From assembly GCF_019931145.1 (NCBI RefSeq), contig NZ_JAIOUV010000004.1, positions 124,001 through 188,000 of the forward strand: DNA of 64,000 nucleotides, in the 5' to 3' direction. Positions 1 to 64,000 of the stretch are shown here, piece by piece. Made by a program: the position numbers and the translations under genes. The notes under the pieces were generated by a model that was not told the origin of the DNA, searched no databases, and saw only the letters and a program-made list of their open reading frames with translations. This DNA is from Marinicella meishanensis (GTDB lineage Bacteria > Pseudomonadota > Gammaproteobacteria > Xanthomonadales > Marinicellaceae). The first letter of the stretch is position 1; each line of letters starts with the position of its first letter.

Positions 1-377
1 TGGTCGGCGATCCGCACGCCGATGGTTTTGCGTTTTTGCTGCTGCAGTTTTTTTGGCACCCGCCGGGTGGCCGGCAAAATAAAAGTATAGGCGCCGGGGG
101 TGTGTTCCTTGATCAAGCGAAATGCGATGTTGTCGACCAGCACGAAATCGGTCATCTGCGAAATGCTTTGACACATCATGGTGTAGTGATGCTGCGCATC
201 GATTTGTTTGATCAGGGCCACGATTTTGGGCGCTTTCATGTTGTCCATGCCCCAGCCAATGGCGTAGCCTGAATCGGTTGGATAAATGATCAACCCACCA
301 TTTCTCAAGGTGTCAATGGCGGCTTTGATGGAACGCGGTTGGGGGTTGTCGGGATGCACCCGCAGGATGTTGGCCAC
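1..377 (-). CDS. YciO/Sua5-YrdC family protein (partial, 3' end outside window)
   Basis: The first 125 codons of a minus-strand gene that runs off the window. The translation begins VANILRVHPDNPQPRSI and contains IIYPTDSGYAIGWGM near residue 35, the signature of the YrdC/Sua5 fold, and continues to a KKTIGVRIAD-like strand. Sua5/YrdC makes threonylcarbamoyl-AMP for tRNA t6A; the YciO branch is a related paralogue of unclear role, and this protein looks more like YciO. The GTG start at 377 has a strong Shine-Dalgarno (AGGAGG) that overlaps the stop of the asparaginase-domain gene upstream, so the two are translationally coupled. The coding strand is open to the window edge. Confidence 0.8.
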   Translation of the reverse strand, partial: MANILRVHPDNPQPRSIKAAIDTLRNGGLIIYPTDSGYAIGWGMDNMKAPKIVALIKQIDAQHHYTMMCQSISQMTDFVLVDNIAFRLIKEHTPGAYTFILPATRRVPKKLQQQKRKTIGVRIAD

Positions 378-378
378 G

Positions 379-864
379 TCACACCTCCTCGAAACGGTTG
401 GCTTGGCGGTTCTTGCGCACGTGCTCAGGATCCCACACCAAACCATTCATGATGACCCACACCCCTTGGGGCTGGGTTTGCACGGCGGCCACCGCACAAC
501 CGATGTTGAAGATGGCATCGGTGGCGTTGAATCGGGCGGGCGTCAGCGCCCCGGTCAAAACGATGGTTTTGCCCTCAATACCCTGCAGGTAGCGGGCGGT
601 CTCCACCATGGTGTCGGTGCCGTGGGTGATCAAAAAGTGGGCTTCATCTGATTTGACGATCACTTGTTTGATCAACTCCCGGTCTTCATCGGTGAGGTAG
701 ATCGAGTCTTTTTTCAACAATGGCACCACTTCGAAATCAAAACCCACGTGGTAGGTATTGAGCAATTCACCGATGATCGGTTTGCCGATTTGATAATCAC
801 TCAGATCATCAAAGTACAATTTATCAATGGTGCCACCGGTGGTGATGATTTTCAGATTTTTCAT
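379..864 (-). CDS. Stand-alone asparaginase N-terminal-domain protein
   Basis: A 161-residue protein with the asparaginase signatures TGGTIDK at residues 9-15 and THGTDTM near residue 80, followed by IVLTGA. These are the two catalytic threonine motifs of type I/II L-asparaginases. Full asparaginases are about 330 residues, so only the N-terminal, active-site-bearing domain is present; the C-terminal domain that completes the dimer is absent. Short proteins of this kind occur in gammaproteobacteria, so truncation by mutation is not required. The ORF ends in a proper stop that is fused to the ribosome-binding site of the downstream YciO-like gene. A -10-like TAAAAT lies about 30 nt before the ATG. 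Amidase activity is inferred only. Confidence 0.75.
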   Translation of the reverse strand: MKNLKIITTGGTIDKLYFDDLSDYQIGKPIIGELLNTYHVGFDFEVVPLLKKDSIYLTDEDRELIKQVIVKSDEAHFLITHGTDTMVETARYLQGIEGKTIVLTGALTPARFNATDAIFNIGCAVAAVQTQPQGVWVIMNGLVWDPEHVRKNRQANRFEEV

Positions 865-981
865 GCCATCATTTGGATTAATCAGAGAGGTATTTTAGCG
901 CTTTTCTGCCGCACATTGACAGCGATAAAGTGAGCTTCTTGAGGCAGCGGCAGTGGCGGTGTCGATTCCATGAATCTCTGC

Positions 982-1009
982 TTGGCAAATGCAAGCACTT
1001 TGATACAAT
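982..1009 (+). promoter_or_regulatory. Promoter of the 867-aa protein gene (leaderless type)
   Basis: TTGGCA at 982-987, a 16-nt spacer and TACAAT at 1004-1009 fit a sigma70 promoter. The -10 box ends six bases before the ATG at 1016, so transcription should start at or next to the A of the start codon. No Shine-Dalgarno is present. Confidence 0.55.
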
Positions 1010-1015
1010 GACTGC

Positions 1016-3619
1016 ATGAATCAGCTGATGGTTGGTTGGTGCCTGTTGATGTGGGCACTGACAGCCCACACACAATCAGAGACCGAATCCGCCCCAGCAC
1101 CTGAAATCGAGGTGTTGCAGTTGGCCGATGCCGAAGCCGTTGCCAATCACCTGCGGCTCGAATATGGGGTGGCCAAAGCAGTCTACCTGACCCGCTTGGC
1201 GCAACAACTGTCGCAATCTTTTGCCTCAACCGAGCAGTTGCAACAACAATGGCAACAAGCGCTGCAAACTGAAGTTGAAGAACCCCAAACCTTCACCCAC
1301 ATCAACACCCACGCCTTGATGGCCCAGTCCTTAATTCAATACACCAATGGCATGACTTTGAATCGTTGGCGGCAAATTGACCTGCCGGCGCCAGACCCGC
1401 AACAGCATACCGTGGACGCCCCGATCAGCCCCACCACATTCCAGGCTTGGTTGACGCTGAACCGCAGCTGGTCGAACATGTTGCAAGGCGACAAAGGCCC
1501 GCAAGTGGCCAAGTGGTTGCCTTGGATTGACTCACCAGCCGATGCCGAGACCGCTGTGCCCGAGGCCAGCGATGCCACCCCGGCAGACAGCGCCTATCCG
1601 CTCATTTTGGCCACCCTCAATCCGAATCAGCCGTTGAGCGTGGCTGATTACAACACCTTACTGGCCCAACCCCTGTCGTTCGACCCTTTGTCGGTGGCCC
1701 TGCTGCGGCAAGACTGGCACCGCGGACAGCAGCAATTGCTGGCTTTGGCCTATGATTGGATTGAACTGTACCAGTTGATTGAATTGAGTCCGGCCTTGAT
1801 GACCGCTGAAGAACAACAACAATTGGGCGCTTTGATCCAACAAACCGCGGCCTATTGGCAAGCCAACCAAAGCCAAGTCGATGGCTTGGACACCCAATTG
1901 TTTGCGGTGGTGAACACGCTGCTCACTGAATTGCCCAACAAGTTCAAAAACCCCGACCATTTCAATCTCAGCCTGAACCAACAACTGTTCAGTCTGTTAA
2001 CCCACATCAACAACCCAGCGGTGTATTTTGACCACCCCTTGCGGGATGACATACAGCAAAACCTGGAAGTCTGCTTGAACCTCAGTGTGCAGCAGAAACC
2101 GGAACCACCCCTGCCGATTGGCAGCAACCAATACGAGAGCTGTTTTCAGGAATTCATGCGCTGGGGCACCGAGCTGGCCAGCAGTGGCAATTTGTCCGGC
2201 AACATGATTCGACTGGACAACAGCAACAGCATCAACCGCGCCTTGGAATTGCCTTCGGTGCAAATCATCAACAACCTGACCATGCAAGCGGCGGGTGAAG
2301 TGGGTTGTCAGCAACAACTTTCGACCAAGGGCAACGCCGTTGAGTGGGCCCTGGCGGCCGCAACCATGGCCTGGTTCCATGACCGCTGGCCCGGCTTGAT
2401 GGCTGCTGATGACAGCCGCAACGACATCAGCAATTTGCTGATGGCTGGCTTGAGCTTATATCAATACCCAGAATGCGTGCAACAAGCCCAACCATTGGCC
2501 GCTCAATTCACTTTATTGCAGTCAAAATGGGAGCGCTTAAAACAAGAAATCGTCACCCACGTCAACCAATACACCGAAACCGAATTGAAGCCCGGCAGTG
2601 ATGTGGACCTGTTTCAATCGATCGAACAAAAAACCAAATACATCCCCGAGAACTTGGTCATCGAACCCTGTGCGGTGACCCAGGCATGTGGTGCCTATGT
2701 GGTGCTGGAACCCAGCACAGAACTGTTGAACCTGTTTCCCAACCACCTCAAATTGGCCGAACAATTTGGCCTGGGGTCGTTGGAAATTTGTTACGACCAG
2801 GTTGAGTGGCAGCAGCGCAAAACCTCGCCAACCCACCTGGAAAACAACAAAATCGCCAACTTTGAAGGCCAGCTGTATCTGCAATTGAATGGCCGCTTCA
2901 ATGACCAAACGGTGTTCACCAAGCCGTTGCTGAGTGAACAGCGTCATATTTACTTGTTCGGCGAAAACAACCAAGAAACCCTGGACATGGCCTGCCCCAT
3001 CAGTTTGATCGGGAAGCAGATCAACACCAGCTTGGACCGAGGCACCTATGGCCTCTTTCCCAATCGACTGACCTTCCTCACGGCGCAAAAAATAGACATC
3101 AATGCGGTGATTCGCAGCAATTGGACTGATTGGCAAACCCTGATAAGCCAAGAACCCGGCGGCTTCAGTTTTTACGATGAAATGAATGGCATGCGGGCCA
3201 CGGTCAACGACGCCCTGCTGGGCCACGTCAACGACCTGCAACAACAGATTTATCGGAAATTGATTGCCAACAACTTTTCTCGCACCAATGATTCGGCGCT
3301 GTCCAAAGCGGCCTTTGATTTCCTCACCCACCGCCAGTTGTTGTCGCACATGGCCACTGGCTTGTATCCGCAACAATATGCCGCTTCCAGCGCCCTGCGA
3401 CAAGCCCTCAGTGGCGACCAACGGCTGGTTGACATGGGCTTCTTCCGGCAAGCTTACCAACAGCAAACCCATGTGGTTGAAATGATGCAACAAGCCGACG
3501 CCAGTTTTACCAGCCATCAAGACAGTTGGCAAACCAACAGCGACGATGCCCATTGGGCGCAAGACACTTTGTTGCAATTACAGCAGGTGTTGCAATTCTC
3601 AGACCATCGGCAACCTTAA
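1016..3619 (+). CDS. Large secreted protein of unknown function
   Basis: An 867-residue protein that I do not recognise. It opens with a hydrophobic stretch (MVGWCLLMWALTAHTQS) that looks like a cleavable signal peptide, so it is probably periplasmic or exported. The rest is soluble, rich in Gln, Asn and Leu, with several Cys, and no repeats or transmembrane segments are obvious. Codon use matches the neighbours. The start is fixed by a promoter whose -10 lies six bases upstream, predicting a leaderless message. It converges with the M48 protease gene, whose stop is only 5 bp away on the other strand; no terminator is visible between them. A long antisense ORF inside it is a shadow. Confidence 0.8.
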   Translation: MNQLMVGWCLLMWALTAHTQSETESAPAPEIEVLQLADAEAVANHLRLEYGVAKAVYLTRLAQQLSQSFASTEQLQQQWQQALQTEVEEPQTFTHINTHALMAQSLIQYTNGMTLNRWRQIDLPAPDPQQHTVDAPISPTTFQAWLTLNRSWSNMLQGDKGPQVAKWLPWIDSPADAETAVPEASDATPADSAYPLILATLNPNQPLSVADYNTLLAQPLSFDPLSVALLRQDWHRGQQQLLALAYDWIELYQLIELSPALMTAEEQQQLGALIQQTAAYWQANQSQVDGLDTQLFAVVNTLLTELPNKFKNPDHFNLSLNQQLFSLLTHINNPAVYFDHPLRDDIQQNLEVCLNLSVQQKPEPPLPIGSNQYESCFQEFMRWGTELASSGNLSGNMIRLDNSNSINRALELPSVQIINNLTMQAAGEVGCQQQLSTKGNAVEWALAAATMAWFHDRWPGLMAADDSRNDISNLLMAGLSLYQYPECVQQAQPLAAQFTLLQSKWERLKQEIVTHVNQYTETELKPGSDVDLFQSIEQKTKYIPENLVIEPCAVTQACGAYVVLEPSTELLNLFPNHLKLAEQFGLGSLEICYDQVEWQQRKTSPTHLENNKIANFEGQLYLQLNGRFNDQTVFTKPLLSEQRHIYLFGENNQETLDMACPISLIGKQINTSLDRGTYGLFPNRLTFLTAQKIDINAVIRSNWTDWQTLISQEPGGFSFYDEMNGMRATVNDALLGHVNDLQQQIYRKLIANNFSRTNDSALSKAAFDFLTHRQLLSHMATGLYPQQYAASSALRQALSGDQRLVDMGFFRQAYQQQTHVVEMMQQADASFTSHQDSWQTNSDDAHWAQDTLLQLQQVLQFSDHRQP

Positions 3620-3624
3620 GCCAT

Positions 3625-4428
3625 TCAGCGGCCGCACTGTGGATTCAAGCCCTTGGCTTTGGCCTCGGCTTCATAACTCAAGGCTTTGTTCATGAATTTT
3701 TGCAGTTTGAGGATGCGGTTCTCTGGTTCTGGGTGGGTTGATAAAAATTCTGGTGGTCGTTGGCCACTGGAAGCGGCATCCATGTTTTGCCACAACTGAA
3801 TGCTTTCGGTCGGGTCAAAACCGGCTCGGGCCATGAAATGCAAACCATGGCGGTCGGCCTCTTTCTCGTGGTTGCGATTGAACGGCAACATCACCCCCAC
3901 CTGCGCCCCCAAGCCCAAACTGGCCAACAACATCTGCCGTTCCCGGGAACCTTCGACGTGCTGCCGACTGACCATGTCGGCCACTTGTAAGCCCGCTTGC
4001 GCCAGCAACTGTGCCGACACCCGCTGATCCCCGTGCCGCCACAACACATGGGCGATCTCGTGACCAATCACGGTGGCCAGTTGGGATTGATTTTGGGCCA
4101 CGTTCAATAAGCCCGTGTGCACCCCAATTTTGCCGCCAGGCAAGGCAAAAGCATTGGCAGAGTCGTCTTCAAACACCACCACTTCCCAGGGCATTTGGCG
4201 CCATTCGTCTGGCAAGGCATTGATGATCGCATAAGACACGCATTCCACATAGTCCACCTGCCGGCTGTTGCTGGTGACGGTCTGTTGGCTTTTCATTTGT
4301 TGAAAGGTGGCGGCACCCATTTGGCTCATTTGTTGAGGGCTGACCAAGATCAGGCGCCTGTCACCACTGGGGGTGGTGGCACAAGCGCTCAGCAAGGCCA
4401 AGACCAGCATCGGTGCAATCATTCTCAT
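3625..4428 (-). CDS. M48 family metalloprotease, lipoprotein
   Basis: A 267-residue protein starting with a lipoprotein signal peptide whose lipobox is LLSAC (Cys at about residue 16). The zinc motif HEIAH sits near residue 145 (VIGHEIAHVLWRHG), and the downstream glutamate is provided by EKEADRHGL, as in M48 peptidases. It resembles the LoiP/YcaL type of outer-membrane quality-control proteases rather than the longer TPR-bearing BepA. A GGGAGA ribosome-binding site precedes the ATG. It is transcribed towards the large secreted protein gene, and its own upstream neighbour on the same strand is a small membrane protein. Role in envelope protein turnover is inferred from family. Confidence 0.88.
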   Translation of the reverse strand: MRMIAPMLVLALLSACATTPSGDRRLILVSPQQMSQMGAATFQQMKSQQTVTSNSRQVDYVECVSYAIINALPDEWRQMPWEVVVFEDDSANAFALPGGKIGVHTGLLNVAQNQSQLATVIGHEIAHVLWRHGDQRVSAQLLAQAGLQVADMVSRQHVEGSRERQMLLASLGLGAQVGVMLPFNRNHEKEADRHGLHFMARAGFDPTESIQLWQNMDAASSGQRPPEFLSTHPEPENRILKLQKFMNKALSYEAEAKAKGLNPQCGR

Positions 4429-4512
4429 GTCGTCTCCCGGTTATTTGATTGCTTTCAGTTTAACCAATTCACGGCAAGAGTGAATGAAAATCAGTGTAAA
4501 AAGTCATTCACT

Positions 4513-4833
4513 TCACAACAACACCCAAGCTGCCAAGGCAAATCCCAACACAAACAACACCCCGTAAATCACTTTGGCCAGGCGATAACGGGCCACCAGC
4601 ACCGGGTCTGCCAGCGGTTTGGCTCGGTGGTGCAGCCAAACCACTTCCAACAGGATCACGAACACAAACAACATGATGAACACCACCGCAAACACACTGA
4701 GGGCCTGGGCCCAGGGATCATCACCCAAGAATTGGCTGATCACCGCCAGGCCATTGGCCAGGATGATGGCGGTGATCAGAGCGATGCGCAAAGGGGTGAA
4801 GACGACATGATCGGTGTGGCTGCTGGGGTTCAT
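4513..4833 (-). CDS. Small integral membrane protein, three TM segments
   Basis: About 106 residues, beginning MNPSSHTDHVV; an upstream in-frame ATG would add nine residues but overlaps the -10 box. Three hydrophobic helices are visible, near residues 17-35 (TPLRIALITAIILANGLAV), 47-70 (FAVVFIMLFVFVILLEVVW) and 88-105. The family is not recognised. An extended -10 (TGC then TATAAT, at 4859-4867 on the minus strand) lies about 25 nt upstream. It lies between the M48 protease and the divergent TonB-C/Sel1 gene, with no sign of an operon. The function is unknown. Confidence 0.65.
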   Translation of the reverse strand: MNPSSHTDHVVFTPLRIALITAIILANGLAVISQFLGDDPWAQALSVFAVVFIMLFVFVILLEVVWLHHRAKPLADPVLVARYRLAKVIYGVLFVLGFALAAWVLL

Positions 4834-4953
4834 GGGCAATGCATGTTGTAAAAGGGGCATTATAGCAAGCCGCTGTGAAAGCGGTGAGGCGGTGGCATAA
4901 TATTCTGAAGTTTGCTATCATGATTCGCAGTTTTTTTAACAAGGAAATTATCC

Positions 4954-6300
4954 ATGAAAAAACACGTCTTACTGCTCTCATTGTTGTTTGCCAACCTGGC
5001 GACGGCCGATTTTGATCAAGCCATGCAATGGTATGAAGAACAATCCTACGATCAGGCTTACGCTGAATTCACCCGCTTGGCCCACATTGGCAACCACCGC
5101 GCGCAATACAATTTGGCGGTGATGTACCTACACGGTCAGCATGTGGATACAGATCTGGTCCAAGCTTATGCATGGGCCAGCCTGGCACAAGACCCTGAAC
5201 ACCCTGAGTTCAAACCCATCATCAACACCTTAACAGCCCAGTTATCTGCCACTGAACTGCAAGCCGCCGAGCAAGCAAGCAATGCCTTGTCATCGCAGTA
5301 TGGCCCAGCCGCCATTGCGCAAAAATGGGCACCGATTGAGCAACAACAAACCACTGACAAAACCGACCAGACAAGCACTTTTGACCTGAAAATAGTTGCC
5401 CGCAAACCGCCGCGCTACCCCAATGCCGCCCTACTCAACCGGGTCCAAGGCTGGGTCACGGTGGGTTTTTATGTGCACCCCGATGGCACCGTCAGACAAC
5501 CCCACGTGATTGACGCCTACCCGCCAGAGGTGTTTGATAAAGCCACCCTGGATGTCGTCCAACAGTTTAAATTTTCTTTGAATTTCAAGCCTGACGCCGA
5601 GTCCAGACCGGTTTTTGCCCGGCAAACCATTGAATACAGTTTGGAGAACTTGACCAACCGAAGTGAATTGCGGCGCTTGTATGAGAACCGCTTACAAAAA
5701 CTGAAAACCCAAGCCCAGGCAGGCTCTGCCCAAGCCCAGTATTTGTTTGCCATGGCCGCCAGTTCAAATTTGATGAATGAAACAGCCAAAATCAGTCGCT
5801 TCGAAGTCAATGACTGGTTGTTCAAAGCCGCCACCAATGGCCATGCCAAGGCCCAATATTTGTTGGGCAGAAACATGCTGTGCGGCGCAGGCACCGCAAT
5901 CGACCGCAACAAAGCCAGCAATTGGGTGGTTTTGGCGGCCGAACAAGGTCATGCCGGAGCCGCTCGCTTGGCTTATGATCTGTTCCGCCATGACAGCCAC
6001 CTCAATCAAACCGGGCAGCCTGCTGAATACTGGCTCAAACAAGCCGCCCTGGATGGCGATGCCAATGCCCAGATTGCTTACGCCAGCCACTTGGTCGAAC
6101 AAGAGCCACGCTCAACTGAGGACATCGAATTGGCCCGGCAATTGCTCGAGGACCACGAAGGCCAACGCAAACCTTCGGTGAACTGGTACCAAACATCCGC
6201 CTTGGTTTACCAAGCCGCTGGCGAACCGAAAAAAGCCCAAAAACACCAAAAGAAAGCCAACAAACTGGCCAAAAAACTGGGCTGGGACTTGAGCCTGTAA
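4954..6300 (+). CDS. Periplasmic protein with TonB C-terminal domain and Sel1 repeats
   Basis: 448 residues. An N-terminal cleavable-looking signal peptide (MKKHVLLLSLLFANLATA) is followed by a Sel1/TPR-like unit (AYAEFTRLAHIGNHRAQYNL, about residues 28-60). A TonB C-terminal domain (PPRYPNAALLNRVQGWVTV, about 150-235) comes next, then more Sel1 repeats (KAATNGHAKAQYLLGRNMLC, about 290-400) and a Lys-rich tail. TonB C-domains contact TonB boxes of outer-membrane receptors, but classical TonB keeps an uncleaved membrane anchor for ExbB/D; here only a signal peptide is seen. It may instead be a periplasmic adaptor. An AAGGAAA ribosome-binding site precedes the ATG. Confidence 0.8.
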   Translation: MKKHVLLLSLLFANLATADFDQAMQWYEEQSYDQAYAEFTRLAHIGNHRAQYNLAVMYLHGQHVDTDLVQAYAWASLAQDPEHPEFKPIINTLTAQLSATELQAAEQASNALSSQYGPAAIAQKWAPIEQQQTTDKTDQTSTFDLKIVARKPPRYPNAALLNRVQGWVTVGFYVHPDGTVRQPHVIDAYPPEVFDKATLDVVQQFKFSLNFKPDAESRPVFARQTIEYSLENLTNRSELRRLYENRLQKLKTQAQAGSAQAQYLFAMAASSNLMNETAKISRFEVNDWLFKAATNGHAKAQYLLGRNMLCGAGTAIDRNKASNWVVLAAEQGHAGAARLAYDLFRHDSHLNQTGQPAEYWLKQAALDGDANAQIAYASHLVEQEPRSTEDIELARQLLEDHEGQRKPSVNWYQTSALVYQAAGEPKKAQKHQKKANKLAKKLGWDLSL

Positions 6301-6446
6301 AACCGCCCACAGAATGACCTGACAACCAGGTGACAGCCGACATGCGGGCGCTGTCAGGTCACCAAGTCACCCGCAAGTCACATGACAGTCGTAACATTTT
6401 GCGGCATAATAAGGATAATGGTTATCAATGAACAACGAATGACACC

Positions 6447-6941
6447 ATGATCGTTAAAAAACTCAGGCTACAACGCAGCTGGTCACAAGAACAATTGGCT
6501 GAATACAGTGGACTCAGCATCCGCACCATTCAACGCATTGAAAAAGGCAAACCAGCCCAAATGGAATCGTTTCAATCGATCGCGGCCGTATTCGAAGTGA
6601 ATGTTGAAGATTTACAACCGGAGATAGCCATGCAACAAAATCAGCAACCACCAGCCGACCAAAAGGCCCCATTGATCACCGACGAAGAAACCGAAGCCAT
6701 GGAATATGTGCAGGGCTTGAAAAGTTTCTATGTGCATGCCATGGTGTTTGTGGTGATCAACACCTTCATCTTGTTGGTCAACTTACTGACCAGCCCGGGC
6801 AATCTGTGGTTTTTCTGGGCCACCCTGGGATGGGGTCTGGGCCTCGCCATGCATGCCATGGTCACCTTTGATTGGTTGGGCCGCTTTGACAGCGAATGGG
6901 AAAAGAAACAAATCGAAAAACGCCTGGGGCGCAAACTTTGA
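6447..6941 (+). CDS. XRE-family HTH protein with C-terminal 2TM domain
   Basis: 164 residues. Residues 1-55 form an XRE helix-turn-helix (RSWSQEQLAEYSGLSIRTIQ, with RIEKGKPA after it). A Gln/Pro-rich linker follows. Residues about 90-160 form the '2TM' domain, with two membrane helices (FYVHAMVFVVINTFILLV and LWFFWATLGWGLGLAMHAM) and the conserved tail FDSEWEKKQIEKRL. Proteins of this layout are membrane-tethered regulators, possibly autoregulatory; the target is unknown. It stands alone and ends at a bidirectional terminator shared with pnp. Confidence 0.85.
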   Translation: MIVKKLRLQRSWSQEQLAEYSGLSIRTIQRIEKGKPAQMESFQSIAAVFEVNVEDLQPEIAMQQNQQPPADQKAPLITDEETEAMEYVQGLKSFYVHAMVFVVINTFILLVNLLTSPGNLWFFWATLGWGLGLAMHAMVTFDWLGRFDSEWEKKQIEKRLGRKL

Positions 6942-6978
6942 GACTTTGTGTTTCTGATCCAACTGGCGCTTGCAGCCA

Positions 6979-7010
6979 CAAAAAAAACCCGCCAATCGGC
7001 GGGTTTTTTG
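6979..7010. terminator. Bidirectional rho-independent terminator
   Basis: CCCGCC-AATC-GGCGGG flanked by an A-run (6980-6987) and a T-run (7004-7009). It lies between the convergent XRE-2TM and pnp genes and can terminate both. Confidence 0.9.
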
Positions 7011-7048
7011 ATCGCTTGAATTCACTTCAAGTCTTTTTCTGATCAGCC

Positions 7049-9148
7049 TTATTCAGGCTTGGGTTCCAGGGCTTTCATGGACAAACGCACACGGCCTTGT
7101 TTGTCAACTTCCAGCACTTTCACTTTGACCACTTCACCTTCTTTGATTTTGTCGGTGACCTTGGCCACGCGCTCATGACAAATCTCAGAAATGTGCACCA
7201 TGCCGTCTTGACCCGGTAACAGGTTGACAAAGGCGCCAAAATCCATGATTTTCACCACTTTGCCTTCGTAGGTGGCACCCACTTCAACTTCAGCGGTCAA
7301 ATCTTCGATGCGTTTCTTGGCCAAGTCGCTGTCTTCCTGGTTCACCGCCGCAATGGTCACGGTGCCATCGTCGTTGATGTCGATGGTGGTATTGGTTTCT
7401 TCGGTCAAGGCACGGATGGTGGCGCCGCCTTTACCGATGATGTCACGGATCTTGTCTGGGTTGACCTTGATGGTCTCCAAACGCGGGGCATAAGCCGACA
7501 TCTCAGCGCGTGGCTCTGAAATCACTTTGTTCATTTCACCCAAGATGAATTGGCGGCCAGCGGTTGCTTGACGCAAGGCAATTTCCATGATTTCACGGGT
7601 GATGCCTTGGATTTTGATGTCCATTTGCAAAGCGGTGATGGCACCTTCGGTACCGGCCACTTTGAAGTCCATGTCACCCAAATGATCTTCGTCACCCAGG
7701 ATGTCAGACAACACGGCAAAATCATCGCCTTCTTTGATCAACCCCATGGCGATACCGGCCACCGGCTCTTTTAATGGGATACCGGCGTCCATCATCGACA
7801 AGGACGAACCACAGACCGAAGCCATTGAGCTCGAACCATTGGATTCGGTGATTTCAGACACGATGCGTTTCACATATGGAAATTCTTCTTCATTCGGCAC
7901 CACCGCCATCAAGCCCCGTTTGGCCAAACGGCCATGGCCGATTTCACGGCGTTTGGGACCACTCATGAAACCGGCTTCACCGACACAGAATGGTGGGAAG
8001 TTGTAGTGGAACATGAAATCGTCTTTGCTCTCACCTTCGATGCCGTCGATCAATTGGGCATCACGACCGGTGCCCAAAGTGGTGGCCACGATGGCTTGGG
8101 TTTCACCGCGGGTGAACAAGGCCGAACCATGGACCCGTGGCAAAATGCCCACTTCCACCGAAATGGGACGCACTTGGGTCGGATCCCGACCGTCGATGCG
8201 GGGTGCACCCGAAATGATTTTTTGACGCACGTGGTCTTTTTCCAGCTTGCCGATCAGTTCCGCCACTTCTTTGGGGTTGTGCTCAGGCTCATCTTGTCCT
8301 TCGGGACAAAAATGAGCCATGACTTTGCTGCGCATGGCATCCAAGGCCGCATAGCGGTCTTCTTTGACTTGGTTGGCAAAAGCCGCTTCGATGTCAGCAC
8401 CAAATTCTTTTTGGATGGCATCCAACAGGCTGTCATTGGTCGGTGCCACTTCCCAGTCCCAAGCCGGTTTACCGTGCTCGGCGGCGAATTCTTTGATCGC
8501 TTCAATCACCACTTGCATTTGCTCATGACCGTAGTTCACCGCACCCAGCATCACGTCTTCGCTCAGCAGGTCGGCTTCCGATTCCACCATCAACACGGCT
8601 TGATCGGTACCCGCCACCACCAAATCCAATTTGGAGGTTTCCAGTTCTTCCAGTGAAGGGTTCAACAAGTACTCACCGTCTTGGTAACCAATGCGGGCCG
8701 CGCCAATCGGGCCAGCAAACGGGATGCCAGACAGCGCCAAAGCCGCAGACGCACCGATCATGGCGGGCACATCGGCATCGATGTCTTTGCTGAAAGACAT
8801 CACTTGGGCAATCACTTGCACTTCATTCTTGAAACCTTTGGGGAACAAAGGTCTGATCGGGCGATCGATCAAACGACAAATCAAGACTTCCTTTTCAGTG
8901 GGTCGGCCTTCGCGTTTGAAAAAGCCGCCAGGAATGGCCCCGGCCGCGTAGAATTTTTCTTGATAATTCACGGTCAAGGGGAAGAAGCTGGCATCCGGGT
9001 TGGCTTCTTTCTTGCCGACCACGGTCACCAACAACATGGTGTCGCCCATGGATACTTTCACTGCACCGGTGGCTTGGCGGGCGATTTGTCCCGTTTCCAG
9101 AGTCACGGTGTGCTTGCCGTATTGAAATTGTTTTACTTGTTTATTCAC
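7049..9148 (-). CDS. pnp: Polynucleotide phosphorylase
   Basis: 699 residues, a normal length for PNPase. Two RNase PH domains are present; the second carries the catalytic aspartates in [18 protein letters not shown]. After them come a KH domain ([16 protein letters not shown], about residues 555-575) and an S1 domain ([20 protein letters not shown], about 625-660). It is a 3'-5' phosphorolytic exoribonuclease of the RNA degradosome. It lies downstream of rpsO, as in Escherichia coli, separated by a terminator and a second hairpin in its leader. PNPase is commonly autoregulated through such a leader hairpin; that is inferred here. Confidence 0.98.
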
Positions 9149-9198
9149 TGATTATTTTCCTGACCTTTGATGGGTCTGTTATTTTCTCTGCTTTCCGA

Positions 9199-9223
9199 CT
9201 GCCTGTTCCCTATGAGCAGGCAG
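9199..9223 (-). promoter_or_regulatory. Hairpin in pnp leader, possible RNase III/PNPase autoregulatory site
   Basis: A perfect 7-bp stem (CTGCCTG/CAGGCAG) with an 11-nt loop lies between the rpsO terminator and pnp. In E. coli the equivalent leader hairpin is cut by RNase III and mediates pnp autoregulation. Function here is inferred from position only. Confidence 0.35.
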
Positions 9224-9224
9224 G

Positions 9225-9252
9225 TAAAAAAAAACCCGCGGATGCGGGTTTT
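9225..9252 (-). terminator. Rho-independent terminator after rpsO
   Basis: Stem CCCGC/GCGGG with a GGAT loop, followed on the minus strand by a run of nine T. It is about 15 nt beyond the rpsO stop and should attenuate readthrough into pnp. Confidence 0.85.
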
Positions 9253-9268
9253 CTTTTGACTGACGTCA

Positions 9269-9535
9269 TTATCTTCGTAAGCCCAAACGTTGGATCAGGT
9301 TTTGATACCGATCGGCGTCTTTGCGCTTGGTGTAGGCCAACAATTTACGACGCTGGTTGATCAATTTGATCAAACCGCGGCGCGAATGCTTGTCTTTTTT
9401 ATGGGTTTTGAAGTGCTCAGTCAAGTTGCTGATGCGGGCAGTCAATAAAGCCACTTGCACTTCTGGAGAACCGGTGTCATTTTCACTGGTTTTGTATTCT
9501 TTGATGATTTCTTGTCTTTGTTCAACTGTAATCAT
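9269..9535 (-). CDS. rpsO: 30S ribosomal protein S15
   Basis: 88 residues, the usual length of uS15, with the conserved core [15 protein letters not shown], the [11 protein letters not shown] loop that binds 16S rRNA helix 22, and the C-terminal [12 protein letters not shown]. It lies immediately upstream of pnp, as in most gammaproteobacteria. A good promoter is present about 95 nt upstream, leaving a leader that could carry S15 autoregulation; I could not confirm a pseudoknot. Confidence 0.98.
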
Positions 9536-9630
9536 GTCATCTCTCGTTGAAGGGGTCCCATCGCTGGTATTTGACCCGTTTAAAAAACCAAACTGCCGTC
9601 AGACGCTCGCACAGCTCAGATGTGGGGCGT

Positions 9631-9659
9631 ATTCTACTGGTTTTATGCAGCAATAACAA
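9631..9659 (-). promoter_or_regulatory. Promoter of rpsO-pnp
   Basis: On the minus strand TTGTTA (9654-9659), a 17-nt spacer and TAGAAT (9631-9636) make a near-ideal sigma70 promoter. The same TAGAAT box is used before the initiator tRNA. Confidence 0.75.
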
Positions 9660-9885
9660 CGTTTTTTGGGGTTTTTCGGGGTCACCATCAGGACCTGATG
9701 TTGGCCATCAAGTTGGCTTGAGTGAACAAACTCAGACAGCCTTTGTTTTGGGTCATTTTTCGACCACCCTGTGATGCTGGCAAACGGCATTCTACCGTAT
9801 GATCGCAATGGACCTCACCGTTCGTTGATCAGGCCTTAATCGATCAATTGTTGACTGCCCAATGGCGATGATCACTGCTGCCGAC
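9660..9885. other. Intergenic region upstream of rpsO
   Basis: This 226-nt stretch separates the J-protein module from the rpsO promoter. It holds a small inverted repeat (CATCAG-GAC-CTGATG) near 9688-9702 and a TGAGT/ACTCA pair near 9720-9740, neither followed by a T-run on the minus strand. No convincing coding region is seen. Confidence 0.4.
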
Positions 9886-11049
9886 TCACTTGATGGCCAC
9901 CGTGCCTGAAACCCATTCGTGCAACCAGTGCCCCATTTTATAACGCAGAAACAGGTTGATCATGACCACCAAATAAGCCCACAAGGCCAACAACCAGAAC
10001 GGTGCAGTCGGCCACAACAAGAAGCCATAAATGGGCGACATGGAGGCCTGAAAGACCGCAACCCGAATCCACATCATGTTCAGGGCCGGGTGGTTGCCGA
10101 ACAAATCATAAACTTTGATGTCGTTGATGTGTTGGCCGGGTGATTTGCGCCAGCGGGACAGTTGCATGCCACTCATGACCAGCATCAACAGCACACAGGT
10201 GATCATTCGGTAATCACCCTGAAATATGACACTGATCTTGTGTTCAGGCATCATCAGAGCGGCCAACAAAATACTGGCCGCCAAAGCCACCACCACATCA
10301 AACCACCAGGCCAACAAACGCTGCCAGCCAGTGGCCGGGGCATGGTCATGGCCACCGGTTTGCTGCCATTCGATCAGGTGGTACACATGTTGTACATAGG
10401 CCGGGGCAAAGCGCCGCTCAAAATGCACCCAATTGGCTTCCCAATCCATCACCTCATTGCAGTAGTTGACCACTTGGGCGTCAAACGCGGCCAAATTCCC
10501 CGCCTGCATTTGAAAATGATTGTATTCGACAATGCGCTTGAATATTTCCTCGGACAAGGCCTCTCGAGCCGCCAGATCACTGATGTCATGATACTGTTCC
10601 AGGAACTGCCAATGGGTCAGGTCGCGCTTGATGGCGATGGGGGCGAAAGCGGTGGCCTTGAATTGTTTGAGGATGTCGGTCACCACTTGCCAGGAAGCTT
10701 CATCGGCCAACAGCACTTGGTCAACCGAAGGCGATTCTGTCGAGGTGCTTGTCTCAGCAGTTGTCTCAGCGGTTGGTGCCGTTGTTGGCGCCGGTTCGGG
10801 ATCATGTACTGAGGGCTCTGGTTCCTGTGCCTGGTCGGCAGCAAGGGGCGTTGGCGGAGTGTCAGCCCAGGCAGGTTCTTGCCAATCAGCCGCGTTCCAT
10901 TTCAATGCTGCCTGATACGCCTCATTGACCCGCTGAAAACCCTCCGGATCGCTGTCCGGTCGGTGCTGTCGCAACAACCGGGCATAGGCCTTTTTGATGG
11001 CTTTGCGGTCATCGGTTTCAGTTATTTCGAGTACATCCCATGGATACAT
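9886..11049 (-). CDS. J-domain protein with C-terminal RDD membrane domain (DjlB/DjlC-like), copy 1
   Basis: 387 residues. Residues 2-50 are a J-domain-like helix bundle (YPWDVLEITETDDRKAIKKA, then YARLLRQHRPDSDPEGF) in which the canonical HPD tripeptide reads H-R-P-D. A Pro/Thr/Glu-rich linker (about 55-110) leads to a helical domain with WQFLEQYHDISDL. The C-terminal RDD-type membrane domain (about 245-387) has hydrophobic segments and SPGQHINDIKVYD. J-proteins stimulate a partner Hsp70; the adjacent HscC-like Hsp70 is the obvious partner, as E. coli HscC is with DjlB/DjlC. It follows copy 2 by 31 bp in the same operon. Its first 110 bp are almost identical to copy 2. Confidence 0.85.
   Translation of the reverse strand: MYPWDVLEITETDDRKAIKKAYARLLRQHRPDSDPEGFQRVNEAYQAALKWNAADWQEPAWADTPPTPLAADQAQEPEPSVHDPEPAPTTAPTAETTAETSTSTESPSVDQVLLADEASWQVVTDILKQFKATAFAPIAIKRDLTHWQFLEQYHDISDLAAREALSEEIFKRIVEYNHFQMQAGNLAAFDAQVVNYCNEVMDWEANWVHFERRFAPAYVQHVYHLIEWQQTGGHDHAPATGWQRLLAWWFDVVVALAASILLAALMMPEHKISVIFQGDYRMITCVLLMLVMSGMQLSRWRKSPGQHINDIKVYDLFGNHPALNMMWIRVAVFQASMSPIYGFLLWPTAPFWLLALWAYLVVMINLFLRYKMGHWLHEWVSGTVAIK
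10910..11016. repeat. 107-bp near-identical segment, copy A (J-domain coding)
   Basis: Matches 12027-12133 at 105 of 107 positions by direct comparison. It encodes the J-domain from TDDRKAIKK to EAYQA. The flanking sequence is not conserved at the DNA level between the two genes. Confidence 0.95.
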
Positions 11050-11080
11050 CTGGCTTCCTAATTTCAGTTTAAATGATGCT

Positions 11081-12166
11081 TCAATTTGATTCTATTTGTG
11101 CCACTGTGACACCAGTCAGCCAATCATGTAGTGGCTTGTCTTTGAGCACCCATATGACCAATGAGCTGACCATCAACACCAGGGAAAGGATGAACCAAAA
11201 ATTCATATCAATATTTCCATTTACCATTGATACATAAACACACCATGCTGATCCATGAAACAACATCAATCGAATCAAAATTCTGAATCTACTTGCCAAC
11301 TGTTCCCCGTTCGCGGTTAACCTAAATCCAAGTGTATATTTGCCAAGAGAAGTTTTGTACTTGGAAAGTTCAGTGAGCCCTGTCATCAAACTGAAAATAA
11401 TCAAAAAGACTGGTATGACATAACCGGGGTAATCATCAGGCATTTTTAAGAAAATGAACAAGGTGAAAAGAGCAGCTGCTCCCATATCTAACGAAAAAGC
11501 GGCCAACTTGTAAAAATTATGTTTTTTAGGAATCTGATTCGACTCAGATTGAACATAAGTCCGATCTATTGTGTTTTCGAAGTATGTAGACGGATATAAT
11601 TGATTCAACTCTTGCCAATTACGATCCCAATCAAAAATCTGGTTCATCAAAATCAGAACATCACGATCAATCAACAATACACCATTTGTTTTAAGTTCAT
11701 TGTGGTTTAATTCGGCAACTTTTTTAAACATCTCTTTGGATACTTGTTCTTTAAAGCTTAACTCCAATATGTCATGAAACCCATGCAAAAATTGCCAGTT
11801 TTGCAGATCATTTCGTATCTTTAATTTTGTCTTGATCAATTCATCTGTCTTGGTAAATAAATCTTCTGCCACACTATGACAATCAACCTGAAACTTTGAC
11901 TCAGCCCCGAGCGAATTGGTAGCGTCATTTGATTTTTTGGTCTGAAATTCTTGATGGTCATTCGAAATGGTTTCAGAGTCCAACTCGACCTGTTGACCAT
12001 TATTCTGTGTTATCAATATCAACGCCGCCTGATACGCCTCATTGACCCGCTTAAAACCCTCCGGATCGCTGTCCGGTCGGTGCTGTCGCAACAACCGGGC
12101 ATAGGCTTTTTTGATGGCTTTGCGGTCATCGGTGGGCGCCAAACCCAACACATCCCAGGGGAACAT
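11081..12166 (-). CDS. J-domain protein with C-terminal RDD membrane domain, copy 2 (AT-rich body)
   Basis: 361 residues from the ATG at 12166, which overlaps the hscC stop as TGATG. An upstream GTG is open but unlikely. It has the same plan as copy 1: a J-like domain (DDRKAIKKAYARLLRQHRPD), a spacer, a helical domain (LQNWQFLHGFHDILEL, then FDWDRNWQELN) and an RDD membrane domain (TSLGKYTLGFRLTANGEQ, then KDKPLHDWLTGVTV). The J-domain DNA has the local composition and nearly equals copy 1, but from about 12015 down to 11081 the gene is visibly AT-richer with different codon use. This suggests a transferred or anciently diverged body joined to a host-like 5' end. Confidence 0.85.
   Translation of the reverse strand: MFPWDVLGLAPTDDRKAIKKAYARLLRQHRPDSDPEGFKRVNEAYQAALILITQNNGQQVELDSETISNDHQEFQTKKSNDATNSLGAESKFQVDCHSVAEDLFTKTDELIKTKLKIRNDLQNWQFLHGFHDILELSFKEQVSKEMFKKVAELNHNELKTNGVLLIDRDVLILMNQIFDWDRNWQELNQLYPSTYFENTIDRTYVQSESNQIPKKHNFYKLAAFSLDMGAAALFTLFIFLKMPDDYPGYVIPVFLIIFSLMTGLTELSKYKTSLGKYTLGFRLTANGEQLASRFRILIRLMLFHGSAWCVYVSMVNGNIDMNFWFILSLVLMVSSLVIWVLKDKPLHDWLTGVTVAQIESN
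12027..12133. repeat. 107-bp near-identical segment, copy B (J-domain coding)
   Basis: Partner of 10910-11016, with only two differences over 107 bp. It lies at the 5' end of the AT-rich J-protein gene. Confidence 0.95.
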
Positions 12167-13860
12167 CAGAACCACCGGTTGGCTTCGAATTGGGCCAATT
12201 GTTCCCGCATGTGGGCCATGCCTTGCTCGATTTGTTTGGGGTCTTGAGAGGCCAACACGTCATTGAAACGCTGCACCAACTGATTGATCGCTTCGCGCTC
12301 CTCTTGGATGCTGTTTTCATAGATGGTTTCGGCCCGCATCATCAATTCCTGCACTGCCTCGCTTTCTCTGGGGTGAAACTTCAGCCCTTGCAGTTTTTTG
12401 CGTGACTTGGCGATGTCTGCCGCACTGAGTTCTTGCGGTGAATTGTTGATCAGCAGGTTTTTGCTGTCGCCGGTTGACAACACTTTGGCGTCCACTTCCA
12501 AGATGCCATTGACGTCATAACTGATGCGCAACTCGACCTGCTCCTGCCCTTGCGGCCCGGGTGGTACAGTGACTTCAAACTCACCCAACAAGATGTTGTT
12601 TTTGACCAGGCGACTTTCACCTTGGTAGATTTTCATGTTGAGTTTTTTCTGGTTATCCGTGGCCGTTTCATAGATGTTGTAGCGGCTGGCCGGGACCACC
12701 GTGTTGCGCTCAATGATCGGACTGAACAACAAACTGTCGTCATACACACTGTGGTTAACCACCGCGGTGCCCAGGGTGTATGGACACACATCGGTCAACA
12801 CCACATCTTGTAAGTCCTCGTTGCGGGCTTTCAAGCCGGCTTGAATCGCCGCCCCATGGGCTATGGTCAAATCCGGATCGATGTCGGTGCGTGGCATTTT
12901 TTTGAACAAGCGGGTGACCAAAGACCGCACGAAAGACATCCGCGAGGCCCCACCAACCAAAATGATTTCATCCATTTCATCTGGTCGCAGACGGGCATCT
13001 TTCAAACACAGCTCAATGGACTTGATCATTTTTTGCAACAACGGCTTGCAGGCTTGTTCGAACGTGTCTTTCTCGATCGTCACTGTGGGAGTGGGCACCG
13101 ACAGAAAAGGTTCGATCTGCCAATTCTGTTTGGCACTTTGTTTTTTCAAATCTTCCATGCGGGTGTACAACAAGTGGCGGTCGTTGGCCGACAGCTTTGG
13201 CGGCTTGATGCCGGCTTTGTCGGCGTAAATGTCAACCAACACCTGCAGAAAATCTTCGCCACCCAAATAATTGTCACCACCCGACGCTTTGACCTCCAAT
13301 ATGTCATCAAAATATTCCATGATCGACACATCAAAAGTGCCACCACCCAAATCAATGATCATGAAGTCGGTGTATTCGGGTTTGGTTTGTAAGCCATAGG
13401 CAATGGCGGCGGCGGTGGGTTCGTTGATCAGTTTTTCCACTTTCAGATCGATCATGGCGGCGGCTTGCATGGTGGCTTTGCGTTGCACCCCATTGAAATA
13501 GGCCGGTACCGAAATGATTGCTTCGGTGACTGTTTGGCCTGTGTGTTTCTCTGCGTCTTCAACCAATTTACGCAACACCATGGAGGACAGTTCCACGGGT
13601 GAGTATTGCTGTCGGTGGATGCGAAACACCTTGTCGCTGCCCATGTACCGTTTGAAATTGGCCACCGATTCTTTGGGATACAACAGCGAGCGGGTTTTGG
13701 CGGTCTTGCCAATGTGCAAGCGGCCGTCTTTTTCCACGCTGATGCAAGAAGGGGTGAGGTATTCAGAAAAATTGTTGGGTATCAGTTTGGCTGCACCGTC
13801 CTGGTACACGGCACACACGCTGTTGGTGGTGCCCAAATCAATGCCGATCAGCATGGTCAT
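12166..13860 (-). CDS. hscC: Hsp70-family chaperone, HscC-like
   Basis: 564 residues. It has the actin-fold ATPase signatures LIGIDLGTTNSVCAVYQD at the N-terminus, DFMIIDLGGGTFDVSI near residue 165, and ILVGGASRMSFVR near 300, then a substrate-binding domain and a short C-terminal helix. DnaK is about 638 residues; the shorter length matches HscC (556 in E. coli). The start has a GGAG ribosome-binding site. It begins only 10 bp after truB and ends in a TGATG stop-start overlap with a J-protein gene, so it is translated from the truB operon or nearby. E. coli HscC works with the membrane J-proteins DjlB/DjlC; a similar trio is inferred here. Confidence 0.9.
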   Translation of the reverse strand: MTMLIGIDLGTTNSVCAVYQDGAAKLIPNNFSEYLTPSCISVEKDGRLHIGKTAKTRSLLYPKESVANFKRYMGSDKVFRIHRQQYSPVELSSMVLRKLVEDAEKHTGQTVTEAIISVPAYFNGVQRKATMQAAAMIDLKVEKLINEPTAAAIAYGLQTKPEYTDFMIIDLGGGTFDVSIMEYFDDILEVKASGGDNYLGGEDFLQVLVDIYADKAGIKPPKLSANDRHLLYTRMEDLKKQSAKQNWQIEPFLSVPTPTVTIEKDTFEQACKPLLQKMIKSIELCLKDARLRPDEMDEIILVGGASRMSFVRSLVTRLFKKMPRTDIDPDLTIAHGAAIQAGLKARNEDLQDVVLTDVCPYTLGTAVVNHSVYDDSLLFSPIIERNTVVPASRYNIYETATDNQKKLNMKIYQGESRLVKNNILLGEFEVTVPPGPQGQEQVELRISYDVNGILEVDAKVLSTGDSKNLLINNSPQELSAADIAKSRKKLQGLKFHPRESEAVQELMMRAETIYENSIQEEREAINQLVQRFNDVLASQDPKQIEQGMAHMREQLAQFEANRWF

Positions 13861-13870
13861 TTCACTCCTG

Positions 13871-14788
13871 TCAAACTGCCTTTTGACTGTAAGATTTGTA
13901 AAACAGTTTTTTTACCTTCAATTGATGGTGTTGCACTTCACCCAGTCCCAAAAACCGGTCAGTCCAATCAAACATGCGGTAAATTCCTTGCTCGATAGTA
14001 TAACTGATTTTTTTGCCATGGATCAGGTCCTGGGTTTGGCTTTCACTCAAATCCAATCGGGGATACTCAACCAAGGCGGTTTCCAATGGCATCAACACCT
14101 CGCTCAAAGGCCGTTGTTGGATGGTTGCTAGGTCCAGCATGTGTTCAGCGGTGAAGATCCCGGTTTGGGTGCGGTGCAAGGCCGACATGTGGGCCACGGT
14201 GCCCAATTGTGCGGCGAAATCTTCCAGCAGCGTGCGGATGTAGGTGCCCTTGGACACTTTGATTTCAAATTCCAGGTATTCGGATGTATGGGCCAACAGG
14301 GTGAAATGATGCACCGTCACGGGACGGGCTGGGCGTTCGACGGTTTTGCCTTGGCGAGCCAGGTCATACAAGCGCTGACCTTGGTGGTGCAAGGCCGAAT
14401 ACATCGGCGGAATTTGTTCAATGTCGCCGGTCAGTGCCGCACAAGCCTGTTCGATTTCCTCGCTTGTCAGCGTCGGTACTGGGGCGGTTTCGATCACTTG
14501 GCCGGTGGCATCCCCGGTGTCGGTTTGGCTGCCCAACACACAACGGGCGATGTAGGTTTTGTCGGCATTGATCAACAGGTTGGCGACTTTGGTGGCGTCA
14601 CCAAAACAACAGGGCAGCAACCCGGTGGCCATGGGGTCCAGGTTACCGGTGTGGCCGGCTTTTTTGGCTTGGATGGCATGCCGCAACTTCTGCATGGCTT
14701 GATTGGAGCTCATGCCGGTCGCTTTGTTCAGCAAGATGATGCCGTGGATGTCGCGGTAGTGGCGTTTGGCAGAGGTTCGCTGGCCCAT
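13871..14788 (-). CDS. truB: tRNA pseudouridine(55) synthase
   Basis: 305 residues. It has the TruB motif GHTGNLDPMATGLLP near residue 45, with the catalytic Asp, and SKGTYIRTL in the middle. It converts U55 of the T-loop to pseudouridine in almost all tRNAs. It lies 10 bp after rbfA in the standard infB-rbfA-truB order. In most gammaproteobacteria rpsO follows truB; here the hscC/J-protein module comes between. Confidence 0.97.
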   Translation of the reverse strand: MGQRTSAKRHYRDIHGIILLNKATGMSSNQAMQKLRHAIQAKKAGHTGNLDPMATGLLPCCFGDATKVANLLINADKTYIARCVLGSQTDTGDATGQVIETAPVPTLTSEEIEQACAALTGDIEQIPPMYSALHHQGQRLYDLARQGKTVERPARPVTVHHFTLLAHTSEYLEFEIKVSKGTYIRTLLEDFAAQLGTVAHMSALHRTQTGIFTAEHMLDLATIQQRPLSEVLMPLETALVEYPRLDLSESQTQDLIHGKKISYTIEQGIYRMFDWTDRFLGLGEVQHHQLKVKKLFYKSYSQKAV

Positions 14789-14798
14789 CAGCGCAGAC

Positions 14799-15176
14799 TC
14801 AGGCGTCTTCTTCGGTCAAGTTGGGGTCGGTGGCGCGGGCCTTTTGAATCAGGTGTTCCAATTTGCGACCATATTCCAAAGAAGCGTCGTACTTGAAGCG
14901 CAATTCCGGTACTTTGCGGGTGTTCAGTTGTTGGGCCATGACCCGGCGCAATTGTTTGGCATTCAAACTCAGGGTTTGGATCGCCAGCTTCTCTTGTGAT
15001 GGGTCCAGGGTGTTGATGTACACCGTGGCCACCGACAAATCGCGGGTCACCTCAACATCTGAGATGGTGATGAACGACGTGTCCTCATCAGGCAAATCTT
15101 GATGTATGGCCGTGGCCAGGGTGCGGCGTAAATGCGCCGCGACCCGGTCACTGCGTTTGAAATCTCTGTGTCCCAT
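14799..15176 (-). CDS. rbfA: 30S ribosome-binding factor A
   Basis: 125 residues with a KH-like fold. It shows the usual N-terminal SDRVAAHLRRTLATAIHQD and the DLSVATVYI strand, then VPELRFKYDASLEYG. It is a late maturation factor for the 30S subunit and acts on 16S rRNA. It lies between infB (24 bp upstream) and truB (10 bp downstream). Confidence 0.96.
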   Translation of the reverse strand: MGHRDFKRSDRVAAHLRRTLATAIHQDLPDEDTSFITISDVEVTRDLSVATVYINTLDPSQEKLAIQTLSLNAKQLRRVMAQQLNTRKVPELRFKYDASLEYGRKLEHLIQKARATDPNLTEEDA

Positions 15177-15200
15177 AATCTCGCTGTCTTGTTATAGACT

Positions 15201-17882
15201 TTATTCCAAAGTCCTTTGGACTTCAACCCGCTCGTAACATTCGATCTGATCACCGGATTGCACGTCTTTGTATTGTTTCACCCCGATACCACATTCGGTA
15301 CCCGACTTCACTTCATTGACGTCGTCTTTGTGGCGGCGCAAGGATTCCAATTCACCCTCAAAAATCACCACATTGTCACGCAACACACGGATCGGATTGT
15401 CGCGGCGGACCACCCCTTCTGACACCAAGCAACCAGCAATGGTGCCGAACTTGGATGAGCGGAACACGTCTTTGACATCGGCGATGCCAATGATTTCTTC
15501 TTTGACCTCGGTGCCCAAAATACCGGTCACCGATTGTTTGACCTGATCAATCGCTTCATAAATGATGCTGAAGTAATGCAGGTCCAAATCACTTTCTTTG
15601 ATGAATTCACGGGCGGCTTTGTCGGCACGCACGTTGAAGCCGATGATGATGGCACTGGAGGCCGCCGCCAATTGGGCATCGGCATTGGTGATGCCACCGA
15701 CACCAGCAGAAATCACTTTCACATCGACGTCATCATTGGAAATGTTCTCCAACGATTCACGCAAGGCTTCCACCGAACCTTGCACATCGGCCTTGACCAA
15801 CAAATTGACGTTGAGTTTTTCTTCCTGACCCATTTGCGACATCAGGTTTTCCAACTTCGCGGCTTGTTGGCGCTTCAGGCGCATTTCGCGTTCTTGTTCG
15901 CGGTGCTCTTGGGCCGCTTCCCGGGCGTGTTTCTTGTTCTTAACCACCAGGAATTCATCACCGGCTATCGGCACCCCGGACAAGCCCAGCACCACCGCCG
16001 GGATCGAAGGTCCGGCGTCATCAATTTCATGACCGCTTTCATCAATCAGGCTGCGAATGCGGCCAAATTGTTCACCACACAAAATCATGTCACCTTTTTT
16101 CAAGGTGCCGTTTTTAACCAGTACGGTGGCCACCGGACCACGGCCTTTGTCCAATGAAGACTCCACCACAATGCCTGAGGCACTGGAGTCTTTCACGGCT
16201 TTCAGCTCCATCACTTCGGCTTGCAAAGAAATGGCGTCCAGCAGGTCATCAATGCCTTGGCCGGTCAGGGCCGACACTTCAATGAATTGCACGTCACCGC
16301 CCCAGTCTTCTGGCACCACTTCGTGGCTGGCCAGGTCTTGTTTGACTTTGTCGACATTGGCTTCGGGCAAATCAATCTTATTCACCGCCACAATCAAGGG
16401 CACCCCTGCGGCTTTGGCGTGCTCAATGCCTTCTTGAGTTTGTGGCATCACACCGTCGTTGGCTGCCACCACCAGAATCACGATGTCGGTTACTTGGGCA
16501 CCGCGGGCACGCATCGCGGTGAAGGCCGCGTGACCTGGGGTGTCAATGAAGGAAATCACCCCTTTGTCGGTGGTCACGTGGTAAGCACCGATGTGTTGGG
16601 TGATGCCACCGGCTTCTTTGTCGGTGACTTTGGTGTCTCTGATGTAATCCAACAAAGAGGTTTTGCCGTGATCCACGTGGCCCATGACGGTCACCACAGG
16701 CGGTCTGGTTTCGGCGTTCTCTTCGTCGATTTCTTGTTCGGATTCTTGTTTCAGGATTTCGGCTTTGGACTGCACCACCGCTTCTTCGGCTTTGTGGCCC
16801 AATTCTTCCACCACCAAAATCGCGGTGTCTTGATCCAAGGGTTGGTTGATGGTCACCATCATGCCCATTTGCATCAACACTTTGATCACGTCACTGGCTT
16901 TGATTGACAACTCTTTGGCCAAATCCGCCACCGTGATGTTTTCTGGAATGGCCACGGTTTTGACCACTGGAGCGGCCGGCATTTGGAAGCCGTGCTCTCC
17001 TTTGCCTGCAGACACCGGACGCATGGCTTTGCGCTCACCTCGGCCGTGGGAACTGCCAGACACGTGCAGTTGTTTGCGGCCATAGCGCGTGTTGGAACGT
17101 TTGTCGCCACTGCGGTCTGCACCGCGGCCTTTGTCTCGTTTGTTGTCGGCGGCACCGGCTTTCTCGCGGCGTTTGCGGTTGGCCCGTTCTGAGATGGCTT
17201 TTTGCACCTGTTGGTTGACCAACTCATCATGTCGCCGCTTGCGCTCAGCCTCTTCGTCCAGTTTTTGCTTGGGAGCAGCTGTCTTTTCTGCTGCTGCAGC
17301 CGCTTCCTCACTGTCTTCGGCGGCGTCTGCCTCAGTCACATCGGCTTCGGTGGCCGCTTCGACTTCTGCTGCTGTTTCGGCTTCGGCGGCAGCCGCTTCG
17401 GCTTCGGCAGCAGCCGCTTGCTCCGCGGCTTGTTCTGCTTTCTGCTTGGCCGCTGCTTCGGCTTCATTCTTGGCTTGTTCTTCGGCTTCTAATTGACGCT
17501 TGCGCTCGGCCAAAGCTTCCTGTGCGGCTTGGCGTTCCTTTTCAATTTCAGCCAGTTCTGACTGGCTGGGACCAACGCTGCGTTTTTTCTTTTTGACTTC
17601 GATGTTGATGCTTTTGGTCTTGGCCGGTCCGCCGCCACTACTGGCCACCCGCAAAACTTCTTTTGACTTGCGCTTGAGCACCACTTTTTTGCGTGGGGAC
17701 AGGCTTTTTTTCTCTTTGCCATGGGCACCACGCAAGAATTCCAACAGCTTCACTTTGGATTCATTGCTGATGGTGTCATCTTCTGACTTGGCAGGGATGC
17801 CTGCACTGGCCAGTTGTTCCATCAGCTTTTCAGTGGTAATCCCGAGGACTCCAGCCAATTGTTTTACGGTTACATCAGACAT
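15201..17882 (-). CDS. infB: Translation initiation factor IF-2
   Basis: 893 residues. An IF2_N domain ([20 protein letters not shown]) at the N-terminus is followed by a long Ala/Glu/Lys-rich coiled stretch (about 90-240) and a second IF2_N domain ([15 protein letters not shown], about 310). The G domain carries [10 protein letters not shown] (G1), DTPGHAAF (G3) and NKIDLP (G4), and IF2 domains II-IV complete the protein. The GTPase brings initiator tRNA to the 30S subunit. It lies 18 bp downstream of nusA. Internal starts giving shorter IF2 forms are known in E. coli; I did not identify one here. Confidence 0.98.
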
Positions 17883-17900
17883 GTTGTCTCCTGTTGTGTT

Positions 17901-19382
17901 TTATTCGAACCAATGTTTTCTGGCTTCCATGATCAACGCCGAAGCATCTTCTTCATCCATTTCGACCAAGTCCACCAACTCATCGGTGGCCAGATCAGCC
18001 AGGTCATCACGGGTTCTGATGCCTTGCTCTGCCAATGTGTACGCTAATTTATCATTCATCAGCTCCAAACCCAACATGTCATCGGCGGGTTTTTTGTCTT
18101 CCAGCTTCTCTTCATTGGCAATCATTTGGGTCAGCAACGCGTCGCGGGCCCGGCCACGCAACTCTTCCACCAACTCCTCATCAAAACCTTCGATGTTGAG
18201 CAACTCAGACTCATCCACATAAGCAATTTCTTCAATCGATGAAAAGCCTTCCTGCACCAGCAGGATGGCCATGTCTTCATCGACATCCAATTTTTCTTCG
18301 TATTCTTTGACGAACTCCATCGCCTCGGCTTCGTTCTTCTCTTCGGCTTGCGCGGTGGTCAGGACATTGATTTCCCAACCGGTCAGTTCACTGGCCAAGC
18401 GCACGTTTTGGCCGCCCCGGCCAATCGCTTGCGACAATTGGGATTCGGCCACGGCCACATCAATGGTGTTCTTTTCCTCATCCACCACAATCGACTCAAT
18501 TTCAGCCGGTGACATGGCGTTGATGATGAACTGTGCGGTGTTCTCATCCCACAAGATGATGTCAATGCGCTCACCACCCAATTCATTGGCCACCGACATC
18601 ACGCGGGAACCACGCATGCCGACACAAGCGCCGATGGGGTCCAGTTTGCGGTCGTGAGAGAACACGGCAATCTTGGCCCGGTGACCCGGGTCACGGGCGG
18701 CACCCTTGATTTCCAGGAAACCCTGAGAAATTTCAGGCACTTCCACTTTGAACAATTCAATCATGAATTCCGGCGATTTGCGCGACAAGGTCAAAATCGG
18801 TCCGCGGTTCAAACGGTTGACTTCCACCAACAAGCCTTTGAGGCGGTCACCGCGTTTCACTTTTTCGCGGGGGATGCCATATTCACGGGGCACGATGGCT
18901 TCGATGCCGCTGCCCACATCAATGAATACATGGCCACGTTCGACCCGCTTGACGATGCCTGAAAGCACCTCACCCACGCGGTCTTCAAACATTTCCACCA
19001 CTTGCTCACGTTCGGCTTCACGCACTTTTTGCAAGATCACTTGTTTGGCCGTTTGTGCCGCGATGCGGCCGAATTCCACCGACTCCATTTGTTCTTCAAT
19101 GACGTCACCAAGTTCCAGTTCAGGATCTTCTTTATGGGCCATTTCCAAGGTCAGTTGGCGGTCTTCTGATTCAAATTCCTCGTCTTCCACCACAGTCCAA
19201 CGACGGTAAGAATCGTATTCACCGGTGGTGCGATCGATGTCTACCCGCACGTCCATGTCTTTCATGTGCTTTTTGCGGGTGGCCGAAGCCAAAGCCAGTT
19301 CAATGGCCTCAAAAATCACGTCTCGACTGACGCCTTTCTCGTTAGACAAGGCTTCTGCCACATACAGAATTTCTCTACTCAT
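17901..19382 (-). CDS. nusA: Transcription termination/antitermination factor NusA
   Basis: 493 residues. The order is an N-terminal RNAP-binding domain, S1 (RVERGHVFIDVGSGIEAIVP), KH1 (DPIGACVGMRGSRV), KH2 (AIGRGGQNVRLASELTG) and two acidic repeats at the C-terminus (SIEEIAYVDESELLNIEGFD and a second copy), as in gammaproteobacteria. Its ATG overlaps the rimP stop by 4 nt (ATGA). Confidence 0.98.
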   Translation of the reverse strand: MSREILYVAEALSNEKGVSRDVIFEAIELALASATRKKHMKDMDVRVDIDRTTGEYDSYRRWTVVEDEEFESEDRQLTLEMAHKEDPELELGDVIEEQMESVEFGRIAAQTAKQVILQKVREAEREQVVEMFEDRVGEVLSGIVKRVERGHVFIDVGSGIEAIVPREYGIPREKVKRGDRLKGLLVEVNRLNRGPILTLSRKSPEFMIELFKVEVPEISQGFLEIKGAARDPGHRAKIAVFSHDRKLDPIGACVGMRGSRVMSVANELGGERIDIILWDENTAQFIINAMSPAEIESIVVDEEKNTIDVAVAESQLSQAIGRGGQNVRLASELTGWEINVLTTAQAEEKNEAEAMEFVKEYEEKLDVDEDMAILLVQEGFSSIEEIAYVDESELLNIEGFDEELVEELRGRARDALLTQMIANEEKLEDKKPADDMLGLELMNDKLAYTLAEQGIRTRDDLADLATDELVDLVEMDEEDASALIMEARKHWFE

Positions 19383-19843
19383 TTCTTCACTCCAGCCGTG
19401 GTTGGTTTCAACCGTGCTTTCATAACATTACTCATTGCAAAACCATATTCAGTGACTTCATTGGCCACCACAATTTCATCGGCACTGACCGATTGTATGA
19501 TGCCTTTGATGTTGCGGGCACCAGCCACCGGTTGGGCCAGCTTGACCTGCACCTTTTCACCGATGTATTGGGCATATTGATCCCGTGTGAACAACACCCG
19601 GTCAATGCCCGGTGAGGACACTTCCAACACATAGGCACTTTTGATGGGGTCTTCCACTTCCAACAAGCCAGAAATTTCGTGGCTGCAGGTGGCACAATCA
19701 TCGACCCCCACCCCTTGCTCGTGATCAATGTACACGCGCAAGATGGCATTGTTCTTTTGTGGCAGGTATTCCAGCCCCCAAAAAACAAATCCCAGGTCTT
19801 CGATCACCGGTTGGATCAATTCTGTTAACTGTTGTTCTTTCAT
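19379..19843 (-). CDS. rimP: Ribosome maturation factor RimP
   Basis: 154 residues with the two-domain RimP fold. The N-terminal domain contains GLEYLPQKNNAILRVYID and VDDCATCSHEISGLL; YVLEVSSPGIDRVL marks the domain boundary, and a small SH3-like domain follows. It is required for 30S assembly. It is the first protein gene of the operon, about 150 nt after the initiator tRNA and its terminator, and overlaps nusA. Confidence 0.96.
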   Translation of the reverse strand: MKEQQLTELIQPVIEDLGFVFWGLEYLPQKNNAILRVYIDHEQGVGVDDCATCSHEISGLLEVEDPIKSAYVLEVSSPGIDRVLFTRDQYAQYIGEKVQVKLAQPVAGARNIKGIIQSVSADEIVVANEVTEYGFAMSNVMKARLKPTTAGVKK

Positions 19844-19935
19844 CCAGTTTACTGTGGTGTTGGTTACGTTGTGATGAACTCAGGGAGGTGAATTGCAGAC
19901 CGGATTGTCGCCTCACCAATCAATGAAATTCAGCA

Positions 19936-19960
19936 ACAAAAAAGGCTCCACTGGGAGCCT
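19936..19960 (-). terminator. Terminator/attenuator after initiator tRNA
   Basis: On the minus strand AGGCTCC-loop-GGAGCCT is followed by a T-run (19938-19943). It sits between the tRNA and rimP and probably reduces readthrough into the operon. Confidence 0.8.
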
Positions 19961-19994
19961 GACTGTTTGATCGTTCTACTGGCGATCATTCAAT

Positions 19995-20071
<77 letters not shown>

Positions 20072-20086
20072 TCATCAAGATGGCAT

Positions 20087-20114
20087 ATTCTACTATATAT
20101 TTTTGTTTTTGCAA
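20087..20114 (-). promoter_or_regulatory. Promoter of the initiator tRNA/rimP operon
   Basis: TTGCAA (20109-20114), a 16-nt AT-rich spacer and TAGAAT (20087-20092) on the minus strand, about 15 nt before the tRNA 5' end. The -10 is identical to that of rpsO. Confidence 0.7.
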
Positions 20115-20176
20115 CCGTTAAACTGTGGAAAGTTGCCATGGTTGTTGCCGCGGTCGCCAGACCTGGCTTGGGTGCC

Positions 20177-21442
20177 TTATTTTTCAGCCGCTGCAGGCCG
20201 GCTGGACTCGGTCTGGTTGGCCATTTGTGCCACCCGTCCGACGGTCAGGCCCTGCACGATGATACTGAACAACACCACCGCATAAGTGGCAGCGATCAAA
20301 GGATCGCGATGTGGACCGGGCGGTAAGGACAACACCAGCGCGACTGAGATACCGCCCCTGAGGCCACCCCAAGTGAGTATTTTCACCACGTGTGGTGGGT
20401 AGGTGTTTTTCATGCGCAACAAACTGATCGGCAAACCGACGCTGATGAAACGGGCGATGACCACCAACGGAATGATCAACAGGGCACTGTACAAATAGCT
20501 GGGCAAAAAGTGAATGATCAACACCTCCATGCCGATCAACAAGAACAACACCGCATTGAGCACCTCATCGACCAACTCCCAAAAGGTGTCCAAGCGCTCC
20601 CGGGTCTGCGCACTCATGGCCAGGCGCCGCCCCTGGTTACCGATCATCAAGCCTGCCACCACGATGGCGATGGGGCCGGACAAATGCCAATGCATGGCCA
20701 AGGCATAGCCACCGGTGACCATGGCCATGGTGATCAACACCTCAATCTGGTAACTGTCGATTGATTTCAGCATCCAATAACCGGCGTAACCCAACAACAA
20801 GCCAAACAAGGCACCACCCACCGCTTCTTGCAAAAACAACAAGCCAACGCCCGACACAGTGGCTTCAGACTGGCCCGTGGCGACGCCCAATACCGCGATG
20901 AACAACACCACCGCCACGCCGTCATTGAATAAGGATTCGCCGGTGATTTTGACTTCAATGGCTTTGGGGGCGCCGACTTTTTTCAGGATGCCCATCACGG
21001 CAATCGGATCGGTCGGCGAAATCAACACGCCAAACACCAAACAATAGATATAAGGAATGTCGATGCCAAACAACTGGAACACGTAATAGCTGACCACGCT
21101 GACAATCACCGAAGACATGATCACACCCAAAGTGGCCAGGGTGGCGATGGTGTCTTTCATGGCCGCCAAGCGGTTCAAGTTGACATGCAAGGCGCCGGCA
21201 AACAACAGAAAGCTGAGCATGCCCTTCATCACCGTGTCATCGAACTCCACCTGCGCCAGCATCGCTTCGGCCTGGTCCGAGTCAACCCAGCCCAATTGAT
21301 TCAACAACAACAAAAACAAGGACATCACCAAACCAATCAACATGATACCAATGCCATTGGGCAAGCCCACAAAGCGGTGGTTGAAGTAGGCGAACACAGC
21401 CGCCAGAGACAGCAGAATGGCAATCAGGTCATATAAGCTCAT
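20177..21442 (-). CDS. Na+/H+ antiporter, CPA1 (NhaP-like) family
   Basis: 421 residues with about 12 hydrophobic helices. It carries the CPA1 signature SLFNDGVAVVLFIAVLG near residue 168 and FGVLISPTDPIAVMGIL near 136, with the conserved Asp pair of the ion-binding site. It exchanges Na+ or K+ for H+ at the inner membrane. No C-terminal cytosolic regulatory domain of note is present. An AAGGA ribosome-binding site precedes the ATG. It is likely monocistronic; the next minus-strand element is the initiator tRNA promoter. Confidence 0.92.
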   Translation of the reverse strand: MSLYDLIAILLSLAAVFAYFNHRFVGLPNGIGIMLIGLVMSLFLLLLNQLGWVDSDQAEAMLAQVEFDDTVMKGMLSFLLFAGALHVNLNRLAAMKDTIATLATLGVIMSSVIVSVVSYYVFQLFGIDIPYIYCLVFGVLISPTDPIAVMGILKKVGAPKAIEVKITGESLFNDGVAVVLFIAVLGVATGQSEATVSGVGLLFLQEAVGGALFGLLLGYAGYWMLKSIDSYQIEVLITMAMVTGGYALAMHWHLSGPIAIVVAGLMIGNQGRRLAMSAQTRERLDTFWELVDEVLNAVLFLLIGMEVLIIHFLPSYLYSALLIIPLVVIARFISVGLPISLLRMKNTYPPHVVKILTWGGLRGGISVALVLSLPPGPHRDPLIAATYAVVLFSIIVQGLTVGRVAQMANQTESSRPAAAEK

Positions 21443-21526
21443 GGGTCCTTAGGGTACAGTGATTGGGAACCGCCATTGTAACTCAGGCCAGGGCCTGTTT
21501 TTTTATCGGCCCTCAAATTTCGGACA

Positions 21527-21560
21527 CAAAAAAAGGGTGACCCGAAAGCCACCCTTGGTT
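21527..21560 (-). terminator. Rho-independent terminator after the TonB-dependent receptor
   Basis: AAGGGTG/CACCCTT stem (21533-21539 with 21550-21556), followed by seven T on the minus strand, about 25 nt after the receptor stop. Confidence 0.8.
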
Positions 21561-21583
21561 TTAAGACATGATGTCTTGCTGGT

Positions 21584-24500
21584 TTACCAATCCAAACGGA
21601 AACCAACTTGTGCACGCCACTGTGAAGCAAAGCGGTTGGTGCTGAAGCGGGTTGGACCATTCCAATCCAATTCATACACACCGTCTTCCAGTGAGTTCAA
21701 ACGGTACACGTCATCGCCGTCGAAACCAGCGGTCAGGATTTGACCCCAGTCGCTGTCCAGCAAGTTACCCAAGTTCTTGACGTTGAAGAACAAGGTGGCG
21801 CGAACCGGACCCCATGCGGGCAGCTCTTGTGACACGTTCAAGTCCACGGTGTTGATGCGCGGGGCTTTGAAGGCGTTGCGAGGTGCCACACGGCCACGGT
21901 ACTGGGCCAATCCAGAAGAGCGCAAGAAGGCTTCGAACTCAGCTTGCTCGCTGGGATCAGACAGCACATACTCATCAGGCATGGGCACGTATACCAGATC
22001 GTTGTCACGAATGCCGTCACCATTCACGTCATTGCTGTAGGTGTATGAGAATGGCTCACCGTCTTGAGAGATCCACACCAGACCGATGGTGGTGTAGTTG
22101 TCACCAAAGAACATGTTTTGGTATGTGGTGGTGAACACAAACGCGTTTTCAACCTCATAGGCCGAGGTGGCAGCCATGGCTTGGTTGGGATTGAAGGCCG
22201 GGGTGTTGTTCCAGTTAGATATGGCTCGCGAAGAAGTACCGGCCGAGGCTTCGGTGGCATCGGTGAAGGTGTACGACGCTTTGGCATACCAGTGCTCGGT
22301 TTGCGGCAATTCCAAACTCACGGTGGCCCGTTTGGTGTCACCTTTGGAGGTGTTGGTCAGGTAGATCACGTCATTGAAGTCAGGGTTGGCATTGGCACGT
22401 CTGCCTGAAAAATTCAATGGATCTTCGTAATAAGACAAGCGACCATCAGGCAAGGTGCCTGTGGGGTCACCCAGATTCAGGTGTTGGTAATCAATGGCGT
22501 CTTGCGCTTTGATGTATTCCAATTCAACCGAACCGATCAAACCGTACCAAGGCAACTCGGCGTCCACGGCGATGTTGGATTTCAACACGGTGGGGATCAC
22601 GAAATCAGGATCCAACACGTCCACATTTTGTCTGGAAGAACCTTCCAAAATTGGTTGGTTGTTGGGATCCAAGGTGAACAGCATGCCGTCTTCGATGCCA
22701 TTGGAACTGTAGAAAGTCAAATCACCACCAGTGTTGGTGAATGAGTTAGACAGCCACACATTCGGGGTACCACCAGTGAACACACCGACACCACCACGCA
22801 ATTGCATGTAACGCTCGTCAGACATGTCGTAGTTGAAACCCAAACGGGGTTGGATGGTGCCTTCGCTGACGGTGCTGTTGTTGGCAAAGCCGTAAGCGTC
22901 AACAAAATCTTGATTCAAACGCGGCTTGCTGCCGGCATCTGGTTTGTCAAAGCGCAAACCGTATTGCAAGGTCAAGCGGTCATTAACCGTCCAGTTGTCT
23001 TGAATGAACAAACCCAGGTTTTCCCAAGACCAATTGGCTTCAGGGCGAGGCACGTTGGTACCGCGGTTGTACTCATAACGAGAGTGAATGCCATTGGCAA
23101 AATCTTCGATGCTGTCAAACTCGTACAAACCCAAAGCTTGGGAGATGAACAGATTGCGGATGTCTTGCTCGCGCCAGTCCACACCAAAAGTCAGGTTGTG
23201 GTCACCCAAGAAGTAGTTACCTTCCAGGTAGATGTTGTCGGTCACCACGTTCAACTCATTGGCGTGACGGAACTCTTCGGTACCGAACCACACCGACTGA
23301 CCCCCACCCACTTGCACTTCAACTGAAGGCAGCAATGAATTCAAATCAGGGATTTTGTCAAATTCTGAATTGGAAATGCGCAACTCGGTCGAGAAGTTGG
23401 CCGTCCAGTCAGAATACAAGTTCAAGTTGTATGATTTATTCTCCCAATTATTGGTATACCAATGAGAACTCAACGAAATTTCACCACCACCATAGTTAGG
23501 AAAAATGGGTTGGGCATCTTCGTTGTTTTGGTACTTGAAAGAAGCCCGGTGGTAATCGTTGATGTTCCAATCCAATTTAACCACGATCGACTCTTCTTCG
23601 GTGACCAGGTCAGACGGGGCATTGAAACCACCGACGTCAACACCGTAGACATTAGCCGCGATGTCAGCAACTTGTTGGGCCAAAGCGGTGTCAACACCCG
23701 AGGTGTTGTTCAAACGGGTTTGCTCTTCTTTTTCATATGACACGAAGAAAAACAAACGGTCTTTGATGATCGGGCCACCAGCGCTCAAAGAATACACTTC
23801 ACGGGTGAAATCCGCATCATCACGTTGCAAGTCATCATTGGAGTAATAAAACGCCACCCGACCAGAAAATTCATTGGTACCTGATTTGGTGATCGCGTTG
23901 ATGTTGGCGCCGGTGAAGTTAGACAGGGTCACGTCGTATGGTGACAACTGCACGTTCAATTCTTGGATGGTGTCCAGTGAGAAGGGTTGAGAGATGCCTG
24001 GAGTTCCAGCAGCTTCTAAACCAAATGGGTCGCCAATGCCCACACCATCAATCGAGATGTTGTTGAAGCGGCTGTTCACACCAGAAACCGAGATGCCATC
24101 ACCAAAACTACGGATGTTGACTCGAGAATCCAAACGCACGTAATCTTGGATGTTGCGATCAACGGTAGGTAAGTTGGTGATCTGCTCTTGAGAAACGCTG
24201 GTGCCGGCACCCATGTTGTCTGGGTTAAAGGTGGCTGATTGAGGCGCCACTCCGACCGCAGTCACGTTACCCAAGTCAACGGCATCGGCCACCAGAATGG
24301 CGTCGATGGTGCGGTCTTCACCCAGTTTGATGAAGATGTTGCCTTCTTCAGAATCTGAGTAACCACTGGCGCGCACTTCGATGTTGTATGGGCCGCCAAC
24401 GCGCAATCCGCGCGCAGAATAACGGCCTGATTCATTGGTGGTCAATGTTTTGACTTGACCAGTCGGCTCGTGCGTCACGATTACGGTGGCGCCAGACAAC

Positions 24501-24631
24501 ACACTGCCTTCTGAGTCAACAATGGTACCGTTGATCGATGACGCTGTTTCCTGAGCCAATGACACACCCCATGGCAGCACGGCGAGTAACAACACCGCGA
24601 CCATCCACTTCACTTGTTTCATATTTCTCAT
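21584..24631 (-). CDS. Oar-like TonB-dependent receptor with carboxypeptidase-regulatory domain
   Basis: 1015 residues. A signal peptide (MVAVLLLAVLPWGVSLAQE within the first 30 residues) is followed by a CarboxypepD_reg beta-sandwich (about 32-110; GTIVDSEGSVLSGATVIVTH), a plug domain (about 120-230) and a 22-strand-type barrel ending in VGFRLDW with a terminal aromatic. The layout is that of Oar-like receptors, which in several groups are linked to large substrates or protein secretion. No TonB box is apparent. The ATG at 24631 is chosen; an in-frame ATG three codons later is equally possible. It is divergent from the PhoD-like gene, 186 bp away. Confidence 0.92.
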   Translation of the reverse strand: MRNMKQVKWMVAVLLLAVLPWGVSLAQETASSINGTIVDSEGSVLSGATVIVTHEPTGQVKTLTTNESGRYSARGLRVGGPYNIEVRASGYSDSEEGNIFIKLGEDRTIDAILVADAVDLGNVTAVGVAPQSATFNPDNMGAGTSVSQEQITNLPTVDRNIQDYVRLDSRVNIRSFGDGISVSGVNSRFNNISIDGVGIGDPFGLEAAGTPGISQPFSLDTIQELNVQLSPYDVTLSNFTGANINAITKSGTNEFSGRVAFYYSNDDLQRDDADFTREVYSLSAGGPIIKDRLFFFVSYEKEEQTRLNNTSGVDTALAQQVADIAANVYGVDVGGFNAPSDLVTEEESIVVKLDWNINDYHRASFKYQNNEDAQPIFPNYGGGEISLSSHWYTNNWENKSYNLNLYSDWTANFSTELRISNSEFDKIPDLNSLLPSVEVQVGGGQSVWFGTEEFRHANELNVVTDNIYLEGNYFLGDHNLTFGVDWREQDIRNLFISQALGLYEFDSIEDFANGIHSRYEYNRGTNVPRPEANWSWENLGLFIQDNWTVNDRLTLQYGLRFDKPDAGSKPRLNQDFVDAYGFANNSTVSEGTIQPRLGFNYDMSDERYMQLRGGVGVFTGGTPNVWLSNSFTNTGGDLTFYSSNGIEDGMLFTLDPNNQPILEGSSRQNVDVLDPDFVIPTVLKSNIAVDAELPWYGLIGSVELEYIKAQDAIDYQHLNLGDPTGTLPDGRLSYYEDPLNFSGRRANANPDFNDVIYLTNTSKGDTKRATVSLELPQTEHWYAKASYTFTDATEASAGTSSRAISNWNNTPAFNPNQAMAATSAYEVENAFVFTTTYQNMFFGDNYTTIGLVWISQDGEPFSYTYSNDVNGDGIRDNDLVYVPMPDEYVLSDPSEQAEFEAFLRSSGLAQYRGRVAPRNAFKAPRINTVDLNVSQELPAWGPVRATLFFNVKNLGNLLDSDWGQILTAGFDGDDVYRLNSLEDGVYELDWNGPTRFSTNRFASQWRAQVGFRLDW

Positions 24632-24781
24632 TGCAAAAACCTATTTAAATAAACATAATGACTTGCATAGACGCAGACACACCATTAAAACGAACGTTTG
24701 ATGTAAATAACGCGCAATTTAAGTCTCTCTGAAAAAATCCACTTCGTATTTTCTCACATGAAGGCGCATGGTAAAAGTGTT

Positions 24782-24811
24782 TTGTGAAGATTCCGTTAAA
24801 ATGTGTAATAT
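24782..24811 (+). promoter_or_regulatory. Promoter of the PhoD-like gene (leaderless type)
   Basis: TTGTGA (24782-24787), an 18-nt spacer and TAATAT (24806-24811). The ATG begins six bases after the -10, so the transcript should start at the initiation codon. Confidence 0.55.
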
Positions 24812-24817
24812 ATCGAC

Positions 24818-26161
24818 ATGAAGAATTGGCTGTTTTTTGGCTTACTGATCCTCCCTCAATTCACCCTGGCCAAGTCCATTGTGGCCGGCCCCATGCTGGG
24901 CCATGTGTCTCTCAGGGGCGCCAATGTTTGGGTCCAGTCTGAGCACCCAGGCACCGTGTCCATCACGTATTGGCCAGCGGATCAGCCCCGCGCCAAACAA
25001 AGCCTGAGCGCCCAAGTCAATGCCGCCATGGGCAACACCCACACCTTTCACTTGACCCGCCTGGAACCCGACACCACTTACCAATACCGCTTGACCGTGA
25101 ATGGCAAAAAAGTGCGCCGCCAGCAGCCCTATCAATTCACCACCCAAACCCTGTGGCAATGGCGCTTTGATCCACCTGATTTTTCGGTGTTGGCCGGCTC
25201 TTGTAATTTCGTCAATGAAACCGTGTATGACCGCCCCGGCACCCCCTATGGCAGCGGGCATGAAGCGATGTTTGGCCAGATGGCCACTGAGGATGCCGAA
25301 GTGATGTTGTGGATCGGTGACAATTGGTATTACCATGAAGTCGATTACGACAATGCCAACAGCTTGTTGTACCGGGTGATGTATGACCGCAAGCAACCAT
25401 TCCTGCAACCGCTGTATCACAAATTCGCCAATTACGCGACTTGGGATGACCATGATTTCGGACCCAACAATTCTGGTCGTGAATTCATCTTCAAAGACCA
25501 GGCCTTGGAAATCTTCAAAAATTATTGGGCCAATCCCAGTTATGGCATGCCGGAAGAAAAAGGTGTGTTCACCCGGGTCAGTCACAACGACATCGATTTC
25601 TTTTTATTGGACAACCGCTACCACAAATCCCATGAAAACATGATCGATGGTCCGGATAAAATCTATTACGGCCAAGCCCAATTGGACTGGCTGAAAAACA
25701 GCCTGCTTGCCTCCTATGCGCCGTTTAAAATCATCGTGGGTGGTGGCCAAATGTTGAATGATCACCACGCCTTTGAAGGCTGGGACAAATACCGCCACGA
25801 ACGCGATCCTTTCCTGGCTTGGTTGGATGAGCAAAAAATCCCCGGGGTGATGTTTTTATCTGGCGACAAGCACCACAGTGAGATGTTGCGGGCCGATCGA
25901 CCCGGCGCTTACCCCTTATATGAAATGACCTGTTCACCGCTGACCGCCGGCACCCACTCATCTAAGTCCGGTGGTGATTTGGACAACCCCCGCCTGGTGC
26001 CGGGTTCTTTGGTCAACCACCACAACTACTGCAAGTTCACCTTCACCGGCCCCCGCACCGATCGCAGCCTCAGGATCGACATCATGGGCGCCAACGGTGA
26101 ACAATACTGGAGCAAGCAAATCAAAAGCAGTGTGTTGAGCTATGCACAAGTGTCCGATTGA
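24818..26161 (+). CDS. PhoD-like alkaline phosphatase family protein
   Basis: 447 residues. A signal peptide (LFFGLLILPQFTLAKS) precedes a PhoD_N Fn3-like domain (GPMLGHVSLRGANVWVQSE, about 22-110) and the metallophosphatase domain: AGSCNFVNE, MLWIGDNWYYHEVDYDN, ATWDDHDFGPNNSG, and FLSGDKHHSEM near residue 350. These supply the metal ligands of PhoD-type Ca/Fe phosphodiesterases. The substrate is probably a phosphate ester or diester outside the cytoplasm. Start set by a promoter six bases upstream. A sensor kinase gene follows after 18 bp and is probably cotranscribed. Confidence 0.9.
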   Translation: MKNWLFFGLLILPQFTLAKSIVAGPMLGHVSLRGANVWVQSEHPGTVSITYWPADQPRAKQSLSAQVNAAMGNTHTFHLTRLEPDTTYQYRLTVNGKKVRRQQPYQFTTQTLWQWRFDPPDFSVLAGSCNFVNETVYDRPGTPYGSGHEAMFGQMATEDAEVMLWIGDNWYYHEVDYDNANSLLYRVMYDRKQPFLQPLYHKFANYATWDDHDFGPNNSGREFIFKDQALEIFKNYWANPSYGMPEEKGVFTRVSHNDIDFFLLDNRYHKSHENMIDGPDKIYYGQAQLDWLKNSLLASYAPFKIIVGGGQMLNDHHAFEGWDKYRHERDPFLAWLDEQKIPGVMFLSGDKHHSEMLRADRPGAYPLYEMTCSPLTAGTHSSKSGGDLDNPRLVPGSLVNHHNYCKFTFTGPRTDRSLRIDIMGANGEQYWSKQIKSSVLSYAQVSD

Positions 26162-26179
26162 TGCACTGATACCTGACCC

Positions 26180-27706
26180 ATGATCCGCAATGACGACCAG
26201 GAAAAACTGCTGCAGCTGGAGCAAAAGAACCTCCGCTACCTGAACCTGTTCCGCTTGTTTGCCAGCTTGTTTTTCTTCATGCTGTTGAACAATGCCTGGA
26301 TGGCCAATTTTTACCCGGCCACCGATTTCCATAATTGGACCGAAGCCTTTGTCAACGCCTACCTGGTGTTGTCCCTGGTGTTGATGTTGATCACTTACCT
26401 CAGTCGCCAAGCCTGGGTCATTCAAGTCAGCAAACTGGTTTTATTCCTTGATTTGTTTGTGTTGATTTATCTGGCTTATGCCACCTATGGCTTTTCCCAG
26501 GGCCTGGCGGTGATTCCGGTACTGGCCATTGGTTCGGCAGCCATTTTGTTCCGCAACGCCTGGTCGATCATGCTGGCCCCAACCACCGCGGTGATCCTGT
26601 TGTGGTGGATGCCAGTGATGATGGACTTCAGCCAAATGGAATCGGTGACCAATTCCAGCCGCTTGTTGCATGCTTTGGGCTACTATGTCATCGCCTTGCT
26701 GGGTATCCGCCAATCGATCTCCTACACCAGCACCCTACAACTGTACAAAAACCAGCGCCAAACCATCAGTGGCCTGGAGCACATGAATCAGGTGATCATT
26801 GAAAAATTGACCAATGGAGTGGTAATTTACCAACAAGATCAAGTGATTTTGCATGCCAACCAAGCGGCCAAAGACCTGCTGGGCCTGGAGGACATCATTT
26901 TTTTCCCCGATGAAATCACCGAACACTTGGCCAGCAACAAAGACGGTGCGGTGTATCATGCGCCCAATGGCAAAGACCTGTACCTGCGCAAGGCTTCGGT
27001 CACCAATGAGAAAAATTTTGGGGTGTTGTTCATCGAAGACTCCAGCTTTTTGAAGAAAGCTGCGCAACAATTGAATCTGGCCTCTCTGGGTAAAATGTCC
27101 AGCTCCATTGCGCATGAAATCCGCAACCCATTGGCGGCCATCAACACCGCTGCTGAATTGTTGACTGAATCGCCCGATTTGAAAGACCAGGACAAGCAAA
27201 TTTGTGAAATCATCGTCAACCAAACCCAACGGGCCAACAACATCATCGAGGACATCCTGGACATGTCCAAGCGCAAAACCGCCGAACCGGAAACCATCTA
27301 CATTGCCGACTACCTGGATTTGGCCAAATTGCAATTGATGGACCACGGCATGGCCGAGCCACATCAGGTGCAAATCATTGCCTCACGCGGCATCGCGGTG
27401 GATTTCGATCCCGATCACTTCAAACAGGTGGTATGGAACCTGGCATCCAATGCCATCAAGCACGGTAACGACAACCAAATGCAAATGATCCTGCGCGACG
27501 GCACCTTGGAATTCCGCAACAACGGCGAACCCTTTGACGACAAAAAACGCGAAAACCTGTTCGAACCCTTCTTCACCACCCACAACCGCGGCACCGGCCT
27601 GGGCCTGCACATCTGCCGCCAACTGTGCCATGACAACCACGCCGAGCTGAACTATTTATATGTCAACGGCCAACATGTGTTCCGCATCGAATTTGATTTG
27701 ATGTGA
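26180..27706 (+). CDS. PilS-like sensor histidine kinase, orphan
   Basis: 508 residues. Six hydrophobic helices lie in residues 15-180, a PAS-like region at about 200-285 (LTNGVVIYQQDQVILHANQA), HisKA with His312 (SSIAHEIRNPLAAINTAA), and HATPase with the N box (NLASNAIKHGN) and G2 box (RGTGLGLHICRQL). This is the plan of PilS, but no pilR or other regulator follows. The G1 box reads RNNGEPFDD rather than the usual DxGxG. It starts 18 bp after the phosphatase gene and ends 5 bp from a convergent gene. It may signal to a distant regulator; function is inferred. Confidence 0.85.
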   Translation: MIRNDDQEKLLQLEQKNLRYLNLFRLFASLFFFMLLNNAWMANFYPATDFHNWTEAFVNAYLVLSLVLMLITYLSRQAWVIQVSKLVLFLDLFVLIYLAYATYGFSQGLAVIPVLAIGSAAILFRNAWSIMLAPTTAVILLWWMPVMMDFSQMESVTNSSRLLHALGYYVIALLGIRQSISYTSTLQLYKNQRQTISGLEHMNQVIIEKLTNGVVIYQQDQVILHANQAAKDLLGLEDIIFFPDEITEHLASNKDGAVYHAPNGKDLYLRKASVTNEKNFGVLFIEDSSFLKKAAQQLNLASLGKMSSSIAHEIRNPLAAINTAAELLTESPDLKDQDKQICEIIVNQTQRANNIIEDILDMSKRKTAEPETIYIADYLDLAKLQLMDHGMAEPHQVQIIASRGIAVDFDPDHFKQVVWNLASNAIKHGNDNQMQMILRDGTLEFRNNGEPFDDKKRENLFEPFFTTHNRGTGLGLHICRQLCHDNHAELNYLYVNGQHVFRIEFDLM

Positions 27707-27711
27707 CGTGA

Positions 27712-30099
27712 TCAGTTGTCAAAGCCGTCCTGGCGGATCAAGTCGTGACGATAAACCCGCACCGCGCCAGCGTTGTATCCCCTGAAATCATCACCGGTTG
27801 CAGCCACCACCATTTTATCGGCGGATAACAACACCTCACCGGCAAAACCATCGCCGGCAGTGCCATTGGTGGGGGTCAGGGCCATGGCTTCTGACCAGTA
27901 CGCACCCTGCTTTCGATACAAACGCGCCAGGCCCGTTTCCGTGCCCGCAACCACGGCCCGGGGAGCACCAATCAATGCGTAATCCTGATGCACACTGATG
28001 CCCTGCCCAAACCTTGGGAAACCCGTTGTCCCCAGGTCGGGATCCAAACGTTGATGGAATGTCCATTGCTGGCCATCGAACTGGAACACTTCAACCGCAT
28101 ATCTTGAGTCAATGGCTGCATCGAGGTACAAACCAATGAAGACCTCAGAATCAATGGCCCCAATACCGCTCCCAAACGACAATCCGCCTGGATGGCTGGG
28201 TAACAAGGTTTGCAGCGGTGTGGTCAAATTGTCCTGGTGGTACACATGCACCGCTCCCACCGAATCATCGGTCAAACCATCATACCGAGCCGTCACAAAC
28301 AACCAGTCTCCGGCCGTGATCAGTTGCCATCCAAATCCTTGGTAATCGGCATCCCTGGGTGGGGTAATTTTTTGGCTGTGTCGCCACAAGCCTTGTTGCA
28401 TTTCCAAAAGATACACAGCTCCCGCTCCAACGCCGGCCTCGTTATCCCCAGCAGCGCCCACAAACAGCTTGCCATGACCCAGTGCCAGGGAACGCCCAAA
28501 ACCTTTGTATTGGGATGGATCGGGCGCTTGAATGCGTCTGGACTGTTGCCATTGATTCCCTTGCTTGGCGAACCAATAGATTGAACCGGCTTCGTAATGG
28601 GGGGCTTGATCTTGCAGTGGTGCGCCAACCATGAGCCAGTCATCTTGCAACAAGACCGCGGTGCCAAATTGATCCTGGTCAGCCGCATCATTGGAAAGCA
28701 GTTTCTGTTCAGGCCACCACCGACTGCCATCATAGCGGTACACATAGGCCGAGCCTACCCCAAATTTGTCGCCATGATCCTGGTAAGGCGCCCCAAACAA
28801 AATGCGGTCTCCATACAAGGCCAAGCTGCTGCCCGCAGACGCCCGGGGCGAACCTTGCCCTCCAGTCAGCTTTTGTGGTTGTACCCAATCATCACCGAAA
28901 GATTCAAACACATAAGCAGCGCCGGCATTTTGTCCTTCGTCATCGGCGTCGGTCACACCCATCAGCCAATGGTCATCATTGGCCGCCATGCGCCCACCAA
29001 AGTATTCAGTCGCTGGGCTGTTTTCGGCGATCAGTTTCTCAACCAGCTGCCACTGGTTGTTGATCAACCGATATCGACAAGTGGCCCGCCTATTGATGCC
29101 ATTGACAACCTTCTCACAAGTGCCAACAAAGGCTTCATCATCCCTCACCAGCACAAAAGCCCCAAAGCCAAAGTCATGGATGTTGTCGTCTGGAACCAAG
29201 CTTTGATGGTGCACCCAAGACTGACCATCAAAGCGATACACTTCAACTGTGGTCATGCTGAAACCATGGGATTGCCACATGGCCCAGTTTTCTGACAAGC
29301 TGAGGTTGACACCAAAAGTGTCGTAATCAACTGGGTTACTTGACTCAATGGTGCCCGATGCGTCCCATGTTGATCCATTCAATTGAAACACATCCACCGA
29401 TCCACGCCAATTCGGACCCAGGGCTGACACCATCAACTGACCCGCAGACACACCCAAGCTGTGACCATACGACATCAAATCATTTTGTCCTTGTTGATTG
29501 AGGGTTTGGCTGTGTTGCCATTGACCACCCTGATTCAGATACACATAAACCGCTTGTTGTTGGCAGGCCGCCACCAACAACATGTTTTCTTGCAAATGGA
29601 TGGCACAACCGAAATCACCCAACTCCGCTGGTTCTGGCGCCAACAACTGTTGGTGTAACAACCAACGATTGCCCTGTTTGCGGTACAGCATGGCCGCACC
29701 GCTGCCCAAGGCTTCACCACTGAATTTGGGGGCACCAATCAATGCCCAATCACCCCACAAAGCCACCGACGCGCCAAACTGGTCATTCGGACTGCCCCCA
29801 GCTGGCACCAAAGTCTCGGTTTTTTCCCATGTCACGCCACTGTTCTCAAAAACATAAGCCACACCGGTGTCTGCAGTGTCTTTGGCCCCCACCAACAGGC
29901 GGTTGCCATCCAATGCCACGTCATGGCCAAAGCGACTGTCCCGACCTGACATCCCAACGCCACTGGGTAACAAAGTGCCCTCAAATAATTGGTTGGCCAA
30001 GACGGGTTGTATCCATGGCGGCAACAGCAAAAGCCAACACAGCGCTAGCTTGGTGATGAAAGTGGGATTGAGGTGGTTGGTTTTTGCAGTCAATTTCAT
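27712..30099 (-). CDS. Secreted FG-GAP repeat (beta-propeller) protein
   Basis: 795 residues. A long hydrophobic N-terminal segment (LALCWLLLLPPWIQPVLA) acts as signal peptide. About ten repeats of the FG-GAP type follow, such as FGHDVALDGNRLLVGAKD and FGASVALWGDWALIGAPK, forming one or more integrin-like propellers. The C-terminus is LIRQDGFDN, similar in spirit to the DG(F/M)E ending of the secreted protein at 33713-34417. An AAGGAA sequence lies upstream of the ATG. Such proteins are commonly extracellular and may bind ligands or cells; the specific role is unknown. Confidence 0.85.
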   Translation of the reverse strand: MKLTAKTNHLNPTFITKLALCWLLLLPPWIQPVLANQLFEGTLLPSGVGMSGRDSRFGHDVALDGNRLLVGAKDTADTGVAYVFENSGVTWEKTETLVPAGGSPNDQFGASVALWGDWALIGAPKFSGEALGSGAAMLYRKQGNRWLLHQQLLAPEPAELGDFGCAIHLQENMLLVAACQQQAVYVYLNQGGQWQHSQTLNQQGQNDLMSYGHSLGVSAGQLMVSALGPNWRGSVDVFQLNGSTWDASGTIESSNPVDYDTFGVNLSLSENWAMWQSHGFSMTTVEVYRFDGQSWVHHQSLVPDDNIHDFGFGAFVLVRDDEAFVGTCEKVVNGINRRATCRYRLINNQWQLVEKLIAENSPATEYFGGRMAANDDHWLMGVTDADDEGQNAGAAYVFESFGDDWVQPQKLTGGQGSPRASAGSSLALYGDRILFGAPYQDHGDKFGVGSAYVYRYDGSRWWPEQKLLSNDAADQDQFGTAVLLQDDWLMVGAPLQDQAPHYEAGSIYWFAKQGNQWQQSRRIQAPDPSQYKGFGRSLALGHGKLFVGAAGDNEAGVGAGAVYLLEMQQGLWRHSQKITPPRDADYQGFGWQLITAGDWLFVTARYDGLTDDSVGAVHVYHQDNLTTPLQTLLPSHPGGLSFGSGIGAIDSEVFIGLYLDAAIDSRYAVEVFQFDGQQWTFHQRLDPDLGTTGFPRFGQGISVHQDYALIGAPRAVVAGTETGLARLYRKQGAYWSEAMALTPTNGTAGDGFAGEVLLSADKMVVAATGDDFRGYNAGAVRVYRHDLIRQDGFDN

Positions 30100-30277
30100 G
30101 GGGGGTTAAATTCCTTTTTTTTGGTTGTGGCCTCATGGTAAAAGCTCAATCATTGCCATCAAAGCCCTGCCCTCGTTGCGGACATCGATCAACATATTAA
30201 ATCAAATAAAATGATTTTGCACTGTTAATGGTCAAACCGATGGGGCCAAATTCGTTCGCATGGATCATCATTGGGTG

Positions 30278-30318
30278 TGCAAAAAGAATGCCTCAATTGT
30301 CGGGACATTCTTTTTGCA
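30278..30318. repeat. Perfect 13-bp inverted repeat, possible pnt terminator
   Basis: TGCAAAAAGAATG and its exact complement CATTCTTTTTGCA are separated by 15 nt, ending 14 nt past the pntB stop. As RNA from the minus strand it would form an AT-rich hairpin with a T-run inside the descending arm. It may be a terminator or a protein-binding palindrome. Confidence 0.6.
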
Positions 30319-30332
30319 TCAAAGTGATTAAA

Positions 30333-31766
30333 TCACAGCGCCTTCAAGCCCTGAATCAACTTGGCGATCGCCTCTTGCGCATCGCCATAGAGCATTTTGT
30401 TGTGGTCGGCGAAGAACAGGGCGTTTTGGATGCCGGCAAAACCGGTGCCTTTGCCGCGTTTGATGACGATGGAGTTCTTCGCTTCATCGACATTCAGAAT
30501 CGGCATGCCATAGATCGGGCTTTCCGGGTCGGTTTTGGCCACCGGATTCACCACGTCATTGGCCCCGATCACCAGCGCCACATCGGTTTGGGCGAATTGG
30601 CCATTGATGTCTTCCATGTCTTCGATCAGGTCATAGGGCACACCGGCTTCGGCCAACAGCACGTTCATGTGCCCTGGCATGCGACCAGCCACCGGGTGGA
30701 TGGCGAATTTCACATCGACGCCTTTGTCCAACAACATCTCGGTCATTTCCCACAGTTTGTGCTGCGCTTGGGCCACGGCCATGCCATAACCTGGGATCAC
30801 GATCACCCGGTCGGCATAAGCCATTTGAATGGCGGCATCCTGCGCCTGGATTTCTTTCATTTCACCTTCAATGGCCTTGCCACCTGAACCGCCCATGGAA
30901 CCGAACAACACCGAGGCCAGTGAGCGGTTCATGGCTTTGGCCATTTCCTGGGTCAACAAGGTGCCGGCGGCACCCACCAGCATGCCGGCGATGATCATCG
31001 CCTCGTTTTGCAGCACGAAACCTTCGAAGGACACGGCCAAACCGGTGAACGCGTTGTACAGCGAAATCACCACCGGCATGTCGGCGCCACCGATCGGCAG
31101 GGTCATCAAGATGCCCAACAACAAGGACAGGCCAAAGAAAAACCAAATGTAATTGGCGTTCAGGTCTTGGGTCAGATAGACCCCCAAACCAATGGTGCCC
31201 AAAGCCACCAGGCCATTGAAGAAGTGTTGGCCGGGGAACACGTAGCGTTTGTCAATCCAGCCTTGTAATTTGCCAAAGGCGATCAGCGAACCACTGAGGG
31301 CAATGGCGCCAATGAATACGCCGGCAATGGCGAACACCATGCTCACCCCTGAAAGGCAATCATGGGCGGTGGCGGTGTCGACGATGGTGCCCGCAGTACA
31401 GCCGCCGAGGTGATCGACCGCATTGAACAAGGCCATGGCACCGATGAAGGCCGCAGAGCCACCGCCCATGCCGTTGTACAGGGCCACCATTTGCGGCATG
31501 TCGGTCATCGCCACTTTCTTGCCGCTGACCCAAGCCAGCACGGTGGACGAGACCAATGCCGCGATGATCAACACCATGTTGTGCATGTCCGGCAACAAGA
31601 AGGTGGCCACGGTGGCAATCAACATGCCCCAGCCAGCCCAGACGATGCCGCCGCGGGCGGTGCCGGGCGCACTCATGCGCCGCAGACCGGTGATGAACAA
31701 GATGGCCGCCAAGAAATAGGAGGCTTTGATCAGTGACGGCAGGTAGGCTTGTATGGTTTCCATCAT
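30333..31766 (-). CDS. pntB: NAD(P)+ transhydrogenase subunit beta
   Basis: 477 residues. About nine membrane helices (domain II) precede a soluble NADP(H)-binding domain III with VIVIPGYGMAVAQAQHKLWE near residue 315 and ALVIGANDVVNP near 410. It couples hydride transfer between NADH and NADP+ to inward proton movement. Its ATG overlaps the stop of pntA2 by 4 nt, giving the order pntA1-pntA2-pntB. Confidence 0.97.
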   Translation of the reverse strand: MMETIQAYLPSLIKASYFLAAILFITGLRRMSAPGTARGGIVWAGWGMLIATVATFLLPDMHNMVLIIAALVSSTVLAWVSGKKVAMTDMPQMVALYNGMGGGSAAFIGAMALFNAVDHLGGCTAGTIVDTATAHDCLSGVSMVFAIAGVFIGAIALSGSLIAFGKLQGWIDKRYVFPGQHFFNGLVALGTIGLGVYLTQDLNANYIWFFFGLSLLLGILMTLPIGGADMPVVISLYNAFTGLAVSFEGFVLQNEAMIIAGMLVGAAGTLLTQEMAKAMNRSLASVLFGSMGGSGGKAIEGEMKEIQAQDAAIQMAYADRVIVIPGYGMAVAQAQHKLWEMTEMLLDKGVDVKFAIHPVAGRMPGHMNVLLAEAGVPYDLIEDMEDINGQFAQTDVALVIGANDVVNPVAKTDPESPIYGMPILNVDEAKNSIVIKRGKGTGFAGIQNALFFADHNKMLYGDAQEAIAKLIQGLKAL

Positions 31767-32074
31767 GAGCCTGCTCCATCGTCATCCTGCTTTTTCTGGC
31801 GGGGTTTGAACATTTCCAGCATGCGTTCGGTGACCACATAGCCACCGGCGGCATTACCCGCACCGAGGAACACCGCAATGAAACCAAACACCTTTTCCAA
31901 AGTGGTGTCGGCATGGCCCAAGGCAATCATGGCACCCACCAGCACGATGCCGTGGATGAAGTTGGATCCTGACATCAATGGGGTGTGCAAGATCACCGGT
32001 ACTTTGCGGATGATCTCAAAGCCCAGAATCGCTGCCAGGGCAAATATATACAAAGCAATAAAACCGTCAATCAT
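31763..32074 (-). CDS. pntA2: NAD(P)+ transhydrogenase alpha subunit, membrane part
   Basis: 103 residues from the ATG at 32074, which overlaps the pntA1 stop (ATGA). The open frame extends upstream but that part is a shadow of pntA1. It has three to four helices (FIALYIFALAAILGFEII, FIHGIVLVGAMIAL, KVFGFIAVFLGAGNAAGGYV), equivalent to the C-terminal membrane segment of E. coli PntA. A separate gene for this piece is typical of the three-subunit transhydrogenases. Confidence 0.92.
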   Translation of the reverse strand: MIDGFIALYIFALAAILGFEIIRKVPVILHTPLMSGSNFIHGIVLVGAMIALGHADTTLEKVFGFIAVFLGAGNAAGGYVVTERMLEMFKPRQKKQDDDGAGS

Positions 32075-33207
32075 GATTGTTCTCCCGCTGGTTGTGGTTT
32101 CACGGCTGGGTGCACCACGGCGCCGTCTTTGGTCACCGCGCAACCGGCCAAAATGTCGTCTTCCCAATTCAAATGAAAGGCCCCTTCATTGTTCATCAAG
32201 GCCAATAAATTCCACACATTGCGCGAATACATTTCACTGGCATGCAAGGGCACGGTGGCCGATAAGTTTTTCGGGCCAATGACTTTGACATTGTTGACCA
32301 CTTTGGTGACCCCGGCTTCGGTGGGTTCGCAGTTGCCGCCACCTTCGGCGCCCAAATCCACGATCACGCTGCCGGCTTTCATGTCATCAACCATGGCCGC
32401 AGTGATGATGCGTGGTGCCGGTCGGCCTGGCACCGCGGCGGTGGTGATCAACACATCCACTTCGGTGAGGTGTTTGGCCAGGTTTTGTTGCTGGGTTTGT
32501 TTTTCTTCGTCAGTCAAGGCCCGGGCATAACCGCCTTCACCCACGGCTTCGACCCCCAAGTCCAAGAACTTGGCGCCCAGTGATTTGACTTGTTCAACGG
32601 TTTCGGGTCGTACGTCATAACCGGTGACATTGGCCCCCAGCCGGCGGGCCGTGGCCATCGCTTGCAAGCCAGCCACCCCGGCACCGATCACCAACACCGA
32701 GGCCGGGCGGATGGTGCCCGCGGCGGTGGTCAACATGGGAAAAAATCGCGGCGCCTCTGAGGCCGCCAACAGCACGGCCTTGTAGCCAGCCACCGAAGCT
32801 TGTGAAGACAACACATCCATGGCCTGTGCCCGGGTGGTGCGGGGAATCAACTCCATGGAAAAAACGGTGATGCCTTTGCCAGCGGCGGCATCAAAACGGT
32901 CTTGATCGGCATAGGGTGAGACCATGCCTATGACCACCGCATCATGTTTCAACTCATCCATGTCAGCCGCGCTCAGCGCATCCACACCAACCAGCACATC
33001 AGCGGCATTGAGCACATCGGTGCGGCTTTTGGCCTTTTGGCACATTTCAGGGTAGGCATCGTCAGGAAAACCCGCCGCTTCACCGGCGCCCGGTTCAAAC
33101 AGGACTTGCCAGCCCAGGTCCAGTATTTTGGCCACCGTTTCTGGCACCAAAGCCACCCTGGACTCGTCATCTCTTTGCTCTTTCACAAAGCCCACTGTTG
33201 TCGTCAT
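32071..33207 (-). CDS. pntA1: NAD(P)+ transhydrogenase alpha subunit, NAD-binding part
   Basis: 378 residues of the alanine dehydrogenase/PNT family. It has KEQRDDESRVALVPETVAKI at the start and a Rossmann motif VLVIGAGVAGLQAMATARRLG near residue 170; AEGGGNCEPTEAG follows near 290. It is the peripheral domain I that binds NAD(H). First gene of the pnt operon, with an extended -10 about 30 nt upstream. Confidence 0.96.
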   Translation of the reverse strand: MTTTVGFVKEQRDDESRVALVPETVAKILDLGWQVLFEPGAGEAAGFPDDAYPEMCQKAKSRTDVLNAADVLVGVDALSAADMDELKHDAVVIGMVSPYADQDRFDAAAGKGITVFSMELIPRTTRAQAMDVLSSQASVAGYKAVLLAASEAPRFFPMLTTAAGTIRPASVLVIGAGVAGLQAMATARRLGANVTGYDVRPETVEQVKSLGAKFLDLGVEAVGEGGYARALTDEEKQTQQQNLAKHLTEVDVLITTAAVPGRPAPRIITAAMVDDMKAGSVIVDLGAEGGGNCEPTEAGVTKVVNNVKVIGPKNLSATVPLHASEMYSRNVWNLLALMNNEGAFHLNWEDDILAGCAVTKDGAVVHPAVKPQPAGEQS

Positions 33208-33234
33208 AGGATCCCACTTGTTTCAAACGTCATC

Positions 33235-33243
33235 AGTATAGCA
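33235..33243 (-). promoter_or_regulatory. Extended -10 promoter element of the pnt operon
   Basis: Minus-strand TGC followed by TATACT (33235-33240), about 28 nt before the pntA1 ATG. No good -35 is visible, which fits an extended -10 promoter. Confidence 0.45.
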
Positions 33244-33397
33244 AAAGCGGAAATTATTGTGTGGTTTGATTTTTTCGAACGTGGTGTTCAAAAAAAACCA
33301 TCAAAATCTGGCCTGATCATTCACTGACAATCTCCCACAGAAGACCTATGGTGTGCTTTTTGTCAATGAACTAAAAAACATGAAAAACTGAATCAAC

Positions 33398-33603
33398 CGA
33401 TGCTTGGTGTGGGGTCGGCCAGTGGCGCCGGGGCCGAAACCCGGGTGGTGATCAGTACGGTGATCTTGTTCGGCTTGATCGGCGCCACCGTGTTCACTTT
33501 GTTTGTGGTGCCGATGGCTTACAGTGTGTTGGCCCGCAACACCACTTCACCGGAAACGGTGGCCAAAAACCTGGCACACGAACAAAATTCAGCACCTCGT
33601 TGA
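33398..33603 (+). pseudogene. Remnant of an RND efflux transporter (C-terminus only)
   Basis: About 68 codons that match the end of RND (AcrB/MexB-type) permeases: the SGAGAETRVVIST motif that follows helix 11, then helix 12 (LIGATVFTLFVVPMAY) and a polar tail. The roughly 950 preceding codons are missing; an in-frame stop lies near 33366. The frame and stop are intact, but there is no promoter or ribosome-binding site. It is best read as the trace of a deleted efflux gene. Confidence 0.8.
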
Positions 33604-33677
33604 AATCAATCATGAATTGAGTCAGTCTCACCCATACGCCCACCCACTCATCACGGCGAATGCTGTGTTGGAATTTT

Positions 33678-33686
33678 TGTTATAAT
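33678..33686 (+). promoter_or_regulatory. Extended -10 promoter of the 234-aa secreted protein gene
   Basis: TGT followed by TATAAT (33681-33686), 26 nt before the ATG at 33713. A GGAGAAAGGG ribosome-binding site lies between. Confidence 0.5.
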
Positions 33687-33712
33687 CAACAGAACAACAC
33701 AGGAGAAAGGGT

Positions 33713-34417
33713 ATGTGTAAACACAGCAAGCTGTATTCAGCCATGGTGCTGGCCGGCATCATTGGGGTCAGCGAAAGCAGAGAAATTTATTACCAAGAAG
33801 ACTTTTCAGGTGGTGCCATTCCATTTGGCTGGATAACAGACGACTTGTCTGGACAAAATGCCTTCTGGACCTACTGCGCCGATCCGACTACAGGGCAAAG
33901 CAATGGTTGCCCACCTCTGTGGGATGACGGATTGAATCAACAAGGGCCATTTGCTTCAAGCTCAGCAAACAATGGATTCATGACACTGGATTCAGACATT
34001 TATGGCAATTTACCGCAAAATCATGTCAGCACCTTAACGGCTGGACCTTTTAATTTGAGTGGTGCATCCAGTGTCCACGTTGAATTTCAAGGATTTATTG
34101 GGGCGTACACCGTGGTGCCCGCTAATAACGCCGTGTTCCAAGTGAGTAACGATGGCGGCAACAATTGGACCACTTATGCGCCTTACCCGAACTTGACCCT
34201 GGGCACGCCAGATCCGCCCAATGTCAGGTGGTCCTATAACCCCACATTCAGCTCTTTTGATGTCAGCGCTGTGGCCGCAGGGCAATCAGGGGTGTTCATG
34301 CGTTTTTCATGGACCGGCAATTTTGAGTTCTTATGGAGTGTCGATGACTTTGTGGTTGCCAGCTTACCTGATTTGATTTTCACAGATGGCATGGAAGAAC
34401 CACCGCCACCCCCTTAA
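33713..34417 (+). CDS. Secreted protein with DG(M)E-type C-terminus
   Basis: 234 residues. A short hydrophobic N-terminal stretch (MVLAGIIGVSE) suggests export, though it is weaker than a standard signal peptide. The rest is rich in Gly, Ser, Asn and aromatic residues and probably beta-sandwich (LTAGPFNLSGASSVHVEFQ, then FSWTGNFEFLWSVDDFVVA, a pattern seen in MAM/jelly-roll-like modules). It ends DLIFTDGMEEPPPPP. Endings of the form (I/V)F-x-DGFE are common on secreted proteins of Lysobacterales-type bacteria. Family not recognised. Confidence 0.7.
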   Translation: MCKHSKLYSAMVLAGIIGVSESREIYYQEDFSGGAIPFGWITDDLSGQNAFWTYCADPTTGQSNGCPPLWDDGLNQQGPFASSSANNGFMTLDSDIYGNLPQNHVSTLTAGPFNLSGASSVHVEFQGFIGAYTVVPANNAVFQVSNDGGNNWTTYAPYPNLTLGTPDPPNVRWSYNPTFSSFDVSAVAAGQSGVFMRFSWTGNFEFLWSVDDFVVASLPDLIFTDGMEEPPPPP

Positions 34418-34444
34418 TTTCACCATTTATTTGGCGGGTGGGTG

Positions 34445-34472
34445 TTGCTTTTGCCGCGATTCAACTTATCAT
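34445..34472 (+). promoter_or_regulatory. Promoter of the nucleoside deaminase gene (leaderless type)
   Basis: TTGCTT (34445-34450), a 16-nt spacer and TATCAT (34467-34472); the ATG at 34479 begins six bases after the -10. The AAGG just before the ATG is too close to be a normal Shine-Dalgarno. Confidence 0.5.
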
Positions 34473-34478
34473 AAGGCG

Positions 34479-34955
34479 ATGGACAACACCCACCTGATAT
34501 TCATGCAGCGCGCCATCGAACTGGCGCGTGAAGGCATGCACAACGGCCATGGCGGCCCCTTTGGCTGCGTGGTGGTCAAAGACAATGAGATCATTGCCGA
34601 AGGCTGGAATCGGGTCACCTCGACCAATGACCCCACAGCCCACGCCGAAGTCACGGCGATACGCTTGGCCTGTGACAAATTGGGTTCATTCCAATTGGAT
34701 GGCTGTGTGATTTACACCTCTTGTGAACCCTGCCCCATGTGCCTGGGTGCCATCTATTGGGCCCGCCCGGAACAAGTGTTCTATGGTTGTGACCGCCAGG
34801 ATGCGGCCAACATCGCCTTTGACGACCAATTCATCTACGACGAAATCGATGCCCACATCGATGACCGCCAAATCCCTTTCACTCAAATCAATCAGGCCGA
34901 AGCGGTGGCGGTGTTCAAAGAATGGCACCAAAAAACCGACAAAACCGAGTATTGA
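34479..34955 (+). CDS. Nucleoside/guanine deaminase (CDA-fold)
   Basis: 158 residues from the ATG at 34479; the open frame upstream overlaps the previous gene and is not supported. It has the deaminase signatures HAEVTAIR and TSCEPCPMCLGAIYWAR, which supply the zinc ligands and the catalytic Glu, plus GGPFGCVVVKDNEI. The spacing and the N-terminal AIELAREGMHNGHGG match guanine deaminase of the cytidine-deaminase fold (GuaD type) better than TadA. It would convert guanine to xanthine. Promoter placement predicts a leaderless message. Confidence 0.85.
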   Translation: MDNTHLIFMQRAIELAREGMHNGHGGPFGCVVVKDNEIIAEGWNRVTSTNDPTAHAEVTAIRLACDKLGSFQLDGCVIYTSCEPCPMCLGAIYWARPEQVFYGCDRQDAANIAFDDQFIYDEIDAHIDDRQIPFTQINQAEAVAVFKEWHQKTDKTEY

Positions 34956-34974
34956 ACCCCAGCCGTTGAAGGGC

Positions 34975-35274
34975 TTATGTCACGCGGTGCCAGCGCAATG
35001 GCTTGCAAAATTCTCGGATCACGAAACCTTTGGCTTCCAGATCCAGTTGCACGGTTTTGACCCACCAACCAGCGGTTTGGCCACCTGGAAACAGGTCATC
35101 CGGTAAATGCGGTATGACCTGCTGCATGGCTTCTTTTTGGGTCAGTCCCGGTGCTCCGCTCGGCAAAATGGCCAGGTAGGCCGTGCGCATGGCGGTGTAT
35201 TTGGCCGCATTAACCCGCGTCACCTGACCTGGGACATTGATGTTTTCGACTTCGATTTTGGCTTTCGGGTCCAT
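34975..35274 (-). CDS. DUF6958 family protein
   Basis: About 99 residues from the Met at 35274 (MDPKAKIEVENINVPG); an upstream in-frame Met would overlap the neighbouring lipoprotein gene. It contains APGLTQKEAMQQVIPHLPDD, then GWWVKTVQLDLEAKG and the C-terminal KPLRWHR, which I recognise as the small DUF6958 family. It looks like a winged-helix-sized cytosolic protein; no function is established. Confidence 0.75.
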   Translation of the reverse strand: MDPKAKIEVENINVPGQVTRVNAAKYTAMRTAYLAILPSGAPGLTQKEAMQQVIPHLPDDLFPGGQTAGWWVKTVQLDLEAKGFVIREFCKPLRWHRVT

Positions 35275-35296
35275 GGCCTTTGGCTGCTTTATAGCG

Positions 35297-35656
35297 TCAG
35301 GATTGCTGGCGATGAAAGACGACTTGAACATCATCAGCTGGCTTGATCCACAACTGATCGTCTGGCTTCAACACAGCGCTGAACATTTTGCCACTGAGGT
35401 CCAGTTGATAAGTCCCATCGGGCTGTTCTTGCCACTGCCCGTGGATCGGATCTCGGGCTTTTTTCCCGGGTTTTTGATCGGTCGCCTCACAACTGCCATC
35501 GGCGTTGATGTGGATGGTCAGCAGCTCGCCGTCATGCTGGCCTTGCCACGCACCCACCACCGTCGGCGCTTGCTGACAGGCCACCAAGCCCCAACAACAG
35601 AAGAACAGCAACCAAGCTTGTCGCGTTTTCTGATTGTTGGATGGTCGTTGGTTCAT
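35297..35656 (-). CDS. Putative lipoprotein, lipocalin-like small domain
   Basis: 119 residues from MNQRPSNNQ. The signal peptide ends in a lipobox (GLVAC, Cys at about residue 27). The mature part (VVGAWQGQHDGELLTIHI, then IHGQWQEQPDGTYQLDLSG) looks like a small beta-barrel that starts with a GxW strand. Two upstream starts are open. Function unknown. It overlaps nothing if the DUF6958 start at 35274 is right. Confidence 0.6.
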   Translation of the reverse strand: MNQRPSNNQKTRQAWLLFFCCWGLVACQQAPTVVGAWQGQHDGELLTIHINADGSCEATDQKPGKKARDPIHGQWQEQPDGTYQLDLSGKMFSAVLKPDDQLWIKPADDVQVVFHRQQS

Positions 35657-35683
35657 ACAGCTTGGTCTCATCACCAACCTGAA

Positions 35684-36127
35684 TCAGCTTGATTTTTCAC
35701 AATCGCGCAGGGCCTGAAAAGTTTGGGCCTTTTGTTGACAAGCCCAAATCTGGGCTTTCACCGGATCCTGCATGTCTTTTTGACATTCGGCCACACCATC
35801 AGCCACTGTGCCCGGGTCTTTTAATAGGGCGATCATGGCATCGGCTGCTTGGCCCACGTTTTCTTTTTTGATGTCTATTTCCATCAGGGTCAGGCCATGG
35901 CGCACAATGGTTTCACACTCACTGGCACCGGCTGGGCTGTTGCTGACCGAATCGACCGAGCGCTGCATGCCTTTGACCTTCATTTCTTTGGCGTTATTGG
36001 CTTGACCCTCGGGCGGCTTGGCCGAGTAATGGGTCACGCCATTTTCATCCACCCATTTGTACACCTGGCTCCAGGCTGAGCCGGCCACAATGAGCAATGC
36101 AATGATCCACAAACTGGTTTTATTCAT
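35684..36127 (-). CDS. DUF4124 domain-containing periplasmic protein
   Basis: 147 residues from MNKTSLWIIALLIVAGSAWS, a signal peptide, followed by the DUF4124 motif VYKWVDENGVTHYSAKPPEG at residues 22-45. The C-terminal half has four Cys that may pair. DUF4124 proteins are frequent in proteobacterial envelopes, with no defined function. Confidence 0.8.
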   Translation of the reverse strand: MNKTSLWIIALLIVAGSAWSQVYKWVDENGVTHYSAKPPEGQANNAKEMKVKGMQRSVDSVSNSPAGASECETIVRHGLTLMEIDIKKENVGQAADAMIALLKDPGTVADGVAECQKDMQDPVKAQIWACQQKAQTFQALRDCEKSS

Positions 36128-36184
36128 GGCTATTTCTGGTCTAAAAAAAACCGCCATTGTAACCCAATCGGCTACCGGAACAAA

Positions 36185-36682
36185 TCAACCCTTCGATTCC
36201 GGCCGACGGTGGCGCCACCAGAATTTGAAAAATGCCCATTGGCTGCGCCAGAATCCATGCAGCTTGGGCCGGTCATCGGTGGCCTCTTGCACCCGCGACT
36301 CATAAAACATATGGCCTGACGGCTCAGGCAATGAATCAGTGGCTGGAAACACCCGGACCGGTACCATGGTGAGTTTCGGCATCAGTGGAAAATAAAACTC
36401 TTCGATGACGGCTTGTCCGCATTGTTCGCAACAGCCCCGTTGCACATTGGGCGGCCGTTTGTAGGTGCTGAAACGGACCGCATCGGCCGGCGGATTTTGC
36501 ACCCGGTCTGTGCGGTAAATCAACACATCGGCGTGGCTGGCTTGGTTGTACTTTTGGCAAATACCACAATGACAGACCATGCGAAACAGGGGCAAGCCTT
36601 GCACCGTGTACTGGACGTGGCCGCAAGCGCATTGACAGGCATACTCGGCTGCAAGCGGTAATTGTTCTGTTGTGGATGTCAT
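36185..36682 (-). CDS. GFA (glutathione-dependent formaldehyde-activating/CENP-V) family protein
   Basis: 165 residues from MTSTTEQLPL. It shows the zinc cysteines of the GFA fold: CQCACGHVQY, then CHCGICQKYNQASHAD and RGCCEQCGQAV. The family name comes from Gfa, but most members are not demonstrated enzymes. A C-terminal basic tail (FFKFWWRHRRPESKG) is present. The start was set at Met 36682 because the upstream frame lacks coding character. Confidence 0.82.
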   Translation of the reverse strand: MTSTTEQLPLAAEYACQCACGHVQYTVQGLPLFRMVCHCGICQKYNQASHADVLIYRTDRVQNPPADAVRFSTYKRPPNVQRGCCEQCGQAVIEEFYFPLMPKLTMVPVRVFPATDSLPEPSGHMFYESRVQEATDDRPKLHGFWRSQWAFFKFWWRHRRPESKG

Positions 36683-36817
36683 AAAGGGTGATTCATACCA
36701 GCGGTTCAACAACTGTTCTACCACGACCCCCAGCAAGACACAAGCACCCAACAGCTGTCCACATTCACAGCCAATCCGATATAATGTTCGCCCATCAAGC
36801 ACACATTGACTGAGACC

Positions 36818-37399
36818 ATGACTGAATCAGCCCCAAACCAGGTCACCGACTTCATGCTCAAACGCCGTTCGGTGTTGATCAAAAACATGCGCGAGCCTGG
36901 ACCCAATGCCGATGAATTGGCCACCATTCTGACCATCGCCACGCGGGTACCGGACCACCGCAAACTCGAACCTTGGCGTTTGATGGTGTTGCAAGGTGAG
37001 GCCCGCCAGCAGTTCGGCGAGGCTTTGGCGGCAGTCAAAGCCAACAAAGAAGACATGGAGGACATTCAGATCTCCATTGAAAAAGACTGTTTTCTGCGTG
37101 CGCCCTTGGTGATTGCCGTGGTCGCCTCTCCGGTCGAACACCGCACCCCCGAAGTGGAACAGATCTTGTCCGCCGGCGCGGTGTGCCAAAACATCAACAT
37201 CGCTGCCGCCTCATTGGGCTATGCCAGCCAATGGGTCACCGGCTGGTCCTGTTTGGATCCTGAGGCCCAAAAAGCCATGGGCCTGGCCGATCACGAATTC
37301 ATCGCCGGCTATTTATACATCGGTTCCACTGATGAACAACCGGCCGACCGACAACGGCCTGATTTGGCTGCGGTGGTGAGTCATTGGGAGGCGCCATGA
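36818..37399 (+). CDS. Nitroreductase family protein (YdjA-like)
   Basis: 193 residues from the ATG at 36818. The core is that of FMN-dependent nitroreductases: [17 protein letters not shown] at the start (RRS binds FMN phosphate), [18 protein letters not shown] in the middle, and [20 protein letters not shown] for the second half. The length fits the small YdjA/TdsD type. A TATAAT lies at 36780-36785. Its stop overlaps the tsaD ATG (ATGA), so the pair is coupled. Confidence 0.9.
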
Positions 37400-38427
37400 A
37401 AATCCTTGGCATCGAATCTTCCTGTGATGAAACCGGTATCGCCATCTATGACACAGAGGCCGGTTTGCTGGCCGATCATTTGTACAGCCAGGTGGAGTTG
37501 CATGCCGAATACGGTGGCGTCGTGCCGGAATTGGCTTCGCGTGACCACGTGCGCAAAATCGTCCCGCTGATTCAACAAACCTGTGCCGATGCCGAACTGA
37601 CTTTGCCTGACATCGATGCGGTGGCTTACACCGCCGGTCCCGGCTTGGTTGGTGCCTTGCTGGTCGGCTCTTGTGTCGGTAAATCGATTGCTTGGGCTTT
37701 GGACAAGCCGGCGGTTGAAGTGCATCACATGGAAGGCCATTTGTTGGCACCCTTGTTGGAAGCCGACAAACCGAGCTTCCCATTTTTGTGTTTGTTGGTC
37801 TCAGGCGGCCACACCTTGTTGGTGGATGTGCAGGCACTGGGACAATACCAGATCCTGGGCGACACCCTGGATGACGCCGCCGGTGAAGCCTTTGACAAAA
37901 CTGCCAAAATGCTGGGGCTGCCTTACCCCGGGGGTCGTTACATCGCAGAGTTGGCCGAGCAAGGTGACGACCAACGTTTTAAATTCCCCCGACCGATGAT
38001 GAACCGACCGGGTCTGGATTTCAGCTTTTCCGGACTCAAAACCCACACCCGGGTTACTTGGGAACAAGCTCGAGAACACTGCACCACAGAAGCTGAAGTG
38101 CAACAATTGAAAGCCGACATCGCAGCCAGCTTTCAATTGGCGGTGATCGACACCCTGAGCAAGAAGTGCCTGCGCGGCATCAAACAAACCGGGCACCGAC
38201 AGCTGGTCATCTCCGGCGGCGTCAGCGCCAACCTGTCGCTGCGTGAAACCTTGGGTCAAATGGGCGCCAAGCACCGGTTCAAATCTTTCTTCCCGTCACT
38301 CAAATACTGCACCGACAACGGCGCCATGATTGCGGTGGCTGGTGCCATGCGCTTTATGCACAAAGACGTGCCCCAAGACACCCTGATCAAAGCCCACCCA
38401 CGCTGGAGTCTGGAAGCCTTGTCATGA
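37396..38427 (+). CDS. tsaD: tRNA N6-adenosine threonylcarbamoyltransferase
   Basis: 343 residues from [17 protein letters not shown]. It carries the iron-binding [10 protein letters not shown] motif near residue 110, the ASKH-fold loop [10 protein letters not shown] and [14 protein letters not shown]. With TsaB/C/E it installs t6A37 on tRNAs that read ANN codons. A TTG in frame 12 nt upstream is not the start. The ORF is coupled to the nitroreductase gene. The gene ends in a repeat-rich gap. Confidence 0.97.
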
Positions 38428-38773
38428 TGCCAGCCAAAGACCACTGAGCCCGTCGGAGTGCCATAAAACTCGACGAATGTACCTTATATTTCAGGCTTCG
38501 ACAGGCTCAGCCACCTTGGGTATATTTCATTGATCAAGATCACTGAGCTTGTCGAAGTGCCCAGCCACCTTAATTTAAACTTTCAAAACATGACCATTGA
38601 GCCCGTCGAAGCGCCTTAGAACTAGACCAACATTCCCTAAAGTAAAAGGATTCGACAGGCTCAGCCACCTTGGGTATATTTCATTGATTAAGATCACTGA
38701 GCTTGTCGAAGTGCCAGTCAAGTTGGGTTTCATTCTGTAACAATGCAACACTGAAGACATCAACGAAAAAAAC
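38428..38773. repeat. Intergenic repeat cluster after tsaD
   Basis: Holds copies of a dispersed element built from TTCGACAGGCTCAG and its near-complement CTGAGCTTGTCGAA. Two 65-bp copies, at 38497-38561 and 38651-38715, differ at one base; partial copies lie near 38442-38456 and 38590-38605. The paired ends can form a 14-bp stem with a 37-nt loop. No coding region is seen. Confidence 0.9.
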
Positions 38774-38802
38774 TTGATCTGTAAAGGCCCTCTGTCCAAA
38801 AT
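38774..38802 (+). promoter_or_regulatory. Promoter of the cupin gene (leaderless type)
   Basis: TTGATC (38774-38779), a 17-nt spacer and CAAAAT (38797-38802). The ATG at 38809 begins six bases after the -10. Confidence 0.5.
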
Positions 38803-38808
38803 AGCCAC

Positions 38809-39324
38809 ATGAGTTCTTCAGCCAATCACAATGCCGCCTATTGGATCCAGCACCTGGGCTTGCAAGCCCACCCAGAAGGGGGGTATTTCAAAGAAACCCA
38901 CCGCAGTACCGAACAGATTTCTGTCGCTCATTTGCCGCCACGCTTTAGCCAAGACCACTGCTTCTCGACGGCAATCTACTACTTGTTAGAGGCACCAGAT
39001 TTCTCTGCCTTTCATCGCATTCAGCAAGATGAGGTCTGGCATTTTTACCAAGGCACCGGTCTCACCATTCAAGTCATCACCACCGAGGGTGAGCACCTGC
39101 GTTTGCAGCTGGGCCCAGACCCCGAGCAAGGGCAAGCCTGGCAACAAGTGGTCAAGGCCGGCGATTGGTTTGCCGCCACCGTCGATGACCCCAAAGGCTA
39201 TGCCCTGGTCGGTTGCACCGTGGCCCCGGGTTTTGAGTTTGCCGATTTTGAGCTGGCCGATGGCCAGGCCTTGGCAAAACAGCACCCCCAGCATAACAAC
39301 CTGATCCAACAACTGACCCGATAA
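38809..39324 (+). CDS. Cupin domain protein, DUF985 family
   Basis: 171 residues. The sequence WIQHLGLQAHPEGGYFKETH at the start, then YYLLEAPDFSAFHRIQQDEV and WHFYQGTGL, and GCTVAPGFEFADFELAD near the end, is typical of DUF985/YML079w-type cupins. Some relatives act on sugar nucleotides, but most are unassigned. Placement of the promoter predicts a leaderless mRNA. It is flanked upstream by repeats. Confidence 0.88.
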   Translation: MSSSANHNAAYWIQHLGLQAHPEGGYFKETHRSTEQISVAHLPPRFSQDHCFSTAIYYLLEAPDFSAFHRIQQDEVWHFYQGTGLTIQVITTEGEHLRLQLGPDPEQGQAWQQVVKAGDWFAATVDDPKGYALVGCTVAPGFEFADFELADGQALAKQHPQHNNLIQQLTR

Positions 39325-39369
39325 GTCAACAAAAACCGCACTCAGTTTTACTATTTTTATCTTTATACC

Positions 39370-39398
39370 TTGCATTACATAGTATCATGCATTATATT
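39370..39398 (+). promoter_or_regulatory. Promoter of the padR operon
   Basis: TTGCAT (39370-39375), 17-nt spacer, TATATT (39393-39398). Transcription should start near 39405, inside the palindrome listed next. Confidence 0.65.
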
Positions 39399-39402
39399 GT
39401 TA

Positions 39403-39423
39403 CCTATCATGACATCATATAGG
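39403..39423 (+). promoter_or_regulatory. Candidate PadR operator
   Basis: A 21-bp imperfect palindrome with CCTAT and ATAGG arms over the predicted transcription start of the padR gene. PadR repressors often bind their own promoters; binding here is inferred from position. Confidence 0.35.
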
Positions 39424-39431
39424 TTTATGGT

Positions 39432-39803
39432 ATGAGCAAAACTTCCAACCCGCATGAAAAATGGGACAGCCAGTTGCGCAAGGGCACCTTGGAACTGGTG
39501 GTGTTGGCCAGCTTGAATGAACGACAGGTCTATGGCTTGGAGTTGTTGAAATCATTACAACAACTGCCCACCATGCAAATCACCGAGGGCACTTTATACC
39601 CCTTGTTGGACCGGTTGAAACGGGAGGGCTTGATTGCCGCCGAGTGGTTTCAGGAAGGTGATTCGAGACCCCGCAAATATTTTCAATTGACCAGCGCCGG
39701 CACTGACAAGCTGGCCTTGCTGGCCGATCGTTGGCGCCAATCGGTGGCCGATCTGGCTTACATCCTGGACCACCCCGGTCCTGAACCCATGTTTGAAGAA
39801 TGA
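39432..39803 (+). CDS. PadR-family transcriptional regulator
   Basis: 123 residues forming a winged helix: RKGTLELVVLASLNERQVYG, then ITEGTLYPLLDRLKREGLIAA and PRKYFQLTSAG. This is the N-terminal PadR domain with a short C-terminal dimerisation helix. The HAAS gene starts 7 nt after its stop; the pair is a common arrangement in which PadR represses a HAAS membrane protein. Confidence 0.92.
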   Translation: MSKTSNPHEKWDSQLRKGTLELVVLASLNERQVYGLELLKSLQQLPTMQITEGTLYPLLDRLKREGLIAAEWFQEGDSRPRKYFQLTSAGTDKLALLADRWRQSVADLAYILDHPGPEPMFEE

Positions 39804-39810
39804 GGTGAAC

Positions 39811-40368
39811 ATGAACATCAGAACTGAACTGCACAACTACTTGTCGTCCTTGAATAAATACCTGGCCCGTTTGCACCATGACGATGCCGCCGAAGTCATC
39901 AAGGAAATCGAAAGCCACATCCTCGATGCGGTGGAAGCCCGTGAAGCCAATGGCGAAACGGTGGACATGAAACACATATTGGCTGGCTTTGGCTCGGCCA
40001 GGGACTTGGCCAGCCAATACGTTGACCACGTGCTGCAAGGCGCGCCACCGCCCAAAGGTTTCAAAGCCATCCAATCCATCACCCGCGGGGTGACCAAAGG
40101 CCTGTGGTATTCGATGGCTTTCTTTGGTTACTTTATGGCCGGCGCTTTGGCTTTGGTCGGATTGGCCAAATTGTTGTTTCCCAATCAAGTCGGGTTGTGG
40201 AGTGCGGCACAAGGCCAGTCGGTGGTGATCACCTTCACCGATGCGCGCTTTCCCATGTCCCAAGAAGTCTTGGGCTGGTGGCTGGTGCCCTTGGCCTTGT
40301 TGGCCAGCGGCTTGGTGTTCATCCTCACCCGCAAAGTGCTCAAAGCCCTGCGGCACGGCATGCCATAA
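39811..40368 (+). CDS. HAAS-domain membrane protein
   Basis: 185 residues from the ATG at 39811 (an upstream TTG is open). Residues 1-75 are a HAAS helical domain (YLSSLNKYLARLHHDDAAEV, then HILAGFGSARDLASQYV). Two hydrophobic segments follow (YFMAGALALVGLAKLLF and LVPLALLASGLVFIL). HAAS domains are sensor or regulatory modules usually encoded with PadR. A GAGGTG ribosome-binding site precedes the ATG. Effector unknown. Confidence 0.85.
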   Translation: MNIRTELHNYLSSLNKYLARLHHDDAAEVIKEIESHILDAVEAREANGETVDMKHILAGFGSARDLASQYVDHVLQGAPPPKGFKAIQSITRGVTKGLWYSMAFFGYFMAGALALVGLAKLLFPNQVGLWSAAQGQSVVITFTDARFPMSQEVLGWWLVPLALLASGLVFILTRKVLKALRHGMP

Positions 40369-40445
40369 GCCCTTAACCCACATCACTTTTCATTGAACCC
40401 GGCCTGATACCCAGGCCGGCACTCACCACATCACAGGAGGCTGTT

Positions 40446-41615
40446 ATGGGACGTTTGATCCTGCACAACTTAAAACATTTTTTCATCACATTTTTCATCT
40501 TGCTGGCGGTGTTGATCGCCCTGGGCATGGCCATTGGCGCCGATGCCCACCTGAACCAAAACCCCTTGGCCTATCACCTGGATGGCGAAGGACCGCATGT
40601 GTTTCAACAAGACCATCAGTGGACCGCCCTCACCCTGCGCGGCAACCCTGATGACGGTTTCCACACCGAACAGCAGCGACATGACCTCGATCAGGAATTT
40701 GCGGCCAAGGTGTATTTCCCTTTGGACGACCAGCACTTCACCGTCACCATCAACCCGCAGATCCTCACCCCACCGGTCAGCTACCAGGATGACCAGCCCA
40801 TGCTCGCCATCTCTGACATCGAGGGCGGCTTCAAAGCCTTTCGGGATTTCCTCATCAGTCATCGGGTGATTGATCAGGAATTGAACTGGACCTTTGGTTC
40901 TGGCCACCTGGTGCTGGTGGGCGATTTCGTTGACCGCGGCAATTCAGTGACCCAAGTGCTGTGGCTGATCTACAAACTGGAACAGGACGCGGCCGAAGCT
41001 GGCGGGCGGGTGCATTACATCATCGGCAACCATGAAATCAAAAACCTGCAAGCCAACTTTCAAGCCGCCGAAGACAAATACCATTACATTGCGGCGATGT
41101 TGGGCAAAAGCCAACAACAGTTGTATGGCGAGGAGTCGTTCATCGGGCGCTGGTTGGCCAGTAAAAACAGCATCGAACGAATCAATGGGGTGCTATTCAC
41201 CCATGGCGGCATCCACCCTGAGATCGCTGATTTCAAGTTGGACCTGACCCAAGTCAACCAAATCATTCGCGACCAATACCGAAAACCCCACTTCACCCGC
41301 CGTGATCCAGGCCAATATGACTTCATCACTTCTTCCCACACCGGCCCCGCTTGGTACCGTGGGTATTTCAAGGACGATTTAAGCCAAGCCGAAGTGGAAC
41401 AGGGGCTGGCGGCTTTTGGCGCCGACGCGGTGGTGGTGGGCCACACCATCCAAAGCGAAGTCAGCAAACTGTATGGGGGCAAGGTTTATGCCATTGACGT
41501 CAAACACCCCAAGGACTACTACTTCAGCTTTCCCTTGCGGCGATCCGAAGGCTTGTTGATCGAGGGTGCAGACTTTTATCGTTTGTTGGCGGACGGTGAG
41601 CGCCAGTTGCTCTGA
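40446..41615 (+). CDS. Membrane-anchored PPP-family metallophosphatase
   Basis: 389 residues. An N-terminal hydrophobic segment (FFITFFILLAVLIALGMAIG) anchors or exports the protein. The phosphatase motifs are AISDIEGGFKAF (where most PPP enzymes have GDxHG), LVGDFVDRGNSV, IIGNHEIKN, FTHGGIHPE and VVGHTIQSE. This resembles Shewanella-like PPP phosphatases acting in the periplasm. The ribosome-binding site is AGGAGG. It follows the PadR-HAAS pair after 77 bp, possibly in the same operon. Confidence 0.88.
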   Translation: MGRLILHNLKHFFITFFILLAVLIALGMAIGADAHLNQNPLAYHLDGEGPHVFQQDHQWTALTLRGNPDDGFHTEQQRHDLDQEFAAKVYFPLDDQHFTVTINPQILTPPVSYQDDQPMLAISDIEGGFKAFRDFLISHRVIDQELNWTFGSGHLVLVGDFVDRGNSVTQVLWLIYKLEQDAAEAGGRVHYIIGNHEIKNLQANFQAAEDKYHYIAAMLGKSQQQLYGEESFIGRWLASKNSIERINGVLFTHGGIHPEIADFKLDLTQVNQIIRDQYRKPHFTRRDPGQYDFITSSHTGPAWYRGYFKDDLSQAEVEQGLAAFGADAVVVGHTIQSEVSKLYGGKVYAIDVKHPKDYYFSFPLRRSEGLLIEGADFYRLLADGERQLL

Positions 41616-41651
41616 TGCTCATGTGCCACAGAAAATCTGTGGGTGGCCACC

Positions 41652-41897
41652 TCAGGCGGCCGCGTTTTGGGCTTTGACCTGCTGCATAAAAGTGGCCATT
41701 TGATCACGCAAAGTGGCATCCACCCGTTCAGGCTTGATGTTTAAGATCATCAAGGTCAAAGAGCGGATGTCTTGTGGATCAATGGCTGCTTTTTCTGCCG
41801 CTGCCGCAATCTCAGCGGACAAGGCTTTGGGGCAGGTGTCGGAATGGTCGGCACCGGCGGGGTTGGGTGAGTCGATTGAATGACGGACGTTTTTCAT
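41652..41897 (-). CDS. Small hypothetical protein
   Basis: 81 residues, no signal peptide, with a Pro/Asp-rich N-terminus and a helical C-terminal half (DIRSLTLMILNIKPERVDAT, then QMATFMQQVKAQNAAA). A GAGGG ribosome-binding site lies upstream. The family is not recognised. Confidence 0.5.
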   Translation of the reverse strand: MKNVRHSIDSPNPAGADHSDTCPKALSAEIAAAAEKAAIDPQDIRSLTLMILNIKPERVDATLRDQMATFMQQVKAQNAAA

Positions 41898-41991
41898 GAA
41901 TGGACCCTCTTTTATGGTTGTTGTTTTGGGCCCATCATAACAACCGCCATCAGGACATTTTTATGCATTGGTTAACAAAATTGAACATTCA

Positions 41992-42804
41992 TCAACCAGT
42001 CGCTGATGCCGTTCTCAACATCCATGCCGACACCGCATCAACCACCGCATGGCGGTCACACAGATATAAGTCGGCGCCACTGAATGGGTTCAATTCCAGC
42101 AGTTTTAAACCACCGTCGCATTCACAGACATCCAACATAAACAGCGGCTCAGGAGTTGGCAACGCAGCCAACACTTCTGCGGCATAACGGGTCACCTCGT
42201 CAGGTATGGGCTCTGCTTTGGCTGCTCGACCTTCGGCTTGGTAGGCCGAACCGGCCACGAGTTGCCCATCCACCACCAAAAAACGCCATTCGGCACCCAA
42301 TTGTCGCACCGGCGCCACGATGATGGGCAAATGTTCATCCTCGTAATAAAACCCATGGTCCAATGCCGCCAAAGACAATGGCTTGGCTTGCATCACTCGG
42401 CCGGCAAACGGCTTCAAGGGACTGTCGGGGCGCACAAAGAAAGGCGCCCCTTCGGGCCACCCTTGCAGCACCGCATGGCTGTCTTCAACCAATTGTTTGA
42501 CGGTGCTTGATCGCCATTGCTGATTGACCAAGTGTTCTTTAATGCTTGGATACCAAGCACTGCAATGAAAGGCCTGGGTATGACAAAAGGCACCGGGTTG
42601 CCATGACAACTGTTGAGCCACATGGTGGGCATTGCCCAAACTGCCATGAAACAATACCACATCATCGGCAAAAGCGGGCATGCCATCAAGCAGCCAGGCA
42701 TCGTCCCACCAACTCAACCGATGCCCTGCGGCTGCCACGGCAGCGGCCAATTGCTGATGGTTGTCAGGGAATATGTGGGCTTCTAGCACCCAACGCACGG
42801 GCAT
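41992..42804 (-). CDS. ATP-grasp domain protein (DUF4343-like)
   Basis: 270 residues. The second half shows an ATP-grasp-like core: PFFVRPDSPLKPFAGRV, then GAEWRFLVVDGQLVAGSAY and LDVCECDGGLKLLELNPFSG, where the acidic residues and Asn should bind Mg-ATP. The N-terminal part (YPSIKEHLVNQQWR and neighbours) is the pre-ATP-grasp region. Members ligate a carboxylate to an amine or thiol; the substrate is unknown. A strong AGGAGG ribosome-binding site precedes the ATG at 42804. It lies 24 bp after the VOC gene and may be cotranscribed. Confidence 0.75.
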   Translation of the reverse strand: MPVRWVLEAHIFPDNHQQLAAAVAAAGHRLSWWDDAWLLDGMPAFADDVVLFHGSLGNAHHVAQQLSWQPGAFCHTQAFHCSAWYPSIKEHLVNQQWRSSTVKQLVEDSHAVLQGWPEGAPFFVRPDSPLKPFAGRVMQAKPLSLAALDHGFYYEDEHLPIIVAPVRQLGAEWRFLVVDGQLVAGSAYQAEGRAAKAEPIPDEVTRYAAEVLAALPTPEPLFMLDVCECDGGLKLLELNPFSGADLYLCDRHAVVDAVSAWMLRTASATG

Positions 42805-42828
42805 ACCAAATCCTCCTAGGGTGTTTGT

Positions 42829-43176
42829 CTAGGGAATTTTGATGTCGTTGTCGACCATTTCAACCAGGCCCATTTCATTGCCGGCCGGGTCTTTGAACAG
42901 GCCCAGTACCACCACACCCTGGACTTCAAAGCGGGGGGCATCCACTTGCCCACCGAGTTGTTCCACTTGTTTGAGGGTGGCGGTGATGTCGGGCACCCCA
43001 ATATAAAGGCGCTTTTCAGCCGGGTCCTTGCGAAACGCCCCGTTGATCGGTGAGTTGACCTGGATGGACAGTTGGCCTCGATCATCCTTTTCCCAACCAA
43101 ATAATTGCCGATAAAACTGGGCCAAGGCGATGTCGTCATCACCGGCGATGTCGAAAAACACAATGGGGTTACCCAT
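42829..43176 (-). CDS. VOC (glyoxalase/bleomycin resistance) family protein
   Basis: 115 residues from MGNPIVFFDIAG. Two beta-alpha-beta units of the vicinal-oxygen-chelate fold are evident (ALAQFYRQLFGWEKD; VPDITATLKQVEQLGG; GLFKDPAGNEMGLVEM). Metal ligands appear incomplete, as in many VOC homologues. The TAGGAG ribosome-binding site supports the ATG at 43176 rather than an upstream TTG. Confidence 0.85.
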   Translation of the reverse strand: MGNPIVFFDIAGDDDIALAQFYRQLFGWEKDDRGQLSIQVNSPINGAFRKDPAEKRLYIGVPDITATLKQVEQLGGQVDAPRFEVQGVVVLGLFKDPAGNEMGLVEMVDNDIKIP

Positions 43177-43447
43177 GCTCAACTCCTATAATTTAAAGTG
43201 ACTGAATGCCATTTTACACAATCTCCACATCAGTTCACCGAGTACTTCGACACGCTCAGCAAGCCACTGTCCGATTTGACGGATCAGACAGACTTAACAA
43301 CCCCATGCAAACAACAGGGCTTCGACAAGCTCAGCCACCTTGCAATGCTGTTCTCACATAAGGCCACTGAGCTTGTCGAAGTGCAGCAGCCCCCCGGTCA
43401 TAAGACAACCACCACCACATCGCACCATTAACCTTTGGTTTAAGGCA
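43177..43447. repeat. Repeats between the VOC gene and deoC
   Basis: A half element (TTCGACACGCTCAG) at 43246-43259 and a full element at 43321-43384 with both arms (TTCGACAAGCTCAG ... CTGAGCTTGTCGAA) belong to the family seen after tsaD. No gene is seen. Confidence 0.85.
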
Positions 43448-43475
43448 TTCAACTGCCATCCTTTTATTGTAAAAT
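43448..43475 (+). promoter_or_regulatory. Promoter of deoC (leaderless type)
   Basis: A clear TAAAAT (43470-43475) ends six bases before the ATG at 43482. The -35 (TTCAAC, 16-nt spacer) is weak. Confidence 0.4.
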
Positions 43476-43481
43476 GCTGAC

Positions 43482-44435
43482 ATGACTATTGAACGCAATC
43501 CCGGCATGGACCTGAATTTGGATTGGATTGAATCCATCCAGGTCAACAAAAGTGCCACCGAACGGCGCGCGGCCACTTTGGGCACGCGGCGCAGTGTGAA
43601 AAAACAAAACCAAGTGGCCTGGCTGCTCAAAGCCATCACCTTGATCGACCTGACCACACTGGCTGGCGATGACACCGAGCTGCGCGTCAAGCGGTTGTGT
43701 GCCAAAGCGAAAAAACCGCTGAGTCAGGACCTGATTGCAGCGCTGGACATCGCCGACTTGAAATTAACCACCGGGGCGGTGTGCGTCTATCACGACATGC
43801 TGCCCACCGCGGCTCAGGCGCTTGAGGGCACCGGCATTCACCTGGCTGCCGTGTCCACCGGTTTTCCCGCCGGCTTGACACCCTTTCACTTGAAAATCGA
43901 AGAAATCAAGGAGTCGGTCAAAGCCGGCGCCGATGAGATCGACATCGTCATCACCCGCAAGCATGTGTTTGCTAAAAACTGGCCGGCCCTGTACGACGAG
44001 GTCAAAGCCTACCGCGAAGCCTGTGGCGAGGCCCACATGAAAACCATCTTGTCCACCGGTGAAATCAGCACCTTGCGCAACGTGGCCAAAGCCTCGATGG
44101 TGTGCATGATGGCCGGGGCCGATTTCATCAAAACCTCCACCGGCAAGGAGTCGGTCAACGCCACCTTACCGGTGTCACTGACCATGATCCGCCAAATCCG
44201 TGACTATTTGGAACGCACCGGTTTCAAAGTTGGTTACAAACCAGCCGGTGGCATCAGCAAAGCCAAAGAAGCCTTGGTTTACCTGTCGATGATGAAGGAA
44301 GAATTGGGCGATGAGTGGCTGCAGCCCGAACTGTTCCGCTTCGGCGCCTCCAGTTTGTTGGGCGACATCGAACGGCAGTTGGAACACCAGGTCACCGGTC
44401 ATTATTCAGCCGCACACCGCCACGCGATGGGCTGA
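43482..44435 (+). CDS. deoC: Deoxyribose-phosphate aldolase, eukaryotic type
   Basis: 317 residues. It has catalytic lysines in DFIKTSTGKESVNAT and GYKPAGGI, and MKTILSTGEISTL. The N-terminal extension DLNLDWIESIQVN and TERRAATLGTRRSVKKQNQ, with WLLKAITLIDLTTLAGDDT, together with the ending RFGASSLLGDIERQLEHQVT, resembles the 318-residue animal DERA far more than the 259-residue E. coli enzyme. It cleaves deoxyribose-5-phosphate to acetaldehyde and glyceraldehyde-3-phosphate. A second Met (43506) is a possible start. An aldehyde dehydrogenase gene follows after 24 bp. Confidence 0.95.
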   Translation: MTIERNPGMDLNLDWIESIQVNKSATERRAATLGTRRSVKKQNQVAWLLKAITLIDLTTLAGDDTELRVKRLCAKAKKPLSQDLIAALDIADLKLTTGAVCVYHDMLPTAAQALEGTGIHLAAVSTGFPAGLTPFHLKIEEIKESVKAGADEIDIVITRKHVFAKNWPALYDEVKAYREACGEAHMKTILSTGEISTLRNVAKASMVCMMAGADFIKTSTGKESVNATLPVSLTMIRQIRDYLERTGFKVGYKPAGGISKAKEALVYLSMMKEELGDEWLQPELFRFGASSLLGDIERQLEHQVTGHYSAAHRHAMG

Positions 44436-44459
44436 GCACAGGTATAAGGTATTTTATTC

Positions 44460-46805
44460 ATGAACATCAAAGACATCTTCAACACCATGGAATACGGCAA
44501 AGCCCCCGAATCCCCCGACCAAGCCCTGGCTTGGTTGGCCACGCACAACGGCACCATGAGTCACTACATCAATGGGCGCTGGCAAAAAGGCAAAGACCAC
44601 TTTGCTTCCAACAACCCGGCCACCGGTGAAGCCTTGGCCCAGGTGGCCCAGGGCGATGAAAAAACCGTCAACCAGGCGGTCAAAGCGGCCAGCGAAGCCC
44701 TGCCCGCCTGGCAGGCCCTCAGCGGCCACCAACGCGGACAGTATCTGTATGCCCTGGCCCGTTTGTTGCAAAAAAATTCACGCTTGTTCGCGGTGCTGGA
44801 AAGTTTGGACAACGGCAAACCGATCCGCGAAAGCCGCGACATCGATGTGCCTTTGGCGGTGCGCCACTTTTACCACCACGCTGGCTGGGCGCAATTGCTG
44901 GACAGTGAGCTGCCCGACCACCAAGCCATCGGTGTGGTGGGTCAAGTGATCCCCTGGAATTTTCCGCTGTTGATGCTGGCCTGGAAAATCGCCCCGGCCT
45001 TGGCCACCGGCAACACCGTGGTGCTGAAACCGGCGGAATTCACCTCATTGACCGCTTTGTTGTTTGCCGACATCTGCCAACAGGCTGGCTTGCCCAAAGG
45101 CGTGGTCAACATCGTCACCGGCGATGGTCAGACCGGACAACACATCGTGCAACACCCTGACATCAAAAAGATCGCCTTCACCGGCTCCACCGCGGTGGGC
45201 CGTTGGATCCGCCAAGCCACGGCTGGCAGCGGCAAAAAATTGTCCCTGGAACTGGGCGGCAAATCGGCTTTCATCGTCTGTGCCGATGCCGATTTGGATG
45301 CCGCGGTGGAAGGGGTGGTGGATGCCATTTGGTTCAATCAGGGCCAAGTCTGCTGTGCCGGCTCGCGTTTGTTGGTGCAAGAGGCGGTGGCTGACCGCTT
45401 TCACCAGAAATTGATCAGTCGCATGAACAAGCTGCGCATCGGCGATCCCTTAGACAAATCGATCGACATGGGCGCCATCATCGATCCGCGCCAACAACAA
45501 AAAATCGCCACCTTGGTGCAAGCCGGGGTCGAGGCCGGGGCTTGTTTGAATCAATCCACGGCGGCTTTGCCCAAAGGCGGTTGCTTTTATCCACCGACCT
45601 TGTTGACCGACGTGTCGCCCTCGGATGCGGTGGCCCAAGAAGAAATCTTTGGTCCGGTGTTGGTCTCGATGACCTTCCGCACCCCGGCCGAGGCGGTGGC
45701 CCTGGCCAACAACACCCGCTATGGCTTGGCCGCCAGCATCTGGAGTGAAAACATCAACATGGCCATGCATTTGGCGCCACTGGTGCAGGCGGGAGTGGTG
45801 TGGATCAATTGCACCAACCAATTTGATGCCGCTGCTGGCTTTGGCGGGGTCAAAGAATCGGGCTTTGGTCGCGAGGGTGGTCGTGAAGGTTTGTATGAAT
45901 ATCTGCGGCTCAAGCCAGGCATCCAAAAGCCTGCCGCCAAAACCAAAACAATGAAAGCCAGCAATGACCCCATCGAAGGCATGGACAAAACCCCAAAAAT
46001 GTACATCGGTGGTAAGCAGGTGCGGCCCGATGGCGGTTATTCCTATGCCGTGCATGATCACCAAGGCCAATTAATCACCCATGCCGGATTGGGCAACCGC
46101 AAAGACATCCGCAACGCGGTGGAGTCGGCCGCCGACAGCCACACTTGGGCCGGCATGAACGGCTACCAGCGCCAGCAGGTGATGTATTTCATGGCCGAAA
46201 ACCTGTCATACCGTCAAGACGAATTTGTTGCGCGGCTGCAACAACATGGCCACAGCAAAAAACAAGCCCAAACCGAAGTCGAAACGGCCATTGAACGCTT
46301 GGCCTATTACGCCGCCTGGTGCGACAAATACGACGGCCAGGTACACAGTGTGCCACTGCGTGGGGTGGCCATGGCCATGCATGAGCCGATCGGAGTGATT
46401 GGCATCCAGTGCCCCAATGAAGCGCCGCTGTTGAGCTTCATCTCCTTGTTGGCCCCGGCCATGGCCATGGGCAACCGGGTGGTGATGACCGCCGCCGAAG
46501 CCTTCCCCTTGCCGGCTTTGGATTTTTATCAGGTGCTGAACACGTCGGATGTTCCGGCAGGCACGGTCAACATCATTTCCGGTCAACAAGCCGAATTGTG
46601 CAAACCCTTGGCCGGTCACATGAACGTCGATGCCATCTGGGCCTTTGGTGCCGATGCCCAGCTGGTGGAACATGAATCGGCCACCAACCTCAAACGCACC
46701 TGGACCGAAACCACCCCCCGGGATTGGCACCAGCAGGGACAAGGCAGCGAATTCTTGCGCCACGCCTCTCAGGTGAAAAACATTTGGACCCCTTATGGCG
46801 AGTGA
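44460..46805 (+). CDS. ALDH16-like tandem aldehyde dehydrogenase
   Basis: 781 residues. Residues 1-490 are a complete aldehyde dehydrogenase: VIPWNFPLLMLAWKIAPALA, LSLELGGKSAFIV (catalytic Glu), FNQGQVCCAGSRLLVQE (catalytic Cys), and GGVKESGFGREGG. After a linker, residues about 515-781 repeat only the NAD-binding half (IGVIGIQCPNEAPLLSF), without a catalytic Cys region. This matches the ALDH16 architecture of one active and one degenerate domain. Its place after deoC suggests oxidation of the released acetaldehyde to acetate. It is followed directly by a phosphorylase gene. Confidence 0.88.
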   Translation: MNIKDIFNTMEYGKAPESPDQALAWLATHNGTMSHYINGRWQKGKDHFASNNPATGEALAQVAQGDEKTVNQAVKAASEALPAWQALSGHQRGQYLYALARLLQKNSRLFAVLESLDNGKPIRESRDIDVPLAVRHFYHHAGWAQLLDSELPDHQAIGVVGQVIPWNFPLLMLAWKIAPALATGNTVVLKPAEFTSLTALLFADICQQAGLPKGVVNIVTGDGQTGQHIVQHPDIKKIAFTGSTAVGRWIRQATAGSGKKLSLELGGKSAFIVCADADLDAAVEGVVDAIWFNQGQVCCAGSRLLVQEAVADRFHQKLISRMNKLRIGDPLDKSIDMGAIIDPRQQQKIATLVQAGVEAGACLNQSTAALPKGGCFYPPTLLTDVSPSDAVAQEEIFGPVLVSMTFRTPAEAVALANNTRYGLAASIWSENINMAMHLAPLVQAGVVWINCTNQFDAAAGFGGVKESGFGREGGREGLYEYLRLKPGIQKPAAKTKTMKASNDPIEGMDKTPKMYIGGKQVRPDGGYSYAVHDHQGQLITHAGLGNRKDIRNAVESAADSHTWAGMNGYQRQQVMYFMAENLSYRQDEFVARLQQHGHSKKQAQTEVETAIERLAYYAAWCDKYDGQVHSVPLRGVAMAMHEPIGVIGIQCPNEAPLLSFISLLAPAMAMGNRVVMTAAEAFPLPALDFYQVLNTSDVPAGTVNIISGQQAELCKPLAGHMNVDAIWAFGADAQLVEHESATNLKRTWTETTPRDWHQQGQGSEFLRHASQVKNIWTPYGE

Positions 46806-46809
46806 CCCC

Positions 46810-47667
46810 ATGGAACAGACACCTCAAGACCAACCAACTGCCGAGCAATTGGCGCAAAGATCGGCCGAGTTCATCAATGGCATCATCGGCTTGTTGCCCA
46901 AACCTTTTCATGCCAAAGCGGCGATGATCCTCGGTTCGGGACTGGGATCAGTCACCGAACAGGCCGAAATATTGGCGGAAATTTCTTACCGCGACATCCC
47001 TGGATTTCCAGAAACCGGGGTGGCCGGCCATTCTGGTTCGATGTTCCTGACCCTGATGAATGGCCACCCTATGATCATCCTCAATGGCCGCATCCACTAT
47101 TATGAACAAGCCGATGCGGGCGCCATGGCCCCGGTGATTGCCACCCTCAAAGCCTTGGGCATTGAAACCCTGATTATCACCAATGCCGCCGGTTCTCTGC
47201 TCAATGCCGCGCCGGGTTCGGTGATGATGATCAAGGACTACATCAACTTCACCGGCCAATCGCCGCTGTTTGGAGTGACTGACAACCGCCGCTTTGTCAG
47301 CATGAGCAAGGCCTATGACTCACAATACCGATACCACCTCAGACAAATCGCTGAAAAAAATGACATCCACCTGGCCCAAGGCGTGTATGCCTGGATGGCC
47401 GGTCCCCAATTCGAAACCCCAGCCGAAATCCGCGCCATCCGCTTGATGGGCGCCGACGCGGTGGGCATGTCCACCGTGCCCGAAACCATCCTGGCCCGCT
47501 ACCACGGCATCAAAGTCGCGGCCTTGTCGATCATCACCAACTACGGTGCCGGCATGGACGACGTGCGCCTGAGCCACGAACAAACCCTCAACTACGCCCC
47601 CAAAGCCGCCGCCAAAGTCCACATCCTGATCAGTGGCTTTTTGGATCATTTGTATGCCGATGGGTGA
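46810..47667 (+). CDS. punA: Purine nucleoside phosphorylase (PNP-I trimeric type)
   Basis: 285 residues from the ATG at 46810; an ATG at 46795, overlapping the previous stop, is also possible. It carries ILGSGLGSVTEQAE, VAGHSGSM, GRIHYYEQ, ITNAAGSLLNAAPG and GPQFETPAEIRAIR, all typical of type I PNP. The enzyme phosphorolyses purine (deoxy)nucleosides to base and (deoxy)ribose-1-phosphate. It shares an operon with deoC and the ALDH gene. A phosphopentomutase, needed to feed deoC, is not in the window. Confidence 0.93.
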   Translation: MEQTPQDQPTAEQLAQRSAEFINGIIGLLPKPFHAKAAMILGSGLGSVTEQAEILAEISYRDIPGFPETGVAGHSGSMFLTLMNGHPMIILNGRIHYYEQADAGAMAPVIATLKALGIETLIITNAAGSLLNAAPGSVMMIKDYINFTGQSPLFGVTDNRRFVSMSKAYDSQYRYHLRQIAEKNDIHLAQGVYAWMAGPQFETPAEIRAIRLMGADAVGMSTVPETILARYHGIKVAALSIITNYGAGMDDVRLSHEQTLNYAPKAAAKVHILISGFLDHLYADG

Positions 47668-47890
47668 ACTTAATTGACGCTTATCCTGGCTGGATATCAG
47701 CAGGCATGACACACCCTATTGTTCATGATCTTTAACGCCTCAAGCGCTTAAGCCCCTCATGTAACTAAAATCATGGATGTCATCCCGAGCGCAGTCGAGG
47801 GGCCTCGCAACGCCCAACAGGTCTACCCACAACCCAGTTCACATTTTCCCGCACCCAAGGTTCACCCTGGATTCAGTGCCGAGGCGTAAC
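47668..47890. repeat. Intergenic region with a dispersed repeat
   Basis: Contains the element GTCATCCCGAGCGCAGTCGA near 47780-47799, a repeat type common in bacterial intergenic DNA; relatives lie at about 48610 and 62977-63015. No gene is seen. Confidence 0.7.
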
Positions 47891-48226
47891 ATGGATACCA
47901 ATTCAATCGAGTCCACCACCATGCAATGCCCCCACTGCCAGCACAACGGCATCAAATTCATCGATGGCTTGGCCAATTCGGTGTTTGGCCGGATGCAGTG
48001 CCAGCGGTGTTACCGACTGTTTGCCCAAGACAAAATCCTGGCCGTGGTTAACCTGATCATTGAAGTGGCGATGATCTTCGCTGTGGGCTTCCAAACTTGG
48101 ATCATGGCGTCCATCTGGCCGGTGGTGCCCTTGGTGGCCCTGATCGTCCTCAACCGGGTGTGGCTGCTGCCGCGCTTGGCCATCGAGGTACCCAAACGCA
48201 AAAAATTCCGGCCCAGTCGGTCTTAA
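47891..48226 (+). CDS. Small membrane protein with zinc ribbon
   Basis: 111 residues from the ATG at 47891, preceded by GAGG. A zinc ribbon (CPHCQ near residue 13 and CQRCY near residue 38) is followed by two hydrophobic segments (VVNLIIEVAMIFAVGFQTWI and IWPVVPLVALIVLNRVWLL) and a basic tail. The ORF can be extended upstream but only through repeat DNA. Function unknown. Confidence 0.7.
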   Translation: MDTNSIESTTMQCPHCQHNGIKFIDGLANSVFGRMQCQRCYRLFAQDKILAVVNLIIEVAMIFAVGFQTWIMASIWPVVPLVALIVLNRVWLLPRLAIEVPKRKKFRPSRS

Positions 48227-48942
48227 ATAATCTCAGGCTTTGGCCAAATCCGATTCATGGCCGCATTCGCTCTTTTGGACCGTGAACTGCAGTGAGGCTT
48301 GAGTGCACATGTTCACCCACTCCTTATGGCAAATGATGCCCCATTGGTCATTTGATATCAAAAATTCCCGCCTTTGGAGCGCCGACTTCAGTCGGCGAAA
48401 GGCTGTCTGACGTGTTTCATTTCGGTAAAACAGGCAAACGCACAATGAGCGATGGCGCGGCCTGGGGCCTTGCCATGTCACCGACTGAAGTCGGTGTTCC
48501 AATTGACAGCCACAAGTCAGCAAAGCCCCGCCACAGGCTTGTGTTTGTCCGTTACTGCAACCTGCTTTGGTGGCACAGCTCCCCCTGTAGGCGCAAAATA
48601 ATGAAGGGTGTCATCCCGAGCGGAGTCGGCCGCTTCCGCGTCCTGCTAACGCGGCAGACCTACAACCATGTAGGCCCCGGTATCTGATCCCGTCTCGACT
48701 CAAGCACCTACATCCATGTAGGCGAGGGATCTCATATCAATCATCAGATCCCACCACTCAGTATTGTTGGGATGACCCAACAAGTTTGGGTGTGTCAATG
48801 CTGGCAGTATCCCAGATACCTACTGCGATCTTCCGGCGATCAGCCTTTCAACCCCTGGATTGCGACAAAATTCAAAAAACCCGAATCGAATGGCTTTATA
48901 ATGATGGTTTTGCTTGCATCATTGGATTGAGCCCAAAGACCC
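48227..48942. repeat. Repeat-dense intergenic island before deoA
   Basis: 716 nt with no convincing gene. It holds small hairpins of three types: GCCGACTTCAGTCGGC (48381-48396) and CACCGACTGAAGTCGGTG (48479-48496); the element TCATCCCGAGCGGAGTCGG near 48611; and CCTACAACCATGTAGG (48659-48674) with CCTACATCCATGTAGG (48707-48722). A TATAAT at 48897-48902 may be the deoA promoter. Confidence 0.85.
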
Positions 48943-50253
48943 ATGACATTTTTGCCCCAAGAAATCATCCGCAAAAAGCGCGACGGCTTTGAATTGAGCA
49001 CCGAGGAACTGACTTTTTTCGTTGACGGCATCACCGATGGCTCGATCAGCGAAGCCCAAATCACGGCCTTGACCATGGCGGTGTATTTCCGTCACATGAG
49101 TGTGCCTGAGTGCCGCACGTTGACCCAATTGATGAAGGATTCCGGCGACACGCTCGATTGGCAAGGAATGAATCTCGATGGCCCGGTTATTGACAAACAT
49201 TCCACCGGTGGTGTGGGCGATAAGATTTCTTTGATGCTGGCCCCCATCATCGCCGCTTGTGGTGGCCACGTGCCGATGATTTCCGGCCGCGGTTTGGGTC
49301 ACACCGGCGGCACTTTGGACAAATTGGAATCGATTCCAGGCTACCAAACCCAAATTGACACCGACCGCTTTCAACAACTGGTGGCCGAGGTGGGCTGTTC
49401 CATCATCGGCCAAACCAGTCAACTGGCCCCAGCCGACAAACGCATTTACGCCGCCCGTGACATTTCCGCCACGGTGGATTCCATCCCCTTGATCACCGCT
49501 TCGATTTTATCGAAAAAATTGGCCGCCGGTCTGCAAGGCTTGGTGATGGACATCAAATGTGGCAGCGGGGCTTTTGCCCAAGATTTCATCATGGCCCAGG
49601 ATTTGGCCCGCAACCTCATCAAGGTGTCACCGATTCCAACCACCGCCTTGATCACCGACATGAACCAGGTGATCGGCCATGCCGCCGGCAACGCCTTGGA
49701 AGTGCAAGAAGCGATTGACTATTTGAAACAACCCCCCAAGGATTTGGCGCTGAATGAATTGGTGGTCAACCTGGCGGCTGACATGCTGCTGATCGGCAAT
49801 TTGGCTGGCGACAGCAACGACGCCAAAATGCAGGTGTTCCATGCCATTTCCAGCGGCGATGCGGCGGATAAATTAGCCCAAATGGTGGCAGCCCATGGCG
49901 GCCCGAACGATTTGTTGGAGCGCCCTGACAAACACCTGCCCCAGGCTGACCTGGTGGAACCGGTGTTCGTGTCGCAAACGGGCCACATCGCCGCCATTGA
50001 TTGCCGCCAAGTGGGCTTGGGTATCATTGAATTGGGTGGCGGCCGCACCCACAGCGAGGCCCAGATTGATCCGGCGGTGGGTTATTCACAAATCCTCAAA
50101 GTGGGGGCCGAAGTGGACCCACAAACCCCGATTGCCATGGTCCATGCCAACTCCCAAGAAGCCCTGGCCCAAGGCAAGAAAAGCCTGCGCCGGGCCTTCA
50201 CCATCAGCCCCAAACCACAGCCAGCCATTTCGGTGATCATGGATCGGCTTTGA
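48943..50253 (+). CDS. deoA: Thymidine phosphorylase
   Basis: 436 residues. It has the pyrimidine nucleoside phosphorylase signatures HSTGGVGDKISLMLAPI near residue 84 and MISGRGLGHTGGTLDKLES near 107, plus LVMDIKCGSGAFAQ. It splits thymidine or deoxyuridine to base and deoxyribose-1-phosphate. It belongs functionally with deoC and punA upstream but is separated from them by a small gene and a repeat island, so it is probably transcribed separately. Confidence 0.95.
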   Translation: MTFLPQEIIRKKRDGFELSTEELTFFVDGITDGSISEAQITALTMAVYFRHMSVPECRTLTQLMKDSGDTLDWQGMNLDGPVIDKHSTGGVGDKISLMLAPIIAACGGHVPMISGRGLGHTGGTLDKLESIPGYQTQIDTDRFQQLVAEVGCSIIGQTSQLAPADKRIYAARDISATVDSIPLITASILSKKLAAGLQGLVMDIKCGSGAFAQDFIMAQDLARNLIKVSPIPTTALITDMNQVIGHAAGNALEVQEAIDYLKQPPKDLALNELVVNLAADMLLIGNLAGDSNDAKMQVFHAISSGDAADKLAQMVAAHGGPNDLLERPDKHLPQADLVEPVFVSQTGHIAAIDCRQVGLGIIELGGGRTHSEAQIDPAVGYSQILKVGAEVDPQTPIAMVHANSQEALAQGKKSLRRAFTISPKPQPAISVIMDRL

Positions 50254-50522
50254 AGGTTCAACCTATGCGATGAAAGTGGATTTTGATGCCAGCTTGTGGC
50301 GCAACATCGCCGGTGCCATCATGTATGATCGCATCAAAATTTATCGCGCATACCAGCATACAAAATGAAATCAAACCAAGGAAAAAAACACCAATGATTG
50401 ATCCAAATCAAATCCTTGGCCATTAATCGCTGATTTCATGCTCAAACCAATTGAGCTTAGACCTGAAGGGGTTACAATTTGAGGACTGTAACCACCAACT
50501 GAACCATTGGGAGGATTTGTCC

Positions 50523-51782
50523 ATGCACCATGATTTGTTGTTGTTGGTCATCATTTGGGTCAGCGTGTTCATCGCCGCTTGGATGGCCCACCTCACCCGC
50601 CTGACGCCGGTCCTGTGGTATTTATTTTTTGGCACCCTGTTGGTCAATGTGGGGATTTTGCCCAAAACCTTGCCCTCGTTCATCATGGACCTGTCCGAAC
50701 TGGGGATCATCATCATCATGTTTGCCCTGGGTTTTGAGGAAAACGTCAACAAATTCGTCAAAAGCATCAAACGCTCCTGGGGCATTGCCTTTTTTGGCGC
50801 ACTGGCTCCCTTTTGCATCGCTTATGCCGCGGCCTGGATTTACTGGCAAGACCCCAACATCGCCTTGTTGGTGGGTTTGGCGATGACCGCCACCGCCGTG
50901 TCCTTGACCATGGTGTCATTGAAATCCGAAGGTTTGAGCACCACCCCAGCGGCCACCGGCATCATGACTTCGGCGGTGCTCGATGACATCGCTTCCCTGG
51001 CCCTGGTCGCCATCCTGGTGCCGATTGCGGCCGGAGAAGCGACCATGAGTGTCAGCGGCATCGCCCTGATTCTGGGCAAAGCCGTGGCCTTTTTCCTCAC
51101 CGTCATCATCATCGGTAAGTGGTTGTTTCCAACCAGCACGGGTTGGGTGCGGCTGATTCCCATCATCGGTCACATCAACCTGCGCAAAATGCTGTCCATG
51201 GGCAAAGGTGAATACACCATCTTGTCCTTATTGCTGATCGCGGTATCAGTGGGCTTGCTGGCCCACGAATTTGGCTTCCACCCAGCAATTGGTGCCTACA
51301 TGGCCGGTCTGGTGATACGCGGTGAATACTTCGACTTCCACCAAGAACAGGAAAAGGACCACTACAACGAAGCCCGCAAGATCATCGACAACGTCGCCTT
51401 CACCTGGATTGGGCCCGTATTCTTCGTCACCATGGGCACCCACCTGATCTTCGATGCGCAAATGTTGTTGGATGTGTTGCCCGAGGCGGTGATGTTGTTT
51501 GTCGGCTTGTTCATCGGACAAATCTTGTCTGCCGGCCTGGCGGCGCACTACACCGGCAAATTTTCCTGGCCGGACAGTTGGATGATCGGCTTTGGTATGT
51601 TGGGCCGCGCCGAACTGGCCTTTGTGGTGATGAACATCGCTTTTGTGCAGTACCAAATATTCACCATGGAGGTGTTTTATACCTTGATGATCACCGCCTT
51701 TTTGCTCAATGTGTCGGTGCCGTTGACCATCAAATTCTGGAAAATGAAGTTCCATGATTCAGCGGTCAATCAGACCGAATAG
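50523..51782 (+). CDS. Cation:proton antiporter, CPA2 (KefB-like) family
   Basis: 419 residues from MHHDLLLLVIIWVSVF, after a GGGAGG ribosome-binding site; the open frame upstream is not coding. About 12 helices are visible, with the CPA2 features LIIIMFALGFEENVNKF, TAVSLTMVSLKSEGL (helix 5 region) and GRAELAFVVMNIAF. No cytosolic nucleotide-binding (TrkA-N) domain is attached, unlike KefB/C. The 269 nt upstream hold only a 32-codon ORF that I do not call. Confidence 0.88.
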   Translation: MHHDLLLLVIIWVSVFIAAWMAHLTRLTPVLWYLFFGTLLVNVGILPKTLPSFIMDLSELGIIIIMFALGFEENVNKFVKSIKRSWGIAFFGALAPFCIAYAAAWIYWQDPNIALLVGLAMTATAVSLTMVSLKSEGLSTTPAATGIMTSAVLDDIASLALVAILVPIAAGEATMSVSGIALILGKAVAFFLTVIIIGKWLFPTSTGWVRLIPIIGHINLRKMLSMGKGEYTILSLLLIAVSVGLLAHEFGFHPAIGAYMAGLVIRGEYFDFHQEQEKDHYNEARKIIDNVAFTWIGPVFFVTMGTHLIFDAQMLLDVLPEAVMLFVGLFIGQILSAGLAAHYTGKFSWPDSWMIGFGMLGRAELAFVVMNIAFVQYQIFTMEVFYTLMITAFLLNVSVPLTIKFWKMKFHDSAVNQTE

Positions 51783-53491
<1,709 letters not shown>

Positions 53492-53533
53492 GCAGGTACA
53501 ATGGTCACATCCACATGAACAACCGAGACAACC

Positions 53534-55652
<2,119 letters not shown>

Positions 55653-55675
55653 CGCTGGCTGCTCAGGCAGCGGGC

Positions 55676-56755
55676 TCATTGCAGTGACCGCACCGCCTGG
55701 GCTTTGATCTGGGCGTAAACGCTTTGTCCTGGGGTCAGACCCAAGGCGTGTTGGGAGCGCTCTGAGATGCGTGACAGGATTTGTTCGGAGCCCGTACCCA
55801 GGCGCACCAGACAATCATGCCCTGTGGTTGGCAGCACCGCCGTCACTGTCAGGCACAATACATTCAACACACTGCTCTGCACGGGGCCCTGTAAGGACAA
55901 GACCACATCATTGGCCGCAATGATCAATCGGTGCTGTGTGCCCAGTGCTTGTTGGCCCTTGACCCAAAACACCAGGCCGCCGGGGGTGGTCAATTGCAAC
56001 AAACCATGTTCATCATCGGTACCGGTCACCGAGCCCTGTAACACGGCTGCCGCTTGGGGGTGATCCGGCAAACCGGTGGCCGCGACCAACATCGCTGGGT
56101 TGATCGGCCCTTGGAAGACCACTTGACCCTGGTGCAGCACCAACAGCTCATCGGCCAAGGCCAACAACTCCTCCAATTGGTGGCTGACGTAGACCATGGG
56201 CAAGCCAAATTCAGTGTTCAATTGACGCAAATAGGGCAGCAGTTTTTGTTTGTTGTCATGATCCAAGGACGCCATCGGTTCATCCAGCAACAACAAGCGC
56301 GGTTGGCGCAACACCGCGCGGGCCAGGGCCACCCGTTGTTGCTCGCCACCAGACAATTGCCTGGGCTGACGCGCCAACAAGGGCTGCAGATCAAACACCG
56401 CCACCACCTGCTGCCAACTGATCGCCACGGTTCGCGACACCCGCCGTTGCTGCGCATATTGCAGGTTTTGGCGGATGTTCAGGTGCGGAAACAGTTGTTG
56501 ATCTTGAAACACACAGGCCAGTTCACGCCGGTGGGGTGGCACAAACAAGCGGTCATCTTGCATCAGCTGTTGGTGGATTTGCACCCGCGAACCGGGGTGC
56601 CGGTCCAGACCCGCCAGCGCCCGCAACACGGTGGTTTTGCCGGAGCCGGATGGCCCCCAAATGCCCATCACCCCCGTGCTTGGCAGCGGGCATTTCACAT
56701 CCAGGTTGAAGGCACCGCGTTGCATGCGGATGTGTGATGGCTGGGATTCAGTCAT
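55676..56755 (-). CDS. modC: Molybdate ABC transporter, ATP-binding protein
   Basis: 359 residues from MTESQPSHIRM. It has Walker A GPSGSGKTTVLRALAG, the Q-loop, signature LSGGEQQRVALARAVL and Walker B LLLLDEPMASLD; the C-terminal third is the Mop/TOBE molybdate-binding region (VLCLTVTAVLPTTGHDCLV). It powers molybdate uptake. Its ATG overlaps the end of modB by 8 nt. Confidence 0.93.
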   Translation of the reverse strand: MTESQPSHIRMQRGAFNLDVKCPLPSTGVMGIWGPSGSGKTTVLRALAGLDRHPGSRVQIHQQLMQDDRLFVPPHRRELACVFQDQQLFPHLNIRQNLQYAQQRRVSRTVAISWQQVVAVFDLQPLLARQPRQLSGGEQQRVALARAVLRQPRLLLLDEPMASLDHDNKQKLLPYLRQLNTEFGLPMVYVSHQLEELLALADELLVLHQGQVVFQGPINPAMLVAATGLPDHPQAAAVLQGSVTGTDDEHGLLQLTTPGGLVFWVKGQQALGTQHRLIIAANDVVLSLQGPVQSSVLNVLCLTVTAVLPTTGHDCLVRLGTGSEQILSRISERSQHALGLTPGQSVYAQIKAQAVRSLQ

Positions 56756-57437
56756 GGGCCGATCTCCGATGCTGGCCTTGGTGGTTGATGAAGTACAAAG
56801 CAAAGATCATGAGGAAGGCCAAGACCAACAACAAGGCTGAGAGCACATGGGCTTGGCTGTAATTCAACATCTCCACTTGGTTGTAAATCTCAATGGCGAT
56901 GACCTTGGTTTCGCCCGGGATGTTGCCACCAACCATCAACACCACACCAAATTCACCCAGGGTGTGGGCAAAGCCCAACACCGCCGCGGTCAACAAGCCC
57001 CGTTTGGCCAATGGCATGACAACGGTAAAAAACGCGTCCATGGGTTTGGCACCCAAGGTCAGGGCCACCTCACGAAATCGCGGGTGGGTCGCCTCAAACG
57101 CATTTTGCAACGGCTGCACCACAAAGGGCAGGCTGTAAACCATGGAAGCCAACACCAAGCCGGAAAAAGTGAAGGTCAAAGCCTGACCGGTCAGTTTGAC
57201 CCAAAACGCCCCCAACCAACCTTCTGGGCCCAGGAACAAGAGCAAATAAAAGCCAATCACCGTCGGTGGCAACACAATCGGCAAAGCCACCAAAGCTTCG
57301 ATGACTGGTTTCAGGCGGCTGCGGGTTTGCGACAACCACCAGGCCAATGGAATCGAAACCAACAGCAACAACAGCGTGGTGACGCCAGCCAATTTCAACG
57401 ACAACCACAAGGCGGTCATATCCGGCCAGTCAAGCAT
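56748..57437 (-). CDS. modB: Molybdate ABC transporter, permease
   Basis: 229 residues from the ATG at 57437, overlapping the modA stop. It has five or so membrane helices and the EAA-like loop (EVALTLGAKPMDAFFTVVMP). The sequence LVALPIVLPPTVIGFYLLLF and VMVGGNIPGETKVIAIEIYN are typical of ModB. It forms the inner-membrane channel of ModABC. Confidence 0.93.
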   Translation of the reverse strand: MLDWPDMTALWLSLKLAGVTTLLLLLVSIPLAWWLSQTRSRLKPVIEALVALPIVLPPTVIGFYLLLFLGPEGWLGAFWVKLTGQALTFTFSGLVLASMVYSLPFVVQPLQNAFEATHPRFREVALTLGAKPMDAFFTVVMPLAKRGLLTAAVLGFAHTLGEFGVVLMVGGNIPGETKVIAIEIYNQVEMLNYSQAHVLSALLLVLAFLMIFALYFINHQGQHRRSAHD

Positions 57438-58179
57438 CAAGCGCTCCGCTGCGATAACCGTGCGCCCGGATGATTTCCAAGGCCGGCTTTGAGCGCAGAA
57501 ATCGACGAAACGCCGCCACAGCCTCGGGGTTTTGACTGCGTTTGAGGGTGACCACCGCTTGTTCGATGGGCGGGTGTGACTGGGGCGGCAAAGTCCACTG
57601 GCAACTGCCTTGAACCGGAGGCATCAAACGCACCGTGGCGGCGGCCAACAAGCCCGCAGCGGCAGCGCCTGAGGCCACAAAATGACTGGCTTGCGCGATG
57701 TTTTCGCCCATCACCAGGCGCTCTTGCCATCGCGACCAATGGCCTTGGTTTTGCAAGAAGGCTTGGGCCGCATGACCATAAGGCGCCAGCGCTGGGTTGG
57801 CCACGGCCAAAAACCCTTCGGACTGGCTGCTCAGCCAGGTTTCACAGCCACCCTCGGGGGCTTCTCGCACATACAGCTGTAAGGTGCCGATGGCATAGAC
57901 TTCCAGCCCAACCGCCAGCCCTTCATCCACCAACCATTGCGGCCGCTTTAGGTCAGCGGCCAGGAACACATCATGCGGCGCCCCTTGTTTGATTTGGGCA
58001 TACAGCTGGCCGGTGGAACCGCTGCTGATCAACACCGCATGACCGGTGGTTTCGCTGAAAGCTTGGGTCAGCTCTTGCACGGTGGTGACGAAATTGCTGG
58101 CCACCGCCAGGCGCAGTGGTTCAGCCGCTGAGACCATGGCCCAACCCAACAAGCAAACACCGAGCAGCCGCCGCACCAC
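57430..58179 (-). CDS. modA: Molybdate ABC transporter, substrate-binding protein
   Basis: 249 residues with a GTG start. A signal peptide (LGVCLLGWAMVSAAE) precedes LRLAVASNFVTTVQEL and ISSGSTGQLYAQIKQGAPHD, the oxyanion-binding segments of ModA-type proteins. It is the periplasmic binder of molybdate or tungstate. It begins 6 bp after the MscS-like gene stop and has no own ribosome-binding site of note, so it is likely read as part of that transcript. Confidence 0.9.
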   Translation of the reverse strand: MVRRLLGVCLLGWAMVSAAEPLRLAVASNFVTTVQELTQAFSETTGHAVLISSGSTGQLYAQIKQGAPHDVFLAADLKRPQWLVDEGLAVGLEVYAIGTLQLYVREAPEGGCETWLSSQSEGFLAVANPALAPYGHAAQAFLQNQGHWSRWQERLVMGENIAQASHFVASGAAAAGLLAAATVRLMPPVQGSCQWTLPPQSHPPIEQAVVTLKRSQNPEAVAAFRRFLRSKPALEIIRAHGYRSGALDA

Positions 58180-58185
58180 CGCCGC

Positions 58186-59562
58186 CTAGCCGTCCTTAAT
58201 CAGGTTGTTGGCATCGTCTTGAAGCTGGTTTTCGGCTGACTGCTTGCGGATCTCATCCACGTCATTGGACAGGTCGGCCTCCACTTGACTGGTGCTGGGT
58301 TCAGCCGGCTTTGCTGGCACCGCTTTGACCGCCTCTTTGGGTGGCTCTTGGGTGATGTGAATGCCTTCTGGAAACACCACTTCTCGGGCCTCATCCGGCA
58401 TCGAAATGGCCGCTTCATCATAGGCCCTTTTGATCAAACGAATGACCGCTGATTTGACTTTTGAGGCGCTGTTTTCTTCGCCATTGACCCAAAACAACAC
58501 CTTCAAATTGACCGTGGCCGCGCCCAAATTATCCACCAACACCTGGGGTTCTGGATCGTTCAACACCGCCGGGTGTTGACTCAACACCTGCAAGGCAATT
58601 TCTTGGGCTTGGGTGATGGGGTCGTCATAGCCAATGCCGACCATGAATTGCTTGCGGATGTTGGGGTTGGCCGTGACATTGACGATGGTGTTTTTGTAGA
58701 TGATGGCGTTGGGAATGTGGATGTGATTGCCTTCCAAAGTCATGATCACCGTGCCGCGGGTGGTCACACTTTGCACCACGCCCTGGTGCCCATCGACGCG
58801 GATGTAATCACCGATTTTGAATGGTCGCTGGATGCTGATCAAAATGCTGGCCAAAAAGTTTTCTGCGATGTCCTTGAACGCGATGCCAATGACCAAACCC
58901 AACAAGCCGGTACCGCCAATCACGGTCATGGCCAAGTTGGTCAGGCCAGTCATTTTCAGCACCAAGTAGATACCAATGACCACCACCGGCAAGGCAAACA
59001 AACGGGCACTGAGGCGCCGCACGAAGACGTTGTTGACCCGCTTGCTCAAGACCTTGTTGCCCAGCGAAAAAGCCAGTTTGGCCACCAACCAAGTGAGCAA
59101 CAAAATGATCAGGGCGATGGTGATTTTGGGCATGGCCTGCAGCAGGCGCTGATACAAGGAAACCGCTTCGGTCACGGCCGGCTCCAAATCCCATTGGTCC
59201 TGCGCCCGCACGCTGATGTTGTTGACCACGGCGATCACCCCTTCGGTGCGGTTGGCAGCCGCTTCCACCCATTTGCGATCGGCCTCACTGGCCACTTTCC
59301 CACGCAGCACCAACACCCCTTCGGTGACCTCAACTTGGGCTTCATCGACCCGTTGACTGACCTGCAAAATCCGGGTGAAGCGCTGTTCGATGGCTTGGTC
59401 TGAGACGGTTTGTTCGACACTGATGGCCTGTTCGGTGTCGACCCAGGTGGTCGCGGCCGACTCGTTGGCCTCAATGACTTCGGTCTCGTCACTGGCTTGG
59501 GCCCACAACAACGGTGACAACCCGCTCAACAACAGGCCCCAAAGGATGAATTTTGTGCGCAT
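58186..59562 (-). CDS. Mechanosensitive channel, MscS family, with BON domain
   Basis: 458 residues from [15 protein letters not shown], a signal peptide (an open frame further upstream is not supported). Residues about 60-125 are a BON domain ([20 protein letters not shown]), in the periplasm. Three membrane helices follow, then the MscS pore/beta domain ([40 protein letters not shown]) and a charged C-terminal tail. It releases solutes on hypo-osmotic shock. The modABC genes follow after 6 bp. Confidence 0.9.
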
Positions 59563-59691
59563 GACAACAAGGGTCTGAAAAGCAACCATCATAACCCGTA
59601 TTGCGCCCCACATCCACGCAGAATTGCGTATGTTTTTTGCCCCCAGACCTACATAAAATACGCGCTTAATCCAAAACACCCAGGAATACCG

Positions 59692-61095
59692 ATGAGCAAT
59701 AAAATTTTTCAAATCATAGAAGACGAAAACATCGATTTTGTCGATCTGCGTTTTTGTGACACCGCCGGCAAAGAACACCACGTGACCCTGCCTGTTTCAC
59801 AAGTGAATGAAGACTTGTTTGAAGACGGCAAAATGTTTGACGGCTCATCGATCAACGGCTGGAAAGGCATCAATGAATCAGACATGGTGCTGATGCCCGA
59901 GCCCGACACCGCGTTCATCGACCCCTTCAGCCAGTACCCCACCTTGGTGATCCGTTGCGATATTTTGGAACCCAACACCATGCAAGGTTACGAGCGCGAT
60001 CCCCGTTCGATCGCCAAACGTGCCGAGGCTTACCTGCAACAATCCGGCATTGCCGACACCGCTTTCTTTGGCCCGGAGCCAGAGTTCTTCGTGTTCGACG
60101 GTGTCAGCTGGAAAACCGATGCCAACGATTGTCGCTATGAGATCTATTCACGCGAGGGGGCCTGGGAATCGGGTGCCGACGCCAAAGAAAACCCCGGACA
60201 CCGACCCCGCGTCAAAGGCGGTTATTTCCCCGTGCCACCGGTTGATTCACTGAATGATTTGCGCTCTGCCATGTGCAAAGTGATGCAAGACATGGGCCTG
60301 GAAATTGAAGTTCACCACCACGAAGTGGGCACCGCCGGCCAATGTGAGATCGGCGCCAAATTCAACACCTTGGTGGCCAAAGCCGACGAAGTGTTGAAAA
60401 TGAAATACGCCGTGCACAACGTGGCCCATGACTATGGCTACACCGCCACTTTCATGCCCAAGCCCATCGTTGGCGACAACGGCAGTGGCATGCATGTGCA
60501 CCAATCCCTGGCCAAAGGCGGCACCAACCTGTTCATGGGTGACGGTTACGGCGGTTTGTCAGAAACCGCCCTGCACTACATCGGTGGCATCTTCAAACAC
60601 GCCCGTGCCTTGAATGCCTTTGCCAACGCGTCAACCAACTCTTACAAGCGCTTGGTACCTGGATTCGAAGCCCCGGTGATGTTGGCTTACTCAGCCCGCA
60701 ACCGTTCGGCCTCAATCCGCATTCCGTTTGTCAACAACCCGAAAGCCCGCCGCATTGAGGTGCGTTTTGGTGACCCCATGGCCAACCCCTATTTGATGTT
60801 TGCCGCCATGATGATGGCCGGCTTGGACGGCATCAAGAACAAGATCGACCCAGGTTCGGCCATGGACAAAGACTTGTATGACTTGCCACCTGAGGAAGCC
60901 AAGAGCATCCCAACTGTGTGTCATTCTCTGGATCAAGCCTTGGAAGCTTTGGACCAAGACCGCGACTTCTTGAAAGCCGGCGGCGTGTTCACCGATGACG
61001 TGATCGATGGCTTCCTGGAGTTGAAACAAGCCGAGGTGGATCGCATCCGCATGAGCACCCACCCCGCTGAGTTCGACATGTATTACTCCTTGTAA
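59692..61095 (+). CDS. glnA: Glutamine synthetase, type I
   Basis: 467 residues. It begins [20 protein letters not shown] and carries [25 protein letters not shown] (metal ligands), [11 protein letters not shown] and [10 protein letters not shown]. The adenylylation tyrosine is in [14 protein letters not shown], so control by GlnE/GlnB is expected. AGGAATACCG precedes the ATG. It stands alone; no glnB, ntrB or ntrC is adjacent. Confidence 0.98.
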
Positions 61096-61118
61096 ACAGT
61101 CGCCACCAAGTAAGCAAC

Positions 61119-61150
61119 AGGCCGGTCATTGACCGGCCTGTTTGCGTTTG
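61119..61150 (+). terminator. Rho-independent terminator after glnA
   Basis: AGGCCGGT/ACCGGCCT stem (61119-61126 with 61132-61139) followed by a T-rich tract. Confidence 0.85.
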
Positions 61151-61227
61151 TTCACATTGTTTTTGCCATAAGTACCTGATTTTGTTTACAATCATTGAAC
61201 TTTCATTCAATTAAAGAGGAGTACAAC

Positions 61228-61629
61228 ATGGGTATGATGACTGAATTCAAAAAATTTGCCGTCAAAGGCAATGTCATGGACATGGCCGTGGGCATCATCA
61301 TCGGTGCCGCTTTCGGTAAAATCGTTTCGGCTTTTGTCAACGGCGTGATGATGCCACCATTGGGCCTGTTGATCGGCGGGGTGGACTTTTCCGACTTGGC
61401 CTACACCCTGAAAGAGGCCACCGATGGGGCCGAAGCGGTGACCTTGCAATGGGGGGCGTTTTTACAAACCACCATTGATTTTCTGATCATCGCCTTTGCC
61501 GTGTTCATGATGGTTAAATTCATGAACAATCTGAAGAAGAAGGAAGAAGAAGCACCCGCTGAACCACCCAAGCCTTCCAACGAAGAAGTCTTGTTGGCAG
61601 AAATCCGCGATCTGCTGAAAGAAAAGTAA
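61228..61629 (+). CDS. mscL: Large-conductance mechanosensitive channel
   Basis: 133 residues from [20 protein letters not shown], with the pore helix [20 protein letters not shown], the second helix ([17 protein letters not shown]) and the C-terminal cytosolic helix [15 protein letters not shown]. It forms a pentameric emergency valve. An AGAGGAG ribosome-binding site fixes the start. Terminators lie on both sides. Confidence 0.97.
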
Positions 61630-61647
61630 CGCCAAACCACAAAACCA

Positions 61648-61699
61648 GGGGCGCCCAGGCTTGATATGGGCCTGGGCAGCCCCATGTTGTTTTTTTTTG
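61648..61699 (+). terminator. Rho-independent terminator after mscL
   Basis: Nested stem GGGGC/GCCCC and GCCCAGG/CCTGGGC, then a run of nine T (61690-61698). Confidence 0.85.
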
Positions 61700-61712
61700 T
61701 TGGGATTTCACC

Positions 61713-62177
61713 ATGAGCGAAGCCTATCCGTTGCTGTTGAAACAGCTCGATGCCCTGTTGTCGGGCGAACATGACTTGCAGGCCAATGCCGCCAACCTGT
61801 CGGCCTTTTTGTACCACAACCTGGAGCAAGTCAATTGGCTGGGCTTTTACTACCAACAAGGCGATGAATTGGTGTTGGGACCGTTCCACGGCCAACCGGC
61901 CTGCACCCGCCTGACCATTGGCCAAGGGGTGTGTGGCACCGCCTTTGCCAACCGCGCCACCGAAGTGGTGGCTGACGTGCACCAATTCGCCGGCCATGTG
62001 GCCTGTGATGCCGCCTCAGAATCAGAAATCGTGGTGCCGTTCTACACCCCAAAAATTAGCGGCGTGCTGGATGTCGACAGCCCGGTGAAAAACCGCTTTG
62101 GTCAAGCTGAAAAAGATTTTTTTGAGGCAGTGGCAGAAATTTTTGTGCAATCCTTACAACCCCAGTCTGCCAGTTGA
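61713..62177 (+). CDS. msrC: Free methionine-(R)-sulfoxide reductase (GAF domain)
   Basis: 154 residues forming a single GAF domain. The three conserved Cys of fRMsr are present (PACTRLTIG, GVCGTAFA and HVACDAASESEIVVPF), with SGVLDVDSP near the end. It reduces free methionine-R-sulfoxide using thioredoxin. The gene lies between the mscL terminator and an unknown gene. Confidence 0.92.
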   Translation: MSEAYPLLLKQLDALLSGEHDLQANAANLSAFLYHNLEQVNWLGFYYQQGDELVLGPFHGQPACTRLTIGQGVCGTAFANRATEVVADVHQFAGHVACDAASESEIVVPFYTPKISGVLDVDSPVKNRFGQAEKDFFEAVAEIFVQSLQPQSAS

Positions 62178-62209
62178 CTGCAACGACAACTCAGTGACAG
62201 GAGTGTCCT

Positions 62210-62929
62210 ATGATCGATAAAATCATCAAAGCCAACCACATCATGTTCTTTCTGGCATCGTGTGTGCTGCTGGTCATGCTTGGCTTCCAACTTAAAAAAG
62301 AACTTTTTTGGGACTCCTATGAAGCGCCCAAAGTGGAAATCACGCAAACACATGATGACCCCAAACAACCCACCGACATTGAATATCAGTTGACCCATGT
62401 GGCCATGATTCAAGACCTGCATGTGTTTGCCTTGAATGCCACTCAGATTGTGCGACAAGATCAAGACGATCACATCAATCATTTGAACATGTTTTCTGGC
62501 GCATCAGGCTCCTCGCCTGCCACGGTCAATTTGTTGTTCGTTGCACCGGAAAATCAATCCAGGAAGCTGTTTGAACAAGATGTCTTTATTGACGAATATT
62601 TATTGGTCACTCAAGATGAGAAACAGCAATTCTTGGCCAGCCGACATGGGCATCGTTCGGCGTACGGGTTTTTGCTCAGCAAACACGTTTACCAGATCGT
62701 CAAAGCGGACACCAACCAAGATGGTTTTTTGTCGGATGCTGATCAAAAAGACTTGTTCATTTCAAACCTGGATGGCCGCAACCTCAAACCAATCACCGAC
62801 AACATCCATTCATTTGAAGTCATCAACGACAACTTGTTGCTGATCAAACATCACAACAACGGACAAACCACATACAGCACCTATGACCTGACCACTGACC
62901 GCCTGAAGCCGTTTGATATTCAACTGTAA
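62210..62929 (+). CDS. Membrane-anchored protein with EF-hand-like loop, unknown function
   Basis: 239 residues. One hydrophobic helix near the N-terminus (IMFFLASCVLLVMLGFQL) suggests a type II or signal-anchored protein with a periplasmic body. The body is mostly beta-rich and contains a calcium-type loop DTNQDGFLSDAD (residues about 164-175), with D, N, D and D spacing like an EF-hand. A GGAG ribosome-binding site precedes the ATG. The family is not recognised; codon use is slightly more AT-rich than neighbours. Confidence 0.7.
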   Translation: MIDKIIKANHIMFFLASCVLLVMLGFQLKKELFWDSYEAPKVEITQTHDDPKQPTDIEYQLTHVAMIQDLHVFALNATQIVRQDQDDHINHLNMFSGASGSSPATVNLLFVAPENQSRKLFEQDVFIDEYLLVTQDEKQQFLASRHGHRSAYGFLLSKHVYQIVKADTNQDGFLSDADQKDLFISNLDGRNLKPITDNIHSFEVINDNLLLIKHHNNGQTTYSTYDLTTDRLKPFDIQL

Positions 62930-63182
62930 TCAACTTGCGCGATCGAATGAACACAAGCCTTGCTCTTGCCACTGGAGATTCCTCGGCTTCACTGCGTTGC
63001 GCTCGGAATGACATTCAAAGAAAGGTCACTGAGCTTGTCGAAGTGCGCTGCCAACTTGAGATTTTGCTTTCATCAAATTAAGCAGTTCAAACCAAGGCAT
63101 GACTTTGAATGACCAAAGACCTATTCATTTCAGGGCCCCTTGTGCGCTAAAATAATTAAGTCAAATTCAGCCGGATAAGCGC
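62930..63182. repeat. Intergenic region with two repeat types
   Basis: Holds GAGATTCCTCGGC...CGCTCGGAATGACATTC (about 62976-63015), an inverted repeat of the TCATTCCGAG type, and CTGAGCTTGTCGAAGTGC (63029-63046) of the family seen after tsaD. No gene is seen. Confidence 0.8.
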
Positions 63183-63599
63183 ATGGAACCAACCGAAAAT
63201 CCCAATTCAAGAACCGAAGTGGTGCGAGACACCATCGTCTTACAACTCAAACTGATTGTTGACGGCTTGCGTGATTTGGCTTTGATGCCGTTGTGCTTCT
63301 TCGCCGCTTTGATTGGTTTGTTGGCCCACCGCGAACAACCCGGTCGCTACATGTACCGCATCCTCAGTTACGGCCGCTTGTCTGAAAAGTGGATTGGCTT
63401 GTTTGACGACGCCAAAAAGGACAGCATGAAACCGCTGGAGTGGGAAGGCAAAAATTTCGATGACTTGATCGTCAAAACCCAAACCGCCTTTGAGTCCAAG
63501 TATGTTGACCCTGAGAAGAAGGACCTGTTGGTGAAAAAATTGAATGACGCCTTGAATGACATCAATGGCAAATTGAACAAATCCAACAAAACCGCCTAA
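63183..63599 (+). CDS. Small membrane-associated protein, unknown function
   Basis: 138 residues. One hydrophobic stretch (LMPLCFFAALIGLLAH, about 34-49) is followed by a polar, Lys/Asp-rich C-terminal half (KKDLLVKKLNDALNDINGKL) likely to be helical. The sequence looks like an envelope-associated protein of a conserved hypothetical family that I cannot name. No terminator is seen before the convergent gene. Confidence 0.65.
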   Translation: MEPTENPNSRTEVVRDTIVLQLKLIVDGLRDLALMPLCFFAALIGLLAHREQPGRYMYRILSYGRLSEKWIGLFDDAKKDSMKPLEWEGKNFDDLIVKTQTAFESKYVDPEKKDLLVKKLNDALNDINGKLNKSNKTA

Positions 63600-63620
63600 A
63601 ACCAAACCCCTGCAGCCGTT

Positions 63621-64000
63621 TCAAGACTGATTTATCACAGCCACCAAGTCGGACAATTTAAATGGCTTGGTGATCAATTGATCGATGCCATGGGCTTGGC
63701 ACAGTTCGTGCAACTCTTTGGAAATGTCGGCACTCATGATCACCGATTTGCTGGTGACCCCGGCATCGCGACAGGCTTTGATGAATTCAATGCCGGTTAA
63801 GTCCGGCAAATGATAATCCACCAACAGCAAATCATAGCGGATGTTGCTGATGCCGGCCAAAGCCTGGTGGGCGTCATCAAAAATGTCCACCACATGCCCT
63901 TCTTTTTCCAACAGTTCCAGCAACAGCTGCTGGTTGATCGGGTTGTCTTCCACCACCAACAAATGCAATGACCGGGCGGGTCCGGACTCCCCATCCACCG
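63621..64000 (-). CDS. Receiver-domain protein, C-terminal part (probably hybrid histidine kinase)
   Basis: About 126 codons at the window edge, open upstream. It is a response-regulator receiver: LLVVEDNPINQQLLLELLEK at the start (acidic pair), the phosphoacceptor Asp in LLLVDYHLPDLTGIEFI, the Ser in VIMSAD and the Lys in ITKPFKLSDL. The VEDNPINQ form and the C-terminal position are typical of hybrid sensor kinases. The GTG at 63998 is unlikely to be the true start. Confidence 0.8.
   Translation of the reverse strand, partial: VDGESGPARSLHLLVVEDNPINQQLLLELLEKEGHVVDIFDDAHQALAGISNIRYDLLLVDYHLPDLTGIEFIKACRDAGVTSKSVIMSADISKELHELCQAHGIDQLITKPFKLSDLVAVINQS

Follow-up and report, generated by a model that had tools for sequence, protein, structure and literature searches.

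The three genes lodged between truB and rpsO in the window, the 64-kb stretch of Marinicella DNA analysed here, probably make up an HscC chaperone operon whose Hsp70 is recruited to the membrane by its J-proteins and which is exchanged as a unit and combines a constant J-domain with changing tails. In the mechanism we propose, two J-proteins anchored in the inner membrane would draw a specialised Hsp70 to it and set off its ATPase, each J-protein presumably having clients of its own. The operon would be inherited and exchanged as a unit, and its lodging in Marinicella would be the space from the truB stop codon to the rpsO promoter, where the insert spares both genes. The J-domain would be the constant docking part, which recombination of the two neighbouring J genes keeps alike in some genomes; the membrane tails would diverge or become replaced. 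The kind of system is known from HscC and the Djl proteins; of specialist interest are the non-HPD motif and the pattern of a constant plug on changing tails.

The whole cluster lies on the minus strand, and all coordinates are positions in the window, whose genome is coded G000 in all comparisons. A tRNA-Met gene (19995-20071), the sole match at the gathering threshold in an Rfam scan of 7000-20500, is followed by genes that we take, from their translations, to be rimP (19379-19843), nusA (17901-19382), infB (15201-17882), rbfA (14799-15176) and truB (13871-14788), the last forming the upstream flank of the slot; rpsO (9269-9535), the downstream flank, and pnp (7049-9148) were presumptively named in the same way. 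Between the flanks lie hscC (12166-13860), J1 (11081-12166) and J2 (9886-11049). Ten base pairs (13861-13870), with an AGGAG ribosome-binding site inside, separate the truB stop from the first hscC ATG; a second ATG, 6 nt further on, matched the starts of related HscC proteins better in the alignment. The hscC stop and the J1 ATG overlap as TGATG, J1 and J2 are spaced by 31 bp, and rpsO follows with its own promoter (9631-9659; tool site 9659-9631), the -10 box of which is conserved across the genus. The sequence-only reading had given this gene order and spacing, and the coordinates agree. Neither an integrase nor genes for transfer were recognised at the slot.

Judged by sequence, the trio is of an already known kind, an HscC-type Hsp70 with DjlB/DjlC-like membrane J-proteins. 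The hscC product matched the Pfam HSP70 profile (PF00012, E 1.7e-126) and aligned at 42% identity with E. coli HscC and at 39-50% with five others from outside the family. In the part of PMC8215388 available, the HscC subfamily is described as 550-580 aa long, with DnaK segment 76-101 and the D211 loop deleted. The protein of the window, at 564 aa, falls inside this range; in the alignment only 2 of the 26 positions of segment 76-101 were present, and DnaK positions 208, 209 and 211 (D211 loop) were gapped in all 75 HscC rows aligned, among which a few loci were entered twice. The subfamily is also described as lacking the GrpE signature (290-295), of which four of six columns were filled in a quick alignment, with the residues SVPT. 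HscC proteins are further described as acting independently of GrpE and releasing ADP fast. E. coli HscC, with 556 aa and the same deletions, is likewise linked to two J-proteins that carry a membrane segment and have HPD replaced, by HPE. In E. coli, however, hscC lies next to djlC and is transcribed towards it, with DUF1266 genes bordering the djl genes, whereas the window has an hscC-J-J operon at truB-rpsO; the E. coli Djl proteins have a single C-terminal anchor and HPE, the J-proteins of the window multi-pass RDD tails and RPD. A defence system was rejected as an identity for the module: the PADLOC match at E ≤ 0.01 was HscC alone, to a candidate model, at 24.8 bits.

J1 (361 aa) joins an RPD J-domain to a low-GC membrane tail, and J2 (387 aa) joins one to a helical central part, followed by an RDD membrane domain. 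Both proteins exceeded the cut-off for Pfam DnaJ (PF00226), and residues 1-54 of the J-protein model superimposed on the J-domain of 5nro (Z 7.7, rmsd 2.1 over 54). RDD domains had been claimed for both J-proteins; this stood for J2 (PF06271, 35.0 bits, cut-off 24.1), while J1, which resembles J2 in build, fell just under the cut-off with 22.8 bits. No zinc finger or G/F region was recognised in the J partner by the Pfam scan. Linkage to hscC and membrane anchoring, here by a predicted RDD domain, are both as found in the DjlB/DjlC type.

The association of HscC with this type of J-domain holds across the sampled genomes of the order, which includes Dyella and which we take to be Xanthomonadales. 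In a sample of 398 genomes, HscC was present in 99 (E ≤ 1e-140) and this J-domain in the identical 99 (E ≤ 1e-11, a line chosen once the list had been viewed), with none carrying only one of the two; nine of these genomes are of Marinicella's family. Weaker J hits (1.8e-10 to 9.7e-9) came from 15 genomes that lack HscC, and the three inspected were ordinary HPD J-proteins. Of the 101 hscC genes in the order, 99 had a J-domain no more than 300 nt downstream in the same orientation, the two exceptions being a contig end (G009) and a broken hscC (G021). Elsewhere HscC was sparse, with 8 of 369 class genomes, 21 of 398 phylum genomes (samples that share some genomes, with three candidates per genome scored, as in the order) and 34 of 72,556 plasmid records (E ≤ 1e-100, all below 60% identity).

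Outside the order the hscC-J arrangement varied. Sixty-one loci from outside the family were compared (L046, L047, L071-L073, L075 and L131-L185; one locus is present twice, L071 = L145, as are some genomes). A J hit was missing at three, L071 and L145 (both with a stop in the J frame) and L162. The J gene of L183-L185 was short, lay upstream and had no membrane segment, which L168 also lacked, and that of L174-L176 was convergent. Among ten J-proteins whose tails were scanned, one had RDD (L073), seven had no known tail and one each matched DUF805 and DUF2105, both under the cut-offs. The hscC-J operons of the same order resemble that of Marinicella in having a non-HPD J-domain 5-174 nt downstream and mostly membrane tails; they differ in their locations and in their tails, RDD being absent from the six J-proteins scanned from the order outside the family.

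Within the window, the J-domains of J1 and J2 share a block (12027-12133 in J1, 10910-11016 in J2; alignment and permutation) that is identical at 105 of 107 nt, and outside the J-domain J1 and J2 of one genome have only 19-23% protein identity. No other stretch of the window is as low in GC as the J1 tail (11081-12018; 36.7% vs 53%, z -5.1; the lowest 938-nt stretch outside the J1 region has 45.0%). The J1 J-domain has 58% GC and the change falls near its edge, which suggests a foreign origin for the tail. The longest identical J1/J2 runs were 81 nt in G013, 54 nt in G000 and 32 nt in G015. Between Marinicella genomes the J-domains were mostly 60-77% identical (82-88% for G007 with G009 and G013). 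Where J1 and J2 have the same residue, the codons were identical at 34 of 40 positions in G000, 34 of 41 in G013 and 24 of 36 in G015, compared with 34-60% for G000 vs other genomes and 53-70% for G013 vs G015; the G015 count is not above one between-genome value (21 of 30) and gives no support for homogenisation. By longest shared run of variable sites, the J1-J2 pairs ranked first (G013), second (G000) and fourth (G015) of 36 pairs, with permutation values of 0/5000, 0.0018 and 0.0008, respectively; the between-genome runs included G007-G013 J2 (rank 3, 0.0064), G007-G009 (0.0156) and G000 J1-G015 J1 (0.0288). Eight tandem J pairs outside the family had 61-76% J-domain nucleotide identity, the block search there covering djlB/djlC, and in the sister genus identity within genomes (76-83%) was about that between genomes (75-81%), G044 being left out of the later J comparisons and G031 J2 being cut by a contig end. 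Since these other pairs and the sister genus show no such excess, homogenisation of the J-domain is clear in G000 and G013 and weak, or partial, in G015.

We read the pattern as recombination that would keep the docking J-domain alike while the tails diverge or get replaced. An alternative without gene conversion, in which one J gene was recently duplicated in tandem and a tail was then replaced from a low-GC donor, would account for the low GC of the J1 tail and the shift in composition near the J-domain edge. Such a history is possible but we think it doubtful: J1 and J2 of G000 differ strongly in the first 27 nt past the shared Pro-Trp codons, the blocks in G013 and G015 have other borders, which fits patchwise conversion, and the sister genus already has two tandem J genes. 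A literature search found no paper on gene conversion in J-domain/Hsp40 genes. The tandem J genes also preserve, in natural genomes, traces of the way in which a single Hsp70 may acquire further membrane addresses.

The HPD motif is regarded as the core of every working J-domain. J1 and J2 both have RPD where HPD is expected, and HPD was found in none of 82 HscC-linked J-domain hits with a score of at least 45, a cut-off under which the canonical HPD J-domain of L181 (score 29) fell. The hits (15 from Marinicella and the sister genus and 67 from the 61 outside loci, including repeats and one spurious second alignment, from L073) comprised RPD (43), RPE (8), HPE (6), KPD (6), PPE (3), KPE (2) and others (14), so that a basic-Pro-acidic triplet was present in 65. 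According to the part of a 2026 review available (PMC13254874), replacements such as HPN and QPD abolish stimulation, HPE alone seems tolerated, and variants beyond HPE are presumably nonfunctional and enigmatic in meaning. The survey widens this picture, for HPE is a minority and RPD the commonest form among HscC partners. A literature search found nothing on RPD in place of the J-domain HPD motif.

The absence of HPD could mean that these J-domains do not stimulate ATPase activity. J1 and J2 would then be inactive J-like scaffolds that only tether HscC or its clients at the membrane, with no effect on ATP hydrolysis, as the complete lack of HPD and that review's verdict on non-HPE variants would suggest. 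We consider this improbable, given that most of the triplets are basic-Pro-acidic and that HscC and its J-domain co-occur exactly. The Hsp70 side also argues against it. Of the DnaK residues that contact the J-domain, R167 is retained in 63 of the 75 HscC rows and replaced by K in 10, N170 is kept in 72, and T173 and D393 in all 75; at position 159 Glu stands instead of Arg in 52. The pair follows the Hsp70-J principle of DnaK and DnaJ and largely retains these residues, but HscC lacks 76-101 and 208/209/211 and its J partner lacks HPD. Moreover, E. coli DjlC, whose motif is HPE, is membrane-inserted and stimulates the HscC ATPase, as stated in the available part of PMC8215388. A further point against the scaffold reading comes from G019: only 24 aa of its hscC remain, and although the J frame there is intact, no motif can be recognised in the region where it should lie. 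By analogy, an RPD J-domain would stimulate the ATPase as well.

A broader proposal, which we offer tentatively and rate somewhat below an even chance, is that HscC Hsp70s use a J-domain code of their own (basic-Pro-acidic, mostly RPD, matched by the lost 208-211 acidic loop) and that the J-domain plug is kept uniform by recombination while membrane tails (RDD, DUF805-like, single anchors) are swapped. If this is true, one Hsp70 could be redeployed to new membrane clients through swapped tails. Partners with HPD in none of the 82 hits, beside an Hsp70 that largely keeps the positions receiving the motif, offer a direct biochemical test of the HPD rule.

HscC was found in 6 of 18 Marinicella genomes, the other five proteins being 68-70% identical to that of G000. 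In five of the six (G000, G003, G007, G009 and G015) hscC lies directly after truB, and in G000 and G003 only are truB, the module and rpsO on a single contig. The G013 module adjoins rpsO and lies 19.5 kb from truB, the genes between including what we recognised by eye as presumptive QueF, SMC and transporter genes. The truB-rpsO junction was empty (146-533 bp) in 10 of the 18 genomes, and two could not be judged (G005, with neither gene found, and G014, with a truB fragment and no rpsO). Two J genes are present in G000, G013 and G015 and one in G003 and G007; in G009, cut by contig ends, a complete J gene and the tail part of a second were seen. Downstream of J2, additional genes are present in G009 and, in part, in G007. 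The sister genus has the module at two other places (G021 and G023), the neighbours of which we take, by eye, to be CoaE on the one side and an acyltransferase and a DEAD-helicase; a G031 contig shows the module alone, and at the G023 site G019 has its hscC remnant next to a changed J gene. Outside the family, truB, rbfA and rpsO were near HscC in none of the 61 loci (tblastn, E ≤ 1e-4, flanks of about 6.5 kb, shorter at contig ends).

The empty junctions and the outside loci rule out a conserved truB-rpsO place for the module, which is a real but local lodging. The sequence-only reading was right that an HscC system with membrane J-proteins is inserted between truB and rpsO and that this is not the normal order elsewhere. 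The conserved truB-rpsO order that it assumed proved less fixed: the two genes are far apart with no module in G019, G035 and G040, and in G018 about 3 kb of other genes separates them. A literature search found no paper joining HscC to truB. The 533-bp junction of G016 was considered as a module remnant and rejected, as blastn gave only the shared rpsO upstream region and chance-level matches; tblastx gave no support for a remnant among the matches listed.

In G000, a scan of the minus strand for promoter- and terminator-like sites was blank from truB to hscC, giving nothing that would isolate hscC. Because, in addition, 10 bp is too short to hold a promoter, hscC is likely co-transcribed with the translation operon in this strain, and perhaps translationally coupled to it; such co-transcription is not a general property. 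Promoter-like sites in the region, the tool's rpsO site included, were as numerous as expected by chance; the rpsO -10 box (TAGAAT, then ACGC) recurred in each of the 14 further Marinicella upstream regions aligned, with the module or without it, and absent from the outgroup G020. No sigma-32-like site (≤3 mismatches) was found upstream of hscC in this genome, and two poor ones lie within truB in G009. A 15-bp gap like that of the window was present on G015 contig 25. Longer gaps, containing TG-N-TATAAAT (three distinct versions, spotted by eye), separate truB from hscC in G003, G007, G009 and G015 contig 64, and these four junctions therefore probably have their own hscC promoter.

The trio had first been read as recruited into the translation operon, with a membrane Hsp70 made in step with translation factors and the place itself functional. 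The short gap with its Shine-Dalgarno sequence and blank scan, the similar G015 contig 25 junction and the presence of hscC right behind truB in 5 of 18 Marinicella genomes speak for this; we find it decidedly improbable in view of the promoter-like box in four of the five other junctions, the ten empty junctions, the G013 module that no longer touches truB, the two other places in the sister genus and the lack of any outside locus near truB.

Phylogenies bore on the same question. The rpoB tree paired genomes that carry the module with genomes that lack it, such as G003 with G016 (support 100) and G007 with G006 (87). The host trees placed G000 with G003 and G007, apart from G013, with support of 99 in a five-gene tree, built from genes of the same genomic region as the module, and 88 in the rpoB tree, in a grouping that excludes G009; both trees had several weak nodes, such as G000 with G017 at 22 in rpoB. 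In the hscC tree, by contrast, G000 fell outside G003, G007, G009, G013 and G015 contig 64, the hscC row of a bin of two mixed strains (99; 96/98 in a second tree). An AU test rejected the group of G000, G003, G007 and G009 in the hscC tree (p 0.0073), a group named only after that tree had been viewed. The simplest account is that the module was lost several times and exchanged at least once at this slot, and the exchange may have occurred by recombination through the flanking genes. Given the promoter-like boxes in four of five junctions and the conflict of the hscC tree with the host trees, the data are better explained by an operon that is lodged here and exchanged than by a function tied to translation.

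In Sec63/BiP and Pam18/mtHsp70 a membrane J-protein recruits a soluble Hsp70. The recruitment of HscC to the membrane that we propose would, by analogy, follow the same principle; no sign of a translocon link appeared for HscC. The RDD model had a pLDDT of 90.6, and its first three Foldseek matches were three chains of 7t92, the Pex2/Pex10/Pex12 complex (prob 0.98-1.00, E 0.017-0.12); neither J2 nor RDD alone as the query gave a match at E ≤ 0.001. VIA-align of the RDD model against 7t92 gave Z 11.4, against Z 3.9 for the entry ranked next, and an rmsd of 3.9 across 153 residues, values that, by the program's own warning, helical bundles can reach by arrangement alone. We treat this likeness as a structural pointer, a lead by which the RDD tail may be a membrane conduit with a predicted fold nearest to the Pex2/10/12 retro-translocon.

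The space between truB and rpsO collects additional cargo in G009 and G007, two other Marinicella genomes with HscC. Extra large genes lie in the interval between J2 and rpsO at the loci fetched from these genomes (L040:1899-11978 in G009 and L050 in G007) and, as named by eye only, they encode a 1213-aa winged-helix protein, a secreted protein of ~1200 aa and a 496-aa protein; a RAYT-like transposase, also named only by eye, lies within this interval of G009. In G018, which belongs to a different genus of the same family, truB and rpsO are parted by ~3 kb of other genes (L054:2322-5359) that appear by eye to be oxidoreductase-like and GGDEF-like.

Loss of the Hsp70 goes with a change in its partner in the sister-genus genome G019. 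A 24-aa remnant of hscC and an adjoining J gene (L042:5774-7104) occupy the same place where G023, of the same sister genus, holds an intact module. The frame of this J gene is open and its motif region, the site of the HPD-type triplet, is unrecognisable.

The truB-hscC junction and rpoB are each present twice in the G015 bin (contigs C25 and C64), and one copy of rpoB is the same as in G014; the bin is therefore a mixture of two strains.

A strong hairpin with T runs on its flanks lies between rpsO and pnp in the window (9231-9252) and is likely a terminator or processing site.

The literature search did not find the term 'RDD family' among the 8 of 1,117 matches listed. When the predicted membrane fold of the RDD part of J2 (window 9889-10356) was compared with known structures, the closest PDB match to the model was the Pex2/Pex10/Pex12 peroxisomal retro-translocon (7t92), all three subunits of which matched, with the next entry far lower. 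Very large HscC-linked J-proteins (~880-920 aa) were present outside the family at L174, L175, L176, L177 and L179; in the L175 protein the tail is DUF805-like, by a match below the cut-off.
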